NCBI GenBank assembly: GCA_902584995.1
Contig: CACICF010000009.1
Coordinates: forward strand, 1-64,000
Direction: 5' to 3'
DNA length: 64,000 bases
DNA from: an uncultured Pelagibacteraceae bacterium
GTDB lineage: Bacteria > Pseudomonadota > Alphaproteobacteria > Pelagibacterales > Pelagibacteraceae
The translations under genes were made by a program, and so were the position numbers. This document shows positions 1 through 64,000 of the stretch, one piece after another (the first letter of the stretch is position 1; every line of letters begins with the position of its first letter). The notes below the pieces were generated by a model that saw nothing but the letters and a program-made list of their open reading frames with translations, had not been told where the DNA came from and searched no databases.

Positions 1-2
1 CC

Positions 3-965
3 GACTCGTATGCTCGGGCTTTTCTAGTTGGACTTTTAAACACTTTATTAGTCTCATTTATAAGCATAATTTTTTGTACAATACTTGGTGTTATTATTGG
101 TGTAGCAAGATTATCATCAAATTATTTGATAAAAAATTCTGCAGCATGGTATGTAGAATTTTTTAGAAATATTCCATTATTATTGCAAATATTCTTTTGG
201 TATTACGCGGCTTTGAGAGCATTGCCTTTACCAGAAAAAGCTAATGCATGGTTTGGAGTGACCTATATGACTGTAAAAGGTTATTACATACCATCTATGG
301 TATGGGAAAATTTGAATGTATTTCTATATTGTGGTCTTGCAGCAATAATTTCAATTATTGTATTAAGAAATTATGCAAATAATTTAAGGGATACACAAGG
401 CAAACAAATTCCAGTACTTTTGTATTCAACAGCTTTATTAATTGTTTTACCGCTTTTATCCTTTTTATTTGGTGGAGTGAGCTTAGATTTTGAATTACCT
501 CAACTTAAAAAATTATCAAAAATTTCTTATATTTATGAAGGTGGAATTAGTCTACCTCCTGAATTGATAGCTTTAGTTTTAGCTTTATCTTTATACACTT
601 CTACATTTGTAGCAGAGTGTGTAAGAGCAGGTATTGAGGGTGTAAGCAAAGGTCAGAAAGAAGCAGCAGCCTCTGTCGGTTTGACACCCAATCAAGTTTT
701 AAAACTAGTAATTATGCCACAAGCTTTAAGAATTATTATACCACCAACAACAAACCAATATTTAAATTTAACTAAAAATTCATCTTTAGCAGCGGCTATT
801 GCATATCCTGATTTAGTTCTTGTATTTGCGGGTACCGCACTAATGCAAACAGGTAAAGCAATCGAAATTGTTTCGATAACAATGTTAACTTATTTGACAA
901 TAAGCCTAACCATTGCAGCTATAATGAATTGGTATAATAAAAAAATTGAAATTAAAGAAAAGTAA
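3..965 (+). CDS. aapQ: General L-amino acid ABC transporter permease AapQ, 5' partial
   Basis: Inner-membrane permease of the Aap broad-specificity amino-acid importer. The frame is open from the first bases of the window, so the start lies upstream; 320 residues remain. The first visible residues (GLLNTLLVSF) match the first transmembrane helix of the permease domain. Further hydrophobic segments follow, and the cytoplasmic EAA loop is clear (EAAASVGLTPNQVLKLVIMP, late in the protein). A long insert between helices is typical of AapQ. The stop is 3 bases before aapM, so this is an aapQMP operon; the binding-protein gene aapJ would be expected upstream, outside the window. The TTG at 126 is not the real start, because coding similarity continues upstream of it. 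Confidence 0.9.
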   Translation, partial: DSYARAFLVGLLNTLLVSFISIIFCTILGVIIGVARLSSNYLIKNSAAWYVEFFRNIPLLLQIFFWYYAALRALPLPEKANAWFGVTYMTVKGYYIPSMVWENLNVFLYCGLAAIISIIVLRNYANNLRDTQGKQIPVLLYSTALLIVLPLLSFLFGGVSLDFELPQLKKLSKISYIYEGGISLPPELIALVLALSLYTSTFVAECVRAGIEGVSKGQKEAAASVGLTPNQVLKLVIMPQALRIIIPPTTNQYLNLTKNSSLAAAIAYPDLVLVFAGTALMQTGKAIEIVSITMLTYLTISLTIAAIMNWYNKKIEIKEK

Positions 966-968
966 ACA

Positions 969-2240
969 ATGCAAGCAATAAATTTTTTAAAACCTAATAG
1001 AGACAATATTAAAAATTACTCTATTATTGGTTCTGTTTTAATTTTAATAAGTTTAATTGATGTAATATCAAATGCTTTTCTTAAAACAAACTTAACATCT
1101 TTTTTACCTGGTTCTTTAACGACATTATTTCCTTTAATCTTGGGTTTGATTGGATTAAATATGATGAGAATTGATTACTCTGGAAATAAAACATTAGACT
1201 TATTAAATAAAAATATAAATACTAATAATTTTAATGCTCTATTAACTTTATTAATACTTTTTTCTATTATAAAGGCTCTACCCCCATCTTTAAGTTGGAT
1301 GATTTTTGATGCTAATATTTCAGGAGACTCAAAAGATGCATGCACAGGCACTGGCGCCTGTTGGACTTATATCAAAGTTTGGTTTAGAAGATTTATGTAT
1401 GGAATGTATCCAAATGAATTTCATTGGAGAATTAATACTGCATTCATTTTAGTAATAGCTCTAGGCTTCGTTGGATATTTTTTAAAAGAAAATTTAAAAA
1501 AATATTTAGCTTTATACTATGTAATAATTTATCCAGTTATTGCATATCTGGTTATTTACTATTTAATTTCTGGAGGATCTTTTGGACTGCAGTGGGTTGA
1601 AACAGGTGCGTGGGGAGGTTTATCACTTACATTTATAGTTTCATTTTTTTGTTTAATATTCTGTTTTCCTTTAGGAATGATATTTGCGCTTGGTCGTAGA
1701 TCAAATCTTCCGGTTATAAAATATATATCTATTTGCTACATTGAGTTTTGGAGAGGAGTTCCATTAATTACAGTTTTATTCATGTCTTCTGTAATGTTTC
1801 CAATGTTCTTACCTGAAGATTTTTTTATGGATAAATTAGTAAGAGTAATTATTGCAATTACATTATTCGAAGCCGCTTACTGCGCAGAGGTTATCAGAGG
1901 GGGTTTGCAATCTTTACCTAGAGGTCAATATGATGCTGCAAAATCTTTGGGAATGGGTTATTGGAAAATGCATATTTTTGTAATCTTGCCTCAAGCACTA
2001 AAATTAGTGATACCTGGAATTGCAAATACATTTTTAGCCTTAGTTAAAGACACTCCTTTAATTTTTGTAGTTGGTTTGGCCGAATTAGCAGGAATGCTTG
2101 CTTTAGCAAAAACAAATCCAAAATGGCTTGGCTTTGCGATGGAGGGATACATTTTTGCATCAATAATATTCTGGATTATATGCTATGCAATGAGTAAATA
2201 TAGTTATAACCTAGAAGCTAAATATAAAACTGAGAGATAA
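969..2240 (+). CDS. aapM: General L-amino acid ABC transporter permease AapM
   Basis: Second permease of the Aap importer, 423 aa, near the usual length for AapM. It has several N-terminal hydrophobic helices, a soluble stretch with two nearby cysteines (about 120-127, ACTGTGAC), then the core permease domain with FWRGVPLITVLFM and an EAA loop (AAKSLGMGYWKMHIFVILPQ) that docks the ATPase. The start is ATG three bases after the aapQ stop, and aapP follows after a 3-base gap, indicating one transcript and a matched complex. The function is assigned from the family and the operon order. Substrate range cannot be read from the sequence. Confidence 0.9.
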   Translation: MQAINFLKPNRDNIKNYSIIGSVLILISLIDVISNAFLKTNLTSFLPGSLTTLFPLILGLIGLNMMRIDYSGNKTLDLLNKNINTNNFNALLTLLILFSIIKALPPSLSWMIFDANISGDSKDACTGTGACWTYIKVWFRRFMYGMYPNEFHWRINTAFILVIALGFVGYFLKENLKKYLALYYVIIYPVIAYLVIYYLISGGSFGLQWVETGAWGGLSLTFIVSFFCLIFCFPLGMIFALGRRSNLPVIKYISICYIEFWRGVPLITVLFMSSVMFPMFLPEDFFMDKLVRVIIAITLFEAAYCAEVIRGGLQSLPRGQYDAAKSLGMGYWKMHIFVILPQALKLVIPGIANTFLALVKDTPLIFVVGLAELAGMLALAKTNPKWLGFAMEGYIFASIIFWIICYAMSKYSYNLEAKYKTER

Positions 2241-2243
2241 TAG

Positions 2244-2978
2244 ATGTCAGATCCAATTATAAAAATTCAAAATATGAATAAATGGTTTGGTGATTTTCAA
2301 GTTTTAAAAAATATTAATTTAGAAGTTGAAGCAAATAAGAAAATTGTAGTATGCGGTCCGTCAGGCTCAGGTAAATCAACATTGATTAGATGTATCAATA
2401 GATTAGAAGAGCACCAAGAGGGTGATATAATCGTTGATGGAAACGAACTATCAGAAAAAACAAAAGATATTGAAAAAATCAGAGCTGAAGTTGGTATGGT
2501 TTTTCAACAATTTAATTTATTTCCACATCTCTCAATATTAGATAATTGTACTCTTGCACCTATTTGGGTAAAAAAAATGCCAAAAAAAGAGGCTCAAGAA
2601 CTAGCATTAGACCAACTTAAAAAAGTTCAAATAGATGATCAAGCAAACAAATTTCCTGGACAACTTTCAGGTGGTCAACAACAACGTTGTGCTATCGCTA
2701 GAGCATTATGTATGCAACCAAAAATTATGTTATTTGATGAACCAACATCAGCATTAGATCCGGAAATGATAAAAGAAGTGCTTGATGCAATGGTAAGTCT
2801 TGCAAAAGGTGGAATGACGATGATTGTTGTTACACATGAGATGGGATTTGCTAAGGAAGTTGCGGATGAAGTTATTTTTATGGACGAAGGCATGATAATT
2901 GAGAAGGCAGAAACAAAAGAATTCTTTGCCAACCCAAAGAGTGACAGAACAAAGCTTTTTTTAAGCCAAATTCTTTAA
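2244..2978 (+). CDS. aapP: Amino acid ABC transporter ATPase AapP
   Basis: Cytoplasmic ATPase that powers the Aap importer, 244 aa, full length for the polar-amino-acid class. Walker A GPSGSGKS lies at residues 38-45, the Q-loop in VFQQFNLFP, the signature LSGGQQQR about 141-148 and Walker [11 protein letters not shown] about 165-174, followed by the switch histidine in VTHEMGFA. It is the last gene of the aapQMP operon. The next 145 bases contain no gene before the XRE regulator. The identification rests on strong motif identity and on the two permeases directly upstream. Confidence 0.95.
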
Positions 2979-3123
2979 AATAATTCTAAAGATAAGCTAA
3001 AAAGTTACTTGACAGGTTTAGAATTAATTAAAAAAACCATTTTTTTTAAAAATTATTTTACTTGCATAAAGTTTTCTATTTAGATTAACTCTCAATAATA
3101 TTTTATTTAACGAGGGGTCTTAA

Positions 3124-3495
3124 ATGGAAGAAAATTTTAACAAACATCTTGGCAATAAGCTTAAGCTAAGACGATTAGCACTAGGTTTAACTCAAACTAA
3201 AGTAGCAAAAGCTATAAACGTAACATTTCAACAAATACAAAAATATGAAAAAGGAACTAATGGCGTTAGTTCAATTAGATTATTGCAACTTTCAAATTAT
3301 TTAAAAGTACCAATCAACTATTTCTTTGAGGATTTTTCAGAATATTTAGTAAATTTAGAAAAATCTAAAGAAGGACATATGAATGTAAACTATAACTTTT
3401 TAGTTAAAGTTTATTCAGAGTTAACACAAGATCAAAAAGTTAAATTTGGAAAGAATTTACAACTTTCGCAAATAGATATAAATAAAGCTGTTTAG
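3124..3495 (+). CDS. XRE-family HTH transcriptional regulator
   Basis: Small DNA-binding protein, 123 aa. A Cro/CI-type helix-turn-helix covers about residues 10-65 (LGNKLKLRRLALGLTQTKVA, then QQIQKYEKG and SIRLLQLSNYLKVPINYFFE). The C-terminal 50 residues have no recognisable ligand domain and are rich in charged residues. A purine-rich GAGGGG lies about 8 bases before the ATG. Many alphaproteobacteria carry a similar small regulator, but the target genes cannot be read here. It sits alone between aapP and two oppositely oriented tRNA genes, so no operon context helps. Confidence 0.85.
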   Translation: MEENFNKHLGNKLKLRRLALGLTQTKVAKAINVTFQQIQKYEKGTNGVSSIRLLQLSNYLKVPINYFFEDFSEYLVNLEKSKEGHMNVNYNFLVKVYSELTQDQKVKFGKNLQLSQIDINKAV

Positions 3496-3501
3496 TTAAT
3501 T

Positions 3502-3577
3502 TGGCTCCTCGGGCAGGACTCGAACCTGCGACCAATTGATTAACAGTCAACTGCTCTACCAACTGAGCTACCGAGGA
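3502..3577 (-). tRNA. tRNA-Asn (GTT)
   Basis: The minus strand folds as a complete 76-base cloverleaf. The acceptor is TCCTCGG/CCGAGGA, the D-stem GCTC/GAGC, the anticodon loop CTGTTAA with anticodon GTT, and the T-stem GCAGG/CCTGC with loop TTCGAGT. CCA is encoded at the 3' end (3502-3504 on the plus strand). GUN-anticodon tRNAs such as this one are substrates of queuosine modification by Tgt, which is also encoded in this window. Confidence 0.97.
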
Positions 3578-3627
3578 ATATTTTTCTCACAACTTACTTT
3601 TTTTAAAACTTATCTCAATACTTTTTT

Positions 3628-3701
3628 TGGAGGCAACGCCCGGAATCGAACCGGGATACAAGGATTTGCAATCCTCTGCGTAACCATTCCGCCACGTTGC
3701 C
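3628..3701 (-). tRNA. tRNA-Cys (GCA)
   Basis: 74-base cloverleaf on the minus strand. The acceptor is GGCAACG/CGTTGCC, the anticodon loop TTGCAAA with anticodon GCA, and the T-arm CCCGG TTCGATT CCGGG, with CCA encoded. It lies 50 bases upstream (in transcription direction) of tRNA-Asn, so the two are probably co-transcribed. The 119 bases between this tRNA and valS contain no gene and must hold the tRNA promoter and the valS leader; I could not pick convincing -35/-10 boxes. Confidence 0.97.
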
Positions 3702-3820
3702 GTCAAATATAAAATATTTGTTAATCGATCTTTGTATAATTCATTTTGATGATTAGTCTATAAATTTAGCAACGATTTTCATTATTGTTTATTAATTTGA
3801 TTAATTTATAAAACAAATCA

Positions 3821-6448
3821 ATGAGTTTTGATAAATATGAGCATAAAAATGTAGAAAATAAAATCTACGACTATTGGGAAAAAAACAATTTATTTAAACC
3901 TAAAGAGAATTCAAAAAAATTTTCAATTGTCATTCCTCCACCAAATGTAACTGGTAGTCTTCACATGGGCCATGCTTTAAACAACTCAATTCAAGATGTT
4001 TTAACAAGATTTCATAGAATGAATAATTATGAAACTTTATGGCAACCTGGAACAGATCACGCCGGTATTGCAACCCAGGCATTAGTTGAAAAAAAACTTG
4101 CAAAAGAAGGTATTAAAAAAAACGATTTAGGTAGAGAAAAATTTATTGAGAAAGTATGGGAATGGAAGAATGAATATGGAGATATAATAATTAATCAACT
4201 TAAAAAACTTGGATGTTCATGTGATTGGTCTCGTAATGCTTTTACAATGGATGAAAATTTATCTAAGTCAGTCATAAAAGTATTTGTTGACCTTTATAAT
4301 AAGAAATTAATCTACAAAGCAAAAAAACTTGTAAATTGGGATGTTGTTTTAAAAACAGCAATATCTGATTTAGAAGTTGATCAGCGTGAAGTAAATTCTC
4401 AACTTTATTATATAAATTACCCTATAGAAAATTCTGATAAATTTATAACAATTGCAACAACTAGACCTGAAACTATGTTGGGAGATACTGCAATAGCTGT
4501 AAATCCAAAAGACGATAGATTTAAAGATCTAGTAGGGAAGTTTGTAATTATTCCTTTAGTAAAGAGAAAAATAAAAATAATAACAGATAATTATGCTGAT
4601 CCTGAACAAGGAACAGGAGCAGTAAAAATTACACCAGCTCATGATTTTAATGATTATGATGTAGGTATAAGAAACAAGTTAGAAGTAATTAATATATTTA
4701 CGCCTGATGGAAAAATAAATGACAATGCACCTGACCCATATAAAGGTTTAGATAGATTTGCAGCAAGAAAATTAATCTTAGAACATCTTGAAGAGGGCAA
4801 ATTTTTAGAAAAAATAGAAAAGTTAATAAACAAAGTTCCTTATGGGGATAGATCTAATTCTATTATTGAACCTTATTTAACAGAACAATGGTTTGTTGAT
4901 GCTAAAACTTTAGCTGTAAAAGCAAAAGAAGTAGTTAATAATGATAAAACTAAATTCTTTCCTGAAAATTGGTCAAAAACATATTTTCAATGGATGAATA
5001 ATATTGAGCCTTGGTGTATTTCTCGTCAATTATGGTGGGGACATCAAATTCCAGCATGGTACGGACCTGATGGAAAAATATTTGTAGCTGAAAATGAGGA
5101 TGAGTGCAAAAAACAAGCAAAAGAATTCTATTCAAAAGATGTGGAATTAAAAAGAGATGAAGATGTTCTAGACACTTGGTTTTCATCAGGTCTATGGCCA
5201 TTTGCGACTTTAGGTTGGCCAGAAAAAACTCCAGAAGTTGAAAAATTTTATCCAACAAGTGTTCTTGTTACAGGTTTTGATATCATATTTTTCTGGGTTG
5301 CTAGAATGATAATGATGGGAACTCAGTTTTTAGATAAGGAACCTTTTAAAAATATATATGTTCATGCTTTAGTTAGAGATGAAAAGGGTCAAAAAATGTC
5401 TAAATCAAAGGGCAATGTAATTGATCCATTAGAACTTATCGAAAAATATAGTGCAGATGCTTTGAGATTTACTCTTTTATCAATGGCATCGCCAGGTCGA
5501 GACGTAAAATTATCTGAAGACAGGGTTAAAGGTTATAGAAATTTTTTAAATAAAATTTGGAATGCAAATAATTTTTTAACACAAAATAAGTGTGATTTTG
5601 GTGATGTGAAAAAACCTGAAAATATAAACTTAACAATTAATAAGTGGATACTTTCTGAGCTTGTAAAAGTTAAAAATGACACGGAAAATAGTTTGAAAAA
5701 CTATAGATTTGATGAAGCAGCTAAGATTATTTATCAATTTGTATGGCATTCATTTTGTGATTGGTATTTAGAGTTATCTAAAACAGTTTTAAACTCTGAT
5801 AATGAGGAAGATATTAAGGAGTTAAAACAAACATCAGCATATGTTTTTAAGGAAATTTTAATTATTCTTCATCCATTTATTCCATTTGTAACCGAAGAGA
5901 TATGGTTAAATAATAAGCTAGATAAAGAAGGCAAAGATTACTTGATGTATGCCAATTGGCTAGAAGATGATTATCATGAAAAAAAATCGTATGATGAGAT
6001 AAATAATATCATTAATTTTATTACATCAATTAGATCATTTAAAAATGAATTAAATATAAGTCCTGGATCATTTATTGAAATTTCAACAGAAAATACAAAT
6101 AAAGAATATAAAAACTTTTTATCTTCTAATGAAAATATAATGAAAAAAAATGGAAGAATTAAAAATTTTCATGAAAAAGATTTAGACAAACCATCTGCAA
6201 GTATAGTCATAAGCGGTGAGTTATTTAAATTATATTTTGATGAAAATGTTGATTTAAATATGATCAAATCAACATTAGAAAAGAAAATTACAAAAATTAG
6301 TGAAGAGATGAAAAAAATTGATGTTAGATTATCAAATAAATCCTTTGTGGATCGTGCACCACAAAATATAGTAGAGCAGGAGAAAAGCAACTTTGCTAAT
6401 CTTGAAAAAGATGTTAAAAAAATAGAATTAACTCTTAAAGGTTTATAA
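3821..6448 (+). CDS. valS: Valyl-tRNA synthetase
   Basis: Charges tRNA-Val with valine in the cytoplasm. 875 aa, a normal length for a bacterial class Ia enzyme. The HIGH-type motif is in [13 protein letters not shown] (about 39-51), the editing domain carries [12 protein letters not shown], and the KMSKS motif is in [10 protein letters not shown] (about 525-535). The anticodon-binding domain follows, and the last 70 residues form the basic coiled-coil arm usual for ValRS (ending in [17 protein letters not shown]-type heptads). The stop overlaps the ilvD start by one base (TAATG), pointing to translational coupling with valine biosynthesis. Confidence 0.97.
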
Positions 6449-8166
6449 TGAAAAAATTTAATAAAAAGAAATTACCTAGTAGACACACAACAATTGGTGC
6501 AGATAAAGCCCCTCAAAGATCATTTTATTACGCAATGGATTTAACCGAAAAAGATGTAGCAAAACCATTTGTTGGTGTTGTTTCAACATGGAATGAAGCA
6601 GCTCCTTGTAACATTAATTTAATGAAACAAGCTCAATCAGTTAAAAAAGGAGTTAAAGCATCAGGCGGAACTCCAAGAGAATTTTGTACTATTACAGTAA
6701 CTGATGGTATTGCGATGGGTCATGAGGGAATGAAGTCATCATTAATATCAAGAGATGTGATAGCAGACTCAACTGAACTTACGGTTAGAGGACATTGTTA
6801 TGATGCATTAGTTGGATTAGCAGGCTGTGATAAATCATTACCTGGTTTAATGATGTCGATGGTACGTTTAAACATTCCAAGTGTATTTATATATGGTGGA
6901 TCAATTCTACCTGGGAGATTTAATGGAAAAGATGTAACTGTTGTAGATGTATTTGAAGGAGTTGGAAAATATACGTCAAAAAAAATGACAGCTCATGCAT
7001 TAAGAAAATTAGAATTAAAAGCATGTCCAAGTGCAGGTGCTTGTGGTGGACAATTTACTGCAAACACAATGGCATGTGTTTCAGAAGCAATAGGATTAGC
7101 TTTACCTTTCTCAGCAGGAACACCAGCACCATATTTAGAAAGAAATAAATATGCAATAGACAGCGGTAAAGCTGTAATGAATTTATTAGCAAAAAATATT
7201 AGACCTAGAGACATAGTAACAAGAAAAGCTCTCGAAAATGCAGCAACAATTGTTGCGGCAACAGGTGGATCAACAAATGCAGGTTTACACTTGCCAGCTA
7301 TCGCAAATGAAATTGGAATTAAATTTGATTTAATGGATGTTGCAAAAATATTTAAGAAAACTCCTTATCTTGCAGATTTAAAACCTGGTGGAAAATATGT
7401 TGCAAAAGATATGTGGGAAGCAGGAGGAGTTCCAATGTTATTAAAAACTCTTATGGATGGTGGCTACATTCACGGAGACTGTATGACAGTTACAGGTAAA
7501 ACAATGAGAGAAAATTTAAAAAATGTCAAATTTAGAACTAATCAAAAAGTAATGAGATCCTATAAAAATCCAATTTCACCAACAGGAGGAGTTGTTGGAT
7601 TAAAAGGAAATTTAGCTCCAGAAGGTGGAATTGTAAAAATAGCTGGTTTAAAAAAATTACAATTTACAGGAAGAGCTAGATGTTTTGATAATGAAGAGTC
7701 TGCATATAAAGCAGTAATAAACAGAAAATACAAAGATGGTGATATCATCATTATTAGATATGAGGGACCTATAGGAGGTCCTGGAATGAGAGAAATGCTT
7801 CAAACAACTGCAGCAATCTACGGTCAAGGAAAAGGGGAGAAAGTAGCCCTCATTACAGACGGTAGGTTCTCTGGGGCTACCAGAGGCTTTTGTATCGGTC
7901 ATGTGGGCCCTGAGGCCTCCGTAGGCGGTCCTATAGCCCTTTTAAGGAATGGGGACATCATCGATATAGACGCTAAAAAGGGCACGATTAACGTAAGACT
8001 TACAAAGAAGGAATTAAGTGCAAGACGTAAAAAATGGAAACCAAGAAAAGTGAATTTTGGTAATGGTACATTATGGAAATATGCACAAACTGTTGGACCA
8101 GCTTATAAAGGTGCACCAACTCATCCAGGTGGTAAAAACGAGGTTAGAACGTACGCTGATATTTAA
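6448..8166 (+). CDS. ilvD: Dihydroxy-acid dehydratase
   Basis: Dehydrates dihydroxy-isovalerate and dihydroxy-methylvalerate to the keto acids that give valine and isoleucine. 572 aa, full length for the iron-sulfur IlvD/Edd family. Cluster cysteines appear in NEAAPCN (about 54), AGCDKSLPG (about 127) and [14 protein letters not shown] (about 199); the late conserved motif [10 protein letters not shown] is present. Sugar-acid dehydratases share the fold, but the N-terminal and middle motifs fit IlvD. It overlaps valS and manC by one base each. The segment 7831-7980 has very different base composition and codon use from the rest of the gene (see the separate entry). Confidence 0.93.
7831..7980 (+). 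other. G+C-rich island inside ilvD
   Basis: A hand count gives 77 G or C in these 150 bases (about 51%), against an AT-rich background on both sides. The reading frame is intact, but codons switch to GGC, GGG, CCC-containing and AGG forms that are scarce elsewhere in the gene. It encodes the conserved DGRFSG...GHVGPEA region. It contains a perfect 6-bp hairpin, CTCTGG/CCAGAG (7869-7874 with 7880-7885), and the inverted repeat GTAGCCC/GGGCTAC (7843-7849 with 7874-7880). The composition is seen directly; the cause is unknown. Confidence 0.9.
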
Positions 8167-9374
8167 TGAAAATTAGACCTGTAATACTTTGTGGTGGCGC
8201 AGGAACAAGACTTTGGCCAGATAAAAAAAAACATCAAGCAAAACAATTTATTGATTTTGGCGGATGGAGTTTAATTCAAAAAACTTTAGAAAGAGTAAAT
8301 AAACCAATTTTTGATTTTCCTATAATCAGTACAAATTTAAAATACTTAAAACAAGTCAAATTAGCTTTAAATAAAAGTAAAATAAAAAAGTTTAAAATAG
8401 TTTTAGAACCAGCTAAAAAAAATACCGCACCAGCAATATTAGCGTCTGCATTAATAAAAGATATTCCATTAGAGCAACCATTAATGTTTTTTGCAGCAGA
8501 TCATTTAATTGAAAGATCTTATATTTTAAATAAATCTTTATTAAAAAATAAACCAAATTTAGATAATCAAAATTTATTTATTTTTGGAATAAAACCTACA
8601 AACCCATCAAGTGAATATGGGTATTTTTTAACTAAAAAAAATAAATCCATAAATAAAGTTACTAAATTTATTGAAAAACCAAAATTATCAAAAGCAAAGG
8701 AAGTAATTAAGAAAAAAGGTTACTGGAATTCTGGCATGTTTTATTTAAGAAAAGACTCAATAATCAATAACTTTAAAAAATATCAAAATAAAACTTACAA
8801 AAGTTGTGTTGAAGCGATTAAAAAAGGCAAATATAAAAATAACACTTATTACTTAAATAAAAGAGCTTTTGAAAAATCAATCGAGAAATCTTTTGATTAT
8901 GCAATTCTAGAGAAAACCAAACAAATTAACGCTATCAAACTAGACATTCCTTGGTCAGATCTTGGTAGCTGGAAAGAAATTTTAGGGATGTATGACAAAA
9001 ATAAAAACAAATATATTAAGAAAAAAAATGTCTATTACCGTCCATGGGGTAGGTATACCAATCTATTTGAGGGCAAAGAGTTTTTAATTAAAGAGTTATA
9101 CGTAAAACCAAAAGGCATTTTAAGTTTACAAAAACACCATCATCGAGCTGAACATTGGTTAGTTACACAAGGCAATCCTAAAATAACTCTGAATAAAGAT
9201 ATAATTGTTAAAAAACCTGGTGAACATATATTCATTCCATTAGAAGCAATCCATAGAGTTCAAAATCCAGGAAAAAAACCTGTAAAAATTGTTGAAGCTC
9301 AAGTTGGTTCAATTCTAAAAGAGACTGATATTGTTAGATATCAAGACATTTATGGTAGAGCAAATAAACTTTAA
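8166..9374 (+). CDS. manC: Mannose-1-phosphate guanylyltransferase / mannose-6-phosphate isomerase
   Basis: Bifunctional type II enzyme of GDP-mannose supply for surface glycans. The N-terminal nucleotidyltransferase begins with ILCGGAGTRLWP (about 7-18), followed by EPAKKNTAPA, FAADHLI and FIEKPKL. The C-terminal cupin carries RPWGRYTNL and the metal motif QKHHHRAEHW (about 319-328). At 402 aa it is shorter than typical fused AlgA/ManC proteins (about 470), with the linker region compressed, as expected in a streamlined genome. The ATG overlaps the ilvD stop by one base, so it is the third gene of valS-ilvD-manC. No other polysaccharide genes are adjacent. Confidence 0.9.
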   Translation: MKIRPVILCGGAGTRLWPDKKKHQAKQFIDFGGWSLIQKTLERVNKPIFDFPIISTNLKYLKQVKLALNKSKIKKFKIVLEPAKKNTAPAILASALIKDIPLEQPLMFFAADHLIERSYILNKSLLKNKPNLDNQNLFIFGIKPTNPSSEYGYFLTKKNKSINKVTKFIEKPKLSKAKEVIKKKGYWNSGMFYLRKDSIINNFKKYQNKTYKSCVEAIKKGKYKNNTYYLNKRAFEKSIEKSFDYAILEKTKQINAIKLDIPWSDLGSWKEILGMYDKNKNKYIKKKNVYYRPWGRYTNLFEGKEFLIKELYVKPKGILSLQKHHHRAEHWLVTQGNPKITLNKDIIVKKPGEHIFIPLEAIHRVQNPGKKPVKIVEAQVGSILKETDIVRYQDIYGRANKL

Positions 9375-9494
9375 TTAAATTGTAATAATCTATAAATATT
9401 TTTGTCATAAACATTAATTATAAAATTCTAATAAAATTTTAAATTATAAAACATCTTTATTTCCCCTTAATTTTAAAATTTTGTTGATTAACTA

Positions 9495-9527
9495 CTTTCC
9501 CCTTTTTTAATTACAAAAAGGGGAAAG
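9495..9527. terminator. Inverted repeat between convergent genes, probable bidirectional terminator
   Basis: CTTTCCCCTTTTT (9495-9507) pairs perfectly with AAAAAGGGGAAAG (9515-9527) around a 7-base loop, a 13-bp stem. It sits between the 3' ends of manC and the minus-strand lysine-rich gene, where a shared terminator is expected. There is no long U-tract outside the stem, so the role is inferred from position and symmetry. The rest of 9375-9539 is AT-rich without a visible gene. Confidence 0.5.
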
Positions 9528-9539
9528 AAGATTTAGAAA

Positions 9540-9749
9540 TTAATTATTTACAGATGCGGAACTCTCGATAGTCTTCTTTTTAGCTAGTTTTTTTGTTTTT
9601 TTTTCAGCAACTCTTTTTTCAATACTTGCAATTTTAATATTAATTTTAGATAATTTTTTTTCTTTCAAATTGATCTTATTTTTGAGTTTTTCTATTAACT
9701 TGATAACCTTTTTTTTTCTTTTTTCATTTTTCTTTAACTTTTTACTCAT
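9540..9749 (-). CDS. Small lysine-rich hypothetical protein
   Basis: 69 aa, extremely basic: lysine makes up roughly 40% of residues, with runs such as KKNEKRKKK and KKTKKLAKKK. Regular isoleucine/leucine spacing in the middle could support a helix or short coiled coil. The start is backed by a perfect AGGAGG five bases before the ATG, unusual here because most genes have weak ribosome sites, which suggests strong translation. I do not recognise a family. A nucleic-acid-binding or ribosome-associated role is a guess from charge alone. It stands alone, convergent with manC. Confidence 0.7.
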   Translation of the reverse strand: MSKKLKKNEKRKKKVIKLIEKLKNKINLKEKKLSKINIKIASIEKRVAEKKTKKLAKKKTIESSASVNN

Positions 9750-9837
9750 AATGACCTCCTGTGTAATTTTATAATAATTATATTTAAATTAAATATCTTA
9801 GTAAAATGATTTTTTGATAAATTCTCTTATTTAAAAG

Positions 9838-10725
9838 TTATGCTGTTAATATGTTAAAATATTTTCCTGATTTCCTTAATTCTACTTTATCACAATATTG
9901 ATATTTATCACCATCAATTTGAATTGGAATTTTTTTCCCTTGTCCATCAATTTTTAGCTCACTGGAATAAGATGTTATAACACTCGTAGACTTCGATAAA
10001 TCTCCAAAAAAAATAATCAAATAAATATAATAAAGTATTTTTATTCTAGTAAGGTCTTTGAATACATAAGTAATAATTTTGTTATCAAATATATTTGTTT
10101 TATTAATTTTGTAGTGTCCTGCATAATAATTGGTATTAGAACATAACACCCAGTCAGCTATATGATTTTGACCATCTATGTTAACTTTTAATTTTTGATT
10201 TTTCATTAACAAAAATTTTTGCAATCCTTTATATCCAAAAATAATTTTACCTAACAGTTTTTTTAGAGAACTATTAATTGAATGGACTATCGTTGCATCC
10301 CAACCTATACCTGCCATTAAAATAAAATAATCATTATTGATTTTTACTAAATTAGTTTTTTTTAAATTGTTTGATTGTAAAATTTGAACAATTTTACTTA
10401 TTTTTTTACTCATATTTAGTTCAGCTTGAAGTAAATTAGCAGTTCCAGCTGGTATATAACCAATAGCAAAATCTTTTTTTGGAACAAAATTATTTTTAAT
10501 AAGTTTGTTTATTGCAAATGATACTGAACCATCGCCACCAGCAACTACAAGTCTATCTATATTTAACTTAGAAATATTTTTAAATACTCCTTCTGCTTTA
10601 TCCACGCTCTCAGTTTCAAAAAAAGAAACATCGTTATGCTTAGAAAGTTCATCAGAAATTTTTTTTATAAATTTAGATTTTCTGCCAGAGGAAGCGTTTT
10701 TGTTGTAAATAATGCAATATTTCAT
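9838..10725 (-). CDS. Diacylglycerol kinase family lipid kinase
   Basis: Catalytic-domain protein of the DagK/YegS/sphingosine-kinase family, 295 aa from the ATG at 10725; an upstream in-frame start at 10764 would add 13 residues without similarity. The nucleotide loop VVAGGDGSVSFAIN (about 61-74) and the following PAGTANLLQAE are diagnostic. Members phosphorylate diacylglycerol or related lipids at the inner face of the membrane. It is divergent from plcP with 85 bases between starts. Next to a phospholipase C that releases diacylglycerol and a glycosyltransferase that consumes it, a role in returning diacylglycerol to phosphatidate is a reasonable inference. Confidence 0.85.
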   Translation of the reverse strand: MKYCIIYNKNASSGRKSKFIKKISDELSKHNDVSFFETESVDKAEGVFKNISKLNIDRLVVAGGDGSVSFAINKLIKNNFVPKKDFAIGYIPAGTANLLQAELNMSKKISKIVQILQSNNLKKTNLVKINNDYFILMAGIGWDATIVHSINSSLKKLLGKIIFGYKGLQKFLLMKNQKLKVNIDGQNHIADWVLCSNTNYYAGHYKINKTNIFDNKIITYVFKDLTRIKILYYIYLIIFFGDLSKSTSVITSYSSELKIDGQGKKIPIQIDGDKYQYCDKVELRKSGKYFNILTA

Positions 10726-10810
10726 AATAAATTTTAATATTTTCTTAACATTACTATGGCACAAAGAATTAAACGATTCTAGTGCAAATTGAATTAAAAA
10801 AAAGGATTAA

Positions 10811-11629
10811 ATGAAACCTATATTAAAATACAAAAGTATATTCATTTCAGATGTGCATCTTGGTACTAAAGGTTGCCAAGCAAACAAATTGCTTGAATTT
10901 TTTAAAAATACAAGATCAGAAAAACTTTATTGTGTAGGTGATATAATAGATGTTTGGGCACTTCAAAAAAATTTTTATTGGCCACAAGAACATAATGACG
11001 TAATTCAAAAAATATTAAGAAAAGCAAGACATGGAACAGAAGTTTACTACGTTATAGGTAATCATGATGAAGTGTTTCGAAAATTTATTCCTATGCATTT
11101 TGGACAGATAAAAATGATCAATAGAGTAATTCATCAGTCTGTTTTAAATAAAAAATATTTAGTTGTTCATGGCGATGCTTGGGATGGTGTTATGAGATAT
11201 GCCAAATGGTTGTCGAAGTTAGGCGCAATAGCCTATGAAATGCTATTGAAATTAAATGTAGTGATTAACTTTTTTAGACGTCTAAGAGGTAAAGGCCAGT
11301 GGTCTTTAGCAAAGTTTCTTAAATATAAGGTAAAAAATGCAGTTAAATATATGGGAGAATACGAAAAAACAATCGCAGAATATGGAAAGAAAAAAAAATT
11401 TGATGGAATAATCTGTGGGCATATTCATCACGCCCAAAATGAAAATTATGATGGTGTTAATTATTTAAATTGTGGAGACTGGGTTGAGTCTTGTACTGCT
11501 TTAGTTGAAAATTTTGATGGAACGTTTGAAATAATTTATTGGGATAAATTAAGAGAAGAATTTTTAGATAGTCGTAATAATTCAGATAAAGAAGTAATTG
11601 AAACTCCAGGTCTGAAAAAGGCATCATAA
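10811..11629 (+). CDS. plcP: PlcP-type metallophosphoesterase (phospholipase C)
   Basis: Calcineurin-like phosphoesterase, 272 aa. Metal-binding motifs are SDVHLG (D14, H16), VGDIIDVW (D44), GNHDE (N84, H85), HGDAWD (H120) and GHIHHA (about 201-206). The sequence DVHLGTKGCQA...NFYWPQEHNDVIQKILRKARHG follows rhizobial PlcP rather than enterobacterial LpxH, although both share the fold. Known PlcP releases diacylglycerol from phospholipids under phosphate starvation. The stop overlaps the next gene, an Agt-type glycosyltransferase, by one base, and the phosphate regulon follows, which supports PlcP over LpxH. The alternative is a UDP-diacylglucosamine hydrolase. Confidence 0.82.
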   Translation: MKPILKYKSIFISDVHLGTKGCQANKLLEFFKNTRSEKLYCVGDIIDVWALQKNFYWPQEHNDVIQKILRKARHGTEVYYVIGNHDEVFRKFIPMHFGQIKMINRVIHQSVLNKKYLVVHGDAWDGVMRYAKWLSKLGAIAYEMLLKLNVVINFFRRLRGKGQWSLAKFLKYKVKNAVKYMGEYEKTIAEYGKKKKFDGIICGHIHHAQNENYDGVNYLNCGDWVESCTALVENFDGTFEIIYWDKLREEFLDSRNNSDKEVIETPGLKKAS

Positions 11630-12633
11630 TGAAAATATTAATTGTAACAGACGCTTATTTTCCACAAGTAAATGGTGTGGTAAGAACTTTAAATGAAACA
11701 GGAAAAAAACTTGAAGCAATGGGTCACGAAGTTGAGTATTTAAATCCCCAACTTTTCTTCACTGTGCCTATGCCTAAATATAATGAAATAAGACTTTCTG
11801 TGAATATTTGGCCAAGAGTAAGCCATTTAATAAAAAAAATAAATCCTTCAGCCATACATATAGCTACCGAAGGTCCTTTAGGATTTATGGCAAGAAGATA
11901 TTGTCTTAAAAATAATCTAAAGTTTACCACAAGTTTTCACACAAGATTTGATAAATATATGAAATTATATTTACCTTGGGTTCCTGAAAAATTATCACAG
12001 AAATTCCTAAGCAACTTTCATAACAAAGCAGAAAAAATTTTGGTTACAACCGAATCTATGAAAAAAGAACTAATTCAAATTGGAGTAGATGAAAGTAAAA
12101 TGGTTGTTTGGACAAGAGGTGCTGATCATGGATCGTTTAAAAATCCAAAAAAAATCAATTTAGAATATAAAAGGCCTATATGGATATATGTAGGTCGAGT
12201 AGCTATTGAAAAAAATATTCGTGCTTTTTTAAATCTAAAATTAGAAGGAACAAAACTTCTTGTTGGTAAAGGACCAGATATTGAAAAGTTAAAAAAAGAA
12301 TTTCCAGATGCTCACTTCTTAGGTGAAAAAACTAACGGTGAATTAGCTTCATATTTTACATCATCTGATGTTTTTGTCTTTCCAAGCAAAACAGATACGT
12401 TTGCAATTGTAATATGTGAATCCCTCAGTTGTGGTACACCAGTTGCAGCATATCCAGTTCCTGGTCCTAAAGATATTTTCAAAGATAGTGAAATTAATTG
12501 TTTAGATGAGGATTTAGAAAAATCTGCAATGAAAGCTCTTAAAGTTGAAAGAGAAAAGTGCCTAGAATACTCTAAAAACTTTACTTGGGATAAAACCGCA
12601 GAAATTTTTATTAATAATATCTCCCCTAATTAA
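11629..12633 (+). CDS. agt: Family 4 glycosyltransferase, Agt-like diacylglycerol glycosyltransferase
   Basis: GT-B fold glycosyltransferase, 334 aa. The N-terminal acceptor domain starts MKILIVTDAYFPQVNGVVRT, and the donor domain contains YVGRVAIEKN and the E-x7-E-like motif in FPSKTDTFAIVICESLSCGTP. This resembles the GT4 branch that includes SqdX, mannosyltransferase MgtA and the alphaproteobacterial Agt enzymes, which put glucose or glucuronate on diacylglycerol. The one-base overlap with plcP pairs the lipid-cleaving step with the glycolipid-forming step. This is the known phosphate-sparing lipid replacement route. Donor sugar specificity cannot be decided here. Confidence 0.8.
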   Translation: MKILIVTDAYFPQVNGVVRTLNETGKKLEAMGHEVEYLNPQLFFTVPMPKYNEIRLSVNIWPRVSHLIKKINPSAIHIATEGPLGFMARRYCLKNNLKFTTSFHTRFDKYMKLYLPWVPEKLSQKFLSNFHNKAEKILVTTESMKKELIQIGVDESKMVVWTRGADHGSFKNPKKINLEYKRPIWIYVGRVAIEKNIRAFLNLKLEGTKLLVGKGPDIEKLKKEFPDAHFLGEKTNGELASYFTSSDVFVFPSKTDTFAIVICESLSCGTPVAAYPVPGPKDIFKDSEINCLDEDLEKSAMKALKVEREKCLEYSKNFTWDKTAEIFINNISPN

Positions 12634-12704
12634 GTAACTAAAATTTAAATAATTGCATATTAAATTTTTAATATGTTAATTATATACTTAACTTTTAGAA
12701 CATC

Positions 12705-13859
12705 ATGATTGGCCTCTTTGAAATACTATTAATCTGTGTAATTATATTTCTACTAATAATAATTTATTCAAACAGAAACACAAAAAATACTGATGATAAA
12801 ATTATTATCTCAAAGTATGAAAAGGATGATAGCAAAACATTTATATTAGATGAATTAGAGGATCAATTTATAGCATTAGATAAATTAAATATTATAAAAT
12901 ATGCCAATCCAAGTGCCGAAAAAAGATTTGGTAAAAATATTTTAAATACACATCTCGGCACAATTTTAAGGCATCCTAATCTAGATGAAAAAATTAGAGA
13001 AGTTAAGTCTTCAAAAAAAACCAGTAATTTAGATTTAGAAATAAATTTGCCTTCATATCAGTATTACAGAATTTATGTGATTCCTGGACCAACTGTAATT
13101 TTTACAGAAAAAGACTCTGTTGTTTTATTTTTAAAAGATCTTACTGAAATTTCAAAAGCACAAAAATTTAGAACTGACTTTGTTGCTAATGTTAGCCATG
13201 AATTAAAAACTCCTCTTGTTTCAATTAAAGGCGCTATAGAGACAATAGAGGGTCCTGCTAAAGATGACGAAATAGCAAAGATAAACTTTCTTAAAATAAT
13301 CTCTTCACAAAGCAAAAGAATGGAAAATTTAATAAGTGATCTATTAATATTAAGCAGAATTGAACTCCAGGAGCATATAAGACCTAACAAAACAGTTAAT
13401 TTGAAGAATATATTAACAAAAGTAAAAGATATTCATTTTACTAGCTTAAAAGAAAAAAATATTAATCTTGAAATGAATTTAGATAATTTAAGTGATGTTA
13501 TTGGTGATGAAGATAAATTAATAACAGTTTTTTCTAATTTATTAGACAATGCTATTAAATACTCAAAAGAAAAATCAACTATAAATATATTAACTTCTCC
13601 AAGCAAAGGGAAACTCATAACAAAAGGAATTAAAATATCTGTATCTGATCAAGGTATTGGAATTCCCGAGGATCAAATTAACAGGGTAACTGAAAGATTT
13701 TATAGAGTAGATGTTGAAGAGAGCAGGAAAGTTGGTGGAACAGGTTTAGGTCTTGCAATTGTCAAACATATAATTTCTCAACATAGAGGTGATTACGAAA
13801 TAAAAAATCTTAATGGTAAAGGAACCGAAATTAACATTCATTTACCCAGTGAATTATAA
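12705..13859 (+). CDS. phoR: Phosphate-regulon sensor histidine kinase PhoR
   Basis: 384-aa membrane kinase that phosphorylates PhoB. It has one N-terminal membrane segment (about 3-22), a PAS-like region (about 45-145), the HisKA box ANVSHELKTPL with phosphoacceptor H165, then an ATP-binding domain with the N-box LLDNAIKYS, DQGIGIPEDQ and GGTGLGLAIVKH. The single short membrane segment without a periplasmic sensor domain fits PhoR, which is thought to read phosphate status through PstSCAB and PhoU, all encoded downstream. It is separated from pstS by an unknown secreted protein, and phoB closes the cluster rather than preceding phoR. Confidence 0.9.
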   Translation: MIGLFEILLICVIIFLLIIIYSNRNTKNTDDKIIISKYEKDDSKTFILDELEDQFIALDKLNIIKYANPSAEKRFGKNILNTHLGTILRHPNLDEKIREVKSSKKTSNLDLEINLPSYQYYRIYVIPGPTVIFTEKDSVVLFLKDLTEISKAQKFRTDFVANVSHELKTPLVSIKGAIETIEGPAKDDEIAKINFLKIISSQSKRMENLISDLLILSRIELQEHIRPNKTVNLKNILTKVKDIHFTSLKEKNINLEMNLDNLSDVIGDEDKLITVFSNLLDNAIKYSKEKSTINILTSPSKGKLITKGIKISVSDQGIGIPEDQINRVTERFYRVDVEESRKVGGTGLGLAIVKHIISQHRGDYEIKNLNGKGTEINIHLPSEL

Positions 13860-13869
13860 ACTTCATATA

Positions 13870-13909
13870 ATTTAACAATTTTCACAATATAATTTAATTT
13901 GTAAATAAC
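13870..13909 (+). promoter_or_regulatory. Weak candidate PHO box upstream of the unknown exported protein
   Basis: Heptamers in an 11-base register: ATTTAAC (13870), TTCACAA (13881, poor match), ATTTAAT (13892) and AAATAAC (13903). A TAAAAT at 13922-13927 could be the -10. That would place the transcription start almost at the ATG (13934), implying a very short or absent leader. The sequence is AT-rich and chance matches are likely. Confidence 0.3.
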
Positions 13910-13933
13910 GGATTTTTTAAATAAAATTGTTAA

Positions 13934-14566
13934 ATGAAAAAAATAATAATAAATTTTTTTATTTTTTCTTACTTATTTTTTAATTTTATATCAAATTCTT
14001 ACTCTGAAGACTCTAATAAAAAAGACATTACAACACTTTTAAGAAACCAACAACTTACTGTATTTGATATTGGTATTTTTAGAATGAAAAATGACTTAGA
14101 AAATACGAAAAGCACTGTCAATAAACATTTTCCATCTGACAAAGTAAATGTTGATCATATCTATACTGAGGTTTTAACTTCATTCTGGAGAGATACAATT
14201 GATTTGATTGTATCAATCCCAATGAACAAAAACTTAAAAAAAGAAAATTATATGTCTGACATGCATAGATGTAAAAATATTTTCTTTTCTGTAAGAGATC
14301 ATTTGTTAAGAAAACAAAATGAGAGTAATTATAATTTTAATAGGGCCTCAAGTTATATAATTACTACTTTTTCTACCCCCACAAGTTGGCCTTCATGGAA
14401 ATATGATCAAAATCAAGTAAAAGACCTTATATCAATGATACAACTAGAAGTTACTTTAAGACCAACAAAGAGCTTAGCACTAAGTGAAAATGTCAGCCCA
14501 ATTCGTTGTCGAGGAGATTTAGCTGCAGATAATGATACCTTAATCATTTCTAAAAAATACAACTAA
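13934..14566 (+). CDS. Exported protein of unknown function in the phosphate cluster
   Basis: 210 aa with an N-terminal signal peptide (hydrophobic residues 4-24, cleavage probably near NSYSED). The mature part is soluble, mixed charged/aromatic, with no membrane segment and two cysteines (HRCKN about 113 and IRCRGD about 193) that could form a disulfide in the periplasm. Segments such as SFWRDTIDLIVSIPMNKN and TPTSWPSWKYDQNQVKDLI look conserved in character, but I recognise no family. Its position between phoR and pstS suggests PhoB control or a role with phosphate uptake. That is inference from context only. Confidence 0.75.
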   Translation: MKKIIINFFIFSYLFFNFISNSYSEDSNKKDITTLLRNQQLTVFDIGIFRMKNDLENTKSTVNKHFPSDKVNVDHIYTEVLTSFWRDTIDLIVSIPMNKNLKKENYMSDMHRCKNIFFSVRDHLLRKQNESNYNFNRASSYIITTFSTPTSWPSWKYDQNQVKDLISMIQLEVTLRPTKSLALSENVSPIRCRGDLAADNDTLIISKKYN

Positions 14567-14576
14567 AAAGTTACCT

Positions 14577-14605
14577 ATTTAACAAAACTGTAACAAATTT
14601 GTAAT
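14577..14605 (+). promoter_or_regulatory. PHO box before pstS
   Basis: Two heptamers, CTGTAAC (14588-14594) and TTGTAAT (14599-14605), are separated by 4 bases, the classical 7-4-7 spacing of PhoB sites (family consensus near CTGTCAT). A third unit, ATTTAAC (14577-14583), keeps the 11-base register. A TAAAAT (14620-14625) downstream could be the -10. The position, 69 bases before the pstS ATG, is right for a PhoB-activated promoter. Confidence 0.65.
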
Positions 14606-14673
14606 ACTAGAGTCCTCAATAAAATTTATTAAGCGAGTCGTTAATTAACTTTAATTCACGAAAGGATATTAAA

Positions 14674-15708
14674 ATGAAAAAACTAACTATAGTTCTAGCT
14701 TCAATAGTTGCCATTTCTGTTGCCACTATTGCTCAAGCAAGAGATCAAATCAAAATAGTTGGATCATCTACTGTATTCCCTTACGCAACAATAGTTGCTG
14801 AAAGATTCGGGCAAACTGGATTTAAAACACCAGTAATCGAGTCAACTGGTACAGGTGGTGGTGCAAAATTATTTTGTGCAGGTGTAGGAGAAGCTCACCC
14901 TGATATAACAAATGCATCAAGAGCAATGAAAGATAAAGAAAAAGCTCTTTGCAAAAAAAATGGTGTTAATGAAATAGTTGAAGTTATTATAGGTAACGAT
15001 GGTATTACTTTAGCATACAGTGTTGATGCTGAACCAGTAAACTTCACTAAAGAACAACTTTGGAAAGCTTTATCAAAACACTCAGTTGTTGATGGTAAAT
15101 TAGTAGACAACATATACAAAACATGGGATCAAATAGACCCAAGTTTACCAAAACAAAAAATTTCAGTTATGATTCCCCCAGGAACATCCGGAACAAGAGA
15201 TGCTTGGAATTCGTTAGTAATGAAAAAAGGTATGCCTAAAGAGGCTAAAGCGTTATACAAAGCAGGTTTCGAAGCTGGAAATAAAAAATATAAAAAACCA
15301 CAAAAACTTTACAGAGAAGATGGTGCTGCAATTGAAGTTGGAGAGAATGATAGTTTAATTATTCAAAAATTATCTGAAGACAAAGAAATGTTTGGTTTCT
15401 TTGGATTTAGTTACTTCTTAGCTGCTAGAGATAAATTGCAAGCTGCAAGTATAGAAGGTGGTCAACCATCACTAGAATCTATCCAAGACTATAGTTATGC
15501 TGTTGCTAGACCATTATTCTTTTACGTAAAAAAAGCTCATGTTGGTGTAATTCCAGGATTACATGAATTTGTAAAAGAATTCACTACAACTAAAGCTATT
15601 GGTAAAAGAGGTTACTTAGCGGAAATAGGACTTGTTCCACTTGATGCTGAAACTTACAGAACAGTTAGAGATAATTCGAAATCTCTTACTGCAATGTCAA
15701 TGGAGTAA
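14674..15708 (+). CDS. pstS: Phosphate ABC transporter periplasmic binding protein PstS
   Basis: High-affinity phosphate-binding protein, 344 aa. The signal peptide is residues 1-22 (cleavage IAQA/RDQ). The mature start IKIVGSSTVFPYATIVAERF and the phosphate-loop segments STGTGGGAKLFCAG and PPGTSGTRDAW are typical PstS. GAAAGGA lies before the ATG. A candidate PHO box sits 69 bases upstream and a strong terminator-like hairpin follows the stop. This would let pstS be made in excess over the membrane components, as is usual for binding proteins. Confidence 0.96.
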   Translation: MKKLTIVLASIVAISVATIAQARDQIKIVGSSTVFPYATIVAERFGQTGFKTPVIESTGTGGGAKLFCAGVGEAHPDITNASRAMKDKEKALCKKNGVNEIVEVIIGNDGITLAYSVDAEPVNFTKEQLWKALSKHSVVDGKLVDNIYKTWDQIDPSLPKQKISVMIPPGTSGTRDAWNSLVMKKGMPKEAKALYKAGFEAGNKKYKKPQKLYREDGAAIEVGENDSLIIQKLSEDKEMFGFFGFSYFLAARDKLQAASIEGGQPSLESIQDYSYAVARPLFFYVKKAHVGVIPGLHEFVKEFTTTKAIGKRGYLAEIGLVPLDAETYRTVRDNSKSLTAMSME

Positions 15709-15730
15709 TATAATATTTGTTAATAAACTC

Positions 15731-15763
15731 AAAAGGGGCCCTATTAAATGGGCCCTTTTTTTT
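15731..15763 (+). terminator. Intrinsic terminator / attenuator between pstS and pstC
   Basis: GGGCCC (15736-15741) pairs with GGGCCC (15750-15755) around an 8-base loop and is extended by A-U pairs. A run of eight T (15756-15763) follows. This is a textbook rho-independent terminator, placed between two genes of one transport system, so partial read-through into pstC is likely. The G+C stem stands out in this AT-rich DNA. Confidence 0.85.
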
Positions 15764-15787
15764 GTATAAATCTAAAGGAGCCAATAA

Positions 15788-17170
15788 TTGAATTCAGTAA
15801 TATTTTTAACAATCGTTCTTTTAGCTTTATCCAGTTACTTCTTTGGAAGAAAAAAAGCTATTTTAATTCAATCTAACAAACGGTTAACAGCTCTTCCAAA
15901 ATTTTATGGATACTATCTTGCTATATGGTGTGGCGCACCTGCTTTTCTTTTGTATGCTTTATGGTCGATATTTGAACCTAGCATAGTAAGATTTTTTATA
16001 CTTAGTGATTATTCTTCGCAAGGACTTCTAGAAGGAGAGTTGAATTTATTTTATGAAAAAGTAAAATCACTTTCTCGAAACCAGTATTCAGGAGAACTTA
16101 CTGCAGAGTTACAAAGATCAGCAGAAAAATATTTAAACTTTAGAGACATAGCAAAGTGGTCTAAGGTCGTTATAGTTTTATCATTATTAATTGCATCAAC
16201 AGGTTATGCGTATACAAAGATTTCAAACAACACAAAAACAAGAGAACCAGTTGAAATATTTCTTAAAGGAGTATTTTTTTTATCATCACTGGCAGCGATA
16301 TTAACAACCATTGGTATTATTTTTTCCCTTTTGTTTCAAACAATAGAATTTTTTCAAGTTATCCCACTATTTGATTTTGTATTTGGAATGCACTGGTATC
16401 CTGCAAAAGCTTTTGTTCGAGATGCAAGTGAAGCACTTGATCCATCAATGTATAGTGATACTTTTGGTGCAGTTCCGATATTTGCAGGCACCTTTTTTAT
16501 AGCTTTGATTGCAATGTGTGTTGCAATACCAATTGGTTTGTTAAGTGGTATATATATGGCGGAATATGCGAGCAAACGTTTAAGACAATATGCCAAACCT
16601 GTCATTGAAATTTTAGCAGGAATTCCAACTGTTGTTTATGGTTTTTTTGCTGCTTTAACAGTTGGACCTTTTTTAAAAGACCTTGGATTATCATTAGGAC
16701 TAGAGGTGTCAGCAGAAAGCGCACTGGCAGCCGGTGGTGTTATGGGAATTATGATTATTCCATTTATATCAAGTTTAAGTGACGACGTAATTACAAGTGT
16801 TCCTCAAAATCTTAGAGATGGTAGCTATGCCATGGGAGCAACAAAATCTGAGACAATAAAAAGAGTAATTTTTCCAGCTGCTTTACCTGGAATTGTTGGA
16901 TCTATTTTATTAGGTGTTTCTAGAGCTATTGGTGAAACAATGATTGTTGTAATGGCATCAGGGTTGGCAGCAAACCTAACTCTTAATCCATTAGAGTCCA
17001 CTTCAACAATAACTGCTCAAATTGTTGTTATCTTAATTGGTGATCAACAATTTGGGGATCCGAAAACCCAAGCAGCTTTTGCACTGGGATTAAGTTTATT
17101 TATAGTTACTTTAGTTTTAAATATTGTTGCCTTATCTGTTGTGAAAAAATATAGAGAGAAATATGAATAA
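15788..17170 (+). CDS. pstC: Phosphate ABC transporter permease PstC
   Basis: Inner-membrane permease, 460 aa, of the long alphaproteobacterial type: an extra N-terminal region of about 200 residues with two or three membrane segments precedes the core permease (from about FAGTFFIALIAMCVAIPIGL). The docking loop reads DGSYAMGATKSETIKRVIFPAALPG and is followed by GVSRAIGETMIVVMASG, a PstC hallmark. The start is TTG, chosen because AAGGAG sits 7 bases before it and no nearby ATG fits. It overlaps pstA by 8 bases. Confidence 0.93.
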   Translation: MNSVIFLTIVLLALSSYFFGRKKAILIQSNKRLTALPKFYGYYLAIWCGAPAFLLYALWSIFEPSIVRFFILSDYSSQGLLEGELNLFYEKVKSLSRNQYSGELTAELQRSAEKYLNFRDIAKWSKVVIVLSLLIASTGYAYTKISNNTKTREPVEIFLKGVFFLSSLAAILTTIGIIFSLLFQTIEFFQVIPLFDFVFGMHWYPAKAFVRDASEALDPSMYSDTFGAVPIFAGTFFIALIAMCVAIPIGLLSGIYMAEYASKRLRQYAKPVIEILAGIPTVVYGFFAALTVGPFLKDLGLSLGLEVSAESALAAGGVMGIMIIPFISSLSDDVITSVPQNLRDGSYAMGATKSETIKRVIFPAALPGIVGSILLGVSRAIGETMIVVMASGLAANLTLNPLESTSTITAQIVVILIGDQQFGDPKTQAAFALGLSLFIVTLVLNIVALSVVKKYREKYE

Positions 17171-18431
17171 AGAAGAACGTTTAATTAAAAGATACAAAGC
17201 TGAAAAAAGATTTCAATTTTACGGTAAAGCTGCAATATTTATGGCTTTATTATTTCTAGTGGTATTTCTAACAAAGATATTTTCTACTGGTTACACAGCA
17301 TTTCAAAAAACATGGTTGGTAATACCAGTCAATTATAATGCAGATTTATTATATTTGGATCCAGATAAAAAACCAACAACCGAAGATATTAATGATGCAG
17401 ACTTTTATGAGTTTGGGATAGAAACATTTATCAATCTCGATCCAGATGCAAGTGAGGATCAAATTATGGAATTAAAAAAAATGTTTGCATTTACTTTTGA
17501 GAGAGAATTAAAATATTATCTTCTAGACAATCCTGATAGCTTTGGAAAAACAGTTGATGTAAAATTAACAGCCTCTGACGACTTAGATCAAGTATTTAAA
17601 GGAAATTATCCAAGAGATATACCTGAAAATAGAAGAAGAGCATCTGATTATCAATTAAAAATTTTTGATAAATTAAATGAAGATGGAAGAGTTATAAGTG
17701 AATTTAATGCCAGTTTTTTTACAAATGCTGATTCTAGAGAAGCTGAGTTAGCGGGAATAGCAAGCTCATTTATGGGTTCATTATTTTCCATACTTGTCTG
17801 TCTGTCAATTGCCTTTCCTGTTGCCTTACTAGCTGCAGTTTATCTAGAAGAATTTGCACCAAAAAATAGATTTACAGATTTTATAGAAGTAAATATCAAT
17901 AATTTAGCAGCAGTTCCTTCAATTGTTTTTGGATTATTAGGATTAGGTGTTTTATTGGCCGTGTTTGGTTTACCTAGATCAACACCCTTAGTTGGAGGTA
18001 TAACCCTTTCGTTAATGACTCTTCCAACAATTATAATAGCAGCCAGAGCATCATTGAAGGCTGTTCCACCCAGTATAAGAGAAGCAGCTTTAGCAATGGG
18101 AGCTAGCAGAATGCAAACGACGATGCATCATACCGTGCCATTGGCTTTACCTGGAACTTTATCAGGTACTATAATTGGCTTAGCTCAAGCATTAGGTGAA
18201 ACAGCGCCTTTAATATTAATTGGAATGGTTGCTTTTGTTAACACAATACCAGGAACCCCTATGGATCCAGCAGCTAGCTTGCCTGTTCAAATCTATATAT
18301 GGGCGGAGAGTGCCGAAAGAGGATTTGTAGAAAAAGTGTCTGCTTGCATAATGGTATTATTATTTTTCCTAATTTTTATGAATTTAGGAGCACAATTAAT
18401 TAGACATAAATTTGAAAAGAAATGGAACTAA
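17163..18431 (+). CDS. pstA: Phosphate ABC transporter permease PstA
   Basis: Second permease, 422 aa, longer than the enterobacterial form (about 296) because of a soluble, acidic insert between the first membrane helix (about 20-42) and the core (from about 205). This domain organisation is common in alphaproteobacterial PstA. The docking loop is REAALAMGASRMQTTMHHTVPLALPG, and GLAQALGETAPLILIGM follows as in other PstA. The ATG lies inside the pstC end (8-base overlap), and pstB starts 3 bases after the stop. Confidence 0.93.
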   Translation: MNKEERLIKRYKAEKRFQFYGKAAIFMALLFLVVFLTKIFSTGYTAFQKTWLVIPVNYNADLLYLDPDKKPTTEDINDADFYEFGIETFINLDPDASEDQIMELKKMFAFTFERELKYYLLDNPDSFGKTVDVKLTASDDLDQVFKGNYPRDIPENRRRASDYQLKIFDKLNEDGRVISEFNASFFTNADSREAELAGIASSFMGSLFSILVCLSIAFPVALLAAVYLEEFAPKNRFTDFIEVNINNLAAVPSIVFGLLGLGVLLAVFGLPRSTPLVGGITLSLMTLPTIIIAARASLKAVPPSIREAALAMGASRMQTTMHHTVPLALPGTLSGTIIGLAQALGETAPLILIGMVAFVNTIPGTPMDPAASLPVQIYIWAESAERGFVEKVSACIMVLLFFLIFMNLGAQLIRHKFEKKWN

Positions 18432-18434
18432 AAT

Positions 18435-19190
18435 ATGAATAAAATAGAAGCAAAAAATGTTGATGTCTATTATGGAGCGAAACAAGCTTTATTTGATATC
18501 AATATGGATATCGAAGCAAATAAAGTAACTGCTCTTATTGGACCTTCTGGTTGTGGTAAATCAACATTCTTAAGATGTTTAAATAGAATGAATGATGTGA
18601 TCGATATTTGTAAAGTCAGTGGTGTCGTAAAAATTAATGACTATGACATAAATCAAAAAGATACAGATGTTGTAAGGCTTAGAGAAAAAGTTGGAATGAT
18701 TTTTCAAAAACCAAATCCTTTTCCAAAAACCATTTATGAGAATATTTCTTATGGACCTGAGATACATGGGATAGCTCAATCTAAAAGTGAAATGGATAAT
18801 ATTGTTGAAGAGAGTTTGAGAAAAGCAGCACTTTGGGAAGAGGTAAAAGACAGAATTCACGAACCAGGTACTGGTTTATCAGGTGGACAACAGCAAAGAC
18901 TTTGTATTGCAAGAACAATATCAATTAAGCCAGAGGTAATACTCATGGATGAGCCATGTTCAGCTCTTGATCCAATTGCAACAGCACAAATAGAGGAGCT
19001 AATTGATGAATTAAGAAAGGAACATACTATAATAATTGTTACTCACTCAATGTCCCAAGCTGCAAGAGTCTCTCAAAATACTGGTTTTTTTCACCTTGGT
19101 AAATTGATTGAAGTAGGTTCTACTGATAAGATATTCAAGAATCCGACTCAACAACAAACGCAGGATTACATAACAGGAAGGTTTGGATAA
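18435..19190 (+). CDS. pstB: Phosphate ABC transporter ATPase PstB
   Basis: 251-aa ATPase driving phosphate import. Walker [10 protein letters not shown] (about 36-44) is followed by [12 protein letters not shown], a PstB-specific stretch. Then come the Q-loop [17 protein letters not shown], the signature [15 protein letters not shown] and Walker [17 protein letters not shown]. Length and motifs match PstB throughout. It overlaps phoU by one base (TAATG), consistent with PstB and PhoU acting together in signalling phosphate sufficiency to PhoR. Confidence 0.97.
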
Positions 19191-19891
19191 TGAATGAAAA
19201 ACCACACACAGTAAAATCTTACGAAGACCAATTAAAAAAATTAAACAATGATTTAGTTGAAATGGGAGCAAATTGCGAAACCGCTTTAGGTAATGCAATG
19301 AAAGCAATATCAACAAATGATCATAACCTTGCTGATGATGTTATAAATTCAGATGTAGTTATAGATAATTTTGAGTCTCAGATAGAGAATGAGGTAGTAA
19401 ATTTAATTGCTTTAAGACAACCAATGGCTGTTGATCTTAGAGAAACAGTTGCAGCTCTAAAGATGTCTTCAGACTTAGAAAGAATAGGTGATCTTGCCAA
19501 AAATATTGCAAAAAGAACAAAACTTATAAATACGCATTTGCCAAATAATTTAATTGAAGCAATGAATAGAATCTGCATTTTGGTTCAAAAACAATTAAAA
19601 ATTGTTTTAGACTCATATCTAAGTAGATCAAGCGATGTAGCTCGAACAGTATGGGAGAGTGATGAACAAGTTGATGATTTAACAAATAAATGTATGGAAG
19701 AAGTCATCTCACTACTTAAATCAAATACGGAAAATATTGAATATGGCTCACATCTTTTATTTGTAACTAAAAACATTGAAAGGATAGGAGATCATACAAC
19801 CAACATAGCTGAGCAAGTATTTTATTTAGTTACAGGTGATTATTTAGAGGGTGAAAGACCTAAGGGTAGCGACTCAGTATTAACAAAGTAA
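19190..19891 (+). CDS. phoU: Phosphate-specific transport system regulator PhoU
   Basis: 233-aa cytoplasmic all-helical protein made of two PhoU repeats. The motif D-x3-D-x-E-like segments are seen in both halves: VVIDNFESQIENEVVNLIALRQP with DLERIGDLAKNIAKR, and DEQVDDLTNKCMEE with NIERIGDHTTNIAEQV. The repeated ERIGD...NIA motif binds metal clusters in known PhoU structures. PhoU restrains PhoR when phosphate is plentiful and limits Pst activity. It overlaps pstB and phoB by one base each. Confidence 0.96.
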   Translation: MNEKPHTVKSYEDQLKKLNNDLVEMGANCETALGNAMKAISTNDHNLADDVINSDVVIDNFESQIENEVVNLIALRQPMAVDLRETVAALKMSSDLERIGDLAKNIAKRTKLINTHLPNNLIEAMNRICILVQKQLKIVLDSYLSRSSDVARTVWESDEQVDDLTNKCMEEVISLLKSNTENIEYGSHLLFVTKNIERIGDHTTNIAEQVFYLVTGDYLEGERPKGSDSVLTK

Positions 19892-20574
19892 TGAGTGCAC
19901 ACATATTTATTGCAGAAGATGAGGCGCCAATTTCAACTCTATTAAAATATAATTTAGAAAAAGAAGGTCATAAGGTTTCTTCAAGTGAAAATGGAGAGGA
20001 CTCTTTAAAATCAATAAAACAAAAAATGCCAGACTTAATCTTATTAGATTGGATGTTGCCAGATTTATCAGGTGTCGAAATATGTAAACAGTTAAAAAGG
20101 GATAAAAAATATAATGACATTCCAATTATTATGCTTACTGCAAAAGGAGAGGAGGAAGATAAATTAAAAGCATTTGAAACTGGAGCTGATGATTACGTCA
20201 CTAAACCATTTAGCCAAAAAGAATTAAATGCAAGAATTAAATCTTTGTTAAGAAGGGCTAAACCTTTGTCATCAACTGATGTTGTGGAATTTAAAGACCT
20301 TAAAATTGATAGATTGGCAAAAAGAGTTTATAGAAATGATAAGGAAATAATTTTGGGACCCACAGAATTTAAATTATTAGATTTTTTTATCAAAAATCCA
20401 AAAAGAGTTTATTCAAGAGAACAATTATTAAATAATGTTTGGGGTGAAAATATTTATGTAGAAAGTAGAACGGTTGATGTTCACATAAGAAGATTGAGAA
20501 AAGTTTTAAATGTAAGTGGATTAGAAAGTTTAATTCGCACAGTGAGATCTGCAGGCTATTCGTTAGATAACTAA
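19891..20574 (+). CDS. phoB: Phosphate regulon response regulator PhoB
   Basis: 227-aa OmpR/PhoB-type regulator. The receiver domain is residues 1-120 with acidic pocket E9/D10, phosphoacceptor D53 (LLDWMLPDLSG) and K105 (LTAKGEE). The winged-helix domain covers 130-227 with LGPTEFKLLDFFIKNP, VYSREQLLNNVWG and VDVHIRRLRKVL. It would bind the PHO boxes found before pstS and ugpB. Its 3' end overlaps the convergent SixA-like gene by 12 bases. Confidence 0.96.
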   Translation: MSAHIFIAEDEAPISTLLKYNLEKEGHKVSSSENGEDSLKSIKQKMPDLILLDWMLPDLSGVEICKQLKRDKKYNDIPIIMLTAKGEEEDKLKAFETGADDYVTKPFSQKELNARIKSLLRRAKPLSSTDVVEFKDLKIDRLAKRVYRNDKEIILGPTEFKLLDFFIKNPKRVYSREQLLNNVWGENIYVESRTVDVHIRRLRKVLNVSGLESLIRTVRSAGYSLDN

Positions 20575-21078
20575 ATCTTTAGGCCTTACAAATTCAGAAA
20601 TAATTCCTTTCTCTTCAATATTTATCCAATCATTTGTATCGAAAACTATTTTAGCAAATGCACAAGTTGGGAATTTATAATTTAATAGTTTAAAATTACT
20701 ATTATCTTTATTTTTAGTTAATTTTATAACTAAATTTTTAAGAGCAGGTTCATGATTTATTAGCAATACTTTCTTAAACCTTTTATGGATATTTTTTATA
20801 TACCCTATAATTTCATTTTCATTAACTAAATAAAGCTTTGAGGAACTTTTAATTTTTTTTGGTTTATTTATTTTTTTCAGTATTAAATTTAGAGTTTTTT
20901 TTGTTCTTTTTGATGAAGATAAAAGCACATAATCAAAGGAATATTTTTTTTTAACAAAAAATTCACTTATAATTTTTGCACTTTTGATGCCTCTTTTATT
21001 TAGTGGTCTTTCAAAATCACTTAAATTTGGGTCTTCCCAACTAGATTTTGCATGTCTCATGACATATAATTCGCGCAT
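20563..21078 (-). CDS. SixA-like phosphohistidine phosphatase, histidine phosphatase family
   Basis: 171 aa from the ATG at 21078. A longer frame exists, but the RHAK motif near the N-terminus (R8-H9) shows that this start is right. The phosphohistidine loop ELYVMRHAKSSWEDP, the segment ERPLNKRGIKSA and a second histidine in LLINHEPAL are typical of the short SixA branch of the phosphoglycerate-mutase superfamily. The natural substrate in alphaproteobacteria is unknown. Its start is only 13 bases from the divergent ppk start, so the two genes share an extremely compressed control region. Confidence 0.8.
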   Translation of the reverse strand: MRELYVMRHAKSSWEDPNLSDFERPLNKRGIKSAKIISEFFVKKKYSFDYVLLSSSKRTKKTLNLILKKINKPKKIKSSSKLYLVNENEIIGYIKNIHKRFKKVLLINHEPALKNLVIKLTKNKDNSNFKLLNYKFPTCAFAKIVFDTNDWINIEEKGIISEFVRPKDLVI

Positions 21079-21091
21079 TAATTCTAAATAT

Positions 21092-23242
21092 ATGACTGCA
21101 TTAAAAAAACAAGACAAAGAAGAGCTTAAATCTAATTATATAAATAGAGAATTATCATGGTTAAAATTTAACGATAGGGTTCTTTTTGAGGCGCAAAATA
21201 TTGAAAATCCTCTTTATGAGAGAGTAAAATTTTTATCTATTGCAGGCTCAAATTTAGACGAATTTTTTATGGTTCGAGTTGCTGGACTATACAGTCAGAT
21301 TAAACAAGAAGTCGACTCACTAAGTTCAGATGGACTAACACCTGAAGAACAGATGGAGATGGTTATCAATGATACAAAAAATCTATTAAATAAACAAAAT
21401 ACCATATTTAATAATCTATCAAATCAGCTGAAGAGTAATAATATTTTATTAACTAAGCCAGAAAACCTTAACACAAAGGAAAAAAAGAAATTATTAGAAA
21501 TATTTAAGGAAGAAATCTATCCTCTACTTACACCATCAGCGATTGATCCTGCTCATCCTTTTCCATTTATTATTAATCAAGGGAGAGCTTTAGTTATGAA
21601 GCTGAAGAAAAAGAAAAAAAAGAGAATTCTTAATTCAATTATTGTAATTCCTAAAGCTTTATCAAGATTTATTGAAATAGACGGAGGAAAATCATTTAAG
21701 AAATTTTTAGTTCTAGATGATGTTATTGGTTACTTTGCCTCTGAAATTTTTCCAGATCATTTGTTAGAAAAGAAAATGATATTTAGAGTAATAAGAGATA
21801 GTGATGTAGAAATTCAAGAAGAGGCTGAGGATTTAGTCAGATCATTTGAACTAGCATTAAAGCGAAGAAGAACTGGTGATATTGTTAGATTAGAAATTTT
21901 AGAAAAAAGCGACAAAGAACTTGTAAAATTTATTACAAATAAATTAGAAATTAATCCAAATTATATTTATGAAGTAGCAGGTTTAGTTGGAATCCAGGAT
22001 ATAGACCAAATTTGTAAAATTAAAAATTCTAAATTAAAATTTAAAAACTTTACACCAAGAGACGTAGAAAGATTAAAAGAATACAATAATAATTTTTTTG
22101 AGACAATTAAGAAAAAAGACCTAATAGTTCATCATCCATTTGAAACTTTTGATGCTGTAATTGAATTTTTAAATCAAGCGGCTATAGATAAAAAAGTAAT
22201 TGCTATTAAACAAACATTGTATAGGACTACTTTAGATTCACCAATTGTTAAAGCATTAATTAGTGCTGCCGAAAATGGTAAAACAGTTACTGCTTTAATT
22301 GAAATCAAAGCTAGATTTGATGAGGAAGCAAATATACAGCTGGCAAGAAGTCTTGAAAAAGCTGGAGTTCAAATTGTTTATGGTTTTGCAAAATACAAAA
22401 CACATGCTAAATCATCACTAATACATCGACGTGAGGGTGGTAAAATTCAAACATATTTCCATTTGGGTACTGGCAATTATCATCCTGTAAATGCAAAAAT
22501 ATACACAGACTTATCTCTATTTAGCTCTGATAAAAAAATGGCTACAGATGTTGAAAAATTCTACAATTATGTGACTGGTTATTCAAAACCAAGAAATTTA
22601 AATAAAATTTCCATTTCTCCAGTAAATTTAAGAAAAACTTTAAATCAGAATATAGATAAGGAAATAAGTAATGCAAAAAAAGGGAAACACGCTGAGATTT
22701 GGGCTAAAATGAATTCATTAGTTGATCCACAAATAATTGATAAGTTTTATGAGGCTTCTAGTGTCGGTGTAAAAGTCTTTTTATTTGTAAGAGGTGTATG
22801 TTGTTTAAGACCTGGTATTAAAAATAAATCGGAAAATATTATTGTAAAAAGTATCATTGGAAGATTTCTTGAACACTCAAGAATTTATTGTTTTGCAAAT
22901 GGAAAATTTATGCCCAACAGAAATGCAAAAGTTTATATTTCATCTGCAGATTTGATGCCAAGAAATCTTGATAGAAGAGTCGAACTTCTCGTGCCAATTG
23001 AAAATCAAACTGTGCATGAACAGGTTTTAGACCAAATAATGATGGCCAATTATCTCGACACGAATCAGAGCTGGGAACTTTATCCTGATGGAAATTATCA
23101 AAAAATTAAATATAGTCGAAAAGATTCTTTTTCTGCACATGATTATTTCATGAATAATCCAAGTTTATCAGGAAGAGGAAAAGCAAAACTAAAAATTAAA
23201 CCTAAAAAATTAAACTTAAGGTTGGTTAAAGGTGGAACTTAA
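21092..23242 (+). CDS. ppk: Polyphosphate kinase 1
   Basis: Reversibly transfers the ATP terminal phosphate to long-chain polyphosphate. 716 aa from the ATG at 21092; the frame runs further upstream but would cross the divergent gene. The N-terminal domain starts NYINRELSWLKFNDRVLFEA. The catalytic core carries KQTLYRTTLDSPIVKAL and TYFHLGTGNYHPVNAKIYTD, in which H457 corresponds to the phosphorylated histidine of PPK1. The C-terminal ISSADLMPRNLDRRVELL also matches. The ppx start lies within its last codons. It is placed directly after phoB in the phosphate cluster. Confidence 0.96.
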   Translation: MTALKKQDKEELKSNYINRELSWLKFNDRVLFEAQNIENPLYERVKFLSIAGSNLDEFFMVRVAGLYSQIKQEVDSLSSDGLTPEEQMEMVINDTKNLLNKQNTIFNNLSNQLKSNNILLTKPENLNTKEKKKLLEIFKEEIYPLLTPSAIDPAHPFPFIINQGRALVMKLKKKKKKRILNSIIVIPKALSRFIEIDGGKSFKKFLVLDDVIGYFASEIFPDHLLEKKMIFRVIRDSDVEIQEEAEDLVRSFELALKRRRTGDIVRLEILEKSDKELVKFITNKLEINPNYIYEVAGLVGIQDIDQICKIKNSKLKFKNFTPRDVERLKEYNNNFFETIKKKDLIVHHPFETFDAVIEFLNQAAIDKKVIAIKQTLYRTTLDSPIVKALISAAENGKTVTALIEIKARFDEEANIQLARSLEKAGVQIVYGFAKYKTHAKSSLIHRREGGKIQTYFHLGTGNYHPVNAKIYTDLSLFSSDKKMATDVEKFYNYVTGYSKPRNLNKISISPVNLRKTLNQNIDKEISNAKKGKHAEIWAKMNSLVDPQIIDKFYEASSVGVKVFLFVRGVCCLRPGIKNKSENIIVKSIIGRFLEHSRIYCFANGKFMPNRNAKVYISSADLMPRNLDRRVELLVPIENQTVHEQVLDQIMMANYLDTNQSWELYPDGNYQKIKYSRKDSFSAHDYFMNNPSLSGRGKAKLKIKPKKLNLRLVKGGT

Positions 23243-24740
23243 AGTAATTAAAAATAAACAAAATTTAAAATTAAGACAATCAAAATTAGCTATTATTGAT
23301 ATAGGTTCAAATTCTATAAGAATGTTAATTTACGATGATTTTACATCATCAAGAGTACCTTTTTTTAACGAAAAAGCTGTTTGTGAACTTGGTAAAAACT
23401 TAGATAAATCAAAAAAACTTCACAAATCAGGCAAGATATATGCTTTAAAGGTCTTAAAAAGATTTTCAGAAATTCTTAATGTTTCAAAAATTAATAACCT
23501 TAAAATTATTGCAACAGCTGTATTAAGAGAAGCTACAGACGCAAAGCCCTTTATTGATGAAGTAGAATACTTATTTAAAAAAAATATAAATATTTTAACT
23601 GGTGAAGAAGAAGCCGAATCATCAGCTGAAGGAGTTAAAATTGGATTTGAGAATGTGGATGGACTTGTTGCTGATTTAGGTGGTGGAAGTTTAGAGCTTG
23701 CTAGAGTTGAAAACAATGTTGTAACAAATAAAACATCACTTCCGGTTGGTGTTTTAAGGTTAATTAACAATCCTATTGTTAAAAAAAGAAATTTATCTAA
23801 ATATCTCAAAAATCTCTTAAGAGATGAAAAATGGTTATCTAAAAAAAAATTTAATAATTTATATTTGGTGGGAGGTACGTGGAGAGCTTTGTTTAAATTA
23901 CACTTATTTCAAAATGAATATCCAGTCCATATTATTCATCAATACTCAATTGAAAATGAAAAACTCACAAAATTTTTAGAAAAAATTTCTTCATTTAATA
24001 AATCTAAATTGAAATCAGTTGAATACATATCAAAGTCTAGAACACCTTATCTTCCTTATAGCTCAATAATTCTAGAAGAAATTATGAACATAGCAAATCC
24101 AAAAAATGTTATTTGCTCAATTAGCGGTATTAGAGAAGGATCTCTTGCCAAAGATTTATTTAAAAACTCAGATAGTAATTTTGTTTTTAATAAATCATTA
24201 GAGCATATTTCAAAAAAAAGAGGCGATTTAGGATCTACATATAAGAAATATTTTGATTTTATAAAACCTATATTTGAGGGAAATGAGCATTTTAATCAAA
24301 AATTGCTTCATCTATCTTGTGTACTAAGTCATATGGATTGGGGTTTGGGAGCATTCCAAAAAGCAGAGTTGGTTTTTCAAGAAACATTAAATACGCCTTT
24401 ATTAAAACTTTCACATAAAGAAAGAATACAATTGGCACTTTCTTGTTACTGGAGATATTGTAGTATAAAATACAACCCAAAGATAGAATACTTAACGTTT
24501 TTAAATAACAACGAGATATATTCTTGCAAACAAGTTGGTGCAGCCTTAAGATTTGCTAATTCTCTTACATCAATATCTACAATTTTTTTAGAAGAGTTTA
24601 AACTTTATAAAAGAGGTAATTCAGTATTTTTAAAAATTCCATCCCAGCACCAGGAAATTATTTCAAAACAAGTGACTAAAAAATTCAAAGCCTTATCAAG
24701 GGAATTATTTCTAGAACCTAGGGTAATTTATTCAAATTAA
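23232..24740 (+). CDS. ppx: Exopolyphosphatase, Ppx/GppA family
   Basis: 502 aa from a GTG start that overlaps ppk by 11 bases. The ASKHA-fold nucleotide/phosphate loops are visible: IIDIGSNSIRMLIYD (about 20-34), TGEEEAESSAEGV and VADLGGGSLELARV, then VLPVG-like SLPVGVLRL. The C-terminal third contains a helical HD-like domain with HLSCVLSHMDWG. It degrades polyphosphate or ppGpp pentaphosphate; next to ppk, exopolyphosphatase is the better guess. Coupled ppk-ppx is a common arrangement for storage and release of phosphate. Confidence 0.92.
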   Translation: MELKVIKNKQNLKLRQSKLAIIDIGSNSIRMLIYDDFTSSRVPFFNEKAVCELGKNLDKSKKLHKSGKIYALKVLKRFSEILNVSKINNLKIIATAVLREATDAKPFIDEVEYLFKKNINILTGEEEAESSAEGVKIGFENVDGLVADLGGGSLELARVENNVVTNKTSLPVGVLRLINNPIVKKRNLSKYLKNLLRDEKWLSKKKFNNLYLVGGTWRALFKLHLFQNEYPVHIIHQYSIENEKLTKFLEKISSFNKSKLKSVEYISKSRTPYLPYSSIILEEIMNIANPKNVICSISGIREGSLAKDLFKNSDSNFVFNKSLEHISKKRGDLGSTYKKYFDFIKPIFEGNEHFNQKLLHLSCVLSHMDWGLGAFQKAELVFQETLNTPLLKLSHKERIQLALSCYWRYCSIKYNPKIEYLTFLNNNEIYSCKQVGAALRFANSLTSISTIFLEEFKLYKRGNSVFLKIPSQHQEIISKQVTKKFKALSRELFLEPRVIYSN

Positions 24741-24768
24741 TTTAATATTATTTTAATTTAACTTTAAT
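24740..24768 (+). promoter_or_regulatory. Low-confidence phased repeat before phnX
   Basis: ATTTAAT (24740), TTTTAAT (24751) and CTTTAAT (24762) are spaced by exactly 11 bases, like PHO-box units, followed by a perfect TATAAT at 24771-24776. The spacing between the last unit and this -10 is too short for a classical PhoB promoter, and the stretch is nearly pure A/T, so chance is a serious alternative. Confidence 0.25.
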
Positions 24769-24787
24769 TATATAATTAAAAAATATA

Positions 24788-25582
24788 ATGAAAAATAATA
24801 AAATAGAAGCAATTGTTTTTGATTTAGCAGGCACCCTAATAGATTTTGGTAGTTTGGCACCATCAAAAGTTCTAATTCATATTTTTAATAAGATTGGAAT
24901 ACCAATTAGTAGAAAAGAAGCTATTGGTCCTATGGGTATTGAAAAAAGAGCACATATAAGTCAATTAATTAATACAAAAAAAATAAATCTTCAGTGGAAA
25001 AAAAAATATAAAAAAAAACCTAGTAAAAATGATATCGATAAATTATTTAAACTTTTTAATCCAGAATTAAAAAAAATTATTAAAAAACATTCTAAATTTA
25101 TTTCAGGCAGTAAAAGAACCATAGAATTTATAAAAAAAAAAAAAATTAAAATAGCTACAAATACTGGATATTCTGATGATATTTTAAAAACTATATTGCC
25201 AGAATTAAAAAAACAAGGATTTACTCCAGATATTTCTTATAGTTCATCGCATACAAGAATTGGAAGACCCTCAGCTGAAATAATATATAAAATTTTTTCT
25301 GAATTAAATATTACTAAGGGATCAAATTGTATAAAAGTTGATGACACTATTCCTGGATTGTTAGAGGGAGTAAATGCTGGGATGTGGGTAGTGGGTGTTA
25401 TTTTTTCAGGTAATGAATTTGGTAAAACAGAAGTCGAATTTAATAAACTTTCTTTTAAAGATAAAACTAAATTTAGAAAAAAGATCAAGAAAAAATTTGA
25501 GAAAGTAGGTGCTCACTATGTAATAGATACAATTAAAGATTTACCTAAAATTATCAAAATAATTCAAACTAGAATTAAATAA
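24788..25582 (+). CDS. phnX: Phosphonoacetaldehyde hydrolase (phosphonatase)
   Basis: HAD-superfamily enzyme cleaving the C-P bond of phosphonoacetaldehyde to acetaldehyde and phosphate. 264 aa, the usual length. The nucleophile is D12 in VFDLAGTLIDFGS. The cap-domain lysine that forms the Schiff base is K53 in GPMGIEKRAHI, with H56 following; both positions coincide with the numbering of the Bacillus enzyme. Later TGYSDDIL, GRPSAEIIYKIF and KVDDTIPGLLEGVNAGMWVVGV also match. No phnW transaminase or phosphonate transporter is in the window, so the aldehyde source must be encoded elsewhere. A phosphonatase-like hydrolase with another substrate remains possible. Confidence 0.85.
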   Translation: MKNNKIEAIVFDLAGTLIDFGSLAPSKVLIHIFNKIGIPISRKEAIGPMGIEKRAHISQLINTKKINLQWKKKYKKKPSKNDIDKLFKLFNPELKKIIKKHSKFISGSKRTIEFIKKKKIKIATNTGYSDDILKTILPELKKQGFTPDISYSSSHTRIGRPSAEIIYKIFSELNITKGSNCIKVDDTIPGLLEGVNAGMWVVGVIFSGNEFGKTEVEFNKLSFKDKTKFRKKIKKKFEKVGAHYVIDTIKDLPKIIKIIQTRIK

Positions 25583-25620
25583 AATTACTTAGTGAAAAGC
25601 ATTTTCTAAGACAGTGGAAA

Positions 25621-26772
25621 TTACAAAAGCTTCTTTTTGTGCGTCCATGGACCTTTTTTTGTTTTAGGTAAAAATTTTTCAAGATCAATAAGGACTTTTT
25701 CAGACAATTTTCTGTAGGTGGTAAGTTTTCCTCCATAAATATTCAATAAAGGTAATTTTTTTATAATTTTTAAATCAAAAACATAATCTCTTGTGACTTT
25801 TGAGGCTGTTTTAAAATCTTCAATTAGAGGTCTTATCCCAGAATATGTATCTACGATGTCTTTTGATGTTATTTGTTTTTTTAAGTAATTATTTACTGAA
25901 CTAATTAAATATCTAATTTCTTTTTTTGATATTCCTTTATTTTCAGGTGATTTCACCTCTTCTTCAGTAGTTCCAATTAAAGAAAACTTCCCTTTATAAG
26001 GTATTACAAATATTATTCTTTTATCAGTATTTTGAAATGTGAACGCAACATTTTCTTTGTACAATTTTTTTGTAATAATATGACTTCCTTTAACCAATCT
26101 AATTTTTTTCTTAGATTTAATTTTTATATTTTTATTTAAGGTTTCATTTATCCATGGTCCAGATGCATTAATCAAAATTTTTGACTTTACTTTTTCACCA
26201 TTTTCAAGAGTAATAATCCATTCATTGCCAATAATTTCAGCTTTTTTAACTTTGTTGTATTCTAGTATTTTAGCGTTATTTCTTTTTGCATCTTTGGTAT
26301 TTAATTTCGTTAATTTTTTATCGTCAATTTGTATGTCAAAATATTGGAAACCAGTTTTGTATTTTTCTTTAAGAATATTTGAAAATTTTTTTCTAAGATC
26401 AAATGTTTTTGATTTTGGTATATTACTTTTACCACCTAAATTATCGTACAAAAATAAACCAATTTTAATTAACCAGGCTGGTCGAATTTTATCTGCATAA
26501 GGAATTATAAAAGGAATAGGTTTTGAAATATGTTTAGCAATTTTATAAACAATTTCTCTTTCTCTCAAAGACTCTCTAACTAATTTGAATTCATAATTTT
26601 CTAAATAACGTAGACCACCATGTATTAATTTCGTTGACCAGGATGAAGTTGCTCCACCAATCTCACCTTTGTCAGCTAAACAAACTGATAAGCCTCTACC
26701 TGCAGCATCCCTTGCAATACCTGCACCGTTTATACCGCCACCTATTATGAATAAATCGAATATTTTAGACAT
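25621..26772 (-). CDS. glpD: Glycerol-3-phosphate dehydrogenase, shortened form
   Basis: FAD enzyme oxidising glycerol-3-phosphate to dihydroxyacetone phosphate at the membrane. The N-terminal dinucleotide fold reads IIGGGINGAGIARDAAGRG (about 9-27), then GGATSSWSTKLIHGGLRYLE, LINASGPWINE, LIGTTEEE, SGIRPL and GGKLTTYRKLSE. It ends after GPWTHKKKLL at 383 aa, where bacterial GlpD proteins usually continue about 120 residues more as a helical C-terminal domain. No remnant is visible downstream before the convergent phnX end. Its position next to ugp fits catabolism of imported glycerol phosphate. Confidence 0.9.
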   Translation of the reverse strand: MSKIFDLFIIGGGINGAGIARDAAGRGLSVCLADKGEIGGATSSWSTKLIHGGLRYLENYEFKLVRESLREREIVYKIAKHISKPIPFIIPYADKIRPAWLIKIGLFLYDNLGGKSNIPKSKTFDLRKKFSNILKEKYKTGFQYFDIQIDDKKLTKLNTKDAKRNNAKILEYNKVKKAEIIGNEWIITLENGEKVKSKILINASGPWINETLNKNIKIKSKKKIRLVKGSHIITKKLYKENVAFTFQNTDKRIIFVIPYKGKFSLIGTTEEEVKSPENKGISKKEIRYLISSVNNYLKKQITSKDIVDTYSGIRPLIEDFKTASKVTRDYVFDLKIIKKLPLLNIYGGKLTTYRKLSEKVLIDLEKFLPKTKKGPWTHKKKLL

Positions 26773-26835
26773 TTAAATTATGATTTGTTTTAAAATATAC
26801 AACCTCTTTTAGAAATATTATATATTTTTACATTT

Positions 26836-26864
26836 AAGTAATCAAAATTTAACGATACTTTAAC
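26836..26864 (+). promoter_or_regulatory. Candidate PHO box before ugpB
   Basis: Three heptamers in 11-base register: AAGTAAT (26836), ATTTAAC (26847) and CTTTAAC (26858). ATTTAAC also occurs as the outer unit of the pstS site. TATCAT at 26875-26880, ten bases after the last unit, matches five of six -10 positions. The rest of 26773-26911, between the divergent glpD and ugpB starts, holds no gene. Confidence 0.5.
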
Positions 26865-26911
26865 ATAAATAATTTATCATTAAAAAATCATAAATTAACA
26901 AAAGAGGTAAA

Positions 26912-28219
26912 ATGAAAAAAATATTGAGTGTTTTAACAATTCTATTTACTTTCTCTTTTACATCACACAGTTATTCAAAAACAGAAATTCATTGGTGGTA
27001 TGGAAATAGTGGATTTCTTGGTGATGTAATTATTGAAATTGCAAATAGATTTAATGCTTCACAAGATGAATACACCGTCATTCCTACAGGTAAAGGAAGT
27101 TATGAAGATAACATGGCGGCAACTATAGCTGCATTTAGAGCGGGAGACCAACCACATTATTCACAGGTTTACGATGCTGGTGCTGCAATTATGGTAGCCC
27201 AAGTTAAAAATGGCGTTGTTATTGGTTTTGAAGATATGGCTGAGAAATATGGAATTAAAGTAGATGCAGATAATTATATTCCTGGAATTAAAAACTTCTA
27301 TGCTGACTCTGACGGAAAAATGATAGGTGTTCCTTTTAATAGTTCAACTTGCTTAATGTATGCAAATATGGACATATTGAAAGAAGTAGGAATAGAATCA
27401 GTTCCAAAAACTTATGAAGAATTTGAGGCTATGGCTCCAAAAATTAAAGCTGCTGGATATATTCCTTTAGTTCAAAGTCACTTTCCATGGATCTGGACAG
27501 AAAATTTCTTTTCAAGACATAATCTACTTATGACAGATGGAAACAATGGTTACGATGCTGTTCCGACAAAAACTTTATTTGCTGAAACAGATGCATTTGT
27601 TTATCATTGGAAAAAAGTAAAAGAATGGTACGAAAAAGGTCTCTACGGTTATAAAGGAAGAGCATGGGGAGATAATCAAGCACCATTTATAGCAGGTGAG
27701 GCTGCTTTTTGGTTTGGATCTGCTGCATCATTTGGTGGAATGAAAGGTGTTGTTCCAAATTTTACAGTTAATCATATTCCTTATTGGGATTCAGTAACTG
27801 GTGGCAAAGAGTATCCAACATTTATTGGTGGCGCAGCAAACTGGATCTTAAATGGTCATACAGAAGAAGAGTATAAAGGACTTGCTAAATTCATAGAATT
27901 TATGGGTTCTCCTGAAATGGATTTATACTATCACAACATGACAGGTTATTCTGCTGTAACTAAAGGTGGTATAGAATTAGCTGAAACTATAAACTTTTAT
28001 AGAGCTTCTCCATATCACAAAGCTGTTGGTGAACAATTAAGCTTAGAAGGTTCAACTATTCCTGGTGGATATAGAGCTGGTAACTGGCCTCAAATTCGTG
28101 AAGTAATTTACGAAAATGTTGAGCCAATGTTAAATGGCAAAATATCAATCGAAAAAGGATTAGAGAACATGGATAAGGGTGCAGCTAAATTGTTAAAACA
28201 ATTTGCTAAGACTCTTTAA
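26912..28219 (+). CDS. ugpB: sn-Glycerol-3-phosphate binding protein UgpB
   Basis: Periplasmic solute-binding protein of the Ugp importer, 435 aa. Signal peptide about residues 1-22, then the family start TEIHWWYGNSGFLGDVIIEIANRFNASQ and VIPTGKGSYEDNMAATIAAFRAG. The ligand-pocket regions NSSTCLMYANMDIL and STIPGGYRAGNWPQIREV are typical of UgpB. AGAGGT precedes the ATG. It would bind glycerol-3-phosphate and glycerophosphodiesters released from phospholipids. It is first in a six-gene ugp operon with a hairpin right after it. Confidence 0.93.
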   Translation: MKKILSVLTILFTFSFTSHSYSKTEIHWWYGNSGFLGDVIIEIANRFNASQDEYTVIPTGKGSYEDNMAATIAAFRAGDQPHYSQVYDAGAAIMVAQVKNGVVIGFEDMAEKYGIKVDADNYIPGIKNFYADSDGKMIGVPFNSSTCLMYANMDILKEVGIESVPKTYEEFEAMAPKIKAAGYIPLVQSHFPWIWTENFFSRHNLLMTDGNNGYDAVPTKTLFAETDAFVYHWKKVKEWYEKGLYGYKGRAWGDNQAPFIAGEAAFWFGSAASFGGMKGVVPNFTVNHIPYWDSVTGGKEYPTFIGGAANWILNGHTEEEYKGLAKFIEFMGSPEMDLYYHNMTGYSAVTKGGIELAETINFYRASPYHKAVGEQLSLEGSTIPGGYRAGNWPQIREVIYENVEPMLNGKISIEKGLENMDKGAAKLLKQFAKTL

Positions 28220-28233
28220 AAAATAATATAAAT

Positions 28234-28259
28234 TAGGAGGGTATTAATATACTCTCCTA
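28234..28259 (+). terminator. Hairpin between ugpB and ugpA, probable attenuator
   Basis: TAGGAGGGTAT (28234-28244) pairs with ATACTCTCCTA (28249-28259), an 11-bp stem with one G-U pair and a 4-base loop, followed by a T-rich stretch to the ugpA ATG. Its place after a binding-protein gene mirrors the pstS-pstC hairpin, so it probably ends most transcripts or protects the ugpB message 3' end. Confidence 0.65.
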
Positions 28260-28267
28260 TTTATTTT

Positions 28268-29146
28268 ATGAAAAAAGTTCAGTTTAAATCAAACTATTCA
28301 CAGTATTTTTTTTTAGCACCACAGCTAGGTATTTTATTAATATTTTTATATTGGCCAATAATACAAACTTTTAGAGATGCATTTACCATGCAAGATGCAT
28401 TTGGATTTGGAAGACAATTTGTATGGTTTGATAATTTTTTATTTATTTTTGATGACCCGGCTTATTTAATAGCTTTCAAGTTTACTATTATTTATAGCTT
28501 TGTGATTACACTTGTTACAGGAGCCATTGGATTGTTACTTGCTGTACAAGCCAATAATGTAATGCATGGAAAAAGTGCCTACAAAACTCTTTTGATTTGG
28601 CCTTATGCTATTGCGCCAGCGGTGGTGGGTGTTATGGCAAATTATTTTTTTAGTGAAAGATTTGGATTATTGTATCATCTATTTAACGATTTATGGGGTT
28701 TTAATTGGTATGAAAGTGTTTTTGATTCTTATATCTACTTAATAATAGCAGGATCATGGAAACAAATAAGTGCTAATTTTATTTTCTTCTTAGCCGGTCT
28801 TCAAGCAATACAAAAATCTGTTATTGAAGCATCCATAATTGATTGTAAAAGTAGTTTAAGAAGATTTTGGACAATCACTTTCCCTCTATTGATGCCCACA
28901 ACTTTCTTTTTAATCATTATCAATATAACTTATGCTTTTTTTGATACTTTTGGAATAATTGACACTACAACAATTGGCGCACCCTCAGGTGAAACAAGAA
29001 CTCTTGTTTATAAAGCATACATGGACGGATTTAGGGGGTTAGACTTAGGAAGTGCTGGTGCTCAATCAATTATGATGATGTTGATTGTTTTAGTTATTAC
29101 AATTTTTCAATTTAGATACATAGAAGGGAAAATACATTACAATTAA
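28268..29146 (+). CDS. ugpA: Glycerol-3-phosphate ABC transporter permease UgpA
   Basis: 292-aa inner-membrane permease with six predicted membrane segments. It begins with QYFFLAPQLGILLIFLYWPI and TFRDAFTMQDAFGFG, characteristic of UgpA. The ATPase-docking loop is EASIIDCKSSLRRFWTITFPLLMPT, and the end of the protein reads QSIMMMLIVLVITIFQFRYIE as in the family. No clear ribosome site precedes the ATG; the upstream hairpin occupies that space. It forms the transport channel with UgpE. Confidence 0.93.
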   Translation: MKKVQFKSNYSQYFFLAPQLGILLIFLYWPIIQTFRDAFTMQDAFGFGRQFVWFDNFLFIFDDPAYLIAFKFTIIYSFVITLVTGAIGLLLAVQANNVMHGKSAYKTLLIWPYAIAPAVVGVMANYFFSERFGLLYHLFNDLWGFNWYESVFDSYIYLIIAGSWKQISANFIFFLAGLQAIQKSVIEASIIDCKSSLRRFWTITFPLLMPTTFFLIIINITYAFFDTFGIIDTTTIGAPSGETRTLVYKAYMDGFRGLDLGSAGAQSIMMMLIVLVITIFQFRYIEGKIHYN

Positions 29147-29147
29147 A

Positions 29148-29969
29148 ATGATTAGATATTTTTCATCAAACTTTTCTCATTTAATTCTTTTGATAGGCAT
29201 TTTTATTATGATAATTCCTGTTTGGTTAATTTTTGCAAGCTCAACTCATACAGCTTCGATAATTAATACCCAAGGTCTTCAATTTTTTTTAGGAGATAAG
29301 TTTTTAGAGAATTATACAAAAGTTTTATTATATGAAGGTGGTTTTTTTAAAGAAATTACTGCATTAAAGATGTTTTTAAATAGTTTTTTAATGGCAACTG
29401 GAGTTGCGTTTTTATCAGTTATTTCATCTCTTATGACTGCATATGTCTTAGTTTATTTTAGAGTGAAATATGCAACATTATTATTTTGGATAATTTTTAT
29501 TACTATACTAGTCCCTCTGGAGTTAAGAATTTTTCCTACCTATTCTGTTATGTCTACACTTAACTTAGTAAACTCATATTGGGGACTAATTATTCCAATT
29601 TCAGCTTCTGCTATAGCTACTTTATTTTTTAGACAGTTTTATAAAACTATACCTGATGAATTACTTGAATCAGCAAAATTGGATGGTGCAAATACTTGGA
29701 GATTTTTTATTGACTTTTTAGTGCCATTGTCAAAAACAATGATTGTTGCAATGTTCATATTTATGTTTGTATTCGGTTATAATCAATATTTATGGCCGAT
29801 ATTAGTAACTTCTTCTGAACAATATTGGACTGTTGTCATGGGATTAAAGATGATGTCTGGATCAATTGTTAACAAATTTGCATTTGTTATCATGTCAATG
29901 ATACCACCAGTATTAATTATAATTGTATTACAAAAATATTTTATTAAAGGGATCTTTCAAGACAAATGA
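29148..29969 (+). CDS. ugpE: Glycerol-3-phosphate ABC transporter permease UgpE, first copy
   Basis: 273-aa permease of the MalG/UgpE class with six membrane segments. It has VPLELRIFPTYSVMSTL and the docking loop PDELLESAKLDGANTWRFFIDFLVPLSK. The next gene is a close paralogue, with 56 identical bases over the docking loop. It starts one base after the ugpA stop, and its end overlaps the second copy by 4 bases (ATGA). Near the C-terminus it lacks about ten residues present in the second copy (after GLKMMSG), the main structural difference between the two. Confidence 0.9.
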   Translation: MIRYFSSNFSHLILLIGIFIMIIPVWLIFASSTHTASIINTQGLQFFLGDKFLENYTKVLLYEGGFFKEITALKMFLNSFLMATGVAFLSVISSLMTAYVLVYFRVKYATLLFWIIFITILVPLELRIFPTYSVMSTLNLVNSYWGLIIPISASAIATLFFRQFYKTIPDELLESAKLDGANTWRFFIDFLVPLSKTMIVAMFIFMFVFGYNQYLWPILVTSSEQYWTVVMGLKMMSGSIVNKFAFVIMSMIPPVLIIIVLQKYFIKGIFQDK

Positions 29970-30817
29970 AGATTAAATTATCACAAATTTTAGCACACAT
30001 TGTACTTATACTAGGTGTTTTATTAATGGTAATTCCGATTTGGTTATCATTTGCAAGCTCTACCCACGATACTGTAACTATTTTAAAAGAGGGAATGAAA
30101 TTTGGTCTTGGCGATCAATTAACAAGAAATTATAACGAAGTTTTAAATGAGAAGGGTGGTTGGTCAGAGGAAGTGACTGCTGCAAAAATGTTTATAAATA
30201 GCTTTATAATGGCTTTGGGAATTGCAACCCTTAAAGTAATTATCTCAGCAATGTCAGCTTATGCTTTAGTTTATTTTAGATTCAAATTTGCTGTACCAAT
30301 TTTTTGGTTAATCTTTATTACTTTACTTGTGCCTCTGGAGGTTAGGATTTTTCCAAGTTATAAGATTGTATCAGATTTAGGTTTAACTAATTCATACACA
30401 GGTCTTGTTCTTCCATTGGTTGCATCAGCCACCGCTACATTTTTTTTTAGACAGTTTTATAAAACTATACCTGATGAATTACTTGAATCAGCAAAATTAG
30501 ATGGTGCAAATAGTTGGAGATTTTTTATAGATTTTTTAGTTCCATTATCTAAAACAATGATTGCAGCGATGTTTATATTCATGTTTGTATACGGATATAG
30601 TCAATATTTATGGCCGTTAATAATGACTACGAGTGAGGAATATTGGACTGTAGTAATGGGAATGAAAATTATATTTACTGAAAATTATGAGGGAGTTGCT
30701 TTACCAAGAACAGCAGAGAGATTTGCTTATATTATTTTATCAATGATCCCCCCAGTTTTAGTGGTAGTATTTTTGCAAAAATGGTTCATAAAAGGATTAA
30801 TTCAAACAGAGAAATAA
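29966..30817 (+). CDS. ugpE: Glycerol-3-phosphate ABC transporter permease UgpE, second copy
   Basis: 283-aa paralogue of the preceding gene. The same six-segment layout carries VPLEVRIFPSYKIVSDL and PDELLESAKLDGANSWRFFIDFLVPLSK. It retains the C-terminal stretch FTENYEGVALPRTAERFAY, which is closer to ordinary UgpE, so this may be the ancestral copy. Sharing the ATPase-docking loop means both can use UgpC. Whether they form alternative UgpA-UgpE pairs, or one has a new substrate range, cannot be told from the sequence. Confidence 0.9.
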   Translation: MKIKLSQILAHIVLILGVLLMVIPIWLSFASSTHDTVTILKEGMKFGLGDQLTRNYNEVLNEKGGWSEEVTAAKMFINSFIMALGIATLKVIISAMSAYALVYFRFKFAVPIFWLIFITLLVPLEVRIFPSYKIVSDLGLTNSYTGLVLPLVASATATFFFRQFYKTIPDELLESAKLDGANSWRFFIDFLVPLSKTMIAAMFIFMFVYGYSQYLWPLIMTTSEEYWTVVMGMKIIFTENYEGVALPRTAERFAYIILSMIPPVLVVVFLQKWFIKGLIQTEK

Positions 30818-31870
30818 ATGAGTTTTTTAGAATTAAATAAAGTTACTAAAATCTATCCAAACGGAACTAAAGCTGTTCATGAGACAAGTATGAATGTAGA
30901 AAATGGTGAATTCATGGTTTTTGTTGGACCGAGCGGATGTGGAAAATCTACTCTTTTAAGAATGATTGCTGGGTTAGAAGACATAACTGAAGGTAATATA
31001 AATCTTGATGGAATATTAATTAATAAAGTTGACCCTTCAGAGAGAGATGTTGCGATGGTTTTTCAGAATTATGCACTCTATCCTCACATGAATGTTTACA
31101 ACAATTTGGCTTACGGATTAAAAAATAGAGGTATTTCAAAAGAAGATATTGAAAAAAAAGTTAATGAGGCAGCAAAGCTATTACAAATTTCTGAATACTT
31201 GCAAAGAAAACCATCCATGTTGTCAGGAGGTCAAAGGCAGAGAGTTGCTATGGGAAGAGCTATTGTAAGAAGTCCTAAAATATTTTTATTTGATGAGCCA
31301 TTATCTAATTTAGATGCAAAACTAAGAATACAAATGAGGCTTGAAATAAAAAAACTTCAGCAAAAAGTTGGAGTGACAAGTATATTTGTAACTCATGACC
31401 AAGTAGAAGCTATGACCTTAGCTGATAGACTGGCAGTAATAAATAATGGCCTTATTGAGCAGCTTGGAACACCGATAGAAATTTATAATAATCCTAAATC
31501 TATGTTTGTCGCAGGATTTATAGGTTCGCCACAGATGAATTTTCTTGAAGGAGAATTAAAAAATAAAACTCTTACTTCAGAAGGTTTTGAAATTAATAAT
31601 GTTACAAGTGATTTTAATGGACCAGTTATATTAGGAATTAGACCAGAGCATATGTCGCAAACTGATAAAGGTTTAATAAATTTATCTGTAGATCTGGTAG
31701 AACAATTAGGTTCAGATAATTTGATTTATGGAGAAATAAAAAATAAAAAAGATTTTTGTTTTAGATGTCCTGGAAGTCAAATTATTAAAAAAGGAAGTAA
31801 ATTATCTTTGAACATAAATGATAACAATTATTATGTCTTTGATAAATCTAATGGTAATCGAGTAAATTAA
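30818..31870 (+). CDS. ugpC: Glycerol-3-phosphate ABC transporter ATPase UgpC
   Basis: 350-aa ATPase of the MalK/UgpC class. Walker [10 protein letters not shown] (about 37-45), Q-loop MVFQNYALYPHMNVYNNLAY, signature LSGGQRQRVAMGRAI, Walker B IFLFDEPLSNLDAKLR and H-loop VTHDQVEAM are all intact. The C-terminal OB-fold regulatory domain starts near IGSPQMNFLEGE and includes LGIRPEHM. It starts directly after the second ugpE stop and is followed two bases later by ugpQ. Confidence 0.94.
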   Translation: MSFLELNKVTKIYPNGTKAVHETSMNVENGEFMVFVGPSGCGKSTLLRMIAGLEDITEGNINLDGILINKVDPSERDVAMVFQNYALYPHMNVYNNLAYGLKNRGISKEDIEKKVNEAAKLLQISEYLQRKPSMLSGGQRQRVAMGRAIVRSPKIFLFDEPLSNLDAKLRIQMRLEIKKLQQKVGVTSIFVTHDQVEAMTLADRLAVINNGLIEQLGTPIEIYNNPKSMFVAGFIGSPQMNFLEGELKNKTLTSEGFEINNVTSDFNGPVILGIRPEHMSQTDKGLINLSVDLVEQLGSDNLIYGEIKNKKDFCFRCPGSQIIKKGSKLSLNINDNNYYVFDKSNGNRVN

Positions 31871-31872
31871 TT

Positions 31873-32796
31873 TTGATTTTATCAAAGCCAAATTATATTA
31901 AAATTTACGGCCATAGAGGCGCTAGAGGAGATCTTCCTGAAAATACTCTAGAAAGTTTTAAATATTTATTTAAAAACAATATTAATGCATACGAAACAGA
32001 TATTTTGATTTCCAAAGATCTTATTCCTGTGATTACACATGACTTTAGATTAGATCCAAGTTTTACAAAAGATAATGAGGGAAATTGGATAACGGATGAA
32101 AATATAATAATATTTGACTTAAGTTACGATGAGCTTTTAAAATTTGATGTTGGGGCTTTAAATAAATTATCTAGATATGGAAGAAGATTTGTTAATCAAA
32201 AAACTTTAGAAAATCAAAAGATACCAAAACTTTCTGAGTTATTAGAATTATCTTCAAAAAACAAATCTGAAAATTTATTAATAAATTTAGAAATTAAATC
32301 TACACCTGACGAGGAAAATTTAACTCCAACCCCAGAGGAAATGGTAAAACTTGTTATGCAAGAAGTAAATAAATCAAATTTACAAAATAAAATAATCATT
32401 TCTTCATTTGATTGGAGAACACTGACAGAAATCAAAAATCATTACCCTGAAATTTCAAGAGCTTATTTAAGTTTTCAACAACAGACAGGAATTAAAATTA
32501 AAAATACAATTTACAATAGATCTCCATGGATGAGTTTCTTACCTTTTTTTGAAAAATATGAGTTACCAAAAATTATAAAATCACAAGGTGGAAAGGCTTG
32601 GCATCCATACCATAAAGATATTACAAAAAAACTAGTAGAAATTTCTCATCAGGAAGATTTGCCAGTGAACGTTTGGACAGTTAATGAAGAGTACGATATG
32701 TTAAAAATGATTGAGTATAGTGTAGATGGTATCATGACAGACTATCCATTAAGGCTGAAAGAACTTTGTGATAAAGAAAATATAAACTGGTTTTAG
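31873..32796 (+). CDS. ugpQ: Glycerophosphodiester phosphodiesterase UgpQ
   Basis: Hydrolyses glycerophosphodiesters to glycerol-3-phosphate and an alcohol. 307 aa from a TTG start two bases after the ugpC stop; no in-frame ATG precedes the conserved region. The GDPD motif is clear: GHRGARGDLPENTLESF (H14 and the PENT turn), AYETDILISKDLIPVITHD with the metal-binding acidic pair and H, then LINLEIK and the late VNVWTVNEE...DGIMTDYP. No signal peptide is seen, so it acts in the cytoplasm on imported diesters, consistent with its place in the ugp operon. Confidence 0.92.
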   Translation: MILSKPNYIKIYGHRGARGDLPENTLESFKYLFKNNINAYETDILISKDLIPVITHDFRLDPSFTKDNEGNWITDENIIIFDLSYDELLKFDVGALNKLSRYGRRFVNQKTLENQKIPKLSELLELSSKNKSENLLINLEIKSTPDEENLTPTPEEMVKLVMQEVNKSNLQNKIIISSFDWRTLTEIKNHYPEISRAYLSFQQQTGIKIKNTIYNRSPWMSFLPFFEKYELPKIIKSQGGKAWHPYHKDITKKLVEISHQEDLPVNVWTVNEEYDMLKMIEYSVDGIMTDYPLRLKELCDKENINWF

Positions 32797-32805
32797 TTTA
32801 TTTTA

Positions 32806-33525
32806 ATGGATTTAAATATAGTTAATAACCAAGAGCAATTTTTAGCAGGTAAACTTAGAGGGTATACTTTAAAAGGTGCAGAAAATAAATTTGACGATAA
32901 AGGAAAACCTTTACCATTTCCAGGGTGCACAATAATTTGTAATATTCCTCTTAATACATATTTATCTGATCAAATTATTGGTTTTCAAAAAAATTTAGAA
33001 AATTTTAATCCTGAAAAAACTTATTACTATTTACCTCCATCTAGTTTTCATATGACATTATTTGACTGTTGTAATTTAAATACAAAAAATACTTATTATT
33101 GGCCAACAGATATAGATCTTGATATGGATTACAAAGATATAGCTATTCAATTAAATAAAAGAATTGAAAACTATAATTTTCCAAAAGAAATCAATTTAAA
33201 AATAAAAACATTTTTTGGTGGCTACAGCATTGTTTTAGAACCCTTTTCCGAGGAGGACGAAAAAATTTTAAGAAATTGTAGAGATGAACTAAGTGATTTA
33301 TTGAAAATTAAATTTGAAAATCATCAAAGATATACTTTCCATATTACATTAGCTTATATTTTGAGACAACTTAATGAAACTGAAATAAAAAATTTAACTA
33401 AATTTAATAAACAATTATCCTCTGATTTTAATAAAAAATTTCCAAAAATTACTTTCACAAAACCTGAAATGTGTACCTTTAAAAACATGCTGGAGTTTGA
33501 AAGTATTAATCCTTCTAGCCTGTAA
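32806..33525 (+). CDS. DUF1868-type 2H phosphoesterase
   Basis: 239-aa cytoplasmic protein with the two H-x-T motifs of the 2H superfamily: SSFHMTLFD (about 81-89) and YTFHITLAY (about 186-194). The start KFDDKGKPLPFPGCTIIC and YYLPPSSFHMT match the DUF1868 branch known from Agrobacterium. Members of the superfamily open 2',3'-cyclic or linear 2',5'-phosphodiesters, but the substrate of this branch is unknown. It starts 9 bases after ugpQ in the same direction, so it is probably the last gene of the ugp operon. The context suggests a phosphodiester derived from imported or remodelled lipid. Confidence 0.8.
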   Translation: MDLNIVNNQEQFLAGKLRGYTLKGAENKFDDKGKPLPFPGCTIICNIPLNTYLSDQIIGFQKNLENFNPEKTYYYLPPSSFHMTLFDCCNLNTKNTYYWPTDIDLDMDYKDIAIQLNKRIENYNFPKEINLKIKTFFGGYSIVLEPFSEEDEKILRNCRDELSDLLKIKFENHQRYTFHITLAYILRQLNETEIKNLTKFNKQLSSDFNKKFPKITFTKPEMCTFKNMLEFESINPSSL

Positions 33526-33635
33526 TAGTTTTAACTTATAGATATTCTTCATTATTATTTTAATTTTTGATTTTCAATAAATTTTTTAAAAACTGATTTA
33601 GAAAATTGACCTTAAATCTTATAGGTTCAATTTTT

Positions 33636-34313
33636 CTACGAGATAGTTTTATCTCTTGTCCTGTTATTGAAAAGTATTTTTTTAGCCACAAATACAGCAA
33701 AAAGTGCACCGATAATTTCTGCCAATATATAAACTGGAGTATACATATAATTAATTCCAGTAAAACTTTCTGTAAATGTTCTCGCTATTGCTACAGCAGG
33801 ATTTGCGAATGATGTAGACGAAGTAAACCAATAACCAGCAGTGATATAAAAGGCTACACATGAGGCAACTACCACACTTCCTTTCTTTAAAGATCCAAAA
33901 ATTATGAGAATTAATCCAAATGTTGCTACAATTTCAGATGTAAATATATGTACTCCGTCCCTTGATTTTGTTGATAATTCAAAAATTTGATGTTCAAAAA
34001 AGAAATTGGCGAGTGCTACACCTAACAAACAACCTAAAATTTGTGCAGATATATATGTAGGTAATAAATTTCCTTTTAATTTTTTTGTAAGAAACATTGC
34101 TAGACTTACAAATGGATTAAAATGTGCTCCTGAAACATCACTAAAAACAGTTATTAGCACAAAAAGTCCTGCGCCAGTTGCTATCGTATTGGCTAAAAGC
34201 ATAATACCCGTATCATCTGTAAGATTTTCAGCCATTATTCCTGAGCCAACAATAATCATTACAAGGAAACAACTACCAATAAACTCTCCAAGAAAAAACT
34301 TACTATATTTCAT
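33636..34313 (-). CDS. Aquaporin-family channel, AqpS-like
   Basis: 225-aa MIP-family membrane protein with six helices and two half-helix motifs. The first NPA motif reads NPF (HFNPFVSLAM, about 67) and the second is intact (SFANPAVAIARTF). It overlaps arsC by 11 bases. In Sinorhizobium an aquaporin replaces the arsenite pump ArsB next to arsC, so this gene most likely lets arsenite leave the cell. The 110 bases between its stop and the convergent DUF1868 gene hold nothing recognisable. No ArsR-type regulator is adjacent. Confidence 0.8.
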   Translation of the reverse strand: MKYSKFFLGEFIGSCFLVMIIVGSGIMAENLTDDTGIMLLANTIATGAGLFVLITVFSDVSGAHFNPFVSLAMFLTKKLKGNLLPTYISAQILGCLLGVALANFFFEHQIFELSTKSRDGVHIFTSEIVATFGLILIIFGSLKKGSVVVASCVAFYITAGYWFTSSTSFANPAVAIARTFTESFTGINYMYTPVYILAEIIGALFAVFVAKKILFNNRTRDKTIS

Positions 34314-34737
34314 TGTTAATCCAATTTTCTATTTTCTTAAATATTGTTTGATATGTATCATTAAATACTTTTTTTTGATTTGTTGTATCAGTATCTAAAT
34401 TAAATTTTTTTACTGGATCTTCAATATCCCAATGAATAATTTGATTTTTATCAGGCCAAATAGGACACACTTCATTGTTAGCATTGTTACACACTGTAAT
34501 TACATAATCTAATTTAATATCTGAGTTAATAAAAGTATCAAAATTTTTTGAACTGTAATTTGATAAATCAAATTTCTTCTCTTTTAAAAATTTTTCTATA
34601 ATTGGATTAATTTCTCCTGAAGGATTACTACCTGCGCTATAACCAATAAATTTATCATAATATAAGTTATTAATTATGCTCTCAGCTATAATGCTTCTAG
34701 CTGAATTACCTGTGCAGACAAATAAAACTCTTTTCAT
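34303..34737 (-). CDS. arsC: Arsenate reductase, low-molecular-weight phosphatase type
   Basis: 144 aa with the P-loop VCTGNSARS (C8-x5-R14) at the N-terminus, SAGSNPSG, and the additional cysteines in VCNNANNEVCP (about 82-91) that mark the thioredoxin-coupled ArsC branch rather than a tyrosine phosphatase. It reduces arsenate to arsenite. The HWDIEDP segment carries the catalytic aspartate. It overlaps the aquaporin gene downstream and the small membrane gene upstream. Arsenate enters through phosphate transporters, so a gene like this near pst and ugp makes physiological sense. Confidence 0.88.
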   Translation of the reverse strand: MKRVLFVCTGNSARSIIAESIINNLYYDKFIGYSAGSNPSGEINPIIEKFLKEKKFDLSNYSSKNFDTFINSDIKLDYVITVCNNANNEVCPIWPDKNQIIHWDIEDPVKKFNLDTDTTNQKKVFNDTYQTIFKKIENWINNEI

Positions 34738-34958
34738 TAGAATATCACTTTATAAATTCCAATTACAAAAAGAGGTATTTGTAATCCAAAATTTGTTAAT
34801 ATAGCCTTATCTTTTGAAATAAATCCAGCTATAGTCCACCCCACAACACCTAGTCCATGAAAATAAATATTTATAGGGTAGATATTAAGATTAGTAAGTA
34901 AAATTCCAGTTAAGACTAAAAATGTACTTATCCATTTTAGATATTTTTTTATAAACAT
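34737..34958 (-). CDS. Small membrane protein of unknown function
   Basis: 73 aa from the ATG at 34958, chosen because AAGGAG lies five bases before it; an in-frame GTG two codons upstream overlaps that site. Two or three hydrophobic segments are visible (WISTFLVLTGILLTNLNI, HGLGVVGWTIAGFI, LQIPLFVIGIY). I do not recognise a named function. It shares one base with the arsC start, so it is expressed with arsC and the aquaporin and might act with the channel; that is only inference from linkage. Confidence 0.7.
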   Translation of the reverse strand: MFIKKYLKWISTFLVLTGILLTNLNIYPINIYFHGLGVVGWTIAGFISKDKAILTNFGLQIPLFVIGIYKVIF

Positions 34959-35076
34959 AATCACTCCTTGATTTTGTTTATGTCAGTTTTGTTAAGGATT
35001 TATGAAATTAAGTAATTTTTACTAATTTATTTAATGCATCTTCAAGATAATCTAATCTATCTTGACCCCAAAAAAT

Positions 35077-35475
35077 CTAATTTTTAATGCACTTCTTGCA
35101 TAAACCAAAAAATTCTAAATTATATTTGCTATATTTCATGCCTTTATTATCTTTATAATGTTTCAAATGCTCAGATAATTTATGATCATGAATCTCTTTT
35201 ACATCTTCACAGTTTTCACAAATTGAAAAAACTGTTGCTTTGGTAATTTGACATTTTGAATTCTTGCAAGCTATAAAGGCATTCCTACTTTCTATTTTAT
35301 GTATTTTTCCAATCTCTACCAATTTGTCCAAAGCTCTATAGACTTGTAAAGGAGCATTAATTCCTTTTTTTTTAACATCAAATAAAATTGAGTATGCTTT
35401 TAATGGTTGAGAAGATTTTTCAATTATATCTAAAACTATTTTTTGATTTTTTGTTAATACTTGTTGATTTTGCAT
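35077..35475 (-). CDS. zur: Fur-family zinc uptake regulator Zur
   Basis: 132-aa winged-helix repressor. The DNA-binding half contains LTKNQKIVLDIIEKSSQPLKAY and APLQVYRALDKLVEIGKIHKIE. The dimerisation half has two CxxC pairs (ICENC about 105 and LCKKC near the end) that hold the structural zinc, plus histidines in KEIHDHKLSEHLKH. The neighbours znuB and znuC (same strand) and znuA (divergent) identify it as Zur rather than Fur. The gene ends the znuC-znuB-zur operon, which would make it self-regulated. Confidence 0.88.
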   Translation of the reverse strand: MQNQQVLTKNQKIVLDIIEKSSQPLKAYSILFDVKKKGINAPLQVYRALDKLVEIGKIHKIESRNAFIACKNSKCQITKATVFSICENCEDVKEIHDHKLSEHLKHYKDNKGMKYSKYNLEFFGLCKKCIKN

Positions 35476-35498
35476 TTTCTATTTTTATCAATTGATCA

Positions 35499-36302
35499 TT
35501 AGTTTTTCAATTGTATCGTTTGTTTAATTTTGAATAATGAAATAATAAATAAAATCAAAGCAGCTGCCACGATTGAGGGCCCTGATGGTGTATTGAATTC
35601 TAACGAAGAAAATAATCCTAAAAATACTGACAACAACCCTCCAATTATTGAAAATATAACCATCTTCTGAGGGTTATCAGATATGTTTCTAGCCATTGCG
35701 GTTGGGATAATTAATAATCCTGTAATAAGTAATAATCCAACCATTTTGATAGAAATTGCAATAATTGCAGCTATTAATATTGTAAATATTGCTTTAGCCC
35801 TGTCAGGTTTTAGACCTTCCGCTTCAGCTAATTCGTAGTTTACTGTTGAAGCAAATAAAGGTTTCCAAATTAATTTTAAAACCAATAATATTATAGCTCC
35901 ACCAATCCAAATTATAAGCAAATCATCTGTTGTTACAGCTAATATATCTCCAAATAACAATCCCATGATATCAAATCTAATAAATGTTAAAAAGCCGATA
36001 ACAACTAAACCAACGGCAAGTGATGAGTGAGCTAGTAGTCCTAGCAAAGCATCACCAGGTAAATTAGTTTTTCTTTCAAGTTTTACTAAAATTAATGCAA
36101 TAATTGATGAAGTAATAAAAATTGCAACAGCAATATTAAAATCTAGAGTGTATGCAATTGTTACACCTAGTAAAGCTGAGTGGGCGAGAGTATCCCCAAA
36201 ATATGATAATCTTCTCCAAACAACAAAACATCCAAGAGGACCTGTTACCAAAGCAATTCCAATTCCTGCAACTAAAGCTCTTATAAAAAAATCATCAAAC
36301 AT
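35499..36302 (-). CDS. znuB: Zinc ABC transporter permease ZnuB
   Basis: 267-aa inner-membrane permease of the metal ABC-3 family with eight or so hydrophobic segments. Family marks include ALVAGIGIALVTGPLGCFVVWRR at the N-terminus, YFGDTLAHSALLGV, and VGLLLITGLLIIPTAMARNI near the end. The start is one base after the znuC stop, so the two are translationally close. It transports zinc delivered by ZnuA. Manganese transporters share the fold; zinc is favoured by the adjacent Zur and the histidine-rich ZnuA. Confidence 0.92.
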   Translation of the reverse strand: MFDDFFIRALVAGIGIALVTGPLGCFVVWRRLSYFGDTLAHSALLGVTIAYTLDFNIAVAIFITSSIIALILVKLERKTNLPGDALLGLLAHSSLAVGLVVIGFLTFIRFDIMGLLFGDILAVTTDDLLIIWIGGAIILLVLKLIWKPLFASTVNYELAEAEGLKPDRAKAIFTILIAAIIAISIKMVGLLLITGLLIIPTAMARNISDNPQKMVIFSIIGGLLSVFLGLFSSLEFNTPSGPSIVAAALILFIISLFKIKQTIQLKN

Positions 36303-37049
36303 TTAATTTTTCTTTATCTTTCCATCAATTGAATGTTCATGGTCATGTTTGTGCTCATAAACAGATAGTGTTTGAGAAGCTTGTTCCCCAAATAATGCTT
36401 TGTACTCATTATTTCGTGCTACGTCTTTTGGAGAACCTGAACAACATACGTGTCCATTTAAACAAACAACATGATCAGTAGCACTCATTACTGTGTGTAG
36501 ATCATGAGAAATTAATAATATTCCACAATTAAGTTTTTCAGAAATTTTTTTAATTAATTCATAGAGAGCAATTTCACCTGTGAAATCAACTCCTTGAACA
36601 GGTTCATCAAGAACTAATAATTCTGGTTTTTTTGAAATAGCTCTTGCAAGCAAAACTCTTTGAAATTCACCCCCTGATAAATTTCCTAAATTTTTTTCTT
36701 TAAGATGTATAACACCGGTTAATGTCAAAGCCTCATCTATCAATTCATCTTTAATATTATCTGTCAAAACCATTAAATCTTTGACTCTTAAGGGGAGAGT
36801 CCAATCTATCGATATTTTTTGAGGGACATATCCTATATTGTTTGTTAATTTTTCAACATTTCCCTCTATGTTTTTGTATATACCTAAAGCAATTTTAGCT
36901 GTTGTACTTTTCCCAGAACCATTGGGCCCAATTAAAGTTACTATTTTTCCTTTTTCAACCTCTAGCGAAACTCCTTTTACGAGCCACTTGTCATTTTGTT
37001 GGATCCCAACATTATTTAACTTTACTAATATATTTTTTTTTAAACTCAT
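36303..37049 (-). CDS. znuC: Zinc ABC transporter ATPase ZnuC
   Basis: 248 aa from the ATG at 37049; a TTG six codons upstream is possible but lies next to a regulatory palindrome. Walker A GPNGSGKSTTAKIALG, Q-loop GYVPQKISIDWTLPL, signature LSGGEFQRVLLARAI and Walker B LLVLDEPVQGVD are intact. The C-terminus has a histidine cluster (EHKHDHEHS), often seen in ZnuC and possibly metal-binding. It is first in the operon with znuB and zur and is transcribed from the shared Zur-controlled region. Confidence 0.93.
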   Translation of the reverse strand: MSLKKNILVKLNNVGIQQNDKWLVKGVSLEVEKGKIVTLIGPNGSGKSTTAKIALGIYKNIEGNVEKLTNNIGYVPQKISIDWTLPLRVKDLMVLTDNIKDELIDEALTLTGVIHLKEKNLGNLSGGEFQRVLLARAISKKPELLVLDEPVQGVDFTGEIALYELIKKISEKLNCGILLISHDLHTVMSATDHVVCLNGHVCCSGSPKDVARNNEYKALFGEQASQTLSVYEHKHDHEHSIDGKIKKN

Positions 37050-37069
37050 ATATCCACTTGACTTCAAGA

Positions 37070-37102
37070 TGTTATATTATTACATAGTGTTATATTATAA
37101 CA
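37070..37102. promoter_or_regulatory. Two tandem Zur-box-like palindromes
   Basis: A perfect palindrome TGTTATA-T-TATAACA lies at 37088-37102, and a second copy with one mismatch (TGTTATA-T-TATTACA) at 37070-37084; their centres are 18 bases apart. They sit between the divergent znuC and znuA starts, and the sequence type resembles alphaproteobacterial Zur boxes (GTTATAnnATAAC class). Binding here would control both the znuA and znuCB-zur transcripts. Confidence 0.75.
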
Positions 37103-37121
37103 AAAATTAAAAAACAATATT

Positions 37122-38171
37122 ATGAAAAAAATAACAAAATCCACAATAATCTTATCATTCTTATCATTTTTAACTTTTTTTACATCAGCAAATGCTGATA
37201 TTAAAGTTGTAGCATCAATAAAACCTATTCACTCATTAGCTAGTTATTTAATGGATGGAGTAGCTAAGCCAGATCTCATAGTTGATGGTTATGCATCGCC
37301 ACACGGTTTTGCTTTAAAGCCCTCACATGCAAAAATGTTACAAAATGCAGATATTGTTTTTTGGGTAGGTGAGGATATAGAAAATTTTCTAGAAAAGCCT
37401 TTAGATTCAATTGCTAAAAAAGCAGAAAAAATCGAGTTATTAGAAATTAAAGGATTAAACAAATTAAAATTCAGAGAGAGAAATATTTTTGACGACCATG
37501 ATGATCATGGACACGACGATCATGGCCACAAGAAAAAAGATGATCATGATGACCACGATGATCATGCTAAAAAAGAAGATGGTCATAAAGAAGATGACCA
37601 TGATGACCACGACCACAAGAAAAAAGACGATCACGACGATCATGACGATCACGAAGGACATCACCATGGTGAACATGATCCACACATTTGGTTAGATCCT
37701 ATTAATGCTAAAGTAATCTTAAATGAAATGGTTGAGCATTTAATTGAAAATGATGCAAAAAATGCTTCAACTTATAAAAGTAATTTAGAAAAAGCTCTTA
37801 AAGATATCGACAAACTTACTATTGAGGTTATGACTGATTTAAATCAAAGTACATCTTCGATAGTTTTCCATGACGCTTATCAATACTTCGAAAAAAGATT
37901 TAATGTTAACGTTCTAGGTGCTTTTACAGTTAACACTGATGTAATGCCAGGTGCAGAACAATTAGCAGAAATTAGAGAGGTAATAGAACATGATAAAGTT
38001 GCATGTATATTTTCAGAACCACAATTTAATCCTGATATAATTAATGCTGTAGCTAAAGATATGGATATTAAAACTGGTGTTTTAGATCCATTAGGTGCAA
38101 CACTTACCCCTGGAAAAACATTATATTTTGACTTGATTAAAAATATGTCAAAATCTTTCAAAGGTTGCTAA
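37122..38171 (+). CDS. znuA: Zinc-binding periplasmic protein ZnuA
   Basis: 349-aa zinc carrier. Signal peptide 1-26 (ANA/DIK), first zinc ligand H37 in SIKPIHSLAS, then a disordered His/Asp loop of about 60 residues (roughly 123-187) built from repeated DDHDDH and HKKKDDHDDH units. DPHIWLDP and FHDAYQYFEKRF then supply further ligands. The long loop is a zinc-collecting feature of ZnuA and separates it from manganese-binding relatives. At DNA level the loop is an imperfect repeat that could change length by slippage. It is divergent from znuC over two Zur boxes. Confidence 0.94.
   Translation: MKKITKSTIILSFLSFLTFFTSANADIKVVASIKPIHSLASYLMDGVAKPDLIVDGYASPHGFALKPSHAKMLQNADIVFWVGEDIENFLEKPLDSIAKKAEKIELLEIKGLNKLKFRERNIFDDHDDHGHDDHGHKKKDDHDDHDDHAKKEDGHKEDDHDDHDHKKKDDHDDHDDHEGHHHGEHDPHIWLDPINAKVILNEMVEHLIENDAKNASTYKSNLEKALKDIDKLTIEVMTDLNQSTSSIVFHDAYQYFEKRFNVNVLGAFTVNTDVMPGAEQLAEIREVIEHDKVACIFSEPQFNPDIINAVAKDMDIKTGVLDPLGATLTPGKTLYFDLIKNMSKSFKGC
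37486..37680 (+). repeat. Imperfect codon repeat encoding the ZnuA His/Asp loop
   Basis: GAC/GAT and CAC/CAT codons alternate in short blocks (gatgaccacgatgatcat-type units), and the block encoding HKKKDDHDDH occurs more than once. Synonymous differences between units show that it is not a very recent expansion. It also creates long antisense frames rich in Met and Val, which are artefacts. Length variation between strains is expected. Confidence 0.7.
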
Positions 38172-38214
38172 TTAAGAATTGAACTTCTGCCATAAATAAG
38201 ATCTAATAATATTT

Positions 38215-39213
38215 ATGGCAACGGTTCCTTTAAGTCTTGAAGATATTTATAATTTAGCTAATAAAACTTTATTAGCTAATGGATGTGATGAAGAAACATC
38301 AAATATTTTATCTGATTTGATAATGAAAGCAGAGAGAGATGGTTCTCTTTCTCATGGCTTATTCAGATTACCCGCTTATGTTGCTGGATTAAAAAGTGGA
38401 AAAATTAATGGAAAAAATAGACCTAAAGTTTCTAAAATTACACCAAGCGTTGTTAAAGTAGATGGTAACAATTGTTTGGCACCAATGGTTTTAAATAAAA
38501 GTTTGCCGGAGTTAATTAAAGCTGCACAAGAAAATGGAGTAGCGGTTTTATCTATAACAAATTCACATCACATGGCAGCGATGTGGCCTGAAACAGAGGC
38601 AATTGCAGAAGAAGGCCTAGTTGCTTTTGCATGCACATCTTATAAACCAGCTGTTGCACCTGCGGGATCTATCAAACCTTTATTTGGAACAAATCCTATT
38701 TCATTTGCTTGGCCTAGAAAAAATAAACCTCCAGTAGTTTATGATATGGCAACCGCATCTATGGCAATGGGTGAGGTTCAAGTTGCAAAAAGGGAAGGTC
38801 ACAAAGTTCCATTAGGCACAGGATTAACAAAAGAAGGAAAGGACACAACAGATCCAGCTGAAATAGCAGATGGGGGTGTTTTATTGCCTTTTGGCGGCTA
38901 TAAAGGCTCAGGGATTGCGATGATGGTTGAATTGCTTGCTGGTGCCCTTGTTGGAGATAATTTTAGTTATGAGACGGCTGAGAAGGATAATAATGATGGC
39001 GGTCCACCAAGTGGTGGAGAGTTCATTTTAGCAATATCTCCAGAAAAATTATCAAATTCAGATTGGGACACACATTCTTCAAAGTTTTTTGAAAAAATGA
39101 AATCAATGGGGGATGTTAGACTTCCTGGTGAAAGAAGACATAAAAATAGATTAGATAAAGGACCAAGACATATAAATGAAGACTTGGTTAATAAAATTAA
39201 ATCTTTAAGTTAA
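38215..39213 (+). CDS. Ldh2-family NAD(P)H-dependent oxidoreductase
   Basis: 332-aa cytoplasmic dehydrogenase of the malate/L-lactate/ureidoglycolate/piperideine-carboxylate reductase family (the Ldh2 fold, unrelated to Rossmann LDH). Motifs: AERDGSLSHGLFRLPAYV near the N-terminus, ITNSHHMAAMWPETE with the catalytic histidine, PLFGTNPISFAWPR, MATASMAMGEVQ and LLPFGGYKGSGIAMMVELLAG. Substrate cannot be predicted, because members act on 2-keto acids, cyclic imines and sulfolactate. No pathway genes are adjacent. Its stop overlaps the convergent xthA gene by 9 bases. Confidence 0.85.
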   Translation: MATVPLSLEDIYNLANKTLLANGCDEETSNILSDLIMKAERDGSLSHGLFRLPAYVAGLKSGKINGKNRPKVSKITPSVVKVDGNNCLAPMVLNKSLPELIKAAQENGVAVLSITNSHHMAAMWPETEAIAEEGLVAFACTSYKPAVAPAGSIKPLFGTNPISFAWPRKNKPPVVYDMATASMAMGEVQVAKREGHKVPLGTGLTKEGKDTTDPAEIADGGVLLPFGGYKGSGIAMMVELLAGALVGDNFSYETAEKDNNDGGPPSGGEFILAISPEKLSNSDWDTHSSKFFEKMKSMGDVRLPGERRHKNRLDKGPRHINEDLVNKIKSLS

Positions 39214-39981
39214 TTCTAATTCAATAGGGGTGTGATCTGAGGGTTTCTCTCTACCTCTTGGATATTTATTAATTTTAATATCCTTAATATTTTTTAATAA
39301 TGAATTGGTTACTAAGAAGTGATCAATCCTCATACCATTATTTTTTTGCCAAGCTCCACTTGTGTAATCCCAAAAAGTATACTCTTCTTTATCAGGATAG
39401 ATATATCGAAATGCATCATGAAATCCTAAATTATACATTTCTCTTAATTTCTTTCTAATTTCTATTCTATACAATGCATCGTTTTCATACCCTTTAGGAT
39501 CATGAACATCTTCAGCAGAAGGAATAATATTAAAATCACCTGCAATGATTATATTTTCATTTGTTTTTAAAAGAGATTTCAATTTTTTTATTAAACTATC
39601 TAACCAATATAATTTATAATCATATTTTACAGTATCTACTGGATTTCCATTTGGAGTATAAATATTTATTAGTTTAATTACTTTTGATTTATATTTTATA
39701 TCAGCCGTAATTATTCTTGATTGTTTATTTTTATCTTTAAAGATATCTTTTTGAATATTATCTAATTTTTTTTTTGAAAGTATTGCAACACCGTTATAAC
39801 TTTTTTGCCCAAATACGTAACTTTCATATTTAATTTTTTTAACGTCATCATAAGGATAAGTTTCATCTTGAGTTTTAATTTCCTGGACTAATACTACGTC
39901 AGGATCAAATTTTTTTAGGTATTCTTGAACGTTTAATATTCTTGCCCTAATAGAATTTACATTCCAAGAGCTAATAATCAT
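39205..39981 (-). CDS. xthA: Exodeoxyribonuclease III
   Basis: 258-aa AP endonuclease/3'-exonuclease for base-excision repair. It is counted from the ATG at 39981, because MIISSWNVNSIRAR is the conserved N-terminus and upstream codons belong to the neighbouring gene. Motifs: VLVQEIKTQD (metal-binding E), YNGVAILSK, INIYTPNG, IIAGDFNIIPS and the terminal SDHTPIELEL with the catalytic D-H pair. The ATG shares one base with the end of the upstream iron-sulfur protein gene, so they form an operon. Confidence 0.95.
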   Translation of the reverse strand: MIISSWNVNSIRARILNVQEYLKKFDPDVVLVQEIKTQDETYPYDDVKKIKYESYVFGQKSYNGVAILSKKKLDNIQKDIFKDKNKQSRIITADIKYKSKVIKLINIYTPNGNPVDTVKYDYKLYWLDSLIKKLKSLLKTNENIIIAGDFNIIPSAEDVHDPKGYENDALYRIEIRKKLREMYNLGFHDAFRYIYPDKEEYTFWDYTSGAWQKNNGMRIDHFLVTNSLLKNIKDIKINKYPRGREKPSDHTPIELELT

Positions 39982-40298
39982 TAAAGAGAGAATGAAACAC
40001 CACAACCACAAGACGACTTACTTTGTGGGTTACTAATTTTGAATTGGTCTCCAATTAATTCTTTTACAAAATCTATTTCTGATCCTTTCAATAGATCTGC
40101 TGAAGTTTTATCGATTAAAATCTTTTCGTGTCTTAAGTCATCATCTTGAGGACTTTTATCAAATGAAAAATCATACTGAAATCCAGAGCAACCACCACCT
40201 TTGATAGCGATTCTAAAAAAAGAACCTTCCTCTTTAGATGCGAGTAGGTTATTTATTTGTTTTAACGCATTATCTGTAAATTTAATTTCTTTAATCAT
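39981..40298 (-). CDS. Iron-sulfur cluster insertion protein, ErpA/IscA family
   Basis: 105-aa A-type Fe-S carrier. The three cluster cysteines are present: GGGCSGFQY (about 37) and SSCGCGVSF (about 99-101). Length and start (IKFTDNALKQINNLL) fit ErpA/IscA/HesB proteins. It would deliver clusters to targets such as IlvD. The partner genes iscS, iscU and suf are not in the window. It sits in front of xthA and is divergent from dgt, with 50 bases between starts. Confidence 0.9.
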   Translation of the reverse strand: MIKEIKFTDNALKQINNLLASKEEGSFFRIAIKGGGCSGFQYDFSFDKSPQDDDLRHEKILIDKTSADLLKGSEIDFVKELIGDQFKISNPQSKSSCGCGVSFSL

Positions 40299-40348
40299 TA
40301 TTTATCACTGTTATTACTAATATAATTAATATTTGCCAATTTTAAAGA

Positions 40349-41467
40349 ATGAATAATTACTCAAAATTAGGTTCTTTTAGATCTCGTGGACGCTTGATAA
40401 AAGAGCCAAATAATAGGTTTAGAACTCCATTTCAAAGAGATAGAGATAGAATTATTCACTCAGCTTCATTTAGAAGGTTAAAACACAAGACACAGGTATT
40501 TGTGAACACAGATGGAGATCATTATAGAACAAGAATAACCCACTCAATGGAGGTTGCTCAGATTGCTAGATCAATATCAAGATATCTCAATTTAAATGAT
40601 GATTTGGTAGAAACACTTAGTTTAGCCCATGATATGGGGCACACTCCTTTTGGACACGCTGGTGAGGACGCTTTAAACGAGTCAATGATTAATCATGGTG
40701 GCTTTGATCATAACCTTCAAACTTTAAGAATTGTAATGTTTATTGAAAATAAATACTTAAAATTTAAAGGTCTAAATTTAACTATAGAAACTTTAGATGG
40801 TCTTTTAAAACATAATGGACCTATCAATAATACTGATCACTTAGATACAATAATTGGACTTAAAAATTTTAAAAATAAAATGGATTTTAAAAAGAATTCA
40901 TCTTTAGAAGCTCAAATTGCAGCTATATCTGATGACATAGCCTATAATAATCATGATATTCAAGATGGAATTAAAGCAAAACTATTTTCATTAAATCAAT
41001 TATGTGAAATTAATTTTTTTAAAGAAATTTATAAATCTTATAAGACAAAAGTTAAAAATTCTAACAGAGATATTATTGTTTACCAAATAATAAGAGACTC
41101 AATTAATTTGATGGTTCAAGATGTTATTAAAAATACTTTAAAAAATATAAAAAAATACAAAATTAATAATATTAATCATGTCTATTTAAATAATAAAAAA
41201 ATTGTCAATTTTTCAGCTAAATTTGCATCTATTGAAAAAGAAATTAAAAATTTTTTAAGAATTAATATGTATAATAATAAAAATGTACAAATAAAAAATA
41301 ATAATGGTAAAAAAATAGTTAAACATTTATTTAAATTGATAGAAAGAAATCCAAAAAAATTTATAAAAAATAAATATATAAATAATGATAAATATAGATC
41401 TATTTCAGACTACATTTCAGGGATGACTGATAGATATGCAATACAATTATACAAAATGTCAAAATGA
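40349..41467 (+). CDS. dgt: dGTPase-like deoxyguanosinetriphosphate triphosphohydrolase
   Basis: 372-aa HD-domain phosphohydrolase removing triphosphate from dNTPs. The family N-terminus is FRTPFQRDRDRIIHSASFRRLKHKTQVF. The HD residues are RITHSMEVAQ (H), SLAHDMGHTPFGHAGE (HD) and AAISDDIAYNNHDI (D). The second half is lysine/asparagine-rich and AT-biased, but the frame stays open. In alphaproteobacteria dgt commonly stands between the A-type Fe-S gene and argS, the order seen here. The stop overlaps argS by 4 bases. Confidence 0.92.
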   Translation: MNNYSKLGSFRSRGRLIKEPNNRFRTPFQRDRDRIIHSASFRRLKHKTQVFVNTDGDHYRTRITHSMEVAQIARSISRYLNLNDDLVETLSLAHDMGHTPFGHAGEDALNESMINHGGFDHNLQTLRIVMFIENKYLKFKGLNLTIETLDGLLKHNGPINNTDHLDTIIGLKNFKNKMDFKKNSSLEAQIAAISDDIAYNNHDIQDGIKAKLFSLNQLCEINFFKEIYKSYKTKVKNSNRDIIVYQIIRDSINLMVQDVIKNTLKNIKKYKINNINHVYLNNKKIVNFSAKFASIEKEIKNFLRINMYNNKNVQIKNNNGKKIVKHLFKLIERNPKKFIKNKYINNDKYRSISDYISGMTDRYAIQLYKMSK

Positions 41468-43194
41468 ATATTTTTGAAGATTATTTAATAAAAATTGAAA
41501 ATACTATTAAGAAAGCAAATCAAGATAATTTGTTGGAATTGCCAGAAAATTTATCTGGTATAAATGTGGATATTCCTCCTGCTAAATTTAATGGTGACGT
41601 ATCTACTAATGTTGCGATGGTTTTATCAAAAATTAATAAAAAATCTCCAATTGAACTTGCAGAAATTATTTCAGGATTATTAAAAAAAAATGACAAAAAT
41701 ATTGATCATGTTAGTATTGAAAAACCAGGTTTTATTAATTTAAAATTTAAGAAAGAATTTTGGAGTGCTTTTATATTAGATGTGCTCAATAAACCTTCTT
41801 ATGGAAGTAATTTAAACGGTAAAAAAAATAGCTTTTTAGTTGAGTTTGTTTCAGCAAACCCAACAGGACCACTTCATGTTGGACATTCAAGAGGTGCAAT
41901 ACTCGGTGACGTTATTTCAAATCTATTATCATTTAATGGTCACAAAGTTACCAAAGAATACTATGTAAATGACTATGGAAACCAAATTTCTCATTTTACT
42001 AAATCAGTTTATTTTAGAATAAAGGAAATTACTAATAACGAAACATTTCCAATAGAAGACAAAGATTTATATCCAGGTGCATATCTTATCGATATAGCAA
42101 AAAAAATAATTTCAAAAAATAAAGACATAAATTTTTATGACTACGATAAAATATCTGAAAAATTAAAGAAACTTTCGATTGAAGAGTCTTTAAAATTAAT
42201 AAAAACAAATTTAGAAAACCTTGGAATAAAACATGATAATTTTGCTAGTGAAACAGAGGTTATAAAAAATAAAGAAGTTGACGAAGTAATAAAAAATTTA
42301 AAAGAAAAGAAATTTATTTATGAGGGAAAAATTAAAGCACCTGAAGGTGAAAATAACGAAAATTGGGTAGAAAGAGAGCAATTACTATTTAAATCTACTG
42401 AATTTGGAGATGATAAAGACAGGGCTTTGCAAAAAGAAGATAAGTCTTGGACATATTTTGCAAGTGATGTTGCATATCATAATACGAAACTGAAAAGAAA
42501 TTTTGATGTGCTTGTTAATATATTGGGAGCAGATCACGCCGGTTATATTAAAAGAATTACTTCTGTCGTCGAAGCTCTTTCAGGAAAAAAAAATAAGTTA
42601 ATTTGTAAAGTTAGCCAGTTAGTTAAACTGATAAAAGATAAGAAACCTTTTAAAATGTCTAAGAGAAAAGGTGATTATATAACAATTGAGGATTTAATTA
42701 ATGAAGTTGGGAAAGATGCAACAAGATTTATCATGTTAAGCAGAAGTAGTGATGCTGAAATTGATTTTGATTTTGATAAAGTAAAAGAAAAATCAAAAGA
42801 AAATCCTATTTATTATGTTCAATATGCATATGCTAGAATTTCATCTGTATTCAGAAATACTCAGCATGAAATTAAAAGCGATATTAAAATAACTAATTCT
42901 GAATATAAATTTGGCGACCAAGAAATCAAATTATTCAAGAAGATTAGCGAATGGCCAAAATGTGTTGAAGTATCTACAGAAAAATTAGAACCACATAGAA
43001 TATCTGTTTACTTATATGAATTAGCTTCAGAGTTTCATTCATATTGGAATATGGGTAAAGATGACATTTCAAAGAGATTTATTGAAGAGGATAACTCGAT
43101 AAAAGAAGAAAAGTTAGTCTTCTTAAAGTCTATAGCCAACACTATTAAATCAGGAATGGATATTTTAGGCGTTGATACACCTGAAAAAATGTAA
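41464..43194 (+). CDS. argS: Arginyl-tRNA synthetase
   Basis: 576-aa class Ia synthetase. An N-terminal additional domain for the tRNA elbow (1-110) is followed by the HIGH-type motif in ANPTGPLHVGHSRGAIL (about 130-146), YYVNDYGNQI, LGADHAGYI and the KMSKRKGDYI motif (about 398-407). The C-terminal anticodon domain contains YYVQYAYARISS. Length is normal. It overlaps dgt by 4 bases and the small membrane gene by one. Confidence 0.96.
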   Translation: MNIFEDYLIKIENTIKKANQDNLLELPENLSGINVDIPPAKFNGDVSTNVAMVLSKINKKSPIELAEIISGLLKKNDKNIDHVSIEKPGFINLKFKKEFWSAFILDVLNKPSYGSNLNGKKNSFLVEFVSANPTGPLHVGHSRGAILGDVISNLLSFNGHKVTKEYYVNDYGNQISHFTKSVYFRIKEITNNETFPIEDKDLYPGAYLIDIAKKIISKNKDINFYDYDKISEKLKKLSIEESLKLIKTNLENLGIKHDNFASETEVIKNKEVDEVIKNLKEKKFIYEGKIKAPEGENNENWVEREQLLFKSTEFGDDKDRALQKEDKSWTYFASDVAYHNTKLKRNFDVLVNILGADHAGYIKRITSVVEALSGKKNKLICKVSQLVKLIKDKKPFKMSKRKGDYITIEDLINEVGKDATRFIMLSRSSDAEIDFDFDKVKEKSKENPIYYVQYAYARISSVFRNTQHEIKSDIKITNSEYKFGDQEIKLFKKISEWPKCVEVSTEKLEPHRISVYLYELASEFHSYWNMGKDDISKRFIEEDNSIKEEKLVFLKSIANTIKSGMDILGVDTPEKM

Positions 43195-43457
43195 TGATAA
43201 AAGAATTAAAATATCTTTTTTATTTAATAATCATTTTCTTCTTCATTTTTTTTACAGCAAGATATTATTTTTCAGACGAAAATATTAAAAAATCTTACAG
43301 GTCTATCTCATTGATTGATGACAAAATAAATCTTATTGAAAAAGATTTGATATTTTTAGAGAGTGATACTGAAAACATCATTGAATACGTAGAATTTAAA
43401 AAGGACAAAAAAACAAATAAATATTTATTTTGGAAACTTCTTTATAATGATAATTAA
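43194..43457 (+). CDS. Small single-span membrane protein of unknown function
   Basis: 87 aa. One N-terminal membrane helix (about 6-22, LFYLIIIFFFIFFTARYYF) is followed by a short charged region and no recognisable domain. In many alphaproteobacteria the gene between argS and nagZ encodes a membrane-anchored SPOR-domain protein that binds septal peptidoglycan. This protein has the same place and the same N-terminal anchor but lacks a SPOR domain, so it may be a reduced remnant or a replacement. It overlaps argS by one base and nagZ by 11. Confidence 0.7.
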   Translation: MIKELKYLFYLIIIFFFIFFTARYYFSDENIKKSYRSISLIDDKINLIEKDLIFLESDTENIIEYVEFKKDKKTNKYLFWKLLYNDN

Positions 43458-44400
43458 AAACCATAGATCATTTATATGTGGTGTAAAAGGTAAAGTTTTA
43501 TCAAAAAAAGAAATTGAATTTTTAAAAAAATATAAGCCTTGGGGAATAATTCTTTTTAAACGAAATATTGGAAGTATTAAACAAACTATAAATTTAACTA
43601 ATTCGATTAAAAAAATTTTTAACAATAAAAATTATCCAATAATGGTCGATGAAGAAGGTGGAAGAGTAAGTAGATTAAGAAAATTTATTGATAACTCAAT
43701 TTTTACAGCCGAATATTTTGGCAACTTGTATAAAAAAAATAATAATAAATTTGATATATATTACAGTGTTTATGTTAAACAAATTGCTTACCTTTTAAGA
43801 TTATTAGGTATTAATATCAATACAGTACCTGTTTTAGATATAAAAAGAAAAAAATTTCATAAAATTGTTGATGATAGATCATTTTCAACAGATAAAAAAA
43901 TTGTCTCAAAAATAGGTGATAGATGTATTAAACTTTTTCATTCAAATAGAGTTGCCACAGTGATTAAGCATATCCCTGGACATGGTTTAGCTAAAGTAGA
44001 TAGTCATAAAAATCTGCCAAGAATAACTAGAAATGTGCAATATTTGATCAAAAACGACTTTTATCCCTTTAAAAATAAAAGCTCTTTATTGGCAATGACA
44101 GGTCATTTGTTATTTGAAAAAATAGACCCGGAAAATAATGCAACGCATTCAAAAAAAATAAATAAGCTAATAAGAAATAAAATAAAATTTAAAGGTTTGA
44201 TAATGACCGATGATATTTCAATGAAAGCAATTAAGGATAAGCTTGCAATAAGTGTAAAAAAATCATTTTTAGCAGGTTGCAACCTGGTATTACATTGCAA
44301 TGGAAATTTGAGTGAAATGAAAATTGTTGCTCAAAATTCACCCAAAATAAACCAATTTATTATTAAAAAAACATCACAATTAACAAAGATTATAGGTTAG
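43447..44400 (+). CDS. nagZ: Beta-N-acetylhexosaminidase NagZ
   Basis: 317-aa glycoside hydrolase family 3 enzyme that removes N-acetylglucosamine from recycled muropeptides in the cytoplasm. Motifs: VDEEGGRVSRLR (about 58-69), NINTVPVLDI, the substrate loop KHIPGHGLAKVDSHKNLP with the catalytic H-D pair, and MTDDISMKAI with the nucleophile. No signal peptide. The gene overlaps the upstream small membrane gene and lies in the conserved alphaproteobacterial order argS-nagZ-scpA-scpB-tatABC-serS. Confidence 0.93.
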   Translation: MIIKNHRSFICGVKGKVLSKKEIEFLKKYKPWGIILFKRNIGSIKQTINLTNSIKKIFNNKNYPIMVDEEGGRVSRLRKFIDNSIFTAEYFGNLYKKNNNKFDIYYSVYVKQIAYLLRLLGININTVPVLDIKRKKFHKIVDDRSFSTDKKIVSKIGDRCIKLFHSNRVATVIKHIPGHGLAKVDSHKNLPRITRNVQYLIKNDFYPFKNKSSLLAMTGHLLFEKIDPENNATHSKKINKLIRNKIKFKGLIMTDDISMKAIKDKLAISVKKSFLAGCNLVLHCNGNLSEMKIVAQNSPKINQFIIKKTSQLTKIIG

Positions 44401-44408
44401 AGTATTTT

Positions 44409-45146
44409 ATGCAATCAGATGATTCTTTAGACTTTAATGTAAATTTAAATAATTTTAATGGATCATTAGAGATATTACTTGATCTTGCAAAATCTCAAAA
44501 AGTTGATTTAGAACAAATATCAATTACAAAATTAGCTGATCAATTTCACCAATATATCACTGAAAAGGAAAACCTAAATCTCGAAATTGCATCTGAATAT
44601 TTATTGATGGCTACTTGGCTCACTTATTTAAAGTCTAAATTATTACTTCCTGAAACAGATGAAGATGAATTTAAAGCACTTGAGGTAGCTGAAAAACTTA
44701 AATTGCAATTAAAAAAATTAGAGTTGATAAGACTATTGTCTTCACAAATGTTAAACAGAAAAAGATTGGGAAGAGATATTTTTATGCGTGGCTCTAAAAG
44801 CGGCGTTAAGTCTATTTATGACAAAAAAGTTTCTTTAACTTTGTTTGAGTTATTGAAGGCATATTCAGGAATTGTGATGACAAAAGATTTTCATACTATG
44901 AATATTCCCAAATTACCTGTTTTTACAACTGAAGATGCCATTAAAAGAATTAAAGAGTTTTTTGGAAATCTTAATGAATGGAAAAATATTTCAGATTTAG
45001 TTCCATCGGGTTTCAAAAATTCTCCTAATTTAAAAAAAACAGGTAAAGCTGGTATATTTGCAGGATCATTAGAATTAGTTAAAGAAGGCAATGTATCATT
45101 GAAACAAAAAGAATTATTTGATGATATTTTTATTAAGGAAAATTAA
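44409..45146 (+). CDS. scpA: Segregation and condensation protein ScpA
   Basis: 245-aa kleisin subunit of the SMC-ScpAB condensin complex. The N-terminal SMC-neck-binding segment NNFNGSLEILLDLAKSQKVD and the motif SEYLLMATWLTYLKSKLLLP are diagnostic. A C-terminal winged helix (FTTEDAIKRIKEFFG) binds the SMC head. The ATG is 9 bases after the nagZ stop, and scpB begins within the stop codon. smc itself is not in the window. Confidence 0.92.
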   Translation: MQSDDSLDFNVNLNNFNGSLEILLDLAKSQKVDLEQISITKLADQFHQYITEKENLNLEIASEYLLMATWLTYLKSKLLLPETDEDEFKALEVAEKLKLQLKKLELIRLLSSQMLNRKRLGRDIFMRGSKSGVKSIYDKKVSLTLFELLKAYSGIVMTKDFHTMNIPKLPVFTTEDAIKRIKEFFGNLNEWKNISDLVPSGFKNSPNLKKTGKAGIFAGSLELVKEGNVSLKQKELFDDIFIKEN

Positions 45147-45835
45147 TGAATAAAATAAAAAAAAATAATATTGTAAAATTTCCAACTAAACTTACTGAAG
45201 TAGAAAGAGAAATTGAGGCTATTATATTTGCTGCCGCAGAACCTCTATCAGTAGAAACGATTGAGTCTAAATTATCAAAACCAACTGACATTCAACAATC
45301 ATTAGAAAACCTCAAGGATTTTTACTCCAAAAGAGGCATTAATCTAATTTGTATTTCAAATAAATGGTCTTTTAGGACAGCAGTAAATTTATCATCTTTA
45401 ATGTCAGAACAAAAGACAGTTGAAAAAAAACTATCTAGAGCTGCGATAGAAACACTTGCAATCATTGTTTATCATCAACCTGTCACAAGATCTGAAATTG
45501 AGGAAATTAGAGGTGTTGCATTTGGAACAAATACTTTAGAAATTTTAATGGAATTAAATTGGGTTAAACACGAGGGTAGAAAAAATGTTCCAGGTAAGCC
45601 AATACAATATGGGACAACAGACGAATTTCTAAGTCATTTTAATCTTCAAAAATTATCAGATCTACCAACTGTCAATGAATTAGGTTCGGCAGGTTTAATT
45701 GATACTTCAAGTGTTGATGCATCAATTTTTGGAACAGGCAAATTTTTCAAAGAAAAACAAGTAGATAAAAAGGAAAATATATATTCTGATATTGATGAAA
45801 TGTTAAGCAGTACACTTAAAACAGACGAAACCTAA
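45146..45835 (+). CDS. scpB: Segregation and condensation protein ScpB
   Basis: 229-aa partner of ScpA, two winged-helix domains. EREIEAIIFAAAEPLSVETIES (about 20-41) and LSRAAIETLAIIVYHQPVTRSEIEEIRGV are the strongest family signatures, followed by GRKNVPGKPIQYGTTDEFL. The C-terminal 60 residues are acidic and variable. It shares one base with scpA, giving coupled production of the two interacting proteins. Confidence 0.92.
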   Translation: MNKIKKNNIVKFPTKLTEVEREIEAIIFAAAEPLSVETIESKLSKPTDIQQSLENLKDFYSKRGINLICISNKWSFRTAVNLSSLMSEQKTVEKKLSRAAIETLAIIVYHQPVTRSEIEEIRGVAFGTNTLEILMELNWVKHEGRKNVPGKPIQYGTTDEFLSHFNLQKLSDLPTVNELGSAGLIDTSSVDASIFGTGKFFKEKQVDKKENIYSDIDEMLSSTLKTDET

Positions 45836-45878
45836 AAATTCACTTTTAAATAATCAATAATAAGGTTATAAGCAATCC

Positions 45879-46076
45879 ATGAGTATAGGTTTTTGGCAAA
45901 TTGCAATTGTAGTAATCTTAGTTGTTCTACTATTTGGTAGAGGCAAAATATCCAGCTTGATGGGTGATGTAGCAAAGGGTATCAAAAGTTTTAAAAAGGG
46001 AATGGCTACAGATGTTAATGATGATAGCCAAAATAAAAATATTTCAGACAATCAAGACTCAAATAACAAAGAGTAA
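45879..46076 (+). CDS. tatA: Sec-independent translocase subunit TatA
   Basis: 65-aa membrane protein forming the Tat pore. It has an N-terminal helix ([20 protein letters not shown]), the hinge [12 protein letters not shown] and an amphipathic helix ([12 protein letters not shown]), then a short acidic tail. Length is close to the family minimum. It is followed 3 bases later by tatB and then tatC. At least one candidate Tat-like substrate (the M48 lipoprotein with an RRNF N-terminus) is in the window. Confidence 0.92.
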
Positions 46077-46079
46077 AAA

Positions 46080-46313
46080 ATGCCATCAATTGGCTGGTTA
46101 GAAATCTTAATAATTGTTTCGATTGCAATAATTGTTGTGGGGCCAAAAGATTTCCCTTTTATGCTAAAAAAAATTGGTTCATGGATAGGTTCGGCAAAAA
46201 GATATGTTAGAGATGTCCAAGGCCAAGTAAGTGATTTAACAAATGAAACCTTAAGTGCTGATATAGAAGAAAAAACTAAATCTGAAAATCAAAAAAAGAA
46301 TAAAGATGAGTAA
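46080..46313 (+). CDS. tatB: Sec-independent translocase subunit TatB
   Basis: 77 aa, shorter than most TatB (often above 130) because the C-terminal tail is reduced. The N-terminal helix and hinge are typical: GWLEILIIVSIAIIVVGPKDFPFMLKKIGSWIG, with the GP hinge that distinguishes TatB from TatA, then the amphipathic helix with RYVRDVQGQVSDL. It forms the substrate receptor with TatC. The end overlaps tatC by 8 bases. Confidence 0.9.
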   Translation: MPSIGWLEILIIVSIAIIVVGPKDFPFMLKKIGSWIGSAKRYVRDVQGQVSDLTNETLSADIEEKTKSENQKKNKDE

Positions 46314-47076
46314 AGATAAAGAAGGAAGTTTTATAAGTCATTTAACAGAGTTAAGAAAAAGATTAATTAATTCTTTGATATTTTTAGCAGTGCTCTTTGT
46401 AATTTGTTATTATTTTTCTGAATACATCTATGGTTTTCTTGTAGAACCATATGCAAATGCAGTAAAAGATGACGATGCTAACAGAAGATTAATATTTACT
46501 GCTCTTCAAGAAACATTTTTAACATATTTAAAAGTTTCTTTTTTTACAGCATTTTTTGTTACAAGCCCATTTATACTAATTCAAATTTGGAAATTTATTG
46601 CTCCTGGTCTTTATAACCATGAAAAGAAAGCCATAATGCCATATCTTGTAGTAACTCCTATTTTATTTTTACTTGGCGGCATGCTTGTTTATTATTTGAT
46701 AATGCCACTTGCTATAAAGTTTTTTTTATCTTTCGAAAGTTTAGGTGCAGCTACAAATTTACCAATACAACTGGAGGCTAAAGTTAACGAATATTTATCA
46801 TTAGTTATGAAGCTTATCTTTGCATTTGGGTTAAGTTTTCAATTACCAGTAGTATTAAGTTTATTGGCTAGAATTGGTGTTGTTAACTCAACTTTTCTTA
46901 AAGAGAGAAGAAAATATGTTGTTGTAATTATATTTGCAGCAGCTGCAGTACTAACACCTCCTGATCCAATTACTCAAATAGGTTTGGGAATTCCATTATT
47001 AATTTTATATGAATTATCAATAATATCAGTAGGAATAATTGAAAAAAAATTAGAAGAAAAAAATGCACAATATTAA
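46306..47076 (+). CDS. tatC: Sec-independent translocase subunit TatC
   Basis: 256-aa six-helix membrane protein recognising twin-arginine signal peptides. The N-terminal motif SFISHLTELRKRLINSL, the loop FTALQETFLTYLKVSFF, the conserved SPFILIQIWKFIAPGLY and NEYLSLVMKLIFAFGLSFQLPV match TatC over the full length. It overlaps serS by 14 bases at its 3' end, in a different frame. Confidence 0.95.
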   Translation: MSKDKEGSFISHLTELRKRLINSLIFLAVLFVICYYFSEYIYGFLVEPYANAVKDDDANRRLIFTALQETFLTYLKVSFFTAFFVTSPFILIQIWKFIAPGLYNHEKKAIMPYLVVTPILFLLGGMLVYYLIMPLAIKFFLSFESLGAATNLPIQLEAKVNEYLSLVMKLIFAFGLSFQLPVVLSLLARIGVVNSTFLKERRKYVVVIIFAAAAVLTPPDPITQIGLGIPLLILYELSIISVGIIEKKLEEKNAQY

Positions 47077-48322
47077 AGATATTAGAAAAGACTTTAATAA
47101 TTTTAAGGAAAAACTTAAAAATCGTAACATCGATACAGATCTTGATAATATTACAAGTCTTGATGAACAGAATAGAAAGCTTATCCAAGAAAAAGAAACA
47201 CTTGAAATGGAAAAAAAAACTATTTCAAAATCTAAAGACCAAAAATTATTTGAAAAATCAAAAGATCTTTCTGTTAAAATTGAAGAAATTAACAAAAGTC
47301 AATCAAAACTGCAGAGCCAAATTGATAGCATATTGTCATCAATACCAAACTTACCTTTAAGCGATGTTCCAATTGGTCAGGATGAAAATGCTAATGTAGA
47401 GATTGAAAAAAAAGGTGAAATTAAAGAGTTTGATTTTAAACCAAAAACCCACTTCGAATTAGGTGAAAATCTTAATATGCTTGATTTTGATTTAGCCACA
47501 AAAACCACAGGCTCTAGATTTGTATTTGTAAAAAAACAATTAGCTCAACTCGAAAGAGCTCTATCAAACTTTATGATAGATACTCATACACAAAAAAATG
47601 GTTACACAGAAATATCACCTCCATTAATAGCTTCCGCTGAAACTATGTATGGAACTGGCCAATTACCAAAATTTGAAAATGATCAATTTGAAATTAAATT
47701 AGATGCAGATGAGGGAAGAAAGTTTTTGATTCCAACTGCAGAAGTTATTTTAACAAACATAGTAAAAAACCAAATTATTAATAAGGATGATCTACCAATT
47801 AGAGTTGTTGCTTCAACTCCATGTTTTAGAAAAGAAGCAGGTAGTTACGGCAAAGATACAAAAGGTATGATTAGACAACATCAGTTTTATAAAGTTGAAT
47901 TAGTTAGCATAGTTGAAAATGATAAATGTGCCGATGAGTTAGAGCGTATGTCTAATGCAGCTACTATGATTTTAGATGAGTTAAAACTACCATATAGGAA
48001 AATCATTTTATGTACTGGTGATATGGGTTTTAGCGCCGAAAAAACTTATGATATTGAAGTTTGGCTCCCTTCTGAAAATAGATATAGAGAAATTTCTAGT
48101 TGTTCCTCTTGTGGATCATTCCAAGCAAGAAGGATGAAAGCAAGATACAAAGATAAAAACAATTCAAAAGAGTTTTTAGGAACATTAAATGGTAGCGGGT
48201 TGGCAGTTGGACGTACAATGATAGCAATAATGGAAAATTATCAAACTCAAGATGGTTCAATTTTAATACCTGAAGTTCTAAAGCCATATATGCCTAATAT
48301 AGACAAAATTTCCATCAATTAA
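47063..48322 (+). CDS. serS: Seryl-tRNA synthetase
   Basis: 419-aa class II synthetase. The N-terminal long coiled-coil arm (about 28-100, charged heptads) binds the tRNA-Ser variable arm. Motif 2 is FRKEAGSYGKDTKGMIRQHQ and motif 3 GSGLAVGRTMIAIMENYQ. It starts inside tatC. The cognate tRNA-Ser(TGA) gene is at the far end of this window. In many alphaproteobacteria surE and pcm follow serS; here yajC follows directly. Confidence 0.95.
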   Translation: MHNIKDIRKDFNNFKEKLKNRNIDTDLDNITSLDEQNRKLIQEKETLEMEKKTISKSKDQKLFEKSKDLSVKIEEINKSQSKLQSQIDSILSSIPNLPLSDVPIGQDENANVEIEKKGEIKEFDFKPKTHFELGENLNMLDFDLATKTTGSRFVFVKKQLAQLERALSNFMIDTHTQKNGYTEISPPLIASAETMYGTGQLPKFENDQFEIKLDADEGRKFLIPTAEVILTNIVKNQIINKDDLPIRVVASTPCFRKEAGSYGKDTKGMIRQHQFYKVELVSIVENDKCADELERMSNAATMILDELKLPYRKIILCTGDMGFSAEKTYDIEVWLPSENRYREISSCSSCGSFQARRMKARYKDKNNSKEFLGTLNGSGLAVGRTMIAIMENYQTQDGSILIPEVLKPYMPNIDKISIN

Positions 48323-48376
48323 GAGTTGAGTTTGAATATAAGATGAGATAAATAGCCTTAACAAATTATATACGTT

Positions 48377-48661
48377 ATGGATGCTGGAATTGGACAATTT
48401 ATACCCTTAATTTTAATTTTTGTAATTTTCTATTTTTTCTTAATTAGACCTCAACAAAAAAAAGTTAAAGACCACAAAGCTATGGTAGAAGCTCTTAAAA
48501 GAGGTGATAAGGTTATCACATCTGGTGGCATACTTGGCACAGTTGAGAGAATTATAGATAACGAAAAAGTTGAAGTAAAAATTTCTGATAATGTAAATGT
48601 TGAAGTTGTTAGAGCAACTGGCATACAAAGTTTAGTAAGTTCCATCGAACCAAAAAAATAA
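48377..48661 (+). CDS. yajC: Preprotein translocase subunit YajC
   Basis: 94-aa single-span membrane protein of the SecDF-YajC holotranslocon. N-terminal helix FIPLILIFVIFYFFLIRPQQKK (about 8-29) with the family signature FLIRPQQKK, then a small beta domain with LKRGDKVITSGGILGTVERI. The length is standard. It stands 13 bases before secD on the same strand. Confidence 0.93.
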   Translation: MDAGIGQFIPLILIFVIFYFFLIRPQQKKVKDHKAMVEALKRGDKVITSGGILGTVERIIDNEKVEVKISDNVNVEVVRATGIQSLVSSIEPKK

Positions 48662-48673
48662 CATAACAAAAAA

Positions 48674-50227
48674 GTGTTATACTTTTCAAAATTACGGATA
48701 ATATCAGTAATTATTTTTACGATAATTTTTTCATATTTTGCTCTTTCAAATTTTACAAAATTAGATGATAGATTTTTTTCAAAAAACATAAATTTAGGTT
48801 TGGATCTTCAAGGAGGCTCTTATTTGTTGCTTGAAATTGACAATCGACCCGTGATTACTCAGAGACTACAGGCAAAAATTATTGAGTTGAAAAGATATTT
48901 TAAGGAAAAAGAAATAAGCTTGAAGAATTTTTCTTTAAATGGAGATACCATTACTTTTGAAGCTCAAAAACAAGATCTTGAACAAGTATCAAAATTACTA
49001 AATGATAAGGAAAGTGATATTAACCAATACTATCAGAGTTACAAATCTCATGAATTTGATGTTATTGAAAATAATAATTTATTTAATCTTAATTATTCAA
49101 GATATGGATTAGTTTTATTAAAAAATGCATCCCTTGATCAAGCAATTGAAATCGTAAGAAGAAGAGTTGATGAAGTTGGAACTAATGAACCAAATATACT
49201 TAAAAGAAGTAATGACCGTATTCTTGTCGAGTTACCAGGATTAGATGATCCCAACAGAATCAAATCATTGTTAGGAAAGACAGCCAATCTTACATTTCAA
49301 TTTATTTCACAAAATAGCGAAGAATCTTTTGGAACTGAAAAATTATCATTTGAAGATGATGATAGAGAGGCAATTGTAAGTAAAAGAATAATTCTAAGTG
49401 GTGATAATTTAGTAGATGCAAAACCTACTATGAATTCACAAACTAATGAAACAGTAGTTTCATTTAGTTTAGATAGAGTAGGTGCGAAAAAATTTGGAAA
49501 AGCTACCAGCACAGGTGTGGGCAAACAATTAGCAATTATTTTAGATGGCAAAATAATCAGCGCCCCAACAGTGAGAGAACCTATAGTTGGAGGATCTGGT
49601 CAAATTTCTGGAAACTTTACATTTCAATCAGCTACAGATCTTGCTTTATTACTTAGATCGGGTGCTTTGCCAGCACCTTTAAATATTATTGAAGAAAGAA
49701 CTGTTGGTCCTGACTTGGGTCAAGACTCAATTGATGCAGGAATACTATCTTTGATTATTGGTTTCTTGCTAGTTATTATATTTATGATTTACAAATATAG
49801 AGCATTCGGATTAATTGCCAATTTAGCCTTAATTACAAACCTATTTTTATTAATTGGAATTCTTACATTATTCGAGGCAACTTTAACTTTGCCTGGAATT
49901 GCAGGTATAATTTTAACTGTAGGTATGGCGGTAGATGCTAATGTTTTAATTTTTGAGCGTATTAAAGAAGAAACTAAAAGTGAAAAAAATCCTATTATTG
50001 CATTTGATGCTGGATATACAAAGTCAAGAACAACAATCTTAGATGCCAACATCACAACGTTAATTGCTGCTTTTATATTATTTTTTATGGGCTCAGGTCC
50101 TGTAAAAGGTTTCTCAGTAACATTGGGAGTTGGAATATTGACAACGTTATTCTCTGTATATTTTATAGCTAGATTACTAACCTCTTTGTACGTGGTTAAA
50201 AATAAAGAAAAGGAGCAGTTATTATAA
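48674..50227 (+). CDS. secD: Protein translocase subunit SecD
   Basis: 517-aa RND-like membrane protein that uses the proton gradient to finish export. GTG start. One N-terminal helix, then the large periplasmic domain starting NLGLDLQGGSYLLLEID, with VRRRVDEVGTNEPNI and PGLDDPNRIKSLLGKTA. The six-helix channel domain has RTVGPDLGQDSIDAG and GMAVDANVLIFERIKEE with the conserved acidic residue. The length is typical of alphaproteobacterial SecD. The stop shares one base with secF. Confidence 0.94.
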   Translation: MLYFSKLRIISVIIFTIIFSYFALSNFTKLDDRFFSKNINLGLDLQGGSYLLLEIDNRPVITQRLQAKIIELKRYFKEKEISLKNFSLNGDTITFEAQKQDLEQVSKLLNDKESDINQYYQSYKSHEFDVIENNNLFNLNYSRYGLVLLKNASLDQAIEIVRRRVDEVGTNEPNILKRSNDRILVELPGLDDPNRIKSLLGKTANLTFQFISQNSEESFGTEKLSFEDDDREAIVSKRIILSGDNLVDAKPTMNSQTNETVVSFSLDRVGAKKFGKATSTGVGKQLAIILDGKIISAPTVREPIVGGSGQISGNFTFQSATDLALLLRSGALPAPLNIIEERTVGPDLGQDSIDAGILSLIIGFLLVIIFMIYKYRAFGLIANLALITNLFLLIGILTLFEATLTLPGIAGIILTVGMAVDANVLIFERIKEETKSEKNPIIAFDAGYTKSRTTILDANITTLIAAFILFFMGSGPVKGFSVTLGVGILTTLFSVYFIARLLTSLYVVKNKEKEQLL

Positions 50228-51120
50228 TGAATAATATTTCCTTTAACAAATTCTATAGAAAATTTAATATCTTATCTCTCATTTTAATAATAACTTCCTT
50301 AATATTTCTTATCATTAAAGGTTTGAATTATGGTGTTGACTTTAAAGGAGGAACTTTAATTGAATTAAGAACAAATGATAAAACTAATAATATAACTATG
50401 ATCAGAGATAGTTTTAATCAAATGAATTTGGGAGACGTATCAGTTAAAAAATTTGGTAATGAGACAGATTTTATAGTTAAATTTGAAAAACAAAATTCAA
50501 ACGATCCAGAATTTATTAAAAATATTCAAAATAAATTATCCAGCTCTATAGGAGATGTCGATTTTAGAAGAGTAGAAAACGTTGGACCAAAAGTAAGTTC
50601 AGAACTTCTAAAATCTGGAATTATTGCTATAAGCTTATCTTTAGCTGCAATGCTGTTGTATATTTGGATTAGATTTGAGTGGCAATTCAGCTTAGGAGCA
50701 ATATTAGCAATATTTCATGATGTTATTATAACTTTAGGAATATTCTCTATTTTCTCTTTAGAAATTAATTTATCAATAGTGGCCGCTGTATTAACTATAG
50801 TTGGGTATTCAATGAATGACACAGTTGTTATATTTGATAGAGTTAGAGAAAATTTAAGAAAGTATTCAGATACTAAAATTTATGAATTAACAAATATTTC
50901 AATAAATGAAACTTTATCAAGAACAATAATAACCTCAGTAACTACTCTTCTAGCTTTATTATCCATATATTTATTTGGTGGTGAAATTCTTAAAGGTTTC
51001 TCTTTAGCAATGATTTTAGGTGTAATATTTGGAACATATTCATCAATATATATAGCTAATCCAGTTTTAGTTGCACTAAACGTGAGCCAAAGAACAATTG
51101 TTAAAGAAGAAAAAGATTAA
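50227..51120 (+). CDS. secF: Protein translocase subunit SecF
   Basis: 297-aa partner of SecD. The start region has GLNYGVDFKGGTLIELRT, a short periplasmic domain follows, then the channel helices with VGPKVSSELLKSGI, IFHDVIITLGIFS, VGYSMNDTVVIFDRVREN and TSVTTLLALLSIYLFGG, all typical of SecF. It is translationally coupled to secD (TAATG). The 3' end overlaps the convergent membrane-protein gene by 4 bases. Confidence 0.94.
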   Translation: MNNISFNKFYRKFNILSLILIITSLIFLIIKGLNYGVDFKGGTLIELRTNDKTNNITMIRDSFNQMNLGDVSVKKFGNETDFIVKFEKQNSNDPEFIKNIQNKLSSSIGDVDFRRVENVGPKVSSELLKSGIIAISLSLAAMLLYIWIRFEWQFSLGAILAIFHDVIITLGIFSIFSLEINLSIVAAVLTIVGYSMNDTVVIFDRVRENLRKYSDTKIYELTNISINETLSRTIITSVTTLLALLSIYLFGGEILKGFSLAMILGVIFGTYSSIYIANPVLVALNVSQRTIVKEEKD

Positions 51121-51719
51121 TACAAATTTTGAGCTACAACCATCGATAACAACATCGGCAAAGATAGTAAAGTATTCGTTCTAGAAAATAACATTGCAGT
51201 TTTTGCTGATTTTGCCTTAACATCTGGTTCAACCGTTACAATACCCAAAGCTTTTTTTTGATTAGGCCAAATAACAAACCAAACATTAAAAGCCATGATT
51301 ATTCCAAGCCACATACCAATTCCAATAGCCGTAGCTTTACCACCACCTGATCCAATTCCAAGGGCCATAGCTTGATGAACATAACCATTTATATATGCTA
51401 ATATAAGTCCAGAAATTACTGTGAATAAAGCTGCCCATCTAAACCAAAATAGTGCTGCTGGTGCAATCACTTTTCCAATAGCTGGTTTTTGCTCATCTGG
51501 AATTTTAGCCATATTAGGTATTTGTACAAAATTAAAATACCAAAGTAATCCTATCCACATGATGGCTACAATTACATGTATGTATCTAAATAACCAACTC
51601 CAAAAAACTAAATCGATATCAAAACCACCGTTTCCAAAATACAAACCAAGGAATAGTAAGATTGATAGTGCCAAAGAAACGTGAATAGTTTTTGATAAAG
51701 ATTGAAGAATCGATGTCAT
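51117..51719 (-). CDS. PuuD-like membrane protein (urate-oxidase N-terminal family)
   Basis: 200 aa, about five hydrophobic segments with conserved histidines: SKTIHVSLALSILL, FRYIHVIVAIMWIGLLWYFNFVQIP and a tryptophan-rich helix NVWFVIWPNQKKALG. The RxxHVIxxxxWIGxLWYFNFVQ pattern resembles the membrane domain named after urate hydroxylase PuuD. No cytochrome c domain is attached, and no purine genes are near, so urate as substrate is doubtful. Histidines within helices could bind haem. Many marine bacteria carry a stand-alone version of unknown role. Confidence 0.6.
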   Translation of the reverse strand: MTSILQSLSKTIHVSLALSILLFLGLYFGNGGFDIDLVFWSWLFRYIHVIVAIMWIGLLWYFNFVQIPNMAKIPDEQKPAIGKVIAPAALFWFRWAALFTVISGLILAYINGYVHQAMALGIGSGGGKATAIGIGMWLGIIMAFNVWFVIWPNQKKALGIVTVEPDVKAKSAKTAMLFSRTNTLLSLPMLLSMVVAQNLY

Positions 51720-51752
51720 ATATTTATATTTTATATCATTTTTAAATATTTT

Positions 51753-54629
51753 TTAAGCTGTTTTTTTAAATTTGTTATCTAGCAAAGGTTTTAAAAATTT
51801 ACCTGTATAACTGTCTTTAACATTAATAATTTCCTCAGGTTTACCTTCTGCTATAATATTTCCACCTTTCACTCCACCATCAGGACCCATATCAACAATA
51901 TAATCAGCTGTTTTTATTACGTCTAAATTGTGCTCAATTACAACAACTGTATTTCCTGTTGCGACAAAAGTATGAAGTATTTCTAATAATTTTTTAATAT
52001 CATGTTGATGTAATCCTGTAGTTGGTTCATCCAAAATATAAATAGTTCTTCCTGTTGATCTTTTAGATAATTCTTTTGCTAGCTTTATTCTTTGTGCCTC
52101 ACCACCAGAGAGAGTAGTTGCTTGCTGACCTATTTTTATATAACCCAATCCAACTTTTTTGAGTGTTAACAATTTAGTCTTTATATTTGAGATATTCTCA
52201 AAGTACTCACAACCTTCATCCACAGTCATATTTAAAACGTCTGCAATACTTTTATCTTTAAATTTAATTTCTAATGTTTCTCTATTGTACCTTGTTCCTT
52301 TGCATTCATCACAAGTTATGTATACATCTGGTAAAAAATGCATTTCGTATGTTATTACTCCATCACCTTCACAAGCTTCACAACGTCCACCTTTAACGTT
52401 AAAAGAAAATCTTCCAGGTTTATAACCTCTACTTTTTGCTTCTGGTAAATTAGTAAACCAATCCCTAATCGGCCCAAAAGCACCAGTATAAGTGGCAGGA
52501 TTTGATCTTGGTGTTCTTCCAATTGGTGATTGATCAATGTCAATAATTTTGTCTACTAATTCAATACCTTTAAAACCTCTAAATGGTTTTGGTATTTTTC
52601 TTGATTTATTATTATTTAAAGTAAGGTTTAAAGCATTGTAAAGCGTTTGTAGTATTAAAGTAGATTTGCCACTACCAGATACACCAGTAACACATGTGAA
52701 ACTTCCTAATGGGATTTTAAGATTTACGTTATTTAAATTATTACCAGTTGCACCATTAATTTCTAAAAATCTACCATTCTTCGCTAATCTTCTATTTCGT
52801 GGGATGGGTATGTAACTCTTATTTGATAAGTATCTTCCAGTAATACTTTTATCATTATTAAGAATATCTTTGTATGAACCTTGTGCAATTACTTCCCCAC
52901 CTTTATTTCCAGCTTCAGGACCAAGGTCAATTATATGGTCAGCATTTTCCATTGTTTCTGTATCATGTTCAACCACAATTACTGTATTCCCCAGGTCTCT
53001 TAATCTTTTTAATGCATTAATTAACTTTACATTATCTTTTTGGTGCAAACCTATAGACGGTTCATCAAGAACATATAACACACCAGTTAACCCAGACCCT
53101 ATTTGAGATGCTAATCTAATTCTTTGAGCTTCACCTCCTGACAATGTTCCAGATTCTCTAGATAATGTTAGGTAATCAAGTCCAACATTTAATAAAAAGT
53201 TTAATCTCTCGTTAATTTCTTTAAGTATGTGTTGTGCTATTTTTAATTGCCTTTTGTCTAATTTGGTTTCTAGTGATTTAAACCACTCTTTTGCATCGTA
53301 AATTGATTTTTCTGTAACTTCACTAATATTAAGTTCATTAATTTTTACACATAAAGCCTCATCTTTTAATCTGTGTCCATTACACCTTTCGCATTTTGTA
53401 TCTGATTGATATTGTGAAATTTCTTCTCTTTTCCAATCACTATCAGTTTCTAAAAACCTTCTTTCCAGATTATTTACTACACCCTCAAATGTTTTTTTAT
53501 GTGAATATTTTTCATATCCATCATCGTAAGAAAATTTTATTTCCTCATCATCTGAACCATAAAGAATTACATCTTTAATTTTTTTTGGTAATTTTGACCA
53601 TCTATCATTTAATGAAAATCCATAATGTTTTGCTATTGATGCTAAAGTTTGAGCGTAGTATAAAGAAGACGACTTTGACCAAGGTTCAATTGCGCCATCT
53701 GCTATAGTTTTTTTTTCATCTGGTACTACCAATTTAGGATCTACATTTAATTTTACTCCTATACCTTCACATTCTTCGCACGCACCATAAGGACTGTTAA
53801 AAGAAAATAATCTAGGCTCGATCTCTTCAATGGTAAAACCACTTTCTGGACATGCAAATTTTGTTGAAAAAATTAAATTTTCAATTTTTCTAAATTTTTT
53901 TGGAAGAGTTTCATCCTCATATTCCACAAACATTAAACCATTAGCTAAATTTACAGCTGTTTCGACACTTTCTGCTAATCTATTACCTAATGATGCATTT
54001 AGAACTATCCTATCGACTAAAACAGATATATCATGTTTAAGTTTTTTATTTAATTCTGGAACATCATCAATGTCATATAATTTATTATCTACTTTAATTT
54101 TTCTAAATCCCCTTTTTTTATAACCAAGTATATCTTTTCGGTATTCTCCTTTTCTTCCTCTAACAACAGGTGCATATAAGTAAATAGTAGATTTTTTAGG
54201 AAGAGTTTTGATTTTATCTACTATTTGACTAATTGTTTGTGAAGTAATTGGCAAACCTGTAAATGGAGAGTATGGTATACCTGCTCTTGCATAAAGCACT
54301 CTCATATAGTCATAAATTTCTGTGACTGTTGCTACTGTAGATCTTGGGTTTTTAGATGTATTTTTTTGTTCAATAGAGATTGCTGGACTTAAACCTTCAA
54401 TTAAATCTACATTTGGTTTTTTCATTTTATCTAAAAATTGTCTTGCGTATGCAGACAAACTCTCAACATATCTTCTTTGACCTTCTGCGTAGACCGTATC
54501 GAATGCTAATGACGATTTCCCAGACCCAGATAGTCCAGTAATCACGACAAATTTTTCTTTAGGAATCTCGAGTGTAATATTCTTTAAATTGTGCTCTTTT
54601 GCACCCTTAATAACTATCTTTTTGAGCAT
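51753..54629 (-). CDS. uvrA: Excinuclease ABC subunit A
   Basis: 958-aa DNA damage sensor of nucleotide-excision repair. Two ABC modules: Walker [11 protein letters not shown] (about 33-42) and [10 protein letters not shown] (about 640), signatures [12 protein letters not shown] and [12 protein letters not shown], Walker [12 protein letters not shown] and [11 protein letters not shown]. The C-terminal zinc module is intact (CEACEGDG ... CDECKGT). The first module reads CPESGFT, with serine where many UvrA have the second cysteine; I believe this is common in alphaproteobacteria. It is divergent from ssb with 80 bases between starts. No LexA-type box was found there. Confidence 0.96.
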
Positions 54630-54656
54630 AATTTTTGTTGCTTTAATTTAATAAAA

Positions 54657-54685
54657 TTAATATTCAAGTTATTAAGTGTTATAAT
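54657..54685 (+). promoter_or_regulatory. Candidate ssb promoter
   Basis: TTAATA (54657-54662) and a perfect TATAAT (54680-54685) are separated by 17 bases, 24 bases before the ssb ATG. The -10 is convincing; the -35 matches four of six positions. AT-rich background lowers certainty. Confidence 0.4.
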
Positions 54686-54709
54686 AAACATTCTAAATAT
54701 TAAAATATT

Positions 54710-55159
54710 ATGGCTGGAAGTTTAAATAAAGTATTATTAATTGGTCGTTTAGGCGCAGATCCAGAAGTGAAACAAATGGTTAATGGCAAAAGTGTAGCTA
54801 GATTAAGTTTAGCAACAAGTCAATCCTGGAAAGATAAAAACACAGGGGAAAAAAAAGAAAAAACTGAATGGCATAGAATCGTTGTTTTTAACGAGGGTTT
54901 AGTTAATGTTGTTCAACAGTATTTAAAAAAAGGAGCACAAGTATACGTTGAGGGACAACTTTCTACAAGAAAATGGAAAGATGAACAAAGTGGACAAGAT
55001 AAGTATTCAACTGAAATACTTATACAAGGTTACAACTCATCTTTAACAATGTTAGGTGGTGGTAATCAAAATAATATTGGATCACAAGATAACAAACAGA
55101 ATTTTGATGATAGTCCTGCACCTAATCAAAATGATTTAGATGATGATATTCCATTTTAA
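54710..55159 (+). CDS. ssb: Single-stranded DNA-binding protein
   Basis: 149-aa OB-fold protein coating single-stranded DNA. The N-terminus [18 protein letters not shown], the aromatic DNA contact in TEWHRIVVF and [18 protein letters not shown] are typical. A glutamine/asparagine-rich linker leads to the acidic tip ending DDDIPF, the interaction hook for repair and replication partners. The order uvrA-ssb-gyrA is conserved in alphaproteobacteria. Confidence 0.96.
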
Positions 55160-55164
55160 TTAGT

Positions 55165-57747
55165 ATGGAAAAAAACGAAATCTCAAAAGTAAATAATAAT
55201 ATTAAATCAATCTCTATGTATGATGAGATGAGCTCATCTTACCTCTCTTATGCAATGAGTGTAATAGTTAGCAGGGCATTACCAGATATAAGAGATGGTT
55301 TAAAGCCTGTTCATAGAAGAATTATATATGCAATGCATAAAGGTGGTTTTGACTGGTCTAAACAATTTAGAAAGTCAGCAAGAATTGTTGGAGATGTTAT
55401 AGGTAAATATCATCCCCATGGAGATCAAGCTGTTTACGATGCTTTAGTTAGAATGGTTCAAGAGTTTTCAATGAGCGTTCCATTAGTAGATGGTCAAGGA
55501 AACTTTGGTTCAATTGATGGAGATCCACCAGCAGCCATGAGATACACAGAGACAAAATTAGCAAAAGTTTCTCAGTTTTTAATTGATGATATTGAAAAAA
55601 ATACTGTTTCATTCAAAAGTAATTATGACGAAACCGAGCAAGAACCTACAGTTTTGCCTGCGCAATATCCAAATCTTTTGGTAAATGGTGCAGGAGGAAT
55701 AGCAGTAGGAATGGCAACAAGTATACCACCACATAATTTAGGGGAGGTGGTTGATGCAACGCTAGCATTAATCAAAAACAAAGATATTAAAATAAATGAA
55801 TTAATGAAACATGTACCAGGACCAGATTTTCCAACAGGGGGTGTAATAATTGGTAAAGATATTATTAAACAAGGATACAAAACGGGAAGAGGCTCATTTA
55901 AAATACGAGGAGAGATATCTGTTGAAAATTTAAAAAATGGTAAAGACAGACTTATTATTTCATCTATCCCATATCAAATAAATAAAGCAAATTTAAATGA
56001 GAGAATTGCAGAATTAGTAAGAGATAAAAAAATAGAGGGCATAAGTGATATTAGAGATGAGTCAAATAGCGAAGGTATAAGAGTATCTATTGATCTAAGA
56101 AGAAATGTGGAACCAGAAACTATAAAAAGACAACTTTACAAATACACTTCAATCGAGTCCTCATTTGGTTTTAATTCTTTAGCAATAGTAGATCAAAAAC
56201 CAAAAACATGCACTCTTAAAGATTTCTTAGAAAACTTTTTAAAATTTAGAGAAGATGTAGTTATAAAAAGAACTAAATTTGATCTTCAAAAAGCAGAGGA
56301 AAGAGTTCATATTTTATTAGGATTGTCAGTAAGTGTAGAAAATATTGATAAAGTGATCAAAATAATTAGATCGTCAAAAAATCCAGAAGAAGCAAAAAAT
56401 ACTCTTTTAAAAACTTCCTGGAAAATAAATAAAGCTTCAAAGCTCATTAAACTTGTCGACACTAAAAACTATAAAGGAAAATACATTCTTTCAATTAAGC
56501 AAGTAATTTCAATATTAGAGTTAAGATTACAAAAATTGACTGCTATTGGAATTAATGAAATTGAAGTTGAAATAAAAAAATTAGCTCAGGAAATTTCTAA
56601 TTATAAAAAAATTATTAATTCAAAAAATGAGTTATTGAAAGTAATTAGTAATGATCTGCAAACAATCAAAGACAAATTTTCATCACCAAGAAGGACAAAA
56701 ATTATTGATGCGGTTTTGAATTATGACATAGAAGAAACAATTCAAAAAGAGTCAGTTATAATAACAATAACTTTGCAAGGTTATATAAAAAGAGGCGCTT
56801 TAAGTGGTGTCAAGCAACAAAAAAGAGGTGGAAAAGGCAAGACTGGCATTAAAACAAGAGAAGAAGACTCTGTGGTTCAAACTTTGTCCGTTGATACACA
56901 TACATCCCTCTTATTTTTTTCTACAGAGGGGTTAGCTTATAAAGTCAAAGCATGGAAAATTCCAGAAGGATCTGCGTCATCAAAAGGAAAATCACTTTTC
57001 AATATTTTACCTCTGAAAAATCATCAATCTATTAGTTCTATTATGCCTTTTCCAGACGAAGCTATAGACAAAAAAAATATGCACATAATTTTTGCAACAA
57101 GCAAAGGGAAGATAAGAAAAAATAATTTAGATGATTTTACTTCTATAAATGCATCAGGAAAAATTGCTATGAAATTAGATTCTGATGACAAAATTATCGG
57201 AGTAAAAATATGTACAGATAATCAAGATATTATGCTTAATACAAAATTTGGAAAATGTATAAGGTTTGAATCAAAAAAACTAAGAGTATTTAAAGGAAGG
57301 TCTTCTAAAGGCATAAGAGGCATCAACCTTGCTGAAAAAGATACAATAGTCTCATTATCAATAATTGACAATGACGATATTAAAAAAAGTAAAAGCAAAA
57401 CCAAAGATGAAAAATCTGAGTTTAAAGCAAAAGAAAAATATATCTTATCAATTACAGAAAATGGTTATGGTAAAAGAACATCCCATTATGATTTTAGAGT
57501 TACAAATCGGGGTGGCAAAGGGATAATAGGTATTGTTAACTCACCTAGAAACGGAAACGTCTCATCATCTTTCCCAGTCTTTGAAGGAGACCAAATTTTA
57601 ATCTCTACAAATAAAGGAAGAGTTATAAGAACTGCAGTTAAGGAAATAAGAATTGCAGGCAGAAATACCCAAGGTGTAAGAATCATTAAATTAACTGGCG
57701 ATGAAAAGGTTGTTTCCGCAATCAAATTAGATGATAATTTGGTTTAA
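55165..57747 (+). CDS. gyrA: DNA gyrase subunit A
   Basis: 860-aa type II topoisomerase subunit. The breakage-reunion domain starts [28 protein letters not shown] and contains the quinolone-region motif [15 protein letters not shown] and the active-site tyrosine in [10 protein letters not shown]. The coiled-coil tower follows, then the C-terminal beta-pinwheel with the GyrA box [11 protein letters not shown] (about 551-561), which separates gyrase from topoisomerase IV ParC. The ATG is 5 bases after ssb, and the stop shares one base with coaD. Confidence 0.96.
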
Positions 57748-58241
57748 TGAAAAATATTGCTATATATCCAGGTACATTTGATCCTATTACCAATGGACAT
57801 ATTGACGTAATTAAAAAAGCTCTAAAATTAGCAGATAAAATTATTGTAGGTATTTCTGATGGAAATCAAAAAAATTTTTTGTTTCCTATTGATGAAAGAC
57901 ATAAAATCGTATCAAAAGCTTTATATAATGATCTAAAGTTTCCAAAAAACAAAATTCAAGTTATTAAATTTAATTCTTTAACAACTGAATTGTGTAAAAA
58001 ATATAAATCAAACCTAATATTAAGAGGTTTAAGAGCAGTGTCAGATTTTGAATATGAGTTTCAACTTGCTGGAATGAATAGAAAATTAAATAATAAAGTT
58101 GAAACAGTTTTTCTTATGTCAGATGTTGAAAATCAAATTATTTCCTCTCGTTTTGTAAAGGAAATTGCGATACATAAAGGTGATTTAAGAAAATTCACAA
58201 CAAAAAGTACAATAGAATCTTTGAAAAAAATCTATGCTTAA
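57747..58241 (+). CDS. coaD: Pantetheine-phosphate adenylyltransferase
   Basis: 164-aa enzyme of the penultimate step of coenzyme A synthesis. The nucleotidyltransferase motif is IYPGTFDPITNGHIDVIKKA (T/HxGH with H19-type histidine). LRGLRAVSDFEYEFQLAGMN and SSRFVKEIAIHKGDL are family marks. Full length. It overlaps gyrA by one base and the peptidyl-prolyl isomerase gene by 8. Confidence 0.95.
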   Translation: MKNIAIYPGTFDPITNGHIDVIKKALKLADKIIVGISDGNQKNFLFPIDERHKIVSKALYNDLKFPKNKIQVIKFNSLTTELCKKYKSNLILRGLRAVSDFEYEFQLAGMNRKLNNKVETVFLMSDVENQIISSRFVKEIAIHKGDLRKFTTKSTIESLKKIYA

Positions 58242-58791
58242 AAAAACAATTATTTTAATTATATCAATATTATTATTAACAACAGCTTTAAAGGCAAAGG
58301 AGAATATTATGATACTTAAGTTAAAAGATGGAGATGTAAAAATAGAATTATTTCCAGAAGTAGCACCAAACCATGTAAAAAGAATAACTGAGTTAGCCAA
58401 TAGTGGAAAATATGATGGAGTAGTTTTCCATAGAGTGATTGATGGTTTCATGGCTCAAACTGGAGATGTTCAATTTGGAAATTCATCATCTGATAATTTT
58501 AATTTAAGTAGGGCAGGTATGGGTGGATCTGATTTACCTGACCTCAAAGAGGAATTTAATGATTTGCCACATGAAAGAGGGACTTTGTCTATGGCAAGAT
58601 CTTCAAATCCAAATAGTGCCAATAGTCAATTTTTTATTTGCTTCGGCCCAACTCCACATTTAGATAGACAATATACTGTATTTGGTAAAGTTCTAGAAGG
58701 AATGGAGTTTGTAGATATGATAACAAAAGGGGACGGACCAAATGGGTCTGTTTCAAATCCAGATAAAATAATTAGTTTTAAATCTGAGTAG
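58234..58791 (+). CDS. Exported cyclophilin-type peptidyl-prolyl isomerase
   Basis: 185 aa. The signal peptide is about residues 1-22 (KKTIILIISILLLTTALKAKE), so the enzyme acts in the periplasm. The cyclophilin core is complete: FHRVIDGFMAQTGDVQ with the catalytic arginine, RGTLSMARSSNPNSANSQFFICF and LDRQYTVFGKVLEGM. The order coaD-ppi-tgt is common in alphaproteobacteria. It may fold exported proteins delivered by Sec or Tat. Confidence 0.92.
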   Translation: MLKKTIILIISILLLTTALKAKENIMILKLKDGDVKIELFPEVAPNHVKRITELANSGKYDGVVFHRVIDGFMAQTGDVQFGNSSSDNFNLSRAGMGGSDLPDLKEEFNDLPHERGTLSMARSSNPNSANSQFFICFGPTPHLDRQYTVFGKVLEGMEFVDMITKGDGPNGSVSNPDKIISFKSE

Positions 58792-58801
58792 ATTTTAATG
58801 G

Positions 58802-59920
58802 ATGGAAGACATAAAAAAGAATTTTTCTTTCAGCGTAAAACATCAAAACAAAAATTATCGTGTTGGATTAATTCAAACTCATCGTGGAGAAATAGATACA
58901 CCTGCTTTTATGCCTGTAGGAACTCAGGCTACTGTAAAAGGTGTTTTTATTGATGATATAATAAAGACTGGTAGTCAAATTATTCTTTCTAATACTTACC
59001 ACTTAATGATCAGACCTGGTACTGAAAGAATAGAGGCTGTTGGGGGTCTTCATAAATTTATGAATTGCAAACTTCCTATTCTAACTGACTCAGGAGGCTA
59101 TCAGGTTATGTCTTTATCTAAATTTAACAAAATCGATAGAGACAAAGGAGCAATTTTTCAATCTCATATAGATGGAAAAACTTTCATCTTAAGTCCCGAG
59201 GAAAGTATTAAAATTCAAAAAAAACTTAATTCAGATATTGTTATGGTAATGGACGAGTGTCCAAAAAATACTAAAGATTACAACAAAATTAAAAACTCTA
59301 TGGAATTATCTACAGAATGGGCAAAAAGATCCAAGGATGAATTTGGAAATAATCCAAATAAAGCATTGTTTGGTATTGTTCAAGGAGGTTTGTTTAATGA
59401 TCTTAGAATTGAGTCTTTAAAAAAATTAATTAATATAAAATTTGACGGGTATGCAATTGGAGGTTTGGCTGTTGGAGAAACTCAAAAAGAAATGTTTGAT
59501 GTTTTAGATGGCATTAAAGACTATTTACCTGAAGATAAACCAAGATATTTAATGGGTGTAGGAACGCCATCAGATATATTGGGAGCAGTAAAAAGAGGTA
59601 TAGATATGTTCGATTGTGTTTTGCCAACTAGGTCAGGGAGAACAGGATTGGCTTTTACGTGGAACGGAAGAATTCAAATTAGAAACTCCGAGAACAAAAA
59701 TAATAATTCACCTCTAGATAGCAATGTGACAAAATTTGATTTAAACAAGTATTCAAAAAATTATCTGAATCACCTACACAATACTAACGAGATGTTAGCC
59801 TCAATGATTTTAACCCTAAATAATATAAATTTTTATCAAGAACTTATGTATGAAATTAGAAAAAATATTAAAATGGGAACTTTTGAACAATTTCATGATA
59901 AGTATATTAATATTTTGTAA
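58802..59920 (+). CDS. tgt: Queuine tRNA-ribosyltransferase lacking the zinc ligands
   Basis: 372-aa TIM-barrel enzyme that exchanges guanine-34 of GUN-anticodon tRNAs for preQ1. The catalytic parts are intact: LTDSGGYQVMSL, VMDECP, GIVQGGLFNDLR, YAIGGLAVGE, and the nucleophile region GIDMFDCVLPTRSGRTG. The C-terminal zinc site is not: the segment equivalent to the CxCxxC motif reads PLDSNVTKFDLNKYSKNYL (59711 onward), with valine, lysine and leucine at the cysteine positions, and the later histidine is asparagine (codon 59819). The frame is otherwise perfect. It is the last gene of the ssb-tgt run; queA is not nearby. Confidence 0.93.
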   Translation: MEDIKKNFSFSVKHQNKNYRVGLIQTHRGEIDTPAFMPVGTQATVKGVFIDDIIKTGSQIILSNTYHLMIRPGTERIEAVGGLHKFMNCKLPILTDSGGYQVMSLSKFNKIDRDKGAIFQSHIDGKTFILSPEESIKIQKKLNSDIVMVMDECPKNTKDYNKIKNSMELSTEWAKRSKDEFGNNPNKALFGIVQGGLFNDLRIESLKKLINIKFDGYAIGGLAVGETQKEMFDVLDGIKDYLPEDKPRYLMGVGTPSDILGAVKRGIDMFDCVLPTRSGRTGLAFTWNGRIQIRNSENKNNNSPLDSNVTKFDLNKYSKNYLNHLHNTNEMLASMILTLNNINFYQELMYEIRKNIKMGTFEQFHDKYINIL

Positions 59921-59970
59921 ATTTTTACCATTGCCAAATATCAAAAAATCAATATAAGAATTTTCGTGTT

Positions 59971-60046
<76 letters not shown>

Positions 60047-60050
60047 ACAC

Positions 60051-60872
60051 TCAAACAATCGGTGGATACTTTAAAATAACCTCGTTCATCCAAGTATTTA
60101 TTTGTTGTATCCTCCTGTCATTAGAGGGGTGAGTGCTCATAAATTCGAGTGGTTCCTTGCCTTTATTAGCTTTTTTCATTCTTTCCCAAATCTTTGTTGT
60201 TTCTCTAATATCATATCCAGATAAAGAGGAAAAAATCATACCTAAATAATCTGCTTCACTTTCCTGCTTTCTTGTAAAAGGATTCATAATTCCGATTTGA
60301 GATAACAAACCAACTGTATTCATCCCTGTCGTTTTATTTACTTGAGATAATTTACCACCAGTTGCAATATCAATAATTCCTGTTGTTGTATTTAATAATC
60401 TAGTTCTACTAGCTCTTTCCACAGAATGTTTTGCAACCGCATGAGCAATTTCATGACCCATTACAGCCGCCAAACCATCATCATTCTTTGTAATATCCAA
60501 CATTCCTGTATAAAAGGCAATTTTACCACCAGGCATACACCACGCATTTTTTATTTTTTTATTATCAATTAAAATATATTCCCACTCAAAATTTGACGTT
60601 GGATCATTCAAGTTGTTTCTAAAAAAATACTCTGAAATTGATTCTTCAATTTTAGATCCAATTTGTATTATTTTATTTAAGCTTTCCTTATCATCACTTA
60701 GTTTAGCTTTTTTTTTTACTTGCTCGTATGCTTTAGCAGCATAGGCATTTAATTGTGATTCTGATATTAGTTTTAATTGCTTTCTTTCTGTAATAGGTGC
60801 GGTAGTGCAAGCATGTAAACCTGCTGAAATGCAGCCACAACCCATTAAATATATAAAATTTCTTCTATTCAC
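60051..60872 (-). CDS. M48-family metalloprotease, probable lipoprotein
   Basis: 273 aa. The N-terminus MNRRNFIYLMG resembles a short twin-arginine signal, and a lipobox (LHAC, C22) predicts lipid attachment. The zinc protease motif is MGHEIAH (H140-E-x-x-H144), with the third ligand in ESEADYLGM. STHPSNDRRIQQINTW at the end is typical of the YcaL/LoiP/BepA periplasmic branch, which degrades misassembled outer-membrane proteins. The gene faces tRNA-Lys and shares a 47-base divergent region with the DUF502 gene. Confidence 0.88.
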   Translation of the reverse strand: MNRRNFIYLMGCGCISAGLHACTTAPITERKQLKLISESQLNAYAAKAYEQVKKKAKLSDDKESLNKIIQIGSKIEESISEYFFRNNLNDPTSNFEWEYILIDNKKIKNAWCMPGGKIAFYTGMLDITKNDDGLAAVMGHEIAHAVAKHSVERASRTRLLNTTTGIIDIATGGKLSQVNKTTGMNTVGLLSQIGIMNPFTRKQESEADYLGMIFSSLSGYDIRETTKIWERMKKANKGKEPLEFMSTHPSNDRRIQQINTWMNEVILKYPPIV

Positions 60873-60919
60873 TTTTAATATTATTTATATTACATGTAAA
60901 TTATAATCAATTATTACAT

Positions 60920-61543
60920 ATGTCTAAATTTAAAAGAAAAAGAGTTTCGTTTATTGCCAGATTAAGGAATTATTTTATTACTGGTATTGTTGTTTTAGTA
61001 CCTATTGGTATCACTTTATATTTGACTACTTTTTTTATTTCCATCTCTTCTAAATTAATACCACAAGGCATAAATCCTAATAGTTATTTGCCATTTGCAA
61101 TACCAGGCCTAGAAATTTTATTATCAGTAATTTTTATTACAATTGTTGGCGGTCTATCACTTTCTTTTATTGGCAAAAAATTTTTACAATTATTTAATGA
61201 CTTATTAAAAAAAATACCCATTTTGAGAACCATATATTCAGCAATTGGTCAAATGACGGAGACCTTTGCGCCTAAAAAAGGATCTAAAAAAAGTGTGGTT
61301 CTTATACAATATCCCAGAAAAGGTACGTGGGCAGTTGGATTTGCCACAAAAGAAAATAAAGGAGAAATTTCAAAAAAAACAAATACAGAACTTGTTAATG
61401 TTTTTGTTCCTACAACGCCAAACCCAACTAGTGGTTTTTTATTAATGTTTCCTAAGAGTGAAATTGTTTATCTTGATATGACATTTGAGGAAGCTTCAAA
61501 GTTTATAGTTTCAGCTGGAACTTCCGATACTAAATCTAAATAA
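60920..61543 (+). CDS. DUF502-family membrane protein
   Basis: 207 aa with two membrane segments (about 17-40 and 63-87). The conserved family core is LLKKIPILRTIYSAIGQMTETF, followed by VVLIQYPRKGTWAVGFAT and VFVPTTPNPTSGFLLMFP, all typical of DUF502. The function is unknown. The neighbourhood with recG and sdhE is conserved in alphaproteobacteria. The stop overlaps the convergent recG end by 8 bases. Confidence 0.85.
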   Translation: MSKFKRKRVSFIARLRNYFITGIVVLVPIGITLYLTTFFISISSKLIPQGINPNSYLPFAIPGLEILLSVIFITIVGGLSLSFIGKKFLQLFNDLLKKIPILRTIYSAIGQMTETFAPKKGSKKSVVLIQYPRKGTWAVGFATKENKGEISKKTNTELVNVFVPTTPNPTSGFLLMFPKSEIVYLDMTFEEASKFIVSAGTSDTKSK

Positions 61544-63578
61544 TTTCATTAATTATTGAAACTTTATCATAAAGTTTTAAGAGATTATTAAAATTTTTTG
61601 TTTTTATTTTATTTTTTTCTATTTTTTTTATTTCTTTTTCAGCAATGTTGAAAAGATCTTCATGTTGAATAGGGTCTGCTAGGTTGTATTTTTTTAAGCC
61701 ACTTTGCTTAAAACCTAGTATATCACCATATCCTCTTATTTTTAAATCTTCTTCTGCAATTTTAAAACCATCATTAGTATTTTTAAGTATTGTTATTCTC
61801 TTACGAGCATTTTCACTCAGCCCCGTCTTAAACATGAGTATACATGATGACTCTTTATTACCTCTTCCAACGCGTCCTCTTAATTGATGAAGTTGTGATA
61901 ATCCATATTTGTTTGAATTTTCAATTACAATTACATTGGCATTTGGAAAATCAATTCCAACCTCTATTACAGTAGTTGAAACTAATATATCTATTTTTCT
62001 ATCATTGAACCGATTTAAAACTTTATCTTTTTCTTCTTTACTCATTGATCCATGAACAATATCAACTTTATTTTTAAAAATTTTACTTAAATATTTATAT
62101 TTTTCGGTAGTAGATTGATGATCGATCTTATTTGACTCTTTTATTAGAGGACAAACCCAAAATACTTGATTTTTTTTTTTAATTTCGTTTTTAATGAAAT
62201 TTACAACATCATTAATTTTTGATTCATTTTTACTATATGTTTTAATCGGTTGTCTGTATTTAGGCTTTGATTTGATTAAAGAAATATCCATGTCCCCATA
62301 TATTGTCATCATCATTGTTCTTGGTATAGGAGTTGCTGACATTACAAGTACATCGCAATCTTTACCGCCTTTGTCTGATAGTTTTTTTCTTTGACTAACT
62401 CCAAATTTATGTTGTTCATCAATAATTATAAAACCTAAATTGGAATAAGTTATTTTTTCTTGAAAAAGAGAATGTGTACCAACTAAAATATTAATTTTAT
62501 TATTTGAGAGGTCATTTAAAATTTTTTGTCTTTTTTTATACTCAGTTTTTCCAGTTAATATTTCAGTATTACAATAACTATTAAAATTTTCTAATATAAA
62601 TTTATAATGTTGAATAGCTAATATTTCTGTTGGTGCCATCATTGCAACTTGATAACCTGATTTTACTGCATTCAATGCAGCAATTACGGACACTATTGTC
62701 TTCCCCGATCCCACATCTCCTTGCAATAATCTAAACATTTTTTCATTTGAACTCATATCTTTATTTATATTTTTTAATGAAGATATTTGATCAATAGTTA
62801 GTTTGAATTTTAAGTTACTTATTATTTTATTTTGATGTTGTAAGTTTATAATCTTATTTTTTTTTTTTATCTTTTTAATTTTACTTCTAATATTTGAAGA
62901 GAGTAAAAAATTTGCAAAAATTTCGTCAAAAACTAGTCTTTTAAAATATTTCGTATTTCGAATTTTTCTAATTTCTTCCTGATGAATCTTAATAACACAT
63001 TCTTTCCAAGTTACATTGTCAAATAAATTTGATACTGATAATGGCAACCATTCGTCTAAATTAGGTAAATTTTGCAAAACATTATTTAATATTAAATTAT
63101 ATTTATTTAATGTTAAACCATCTGAAAGACTATATTTCCTATCATCATTTATAATATTTAAATTATTTGTATTTTTTGAAGTTGGATTTACAAATTGAAA
63201 TTTATTTCTAAAGTTATTTGCCTTTCCATGAATAATTACTTCTTCATTTAATGGTAATAATTTTCTGATATACCCCTCGTAGCTATTAAAAAAAATGCAA
63301 TCTAATTTTACTCCACTTTTTTCACATATTACTCTATTTGGTAAATTTCTAATTCTAGGAAAATTATATTTTATTGGTGTTACTTTAATGCTGTAATTTT
63401 TTCCTACTTGTAAATCATTGACCTCTGTGTCATCAGCTGTTTCAATTTTTGAAATGGGCAAATGCCATAAAAGATCAAAAATTGTGAATATTTTTTTCTT
63501 ATTAAATGAGCTTAATGTTTTTTTGCCCACACCTTTAATTTTATCTATAGGTGACAATAAATATTCAAAATTACTCAT
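61536..63578 (-). CDS. recG: ATP-dependent DNA helicase RecG
   Basis: 680 aa from the ATG at 63578; the frame extends 12 codons upstream, but NFEYLLSPIDKIKGVGKKT is the natural N-terminus. The wedge (OB) domain, about 70-170, precedes the helicase: Walker A LLQGDVGSGKTIVS, DEQH box IIDEQHKFGVSQR, VMSATPIPRT, and motif VI in GLSQLHQLRGRVGRG. It reverses stalled forks and Holliday junctions. It is divergent from sdhE with only 26 bases between starts. Confidence 0.95.
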   Translation of the reverse strand: MSNFEYLLSPIDKIKGVGKKTLSSFNKKKIFTIFDLLWHLPISKIETADDTEVNDLQVGKNYSIKVTPIKYNFPRIRNLPNRVICEKSGVKLDCIFFNSYEGYIRKLLPLNEEVIIHGKANNFRNKFQFVNPTSKNTNNLNIINDDRKYSLSDGLTLNKYNLILNNVLQNLPNLDEWLPLSVSNLFDNVTWKECVIKIHQEEIRKIRNTKYFKRLVFDEIFANFLLSSNIRSKIKKIKKKNKIINLQHQNKIISNLKFKLTIDQISSLKNINKDMSSNEKMFRLLQGDVGSGKTIVSVIAALNAVKSGYQVAMMAPTEILAIQHYKFILENFNSYCNTEILTGKTEYKKRQKILNDLSNNKINILVGTHSLFQEKITYSNLGFIIIDEQHKFGVSQRKKLSDKGGKDCDVLVMSATPIPRTMMMTIYGDMDISLIKSKPKYRQPIKTYSKNESKINDVVNFIKNEIKKKNQVFWVCPLIKESNKIDHQSTTEKYKYLSKIFKNKVDIVHGSMSKEEKDKVLNRFNDRKIDILVSTTVIEVGIDFPNANVIVIENSNKYGLSQLHQLRGRVGRGNKESSCILMFKTGLSENARKRITILKNTNDGFKIAEEDLKIRGYGDILGFKQSGLKKYNLADPIQHEDLFNIAEKEIKKIEKNKIKTKNFNNLLKLYDKVSIINEII

Positions 63579-63604
63579 TAAATATATATATATGGTTATA
63601 AGCA

Positions 63605-63850
63605 ATGAATTCAAATAAACAAAATTTAATTAATAAAATTATTTATAGATCTCAATATAGAGGTACAAAAGAAATGGACATTTTTGTAAGTAGTTTTGTT
63701 AAATCCATTATTGACTCATTATCAATAGATGATTTAAAAGATTTAGATTTATTAGTTAACATGAATGACGAAGATATTTCTAAAATTTCAAAAAATGAAA
63801 TGAGCTTTGAAAATAAAAAAATATTAAAACTATTGATTGATTTTAAATAG
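63605..63850 (+). CDS. sdhE: FAD assembly factor SdhE
   Basis: 81-aa protein of the SdhE/DUF339 family that attaches FAD to succinate dehydrogenase. The RGxxE motif is present as QYRGTKEMDIFVSSFV (about 17-32), with KIIYRS before it and a helical bundle after it. The acidic C-terminus is unremarkable. recG-sdhE divergence is a conserved alphaproteobacterial arrangement. The stop lies one base before the end of the convergent tRNA-Ser gene. Confidence 0.9.
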   Translation: MNSNKQNLINKIIYRSQYRGTKEMDIFVSSFVKSIIDSLSIDDLKDLDLLVNMNDEDISKISKNEMSFENKKILKLLIDFK

Positions 63851-63851
63851 A

Positions 63852-63941
63852 TGGCGGAGAGACTGGGATTCGAACCCAGGAAAGAGTTGCCCCTTTGTCG
63901 GTTTTCAAGACCGATGCTTTCAACCGCTCAGCCATCTCTCC
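63852..63941 (-). tRNA. tRNA-Ser (TGA)
   Basis: 90-base type II tRNA on the minus strand. Acceptor GGAGAGA/TCTCTCC, anticodon stem TCGGT/ACCGA with loop CTTGAAA (anticodon TGA), a long variable arm typical of tRNA-Ser, T-stem CTGGG/CCCAG and encoded CCA. Nothing further is visible in 63942-64000. Confidence 0.97.
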
Positions 63942-64000
63942 TTGTGCAAGGTTTTAGTATTATTAATATATATTTCAACAATAAAATGACTTAAGTAGTT

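Follow-up and report, generated by a model that had tools for sequence, protein, structure and literature searches.

A tRNA guanine transglycosylase of Pelagibacteraceae that retains none of the four zinc ligands and probably works without the metal

Can a bacterial tRNA guanine(34) transglycosylase (Tgt) do without its structural zinc site? The zinc domain is called a hallmark of TGTs in PMC6165067, and TGT is said to need zinc for activity in PMC9508795, which cites mutagenesis of the E. coli enzyme (Chong 1995); as cited, this work makes it likely that at least one such enzyme suffers when ligands are lost. The question is raised by the tgt gene within a 64,000-nucleotide stretch of DNA from an uncultured Pelagibacteraceae bacterium, referred to here as the window (Table 1). 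An initial annotation had noted that all four zinc ligands were missing from this gene and had proposed a functional, zinc-independent enzyme, a change that as zinc sparing would suit a surface-ocean organism.

Table 1. Positions of the tgt gene, its informative codons and the neighbouring or zinc-related genes in the window.
Feature	Positions	Strand	Basis
FUR-family (Zur-like), ABC-3 permease (ZnuB-like) and ABC ATPase (ZnuC-like) genes	35080..37067	-	PF01475, PF00950, PF00005
Peptidyl-prolyl isomerase gene, directly upstream of tgt	58234..58791	+	ORFs and spacing; name read from translation
tgt (tRNA guanine(34) transglycosylase), 372 aa, zinc site absent	58802..59920	+	TIGR00430, PF01702, AF2 model
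Codon of D96 (Asp102 equivalent), catalytic	59087..59089	+	D in 233/233 intact and 194/194 other rows
Codon of D271 (Asp280 equivalent), nucleophile	59612..59614	+	D in 233/233 intact and 191/194 other rows; remaining 3 are gaps
Codon of V309, place of Cys318	59726..59728	+	gap-free alignment; V in 15/15 clade members, four different codons
Codon of K311, place of Cys320	59732..59734	+	gap-free alignment; K or R in 15 clade members
Codon of L314, place of Cys323	59741..59743	+	gap-free alignment; L in 15/15 clade members
Residues 317-325, including Y317/Y321/H324, counterparts of Trp326/Tyr330/His333	59750..59776	+	conserved in ligand-poor rows
Codon of N340, place of His349	59819..59821	+	gap-free alignment; N in 15/15 clade members

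The product matches the TIGR00430 equivalog with 449.2 bits (cut-off 306.75) over residues 10-370 and PF01702 with 468.1 bits, and is a full-length bacterial Tgt. Its PDB matches include chains 10fa-10fc, which are a Tgt. The translation carries GGLAVG at residues 220-225, the preQ1-type pocket motif as opposed to GG[LS][AS]G under the rule given in PMC11570991. By fold, catalytic residues and model score the protein is a Tgt, but not a zinc Tgt. A search of the window's own genome, which is about 80% complete, returned this single match, and a second, zinc-bearing tgt copy was rejected on that basis; no other copy having turned up, the zinc-less gene is not a backup paralogue. Across the genus, one Tgt match each was obtained in 74 of the 76 genomes with a match, the other two showing a weak second match (G005) and a tgt in two pieces (G025). 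The latter SAR11 locus (G025:C34:186-1279) reads as two overlapping pieces with a stop; either the gene is broken or the assembly is at fault there. Elsewhere in the window, a protein encoded on the minus strand at 51120-51719 gave a partial match of 58 bits to PF06181, the urate oxidase N-terminal domain.

In phmmer alignments, the window Tgt runs gap-free through the zinc site of four Z. mobilis Tgt chains (6ygl, 1y5v, 5i00 and 1enu), and V309, K311, L314 and N340 face Cys318, Cys320, Cys323 and His349, respectively, the Z. mobilis residue numbers being counted from chain positions in the alignment. These four Z. mobilis residues are taken here to be the zinc ligands, in agreement with the ligand pattern of human QTRT1. 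The QTRT1 pattern itself is given in PMC6165067. The window Tgt therefore has V, K, L and N in place of the C-x-C-x2-C motif and the later histidine, and the loss of all four ligands, first aligned by eye, is confirmed. Cysteine was sought from residue 296 to the C-terminal end and none was found, so the zinc site has not simply been moved, and relocation of the ligands within the domain, which had been named as a finding that would overturn the claim, was rejected.

The rest of the gene is intact. The catalytic residues Asp102, Asp156, Gln203, Gly230 and Asp280 have their counterparts in D96, D151, Q194, G220 and D271, and in an all-row comparison these are as well conserved in ligand-poor as in zinc-type Tgt, save for two to three gapped rows. 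The Z. mobilis dimer hot spot, comprising Phe92, Trp326, Tyr330 and His333 (PMC5395182), is matched by F86, Y317, Y321 and H324, with Trp326 to Tyr as the only change, and these residues are conserved in ligand-poor rows. The median dN/dS over 105 pairs of 15 same-clade genes was 0.041, with many pairs near synonymous saturation, and was 0.02-0.03 for the three nearest relatives of the window (pS 0.29-0.39). Mean pN among the 15 clade genes was 0.024 in the former zinc segment and 0.036 over the whole gene, and V309 is maintained through GTG, GTC, GTA and GTT codons; from both observations it follows that the replacement residues are themselves under selection. The AF2 model of the window Tgt reached a pLDDT of 92.9 (91-97 in blocks 301-340) and superposed on Z. 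mobilis 1pud with an rmsd of 1.2 A over 366 residues (Z 56.3, 54% identity), placing the predicted model in the TIM-barrel Tgt fold with a TM of 0.96. AF2 tends to return the family fold with or without the metal, and the model says nothing on the presence of zinc. A pseudogene was rejected by the dN/dS of about 0.04, and with the catalytic residues kept and a confidently modelled fold, the initial view of an open frame with an intact core holds.

The loss extends well beyond the window. The SAR11 (Pelagibacterales) set comprised 97 loci (L001-L050, L111-L117 and L119-L158), including the window's own gene, of which 95 are distinct, the identical pairs L040/L154 and L050/L137 probably stemming from the same genome in each case; the sample is uneven, the best matches to the window having been fetched first. 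All 97 lack at least two ligands, with 49 keeping two, 15 one and 33 none. The remaining ligands differ between lineages. The window's genus (57 loci) retains the first cysteine and the histidine in 22 loci, one ligand in eight and none in 27; the same pair is kept in genera g5 and g6 (seven loci), except for one locus with the first cysteine alone; genera g2-g4 of the same family (eight loci) keep the second cysteine and the histidine (VCSH, ICSH); and the sister family (five loci) keeps the third cysteine and the histidine (SNCH). The remaining 20 loci come from named records that carry no genus or family codes. If cysteines were not regained, the SAR11 ancestor had all four ligands, which were then lost in at least three ways. 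The window's clade is one end point, with no ligand left. No Tgt match was found in eight of 149 high-quality genomes of the order, which incompleteness may explain.

Among 136 other alphaproteobacterial families, sampled at about one genome each, 108 had an intact site, 23 were ligand-poor, three mixed and two ambiguous, giving ligand-poor Tgt in 26 of 136 families; as the site is intact in 108 of them, it is useful in most families. Ligands are absent from Mesorhizobium, Rhizobium, Agrobacterium and Caulobacterales loci, and from all 30 loci nearest to a ligand-poor Brucella Tgt query, a biased choice from a single order, regarded here as Hyphomicrobiales since one of its members, L226, clusters with loci bearing names from that order. 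In the other Pseudomonadota, all 69 readable Tgt keep the four ligands (70 loci read, one being a broken copy that stops short of the site), or 32 of 32 by family, and the contrast with the Alphaproteobacteria by family gave a Fisher p of 0.003 with relatedness ignored. The survey covered the Pseudomonadota; at most one copy was read in each of seven genomes of the class with two Tgt matches (G302, G307, G452, G469, G479, G496 and G563). Nine Tgt loci on viral contigs, with at best 53% identity to the window Tgt, included five readable at the site, of which four are intact and one reads GTGH. The latter, on predicted viral contig L382 (1001-2059), has G, T and G for the three cysteines and keeps the histidine.

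The alignment comprised 427 rows, three of them containing X (L370, L372 and L375), and 421 were readable at the four columns (all but L312, L383, L385, L386, L387 and L389): 233 intact, 186 ligand-poor and two ambiguous (L248 and L315), the last two being dropped from the tree labels and from the counts of losses. The 186 ligand-poor rows keep three ligands in one case, two in 74, one in 72 and none in 39, the window's gene being counted twice among these 39 (as WINDOW and L001). Many other genomes thus lack ligands too, which settles the concern that this sequence might stand alone. A quick tree of 220 representatives (140 intact, 78 ligand-poor and two ambiguous), calculated with the zinc columns left out and omitting the partial L018, had support below 80 on 80 of its 217 inner branches. 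The fewest state changes on this tree were 18; collapsing the branches with support below 80, 95 or 98 in the most favourable manner brought this to 16, 12 or 8, respectively. The site was thus lost several independent times, and appears to have been dismantled stepwise. The replacements are patterned as well. Among representatives, alanine at the third cysteine goes with a residue other than histidine at the histidine position in 27 of 27, and serine goes with histidine in 24 of 31 and with asparagine in the other seven (Fisher p of about 2e-10 over 94 representatives, relatedness ignored). We read this covariation as a sign that the two positions remain packed against one another, in a core that was replaced and did not decay. 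The ambiguous L315 (from G538) reads HHTH in the four ligand columns and may have a metal site built from histidines.

The substrate context was considered next to the zinc site. The interval that separates tgt from the peptidyl-prolyl isomerase gene upstream of it (58792-58801) holds no queA, a gene that adjoins tgt in several relatives such as G106, and queA was found in none of the 29 Pelagibacteraceae genomes searched; tgt without queA holds for part of the SAR11 order. All five genomes of the SAR11 sister family have the gene, as do 28 of the 32 ligand-poor genomes tested outside SAR11 (G538 was left out as ambiguous), so ligand loss does not in general stem from loss of queA, and a tie between the two losses, tested across genomes, was not found. 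The window's genome does encode a QPTR-type transporter (G000:C1:34259-34666, L118; PF02592, 83 bits), which fits preQ1 salvage. Neither the window nor the QPTR gene locus gave a preQ1 riboswitch match that reached the Rfam gathering threshold. In PMC11570991, Bartonella and Pelagibacter are proposed to salvage preQ1 through Tgt and QPTR, and the Tgt of B. henselae, which like that of the window lacks an accompanying queA and has a preQ1-type pocket, complemented an E. coli queDF tgt mutant supplied with preQ1, although only partly. The zinc state of the B. henselae enzyme would follow from the Bartonella-like locus L337 (G805), one of the 30 loci nearest to the Brucella query, which has the Tgt state SCAN and no queA match and is AT-rich (locus GC 0.35, genome 1.5 Mb). 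Its tgt is separated from a peptidyl-prolyl isomerase-like gene by some 430 bases in which every one of the six frames has stops; the resemblance to Bartonella is itself a judgement from these features, and G805 shares its family code with several genomes of 6 Mb and more. The word zinc is absent from the main text of PMC11570991. For S. meliloti, PMC3568095 describes phenotypes of tgt mutants and no rescue of them by preQ1. Published genetics thus show Tgt of Sinorhizobium and Bartonella to work in vivo, and by analogy with related loci both would be ligand-poor.

Why the zinc went is a separate matter. The initial annotation considered that zinc sparing would suit a surface-ocean organism; on this reading, selection in the zinc-poor surface ocean removed the site to save metal. 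The zinc uptake context that the annotation invoked is present, with Zur-like and ZnuB/ZnuC-like genes (PF01475, PF00950 and PF00005) in the window, and the window's genome encodes zinc-less ribosomal proteins L31 and L36 with one match each (L429 and L449). The proposed cause is nevertheless unsupported, since ligands have been lost in Mesorhizobium, Rhizobium and Agrobacterium and CCCH is kept in two SAR116 genomes (L082 and L099). Judging by their names, we take the former to be soil- or plant-associated and the latter to be marine. L31 lacks cysteine in 14 of 14 alphaproteobacterial genomes and L36 has at most one in 27 of 28 (the exception being G327), against three cysteines in 11 and two in three of 14 other Pseudomonadota (L31/L36 loci L428-L485). 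Among alphaproteobacterial genomes, L36 is zinc-less in seven of eight that have zinc-type Tgt and in all 20 that have ligand-poor Tgt, and its state therefore does not track the change in Tgt. A neighbouring M48 peptidase, moreover, retains the HEXXH motif in translation. Sparing of zinc for the surface ocean is accordingly improbable; a weaker form of it, class-wide zinc frugality, may hold, and a class-wide tolerance for the loss of structural zinc sites fits better than an ocean-specific adaptation.

Other readings of the gene itself fare worse. If the enzyme mattered less without QueA, constraint might have been relaxed and the zinc site might be eroding on the way to loss of the gene; the absence of queA from 29 of 29 Pelagibacteraceae genomes, the eight high-quality genomes of the order that gave no Tgt match, with the caveat of incompleteness, and the tgt in two pieces in G025 would agree with such decay. 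The strong purifying selection, with the pN of the former zinc segment even below that of the gene overall, and the presence of queA in most ligand-poor genomes outside the family (28 of 32 and five of five, as above) speak against it and make it very improbable. It is barely more credible that ligands left over at the site, or residues of its second shell, still bind zinc or another metal, if only in partly depleted forms such as SCSH and CNLH. The 74 rows with two ligands and the one with three would allow this, and the HHTH form could use its histidines, but all four ligands are missing from the window's protein, whose subdomain has no cysteine, and the leftover pairs vary by lineage and dwindle to a single ligand and then to none, a pattern to be expected of residues that have ceased to bind. 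Sequencing error or misalignment, finally, has next to no standing: the alignment is gap-free, V, K or R, L and N recur in all 15 clade genes, and 39 of the 186 ligand-poor rows lack every ligand, so chance and error are excluded and this reading is refuted. The comparison with other SAR11 Tgt and with solved structures that the initial annotation had called for thus upholds the ligand loss.

What remains, and is in our view probable from sequence and model, is a working, zinc-independent Tgt in which side-chain packing and dimer contact hold the former zinc loop. The functional part of the original proposal stands in this sense, for the gene is intact and under selection and its product cannot hold zinc in the classical way, and the surface-ocean cause does not. 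In tRNAs with GUN anticodons, the enzyme would replace guanine-34 by a 7-deazaguanine, for which salvaged preQ1 is the likeliest candidate. In Z. mobilis Tgt, the zinc site lies on the loop next to the helix from which the homodimer interface is formed; in the window's protein, presumably metal-free and active, Val309 and Leu314 against Asn340 may fill the former metal site and keep the course of the loop, with the dimer partner still clamping the neighbouring aromatic helix. The site was taken apart repeatedly, and probably stepwise, in the Alphaproteobacteria, where the zinc sites of L31 and L36 are also absent. A broader proposition, to which we give even chances, is that the structural zinc of Tgt is dispensable and that Alphaproteobacteria dismantled its site separately some dozen times or more, in the course of a class-wide loss of structural zinc sites that included those of L31 and L36.

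Set against known systems, the window Tgt resembles Z. mobilis Tgt (1pud) in fold, as far as the predicted model goes, in catalytic residues and in the GGLAVG pocket, and differs from it in having V/K/L/N for Cys318/320/323 and His349. The Tgt of Hyphomicrobiales (SCAN, SCSN, SCSH and SSAI in Mesorhizobium, Brucella and Agrobacterium loci) is likewise ligand-poor with the catalytic core kept, but represents a separate loss on the tree, usually with serine at the first cysteine and often with the second cysteine kept. A parallel outside the enzyme family is given by the zinc-less (C-minus) L31 and L36, in which a structural zinc site was replaced and function presumably kept. In E. coli the C-minus L31 and L36 are Zur-regulated second copies, whereas the zinc-less forms in the Alphaproteobacteria read are the one match per genome. 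A report of a zinc-less Tgt was sought in open-licence PMC papers and none was recognised; subscription papers could hold one.

If part of one bacterial class runs Tgt free of zinc, the rule that the enzyme requires zinc is not general. The ligand-poor set offers independent replicates of the loss of a structural metal site, with intermediates that keep from zero to three ligands, and, should the broader proposition be true, these stepwise intermediates would form a natural series in which a metal staple was replaced by packing. The finding also bears on the targeting of the dimer interface beside the zinc loop and on counts of the zinc need of abundant marine bacteria; under the same proposition, the step of the queuosine pathway in which the base is inserted into tRNA would have been freed of zinc.
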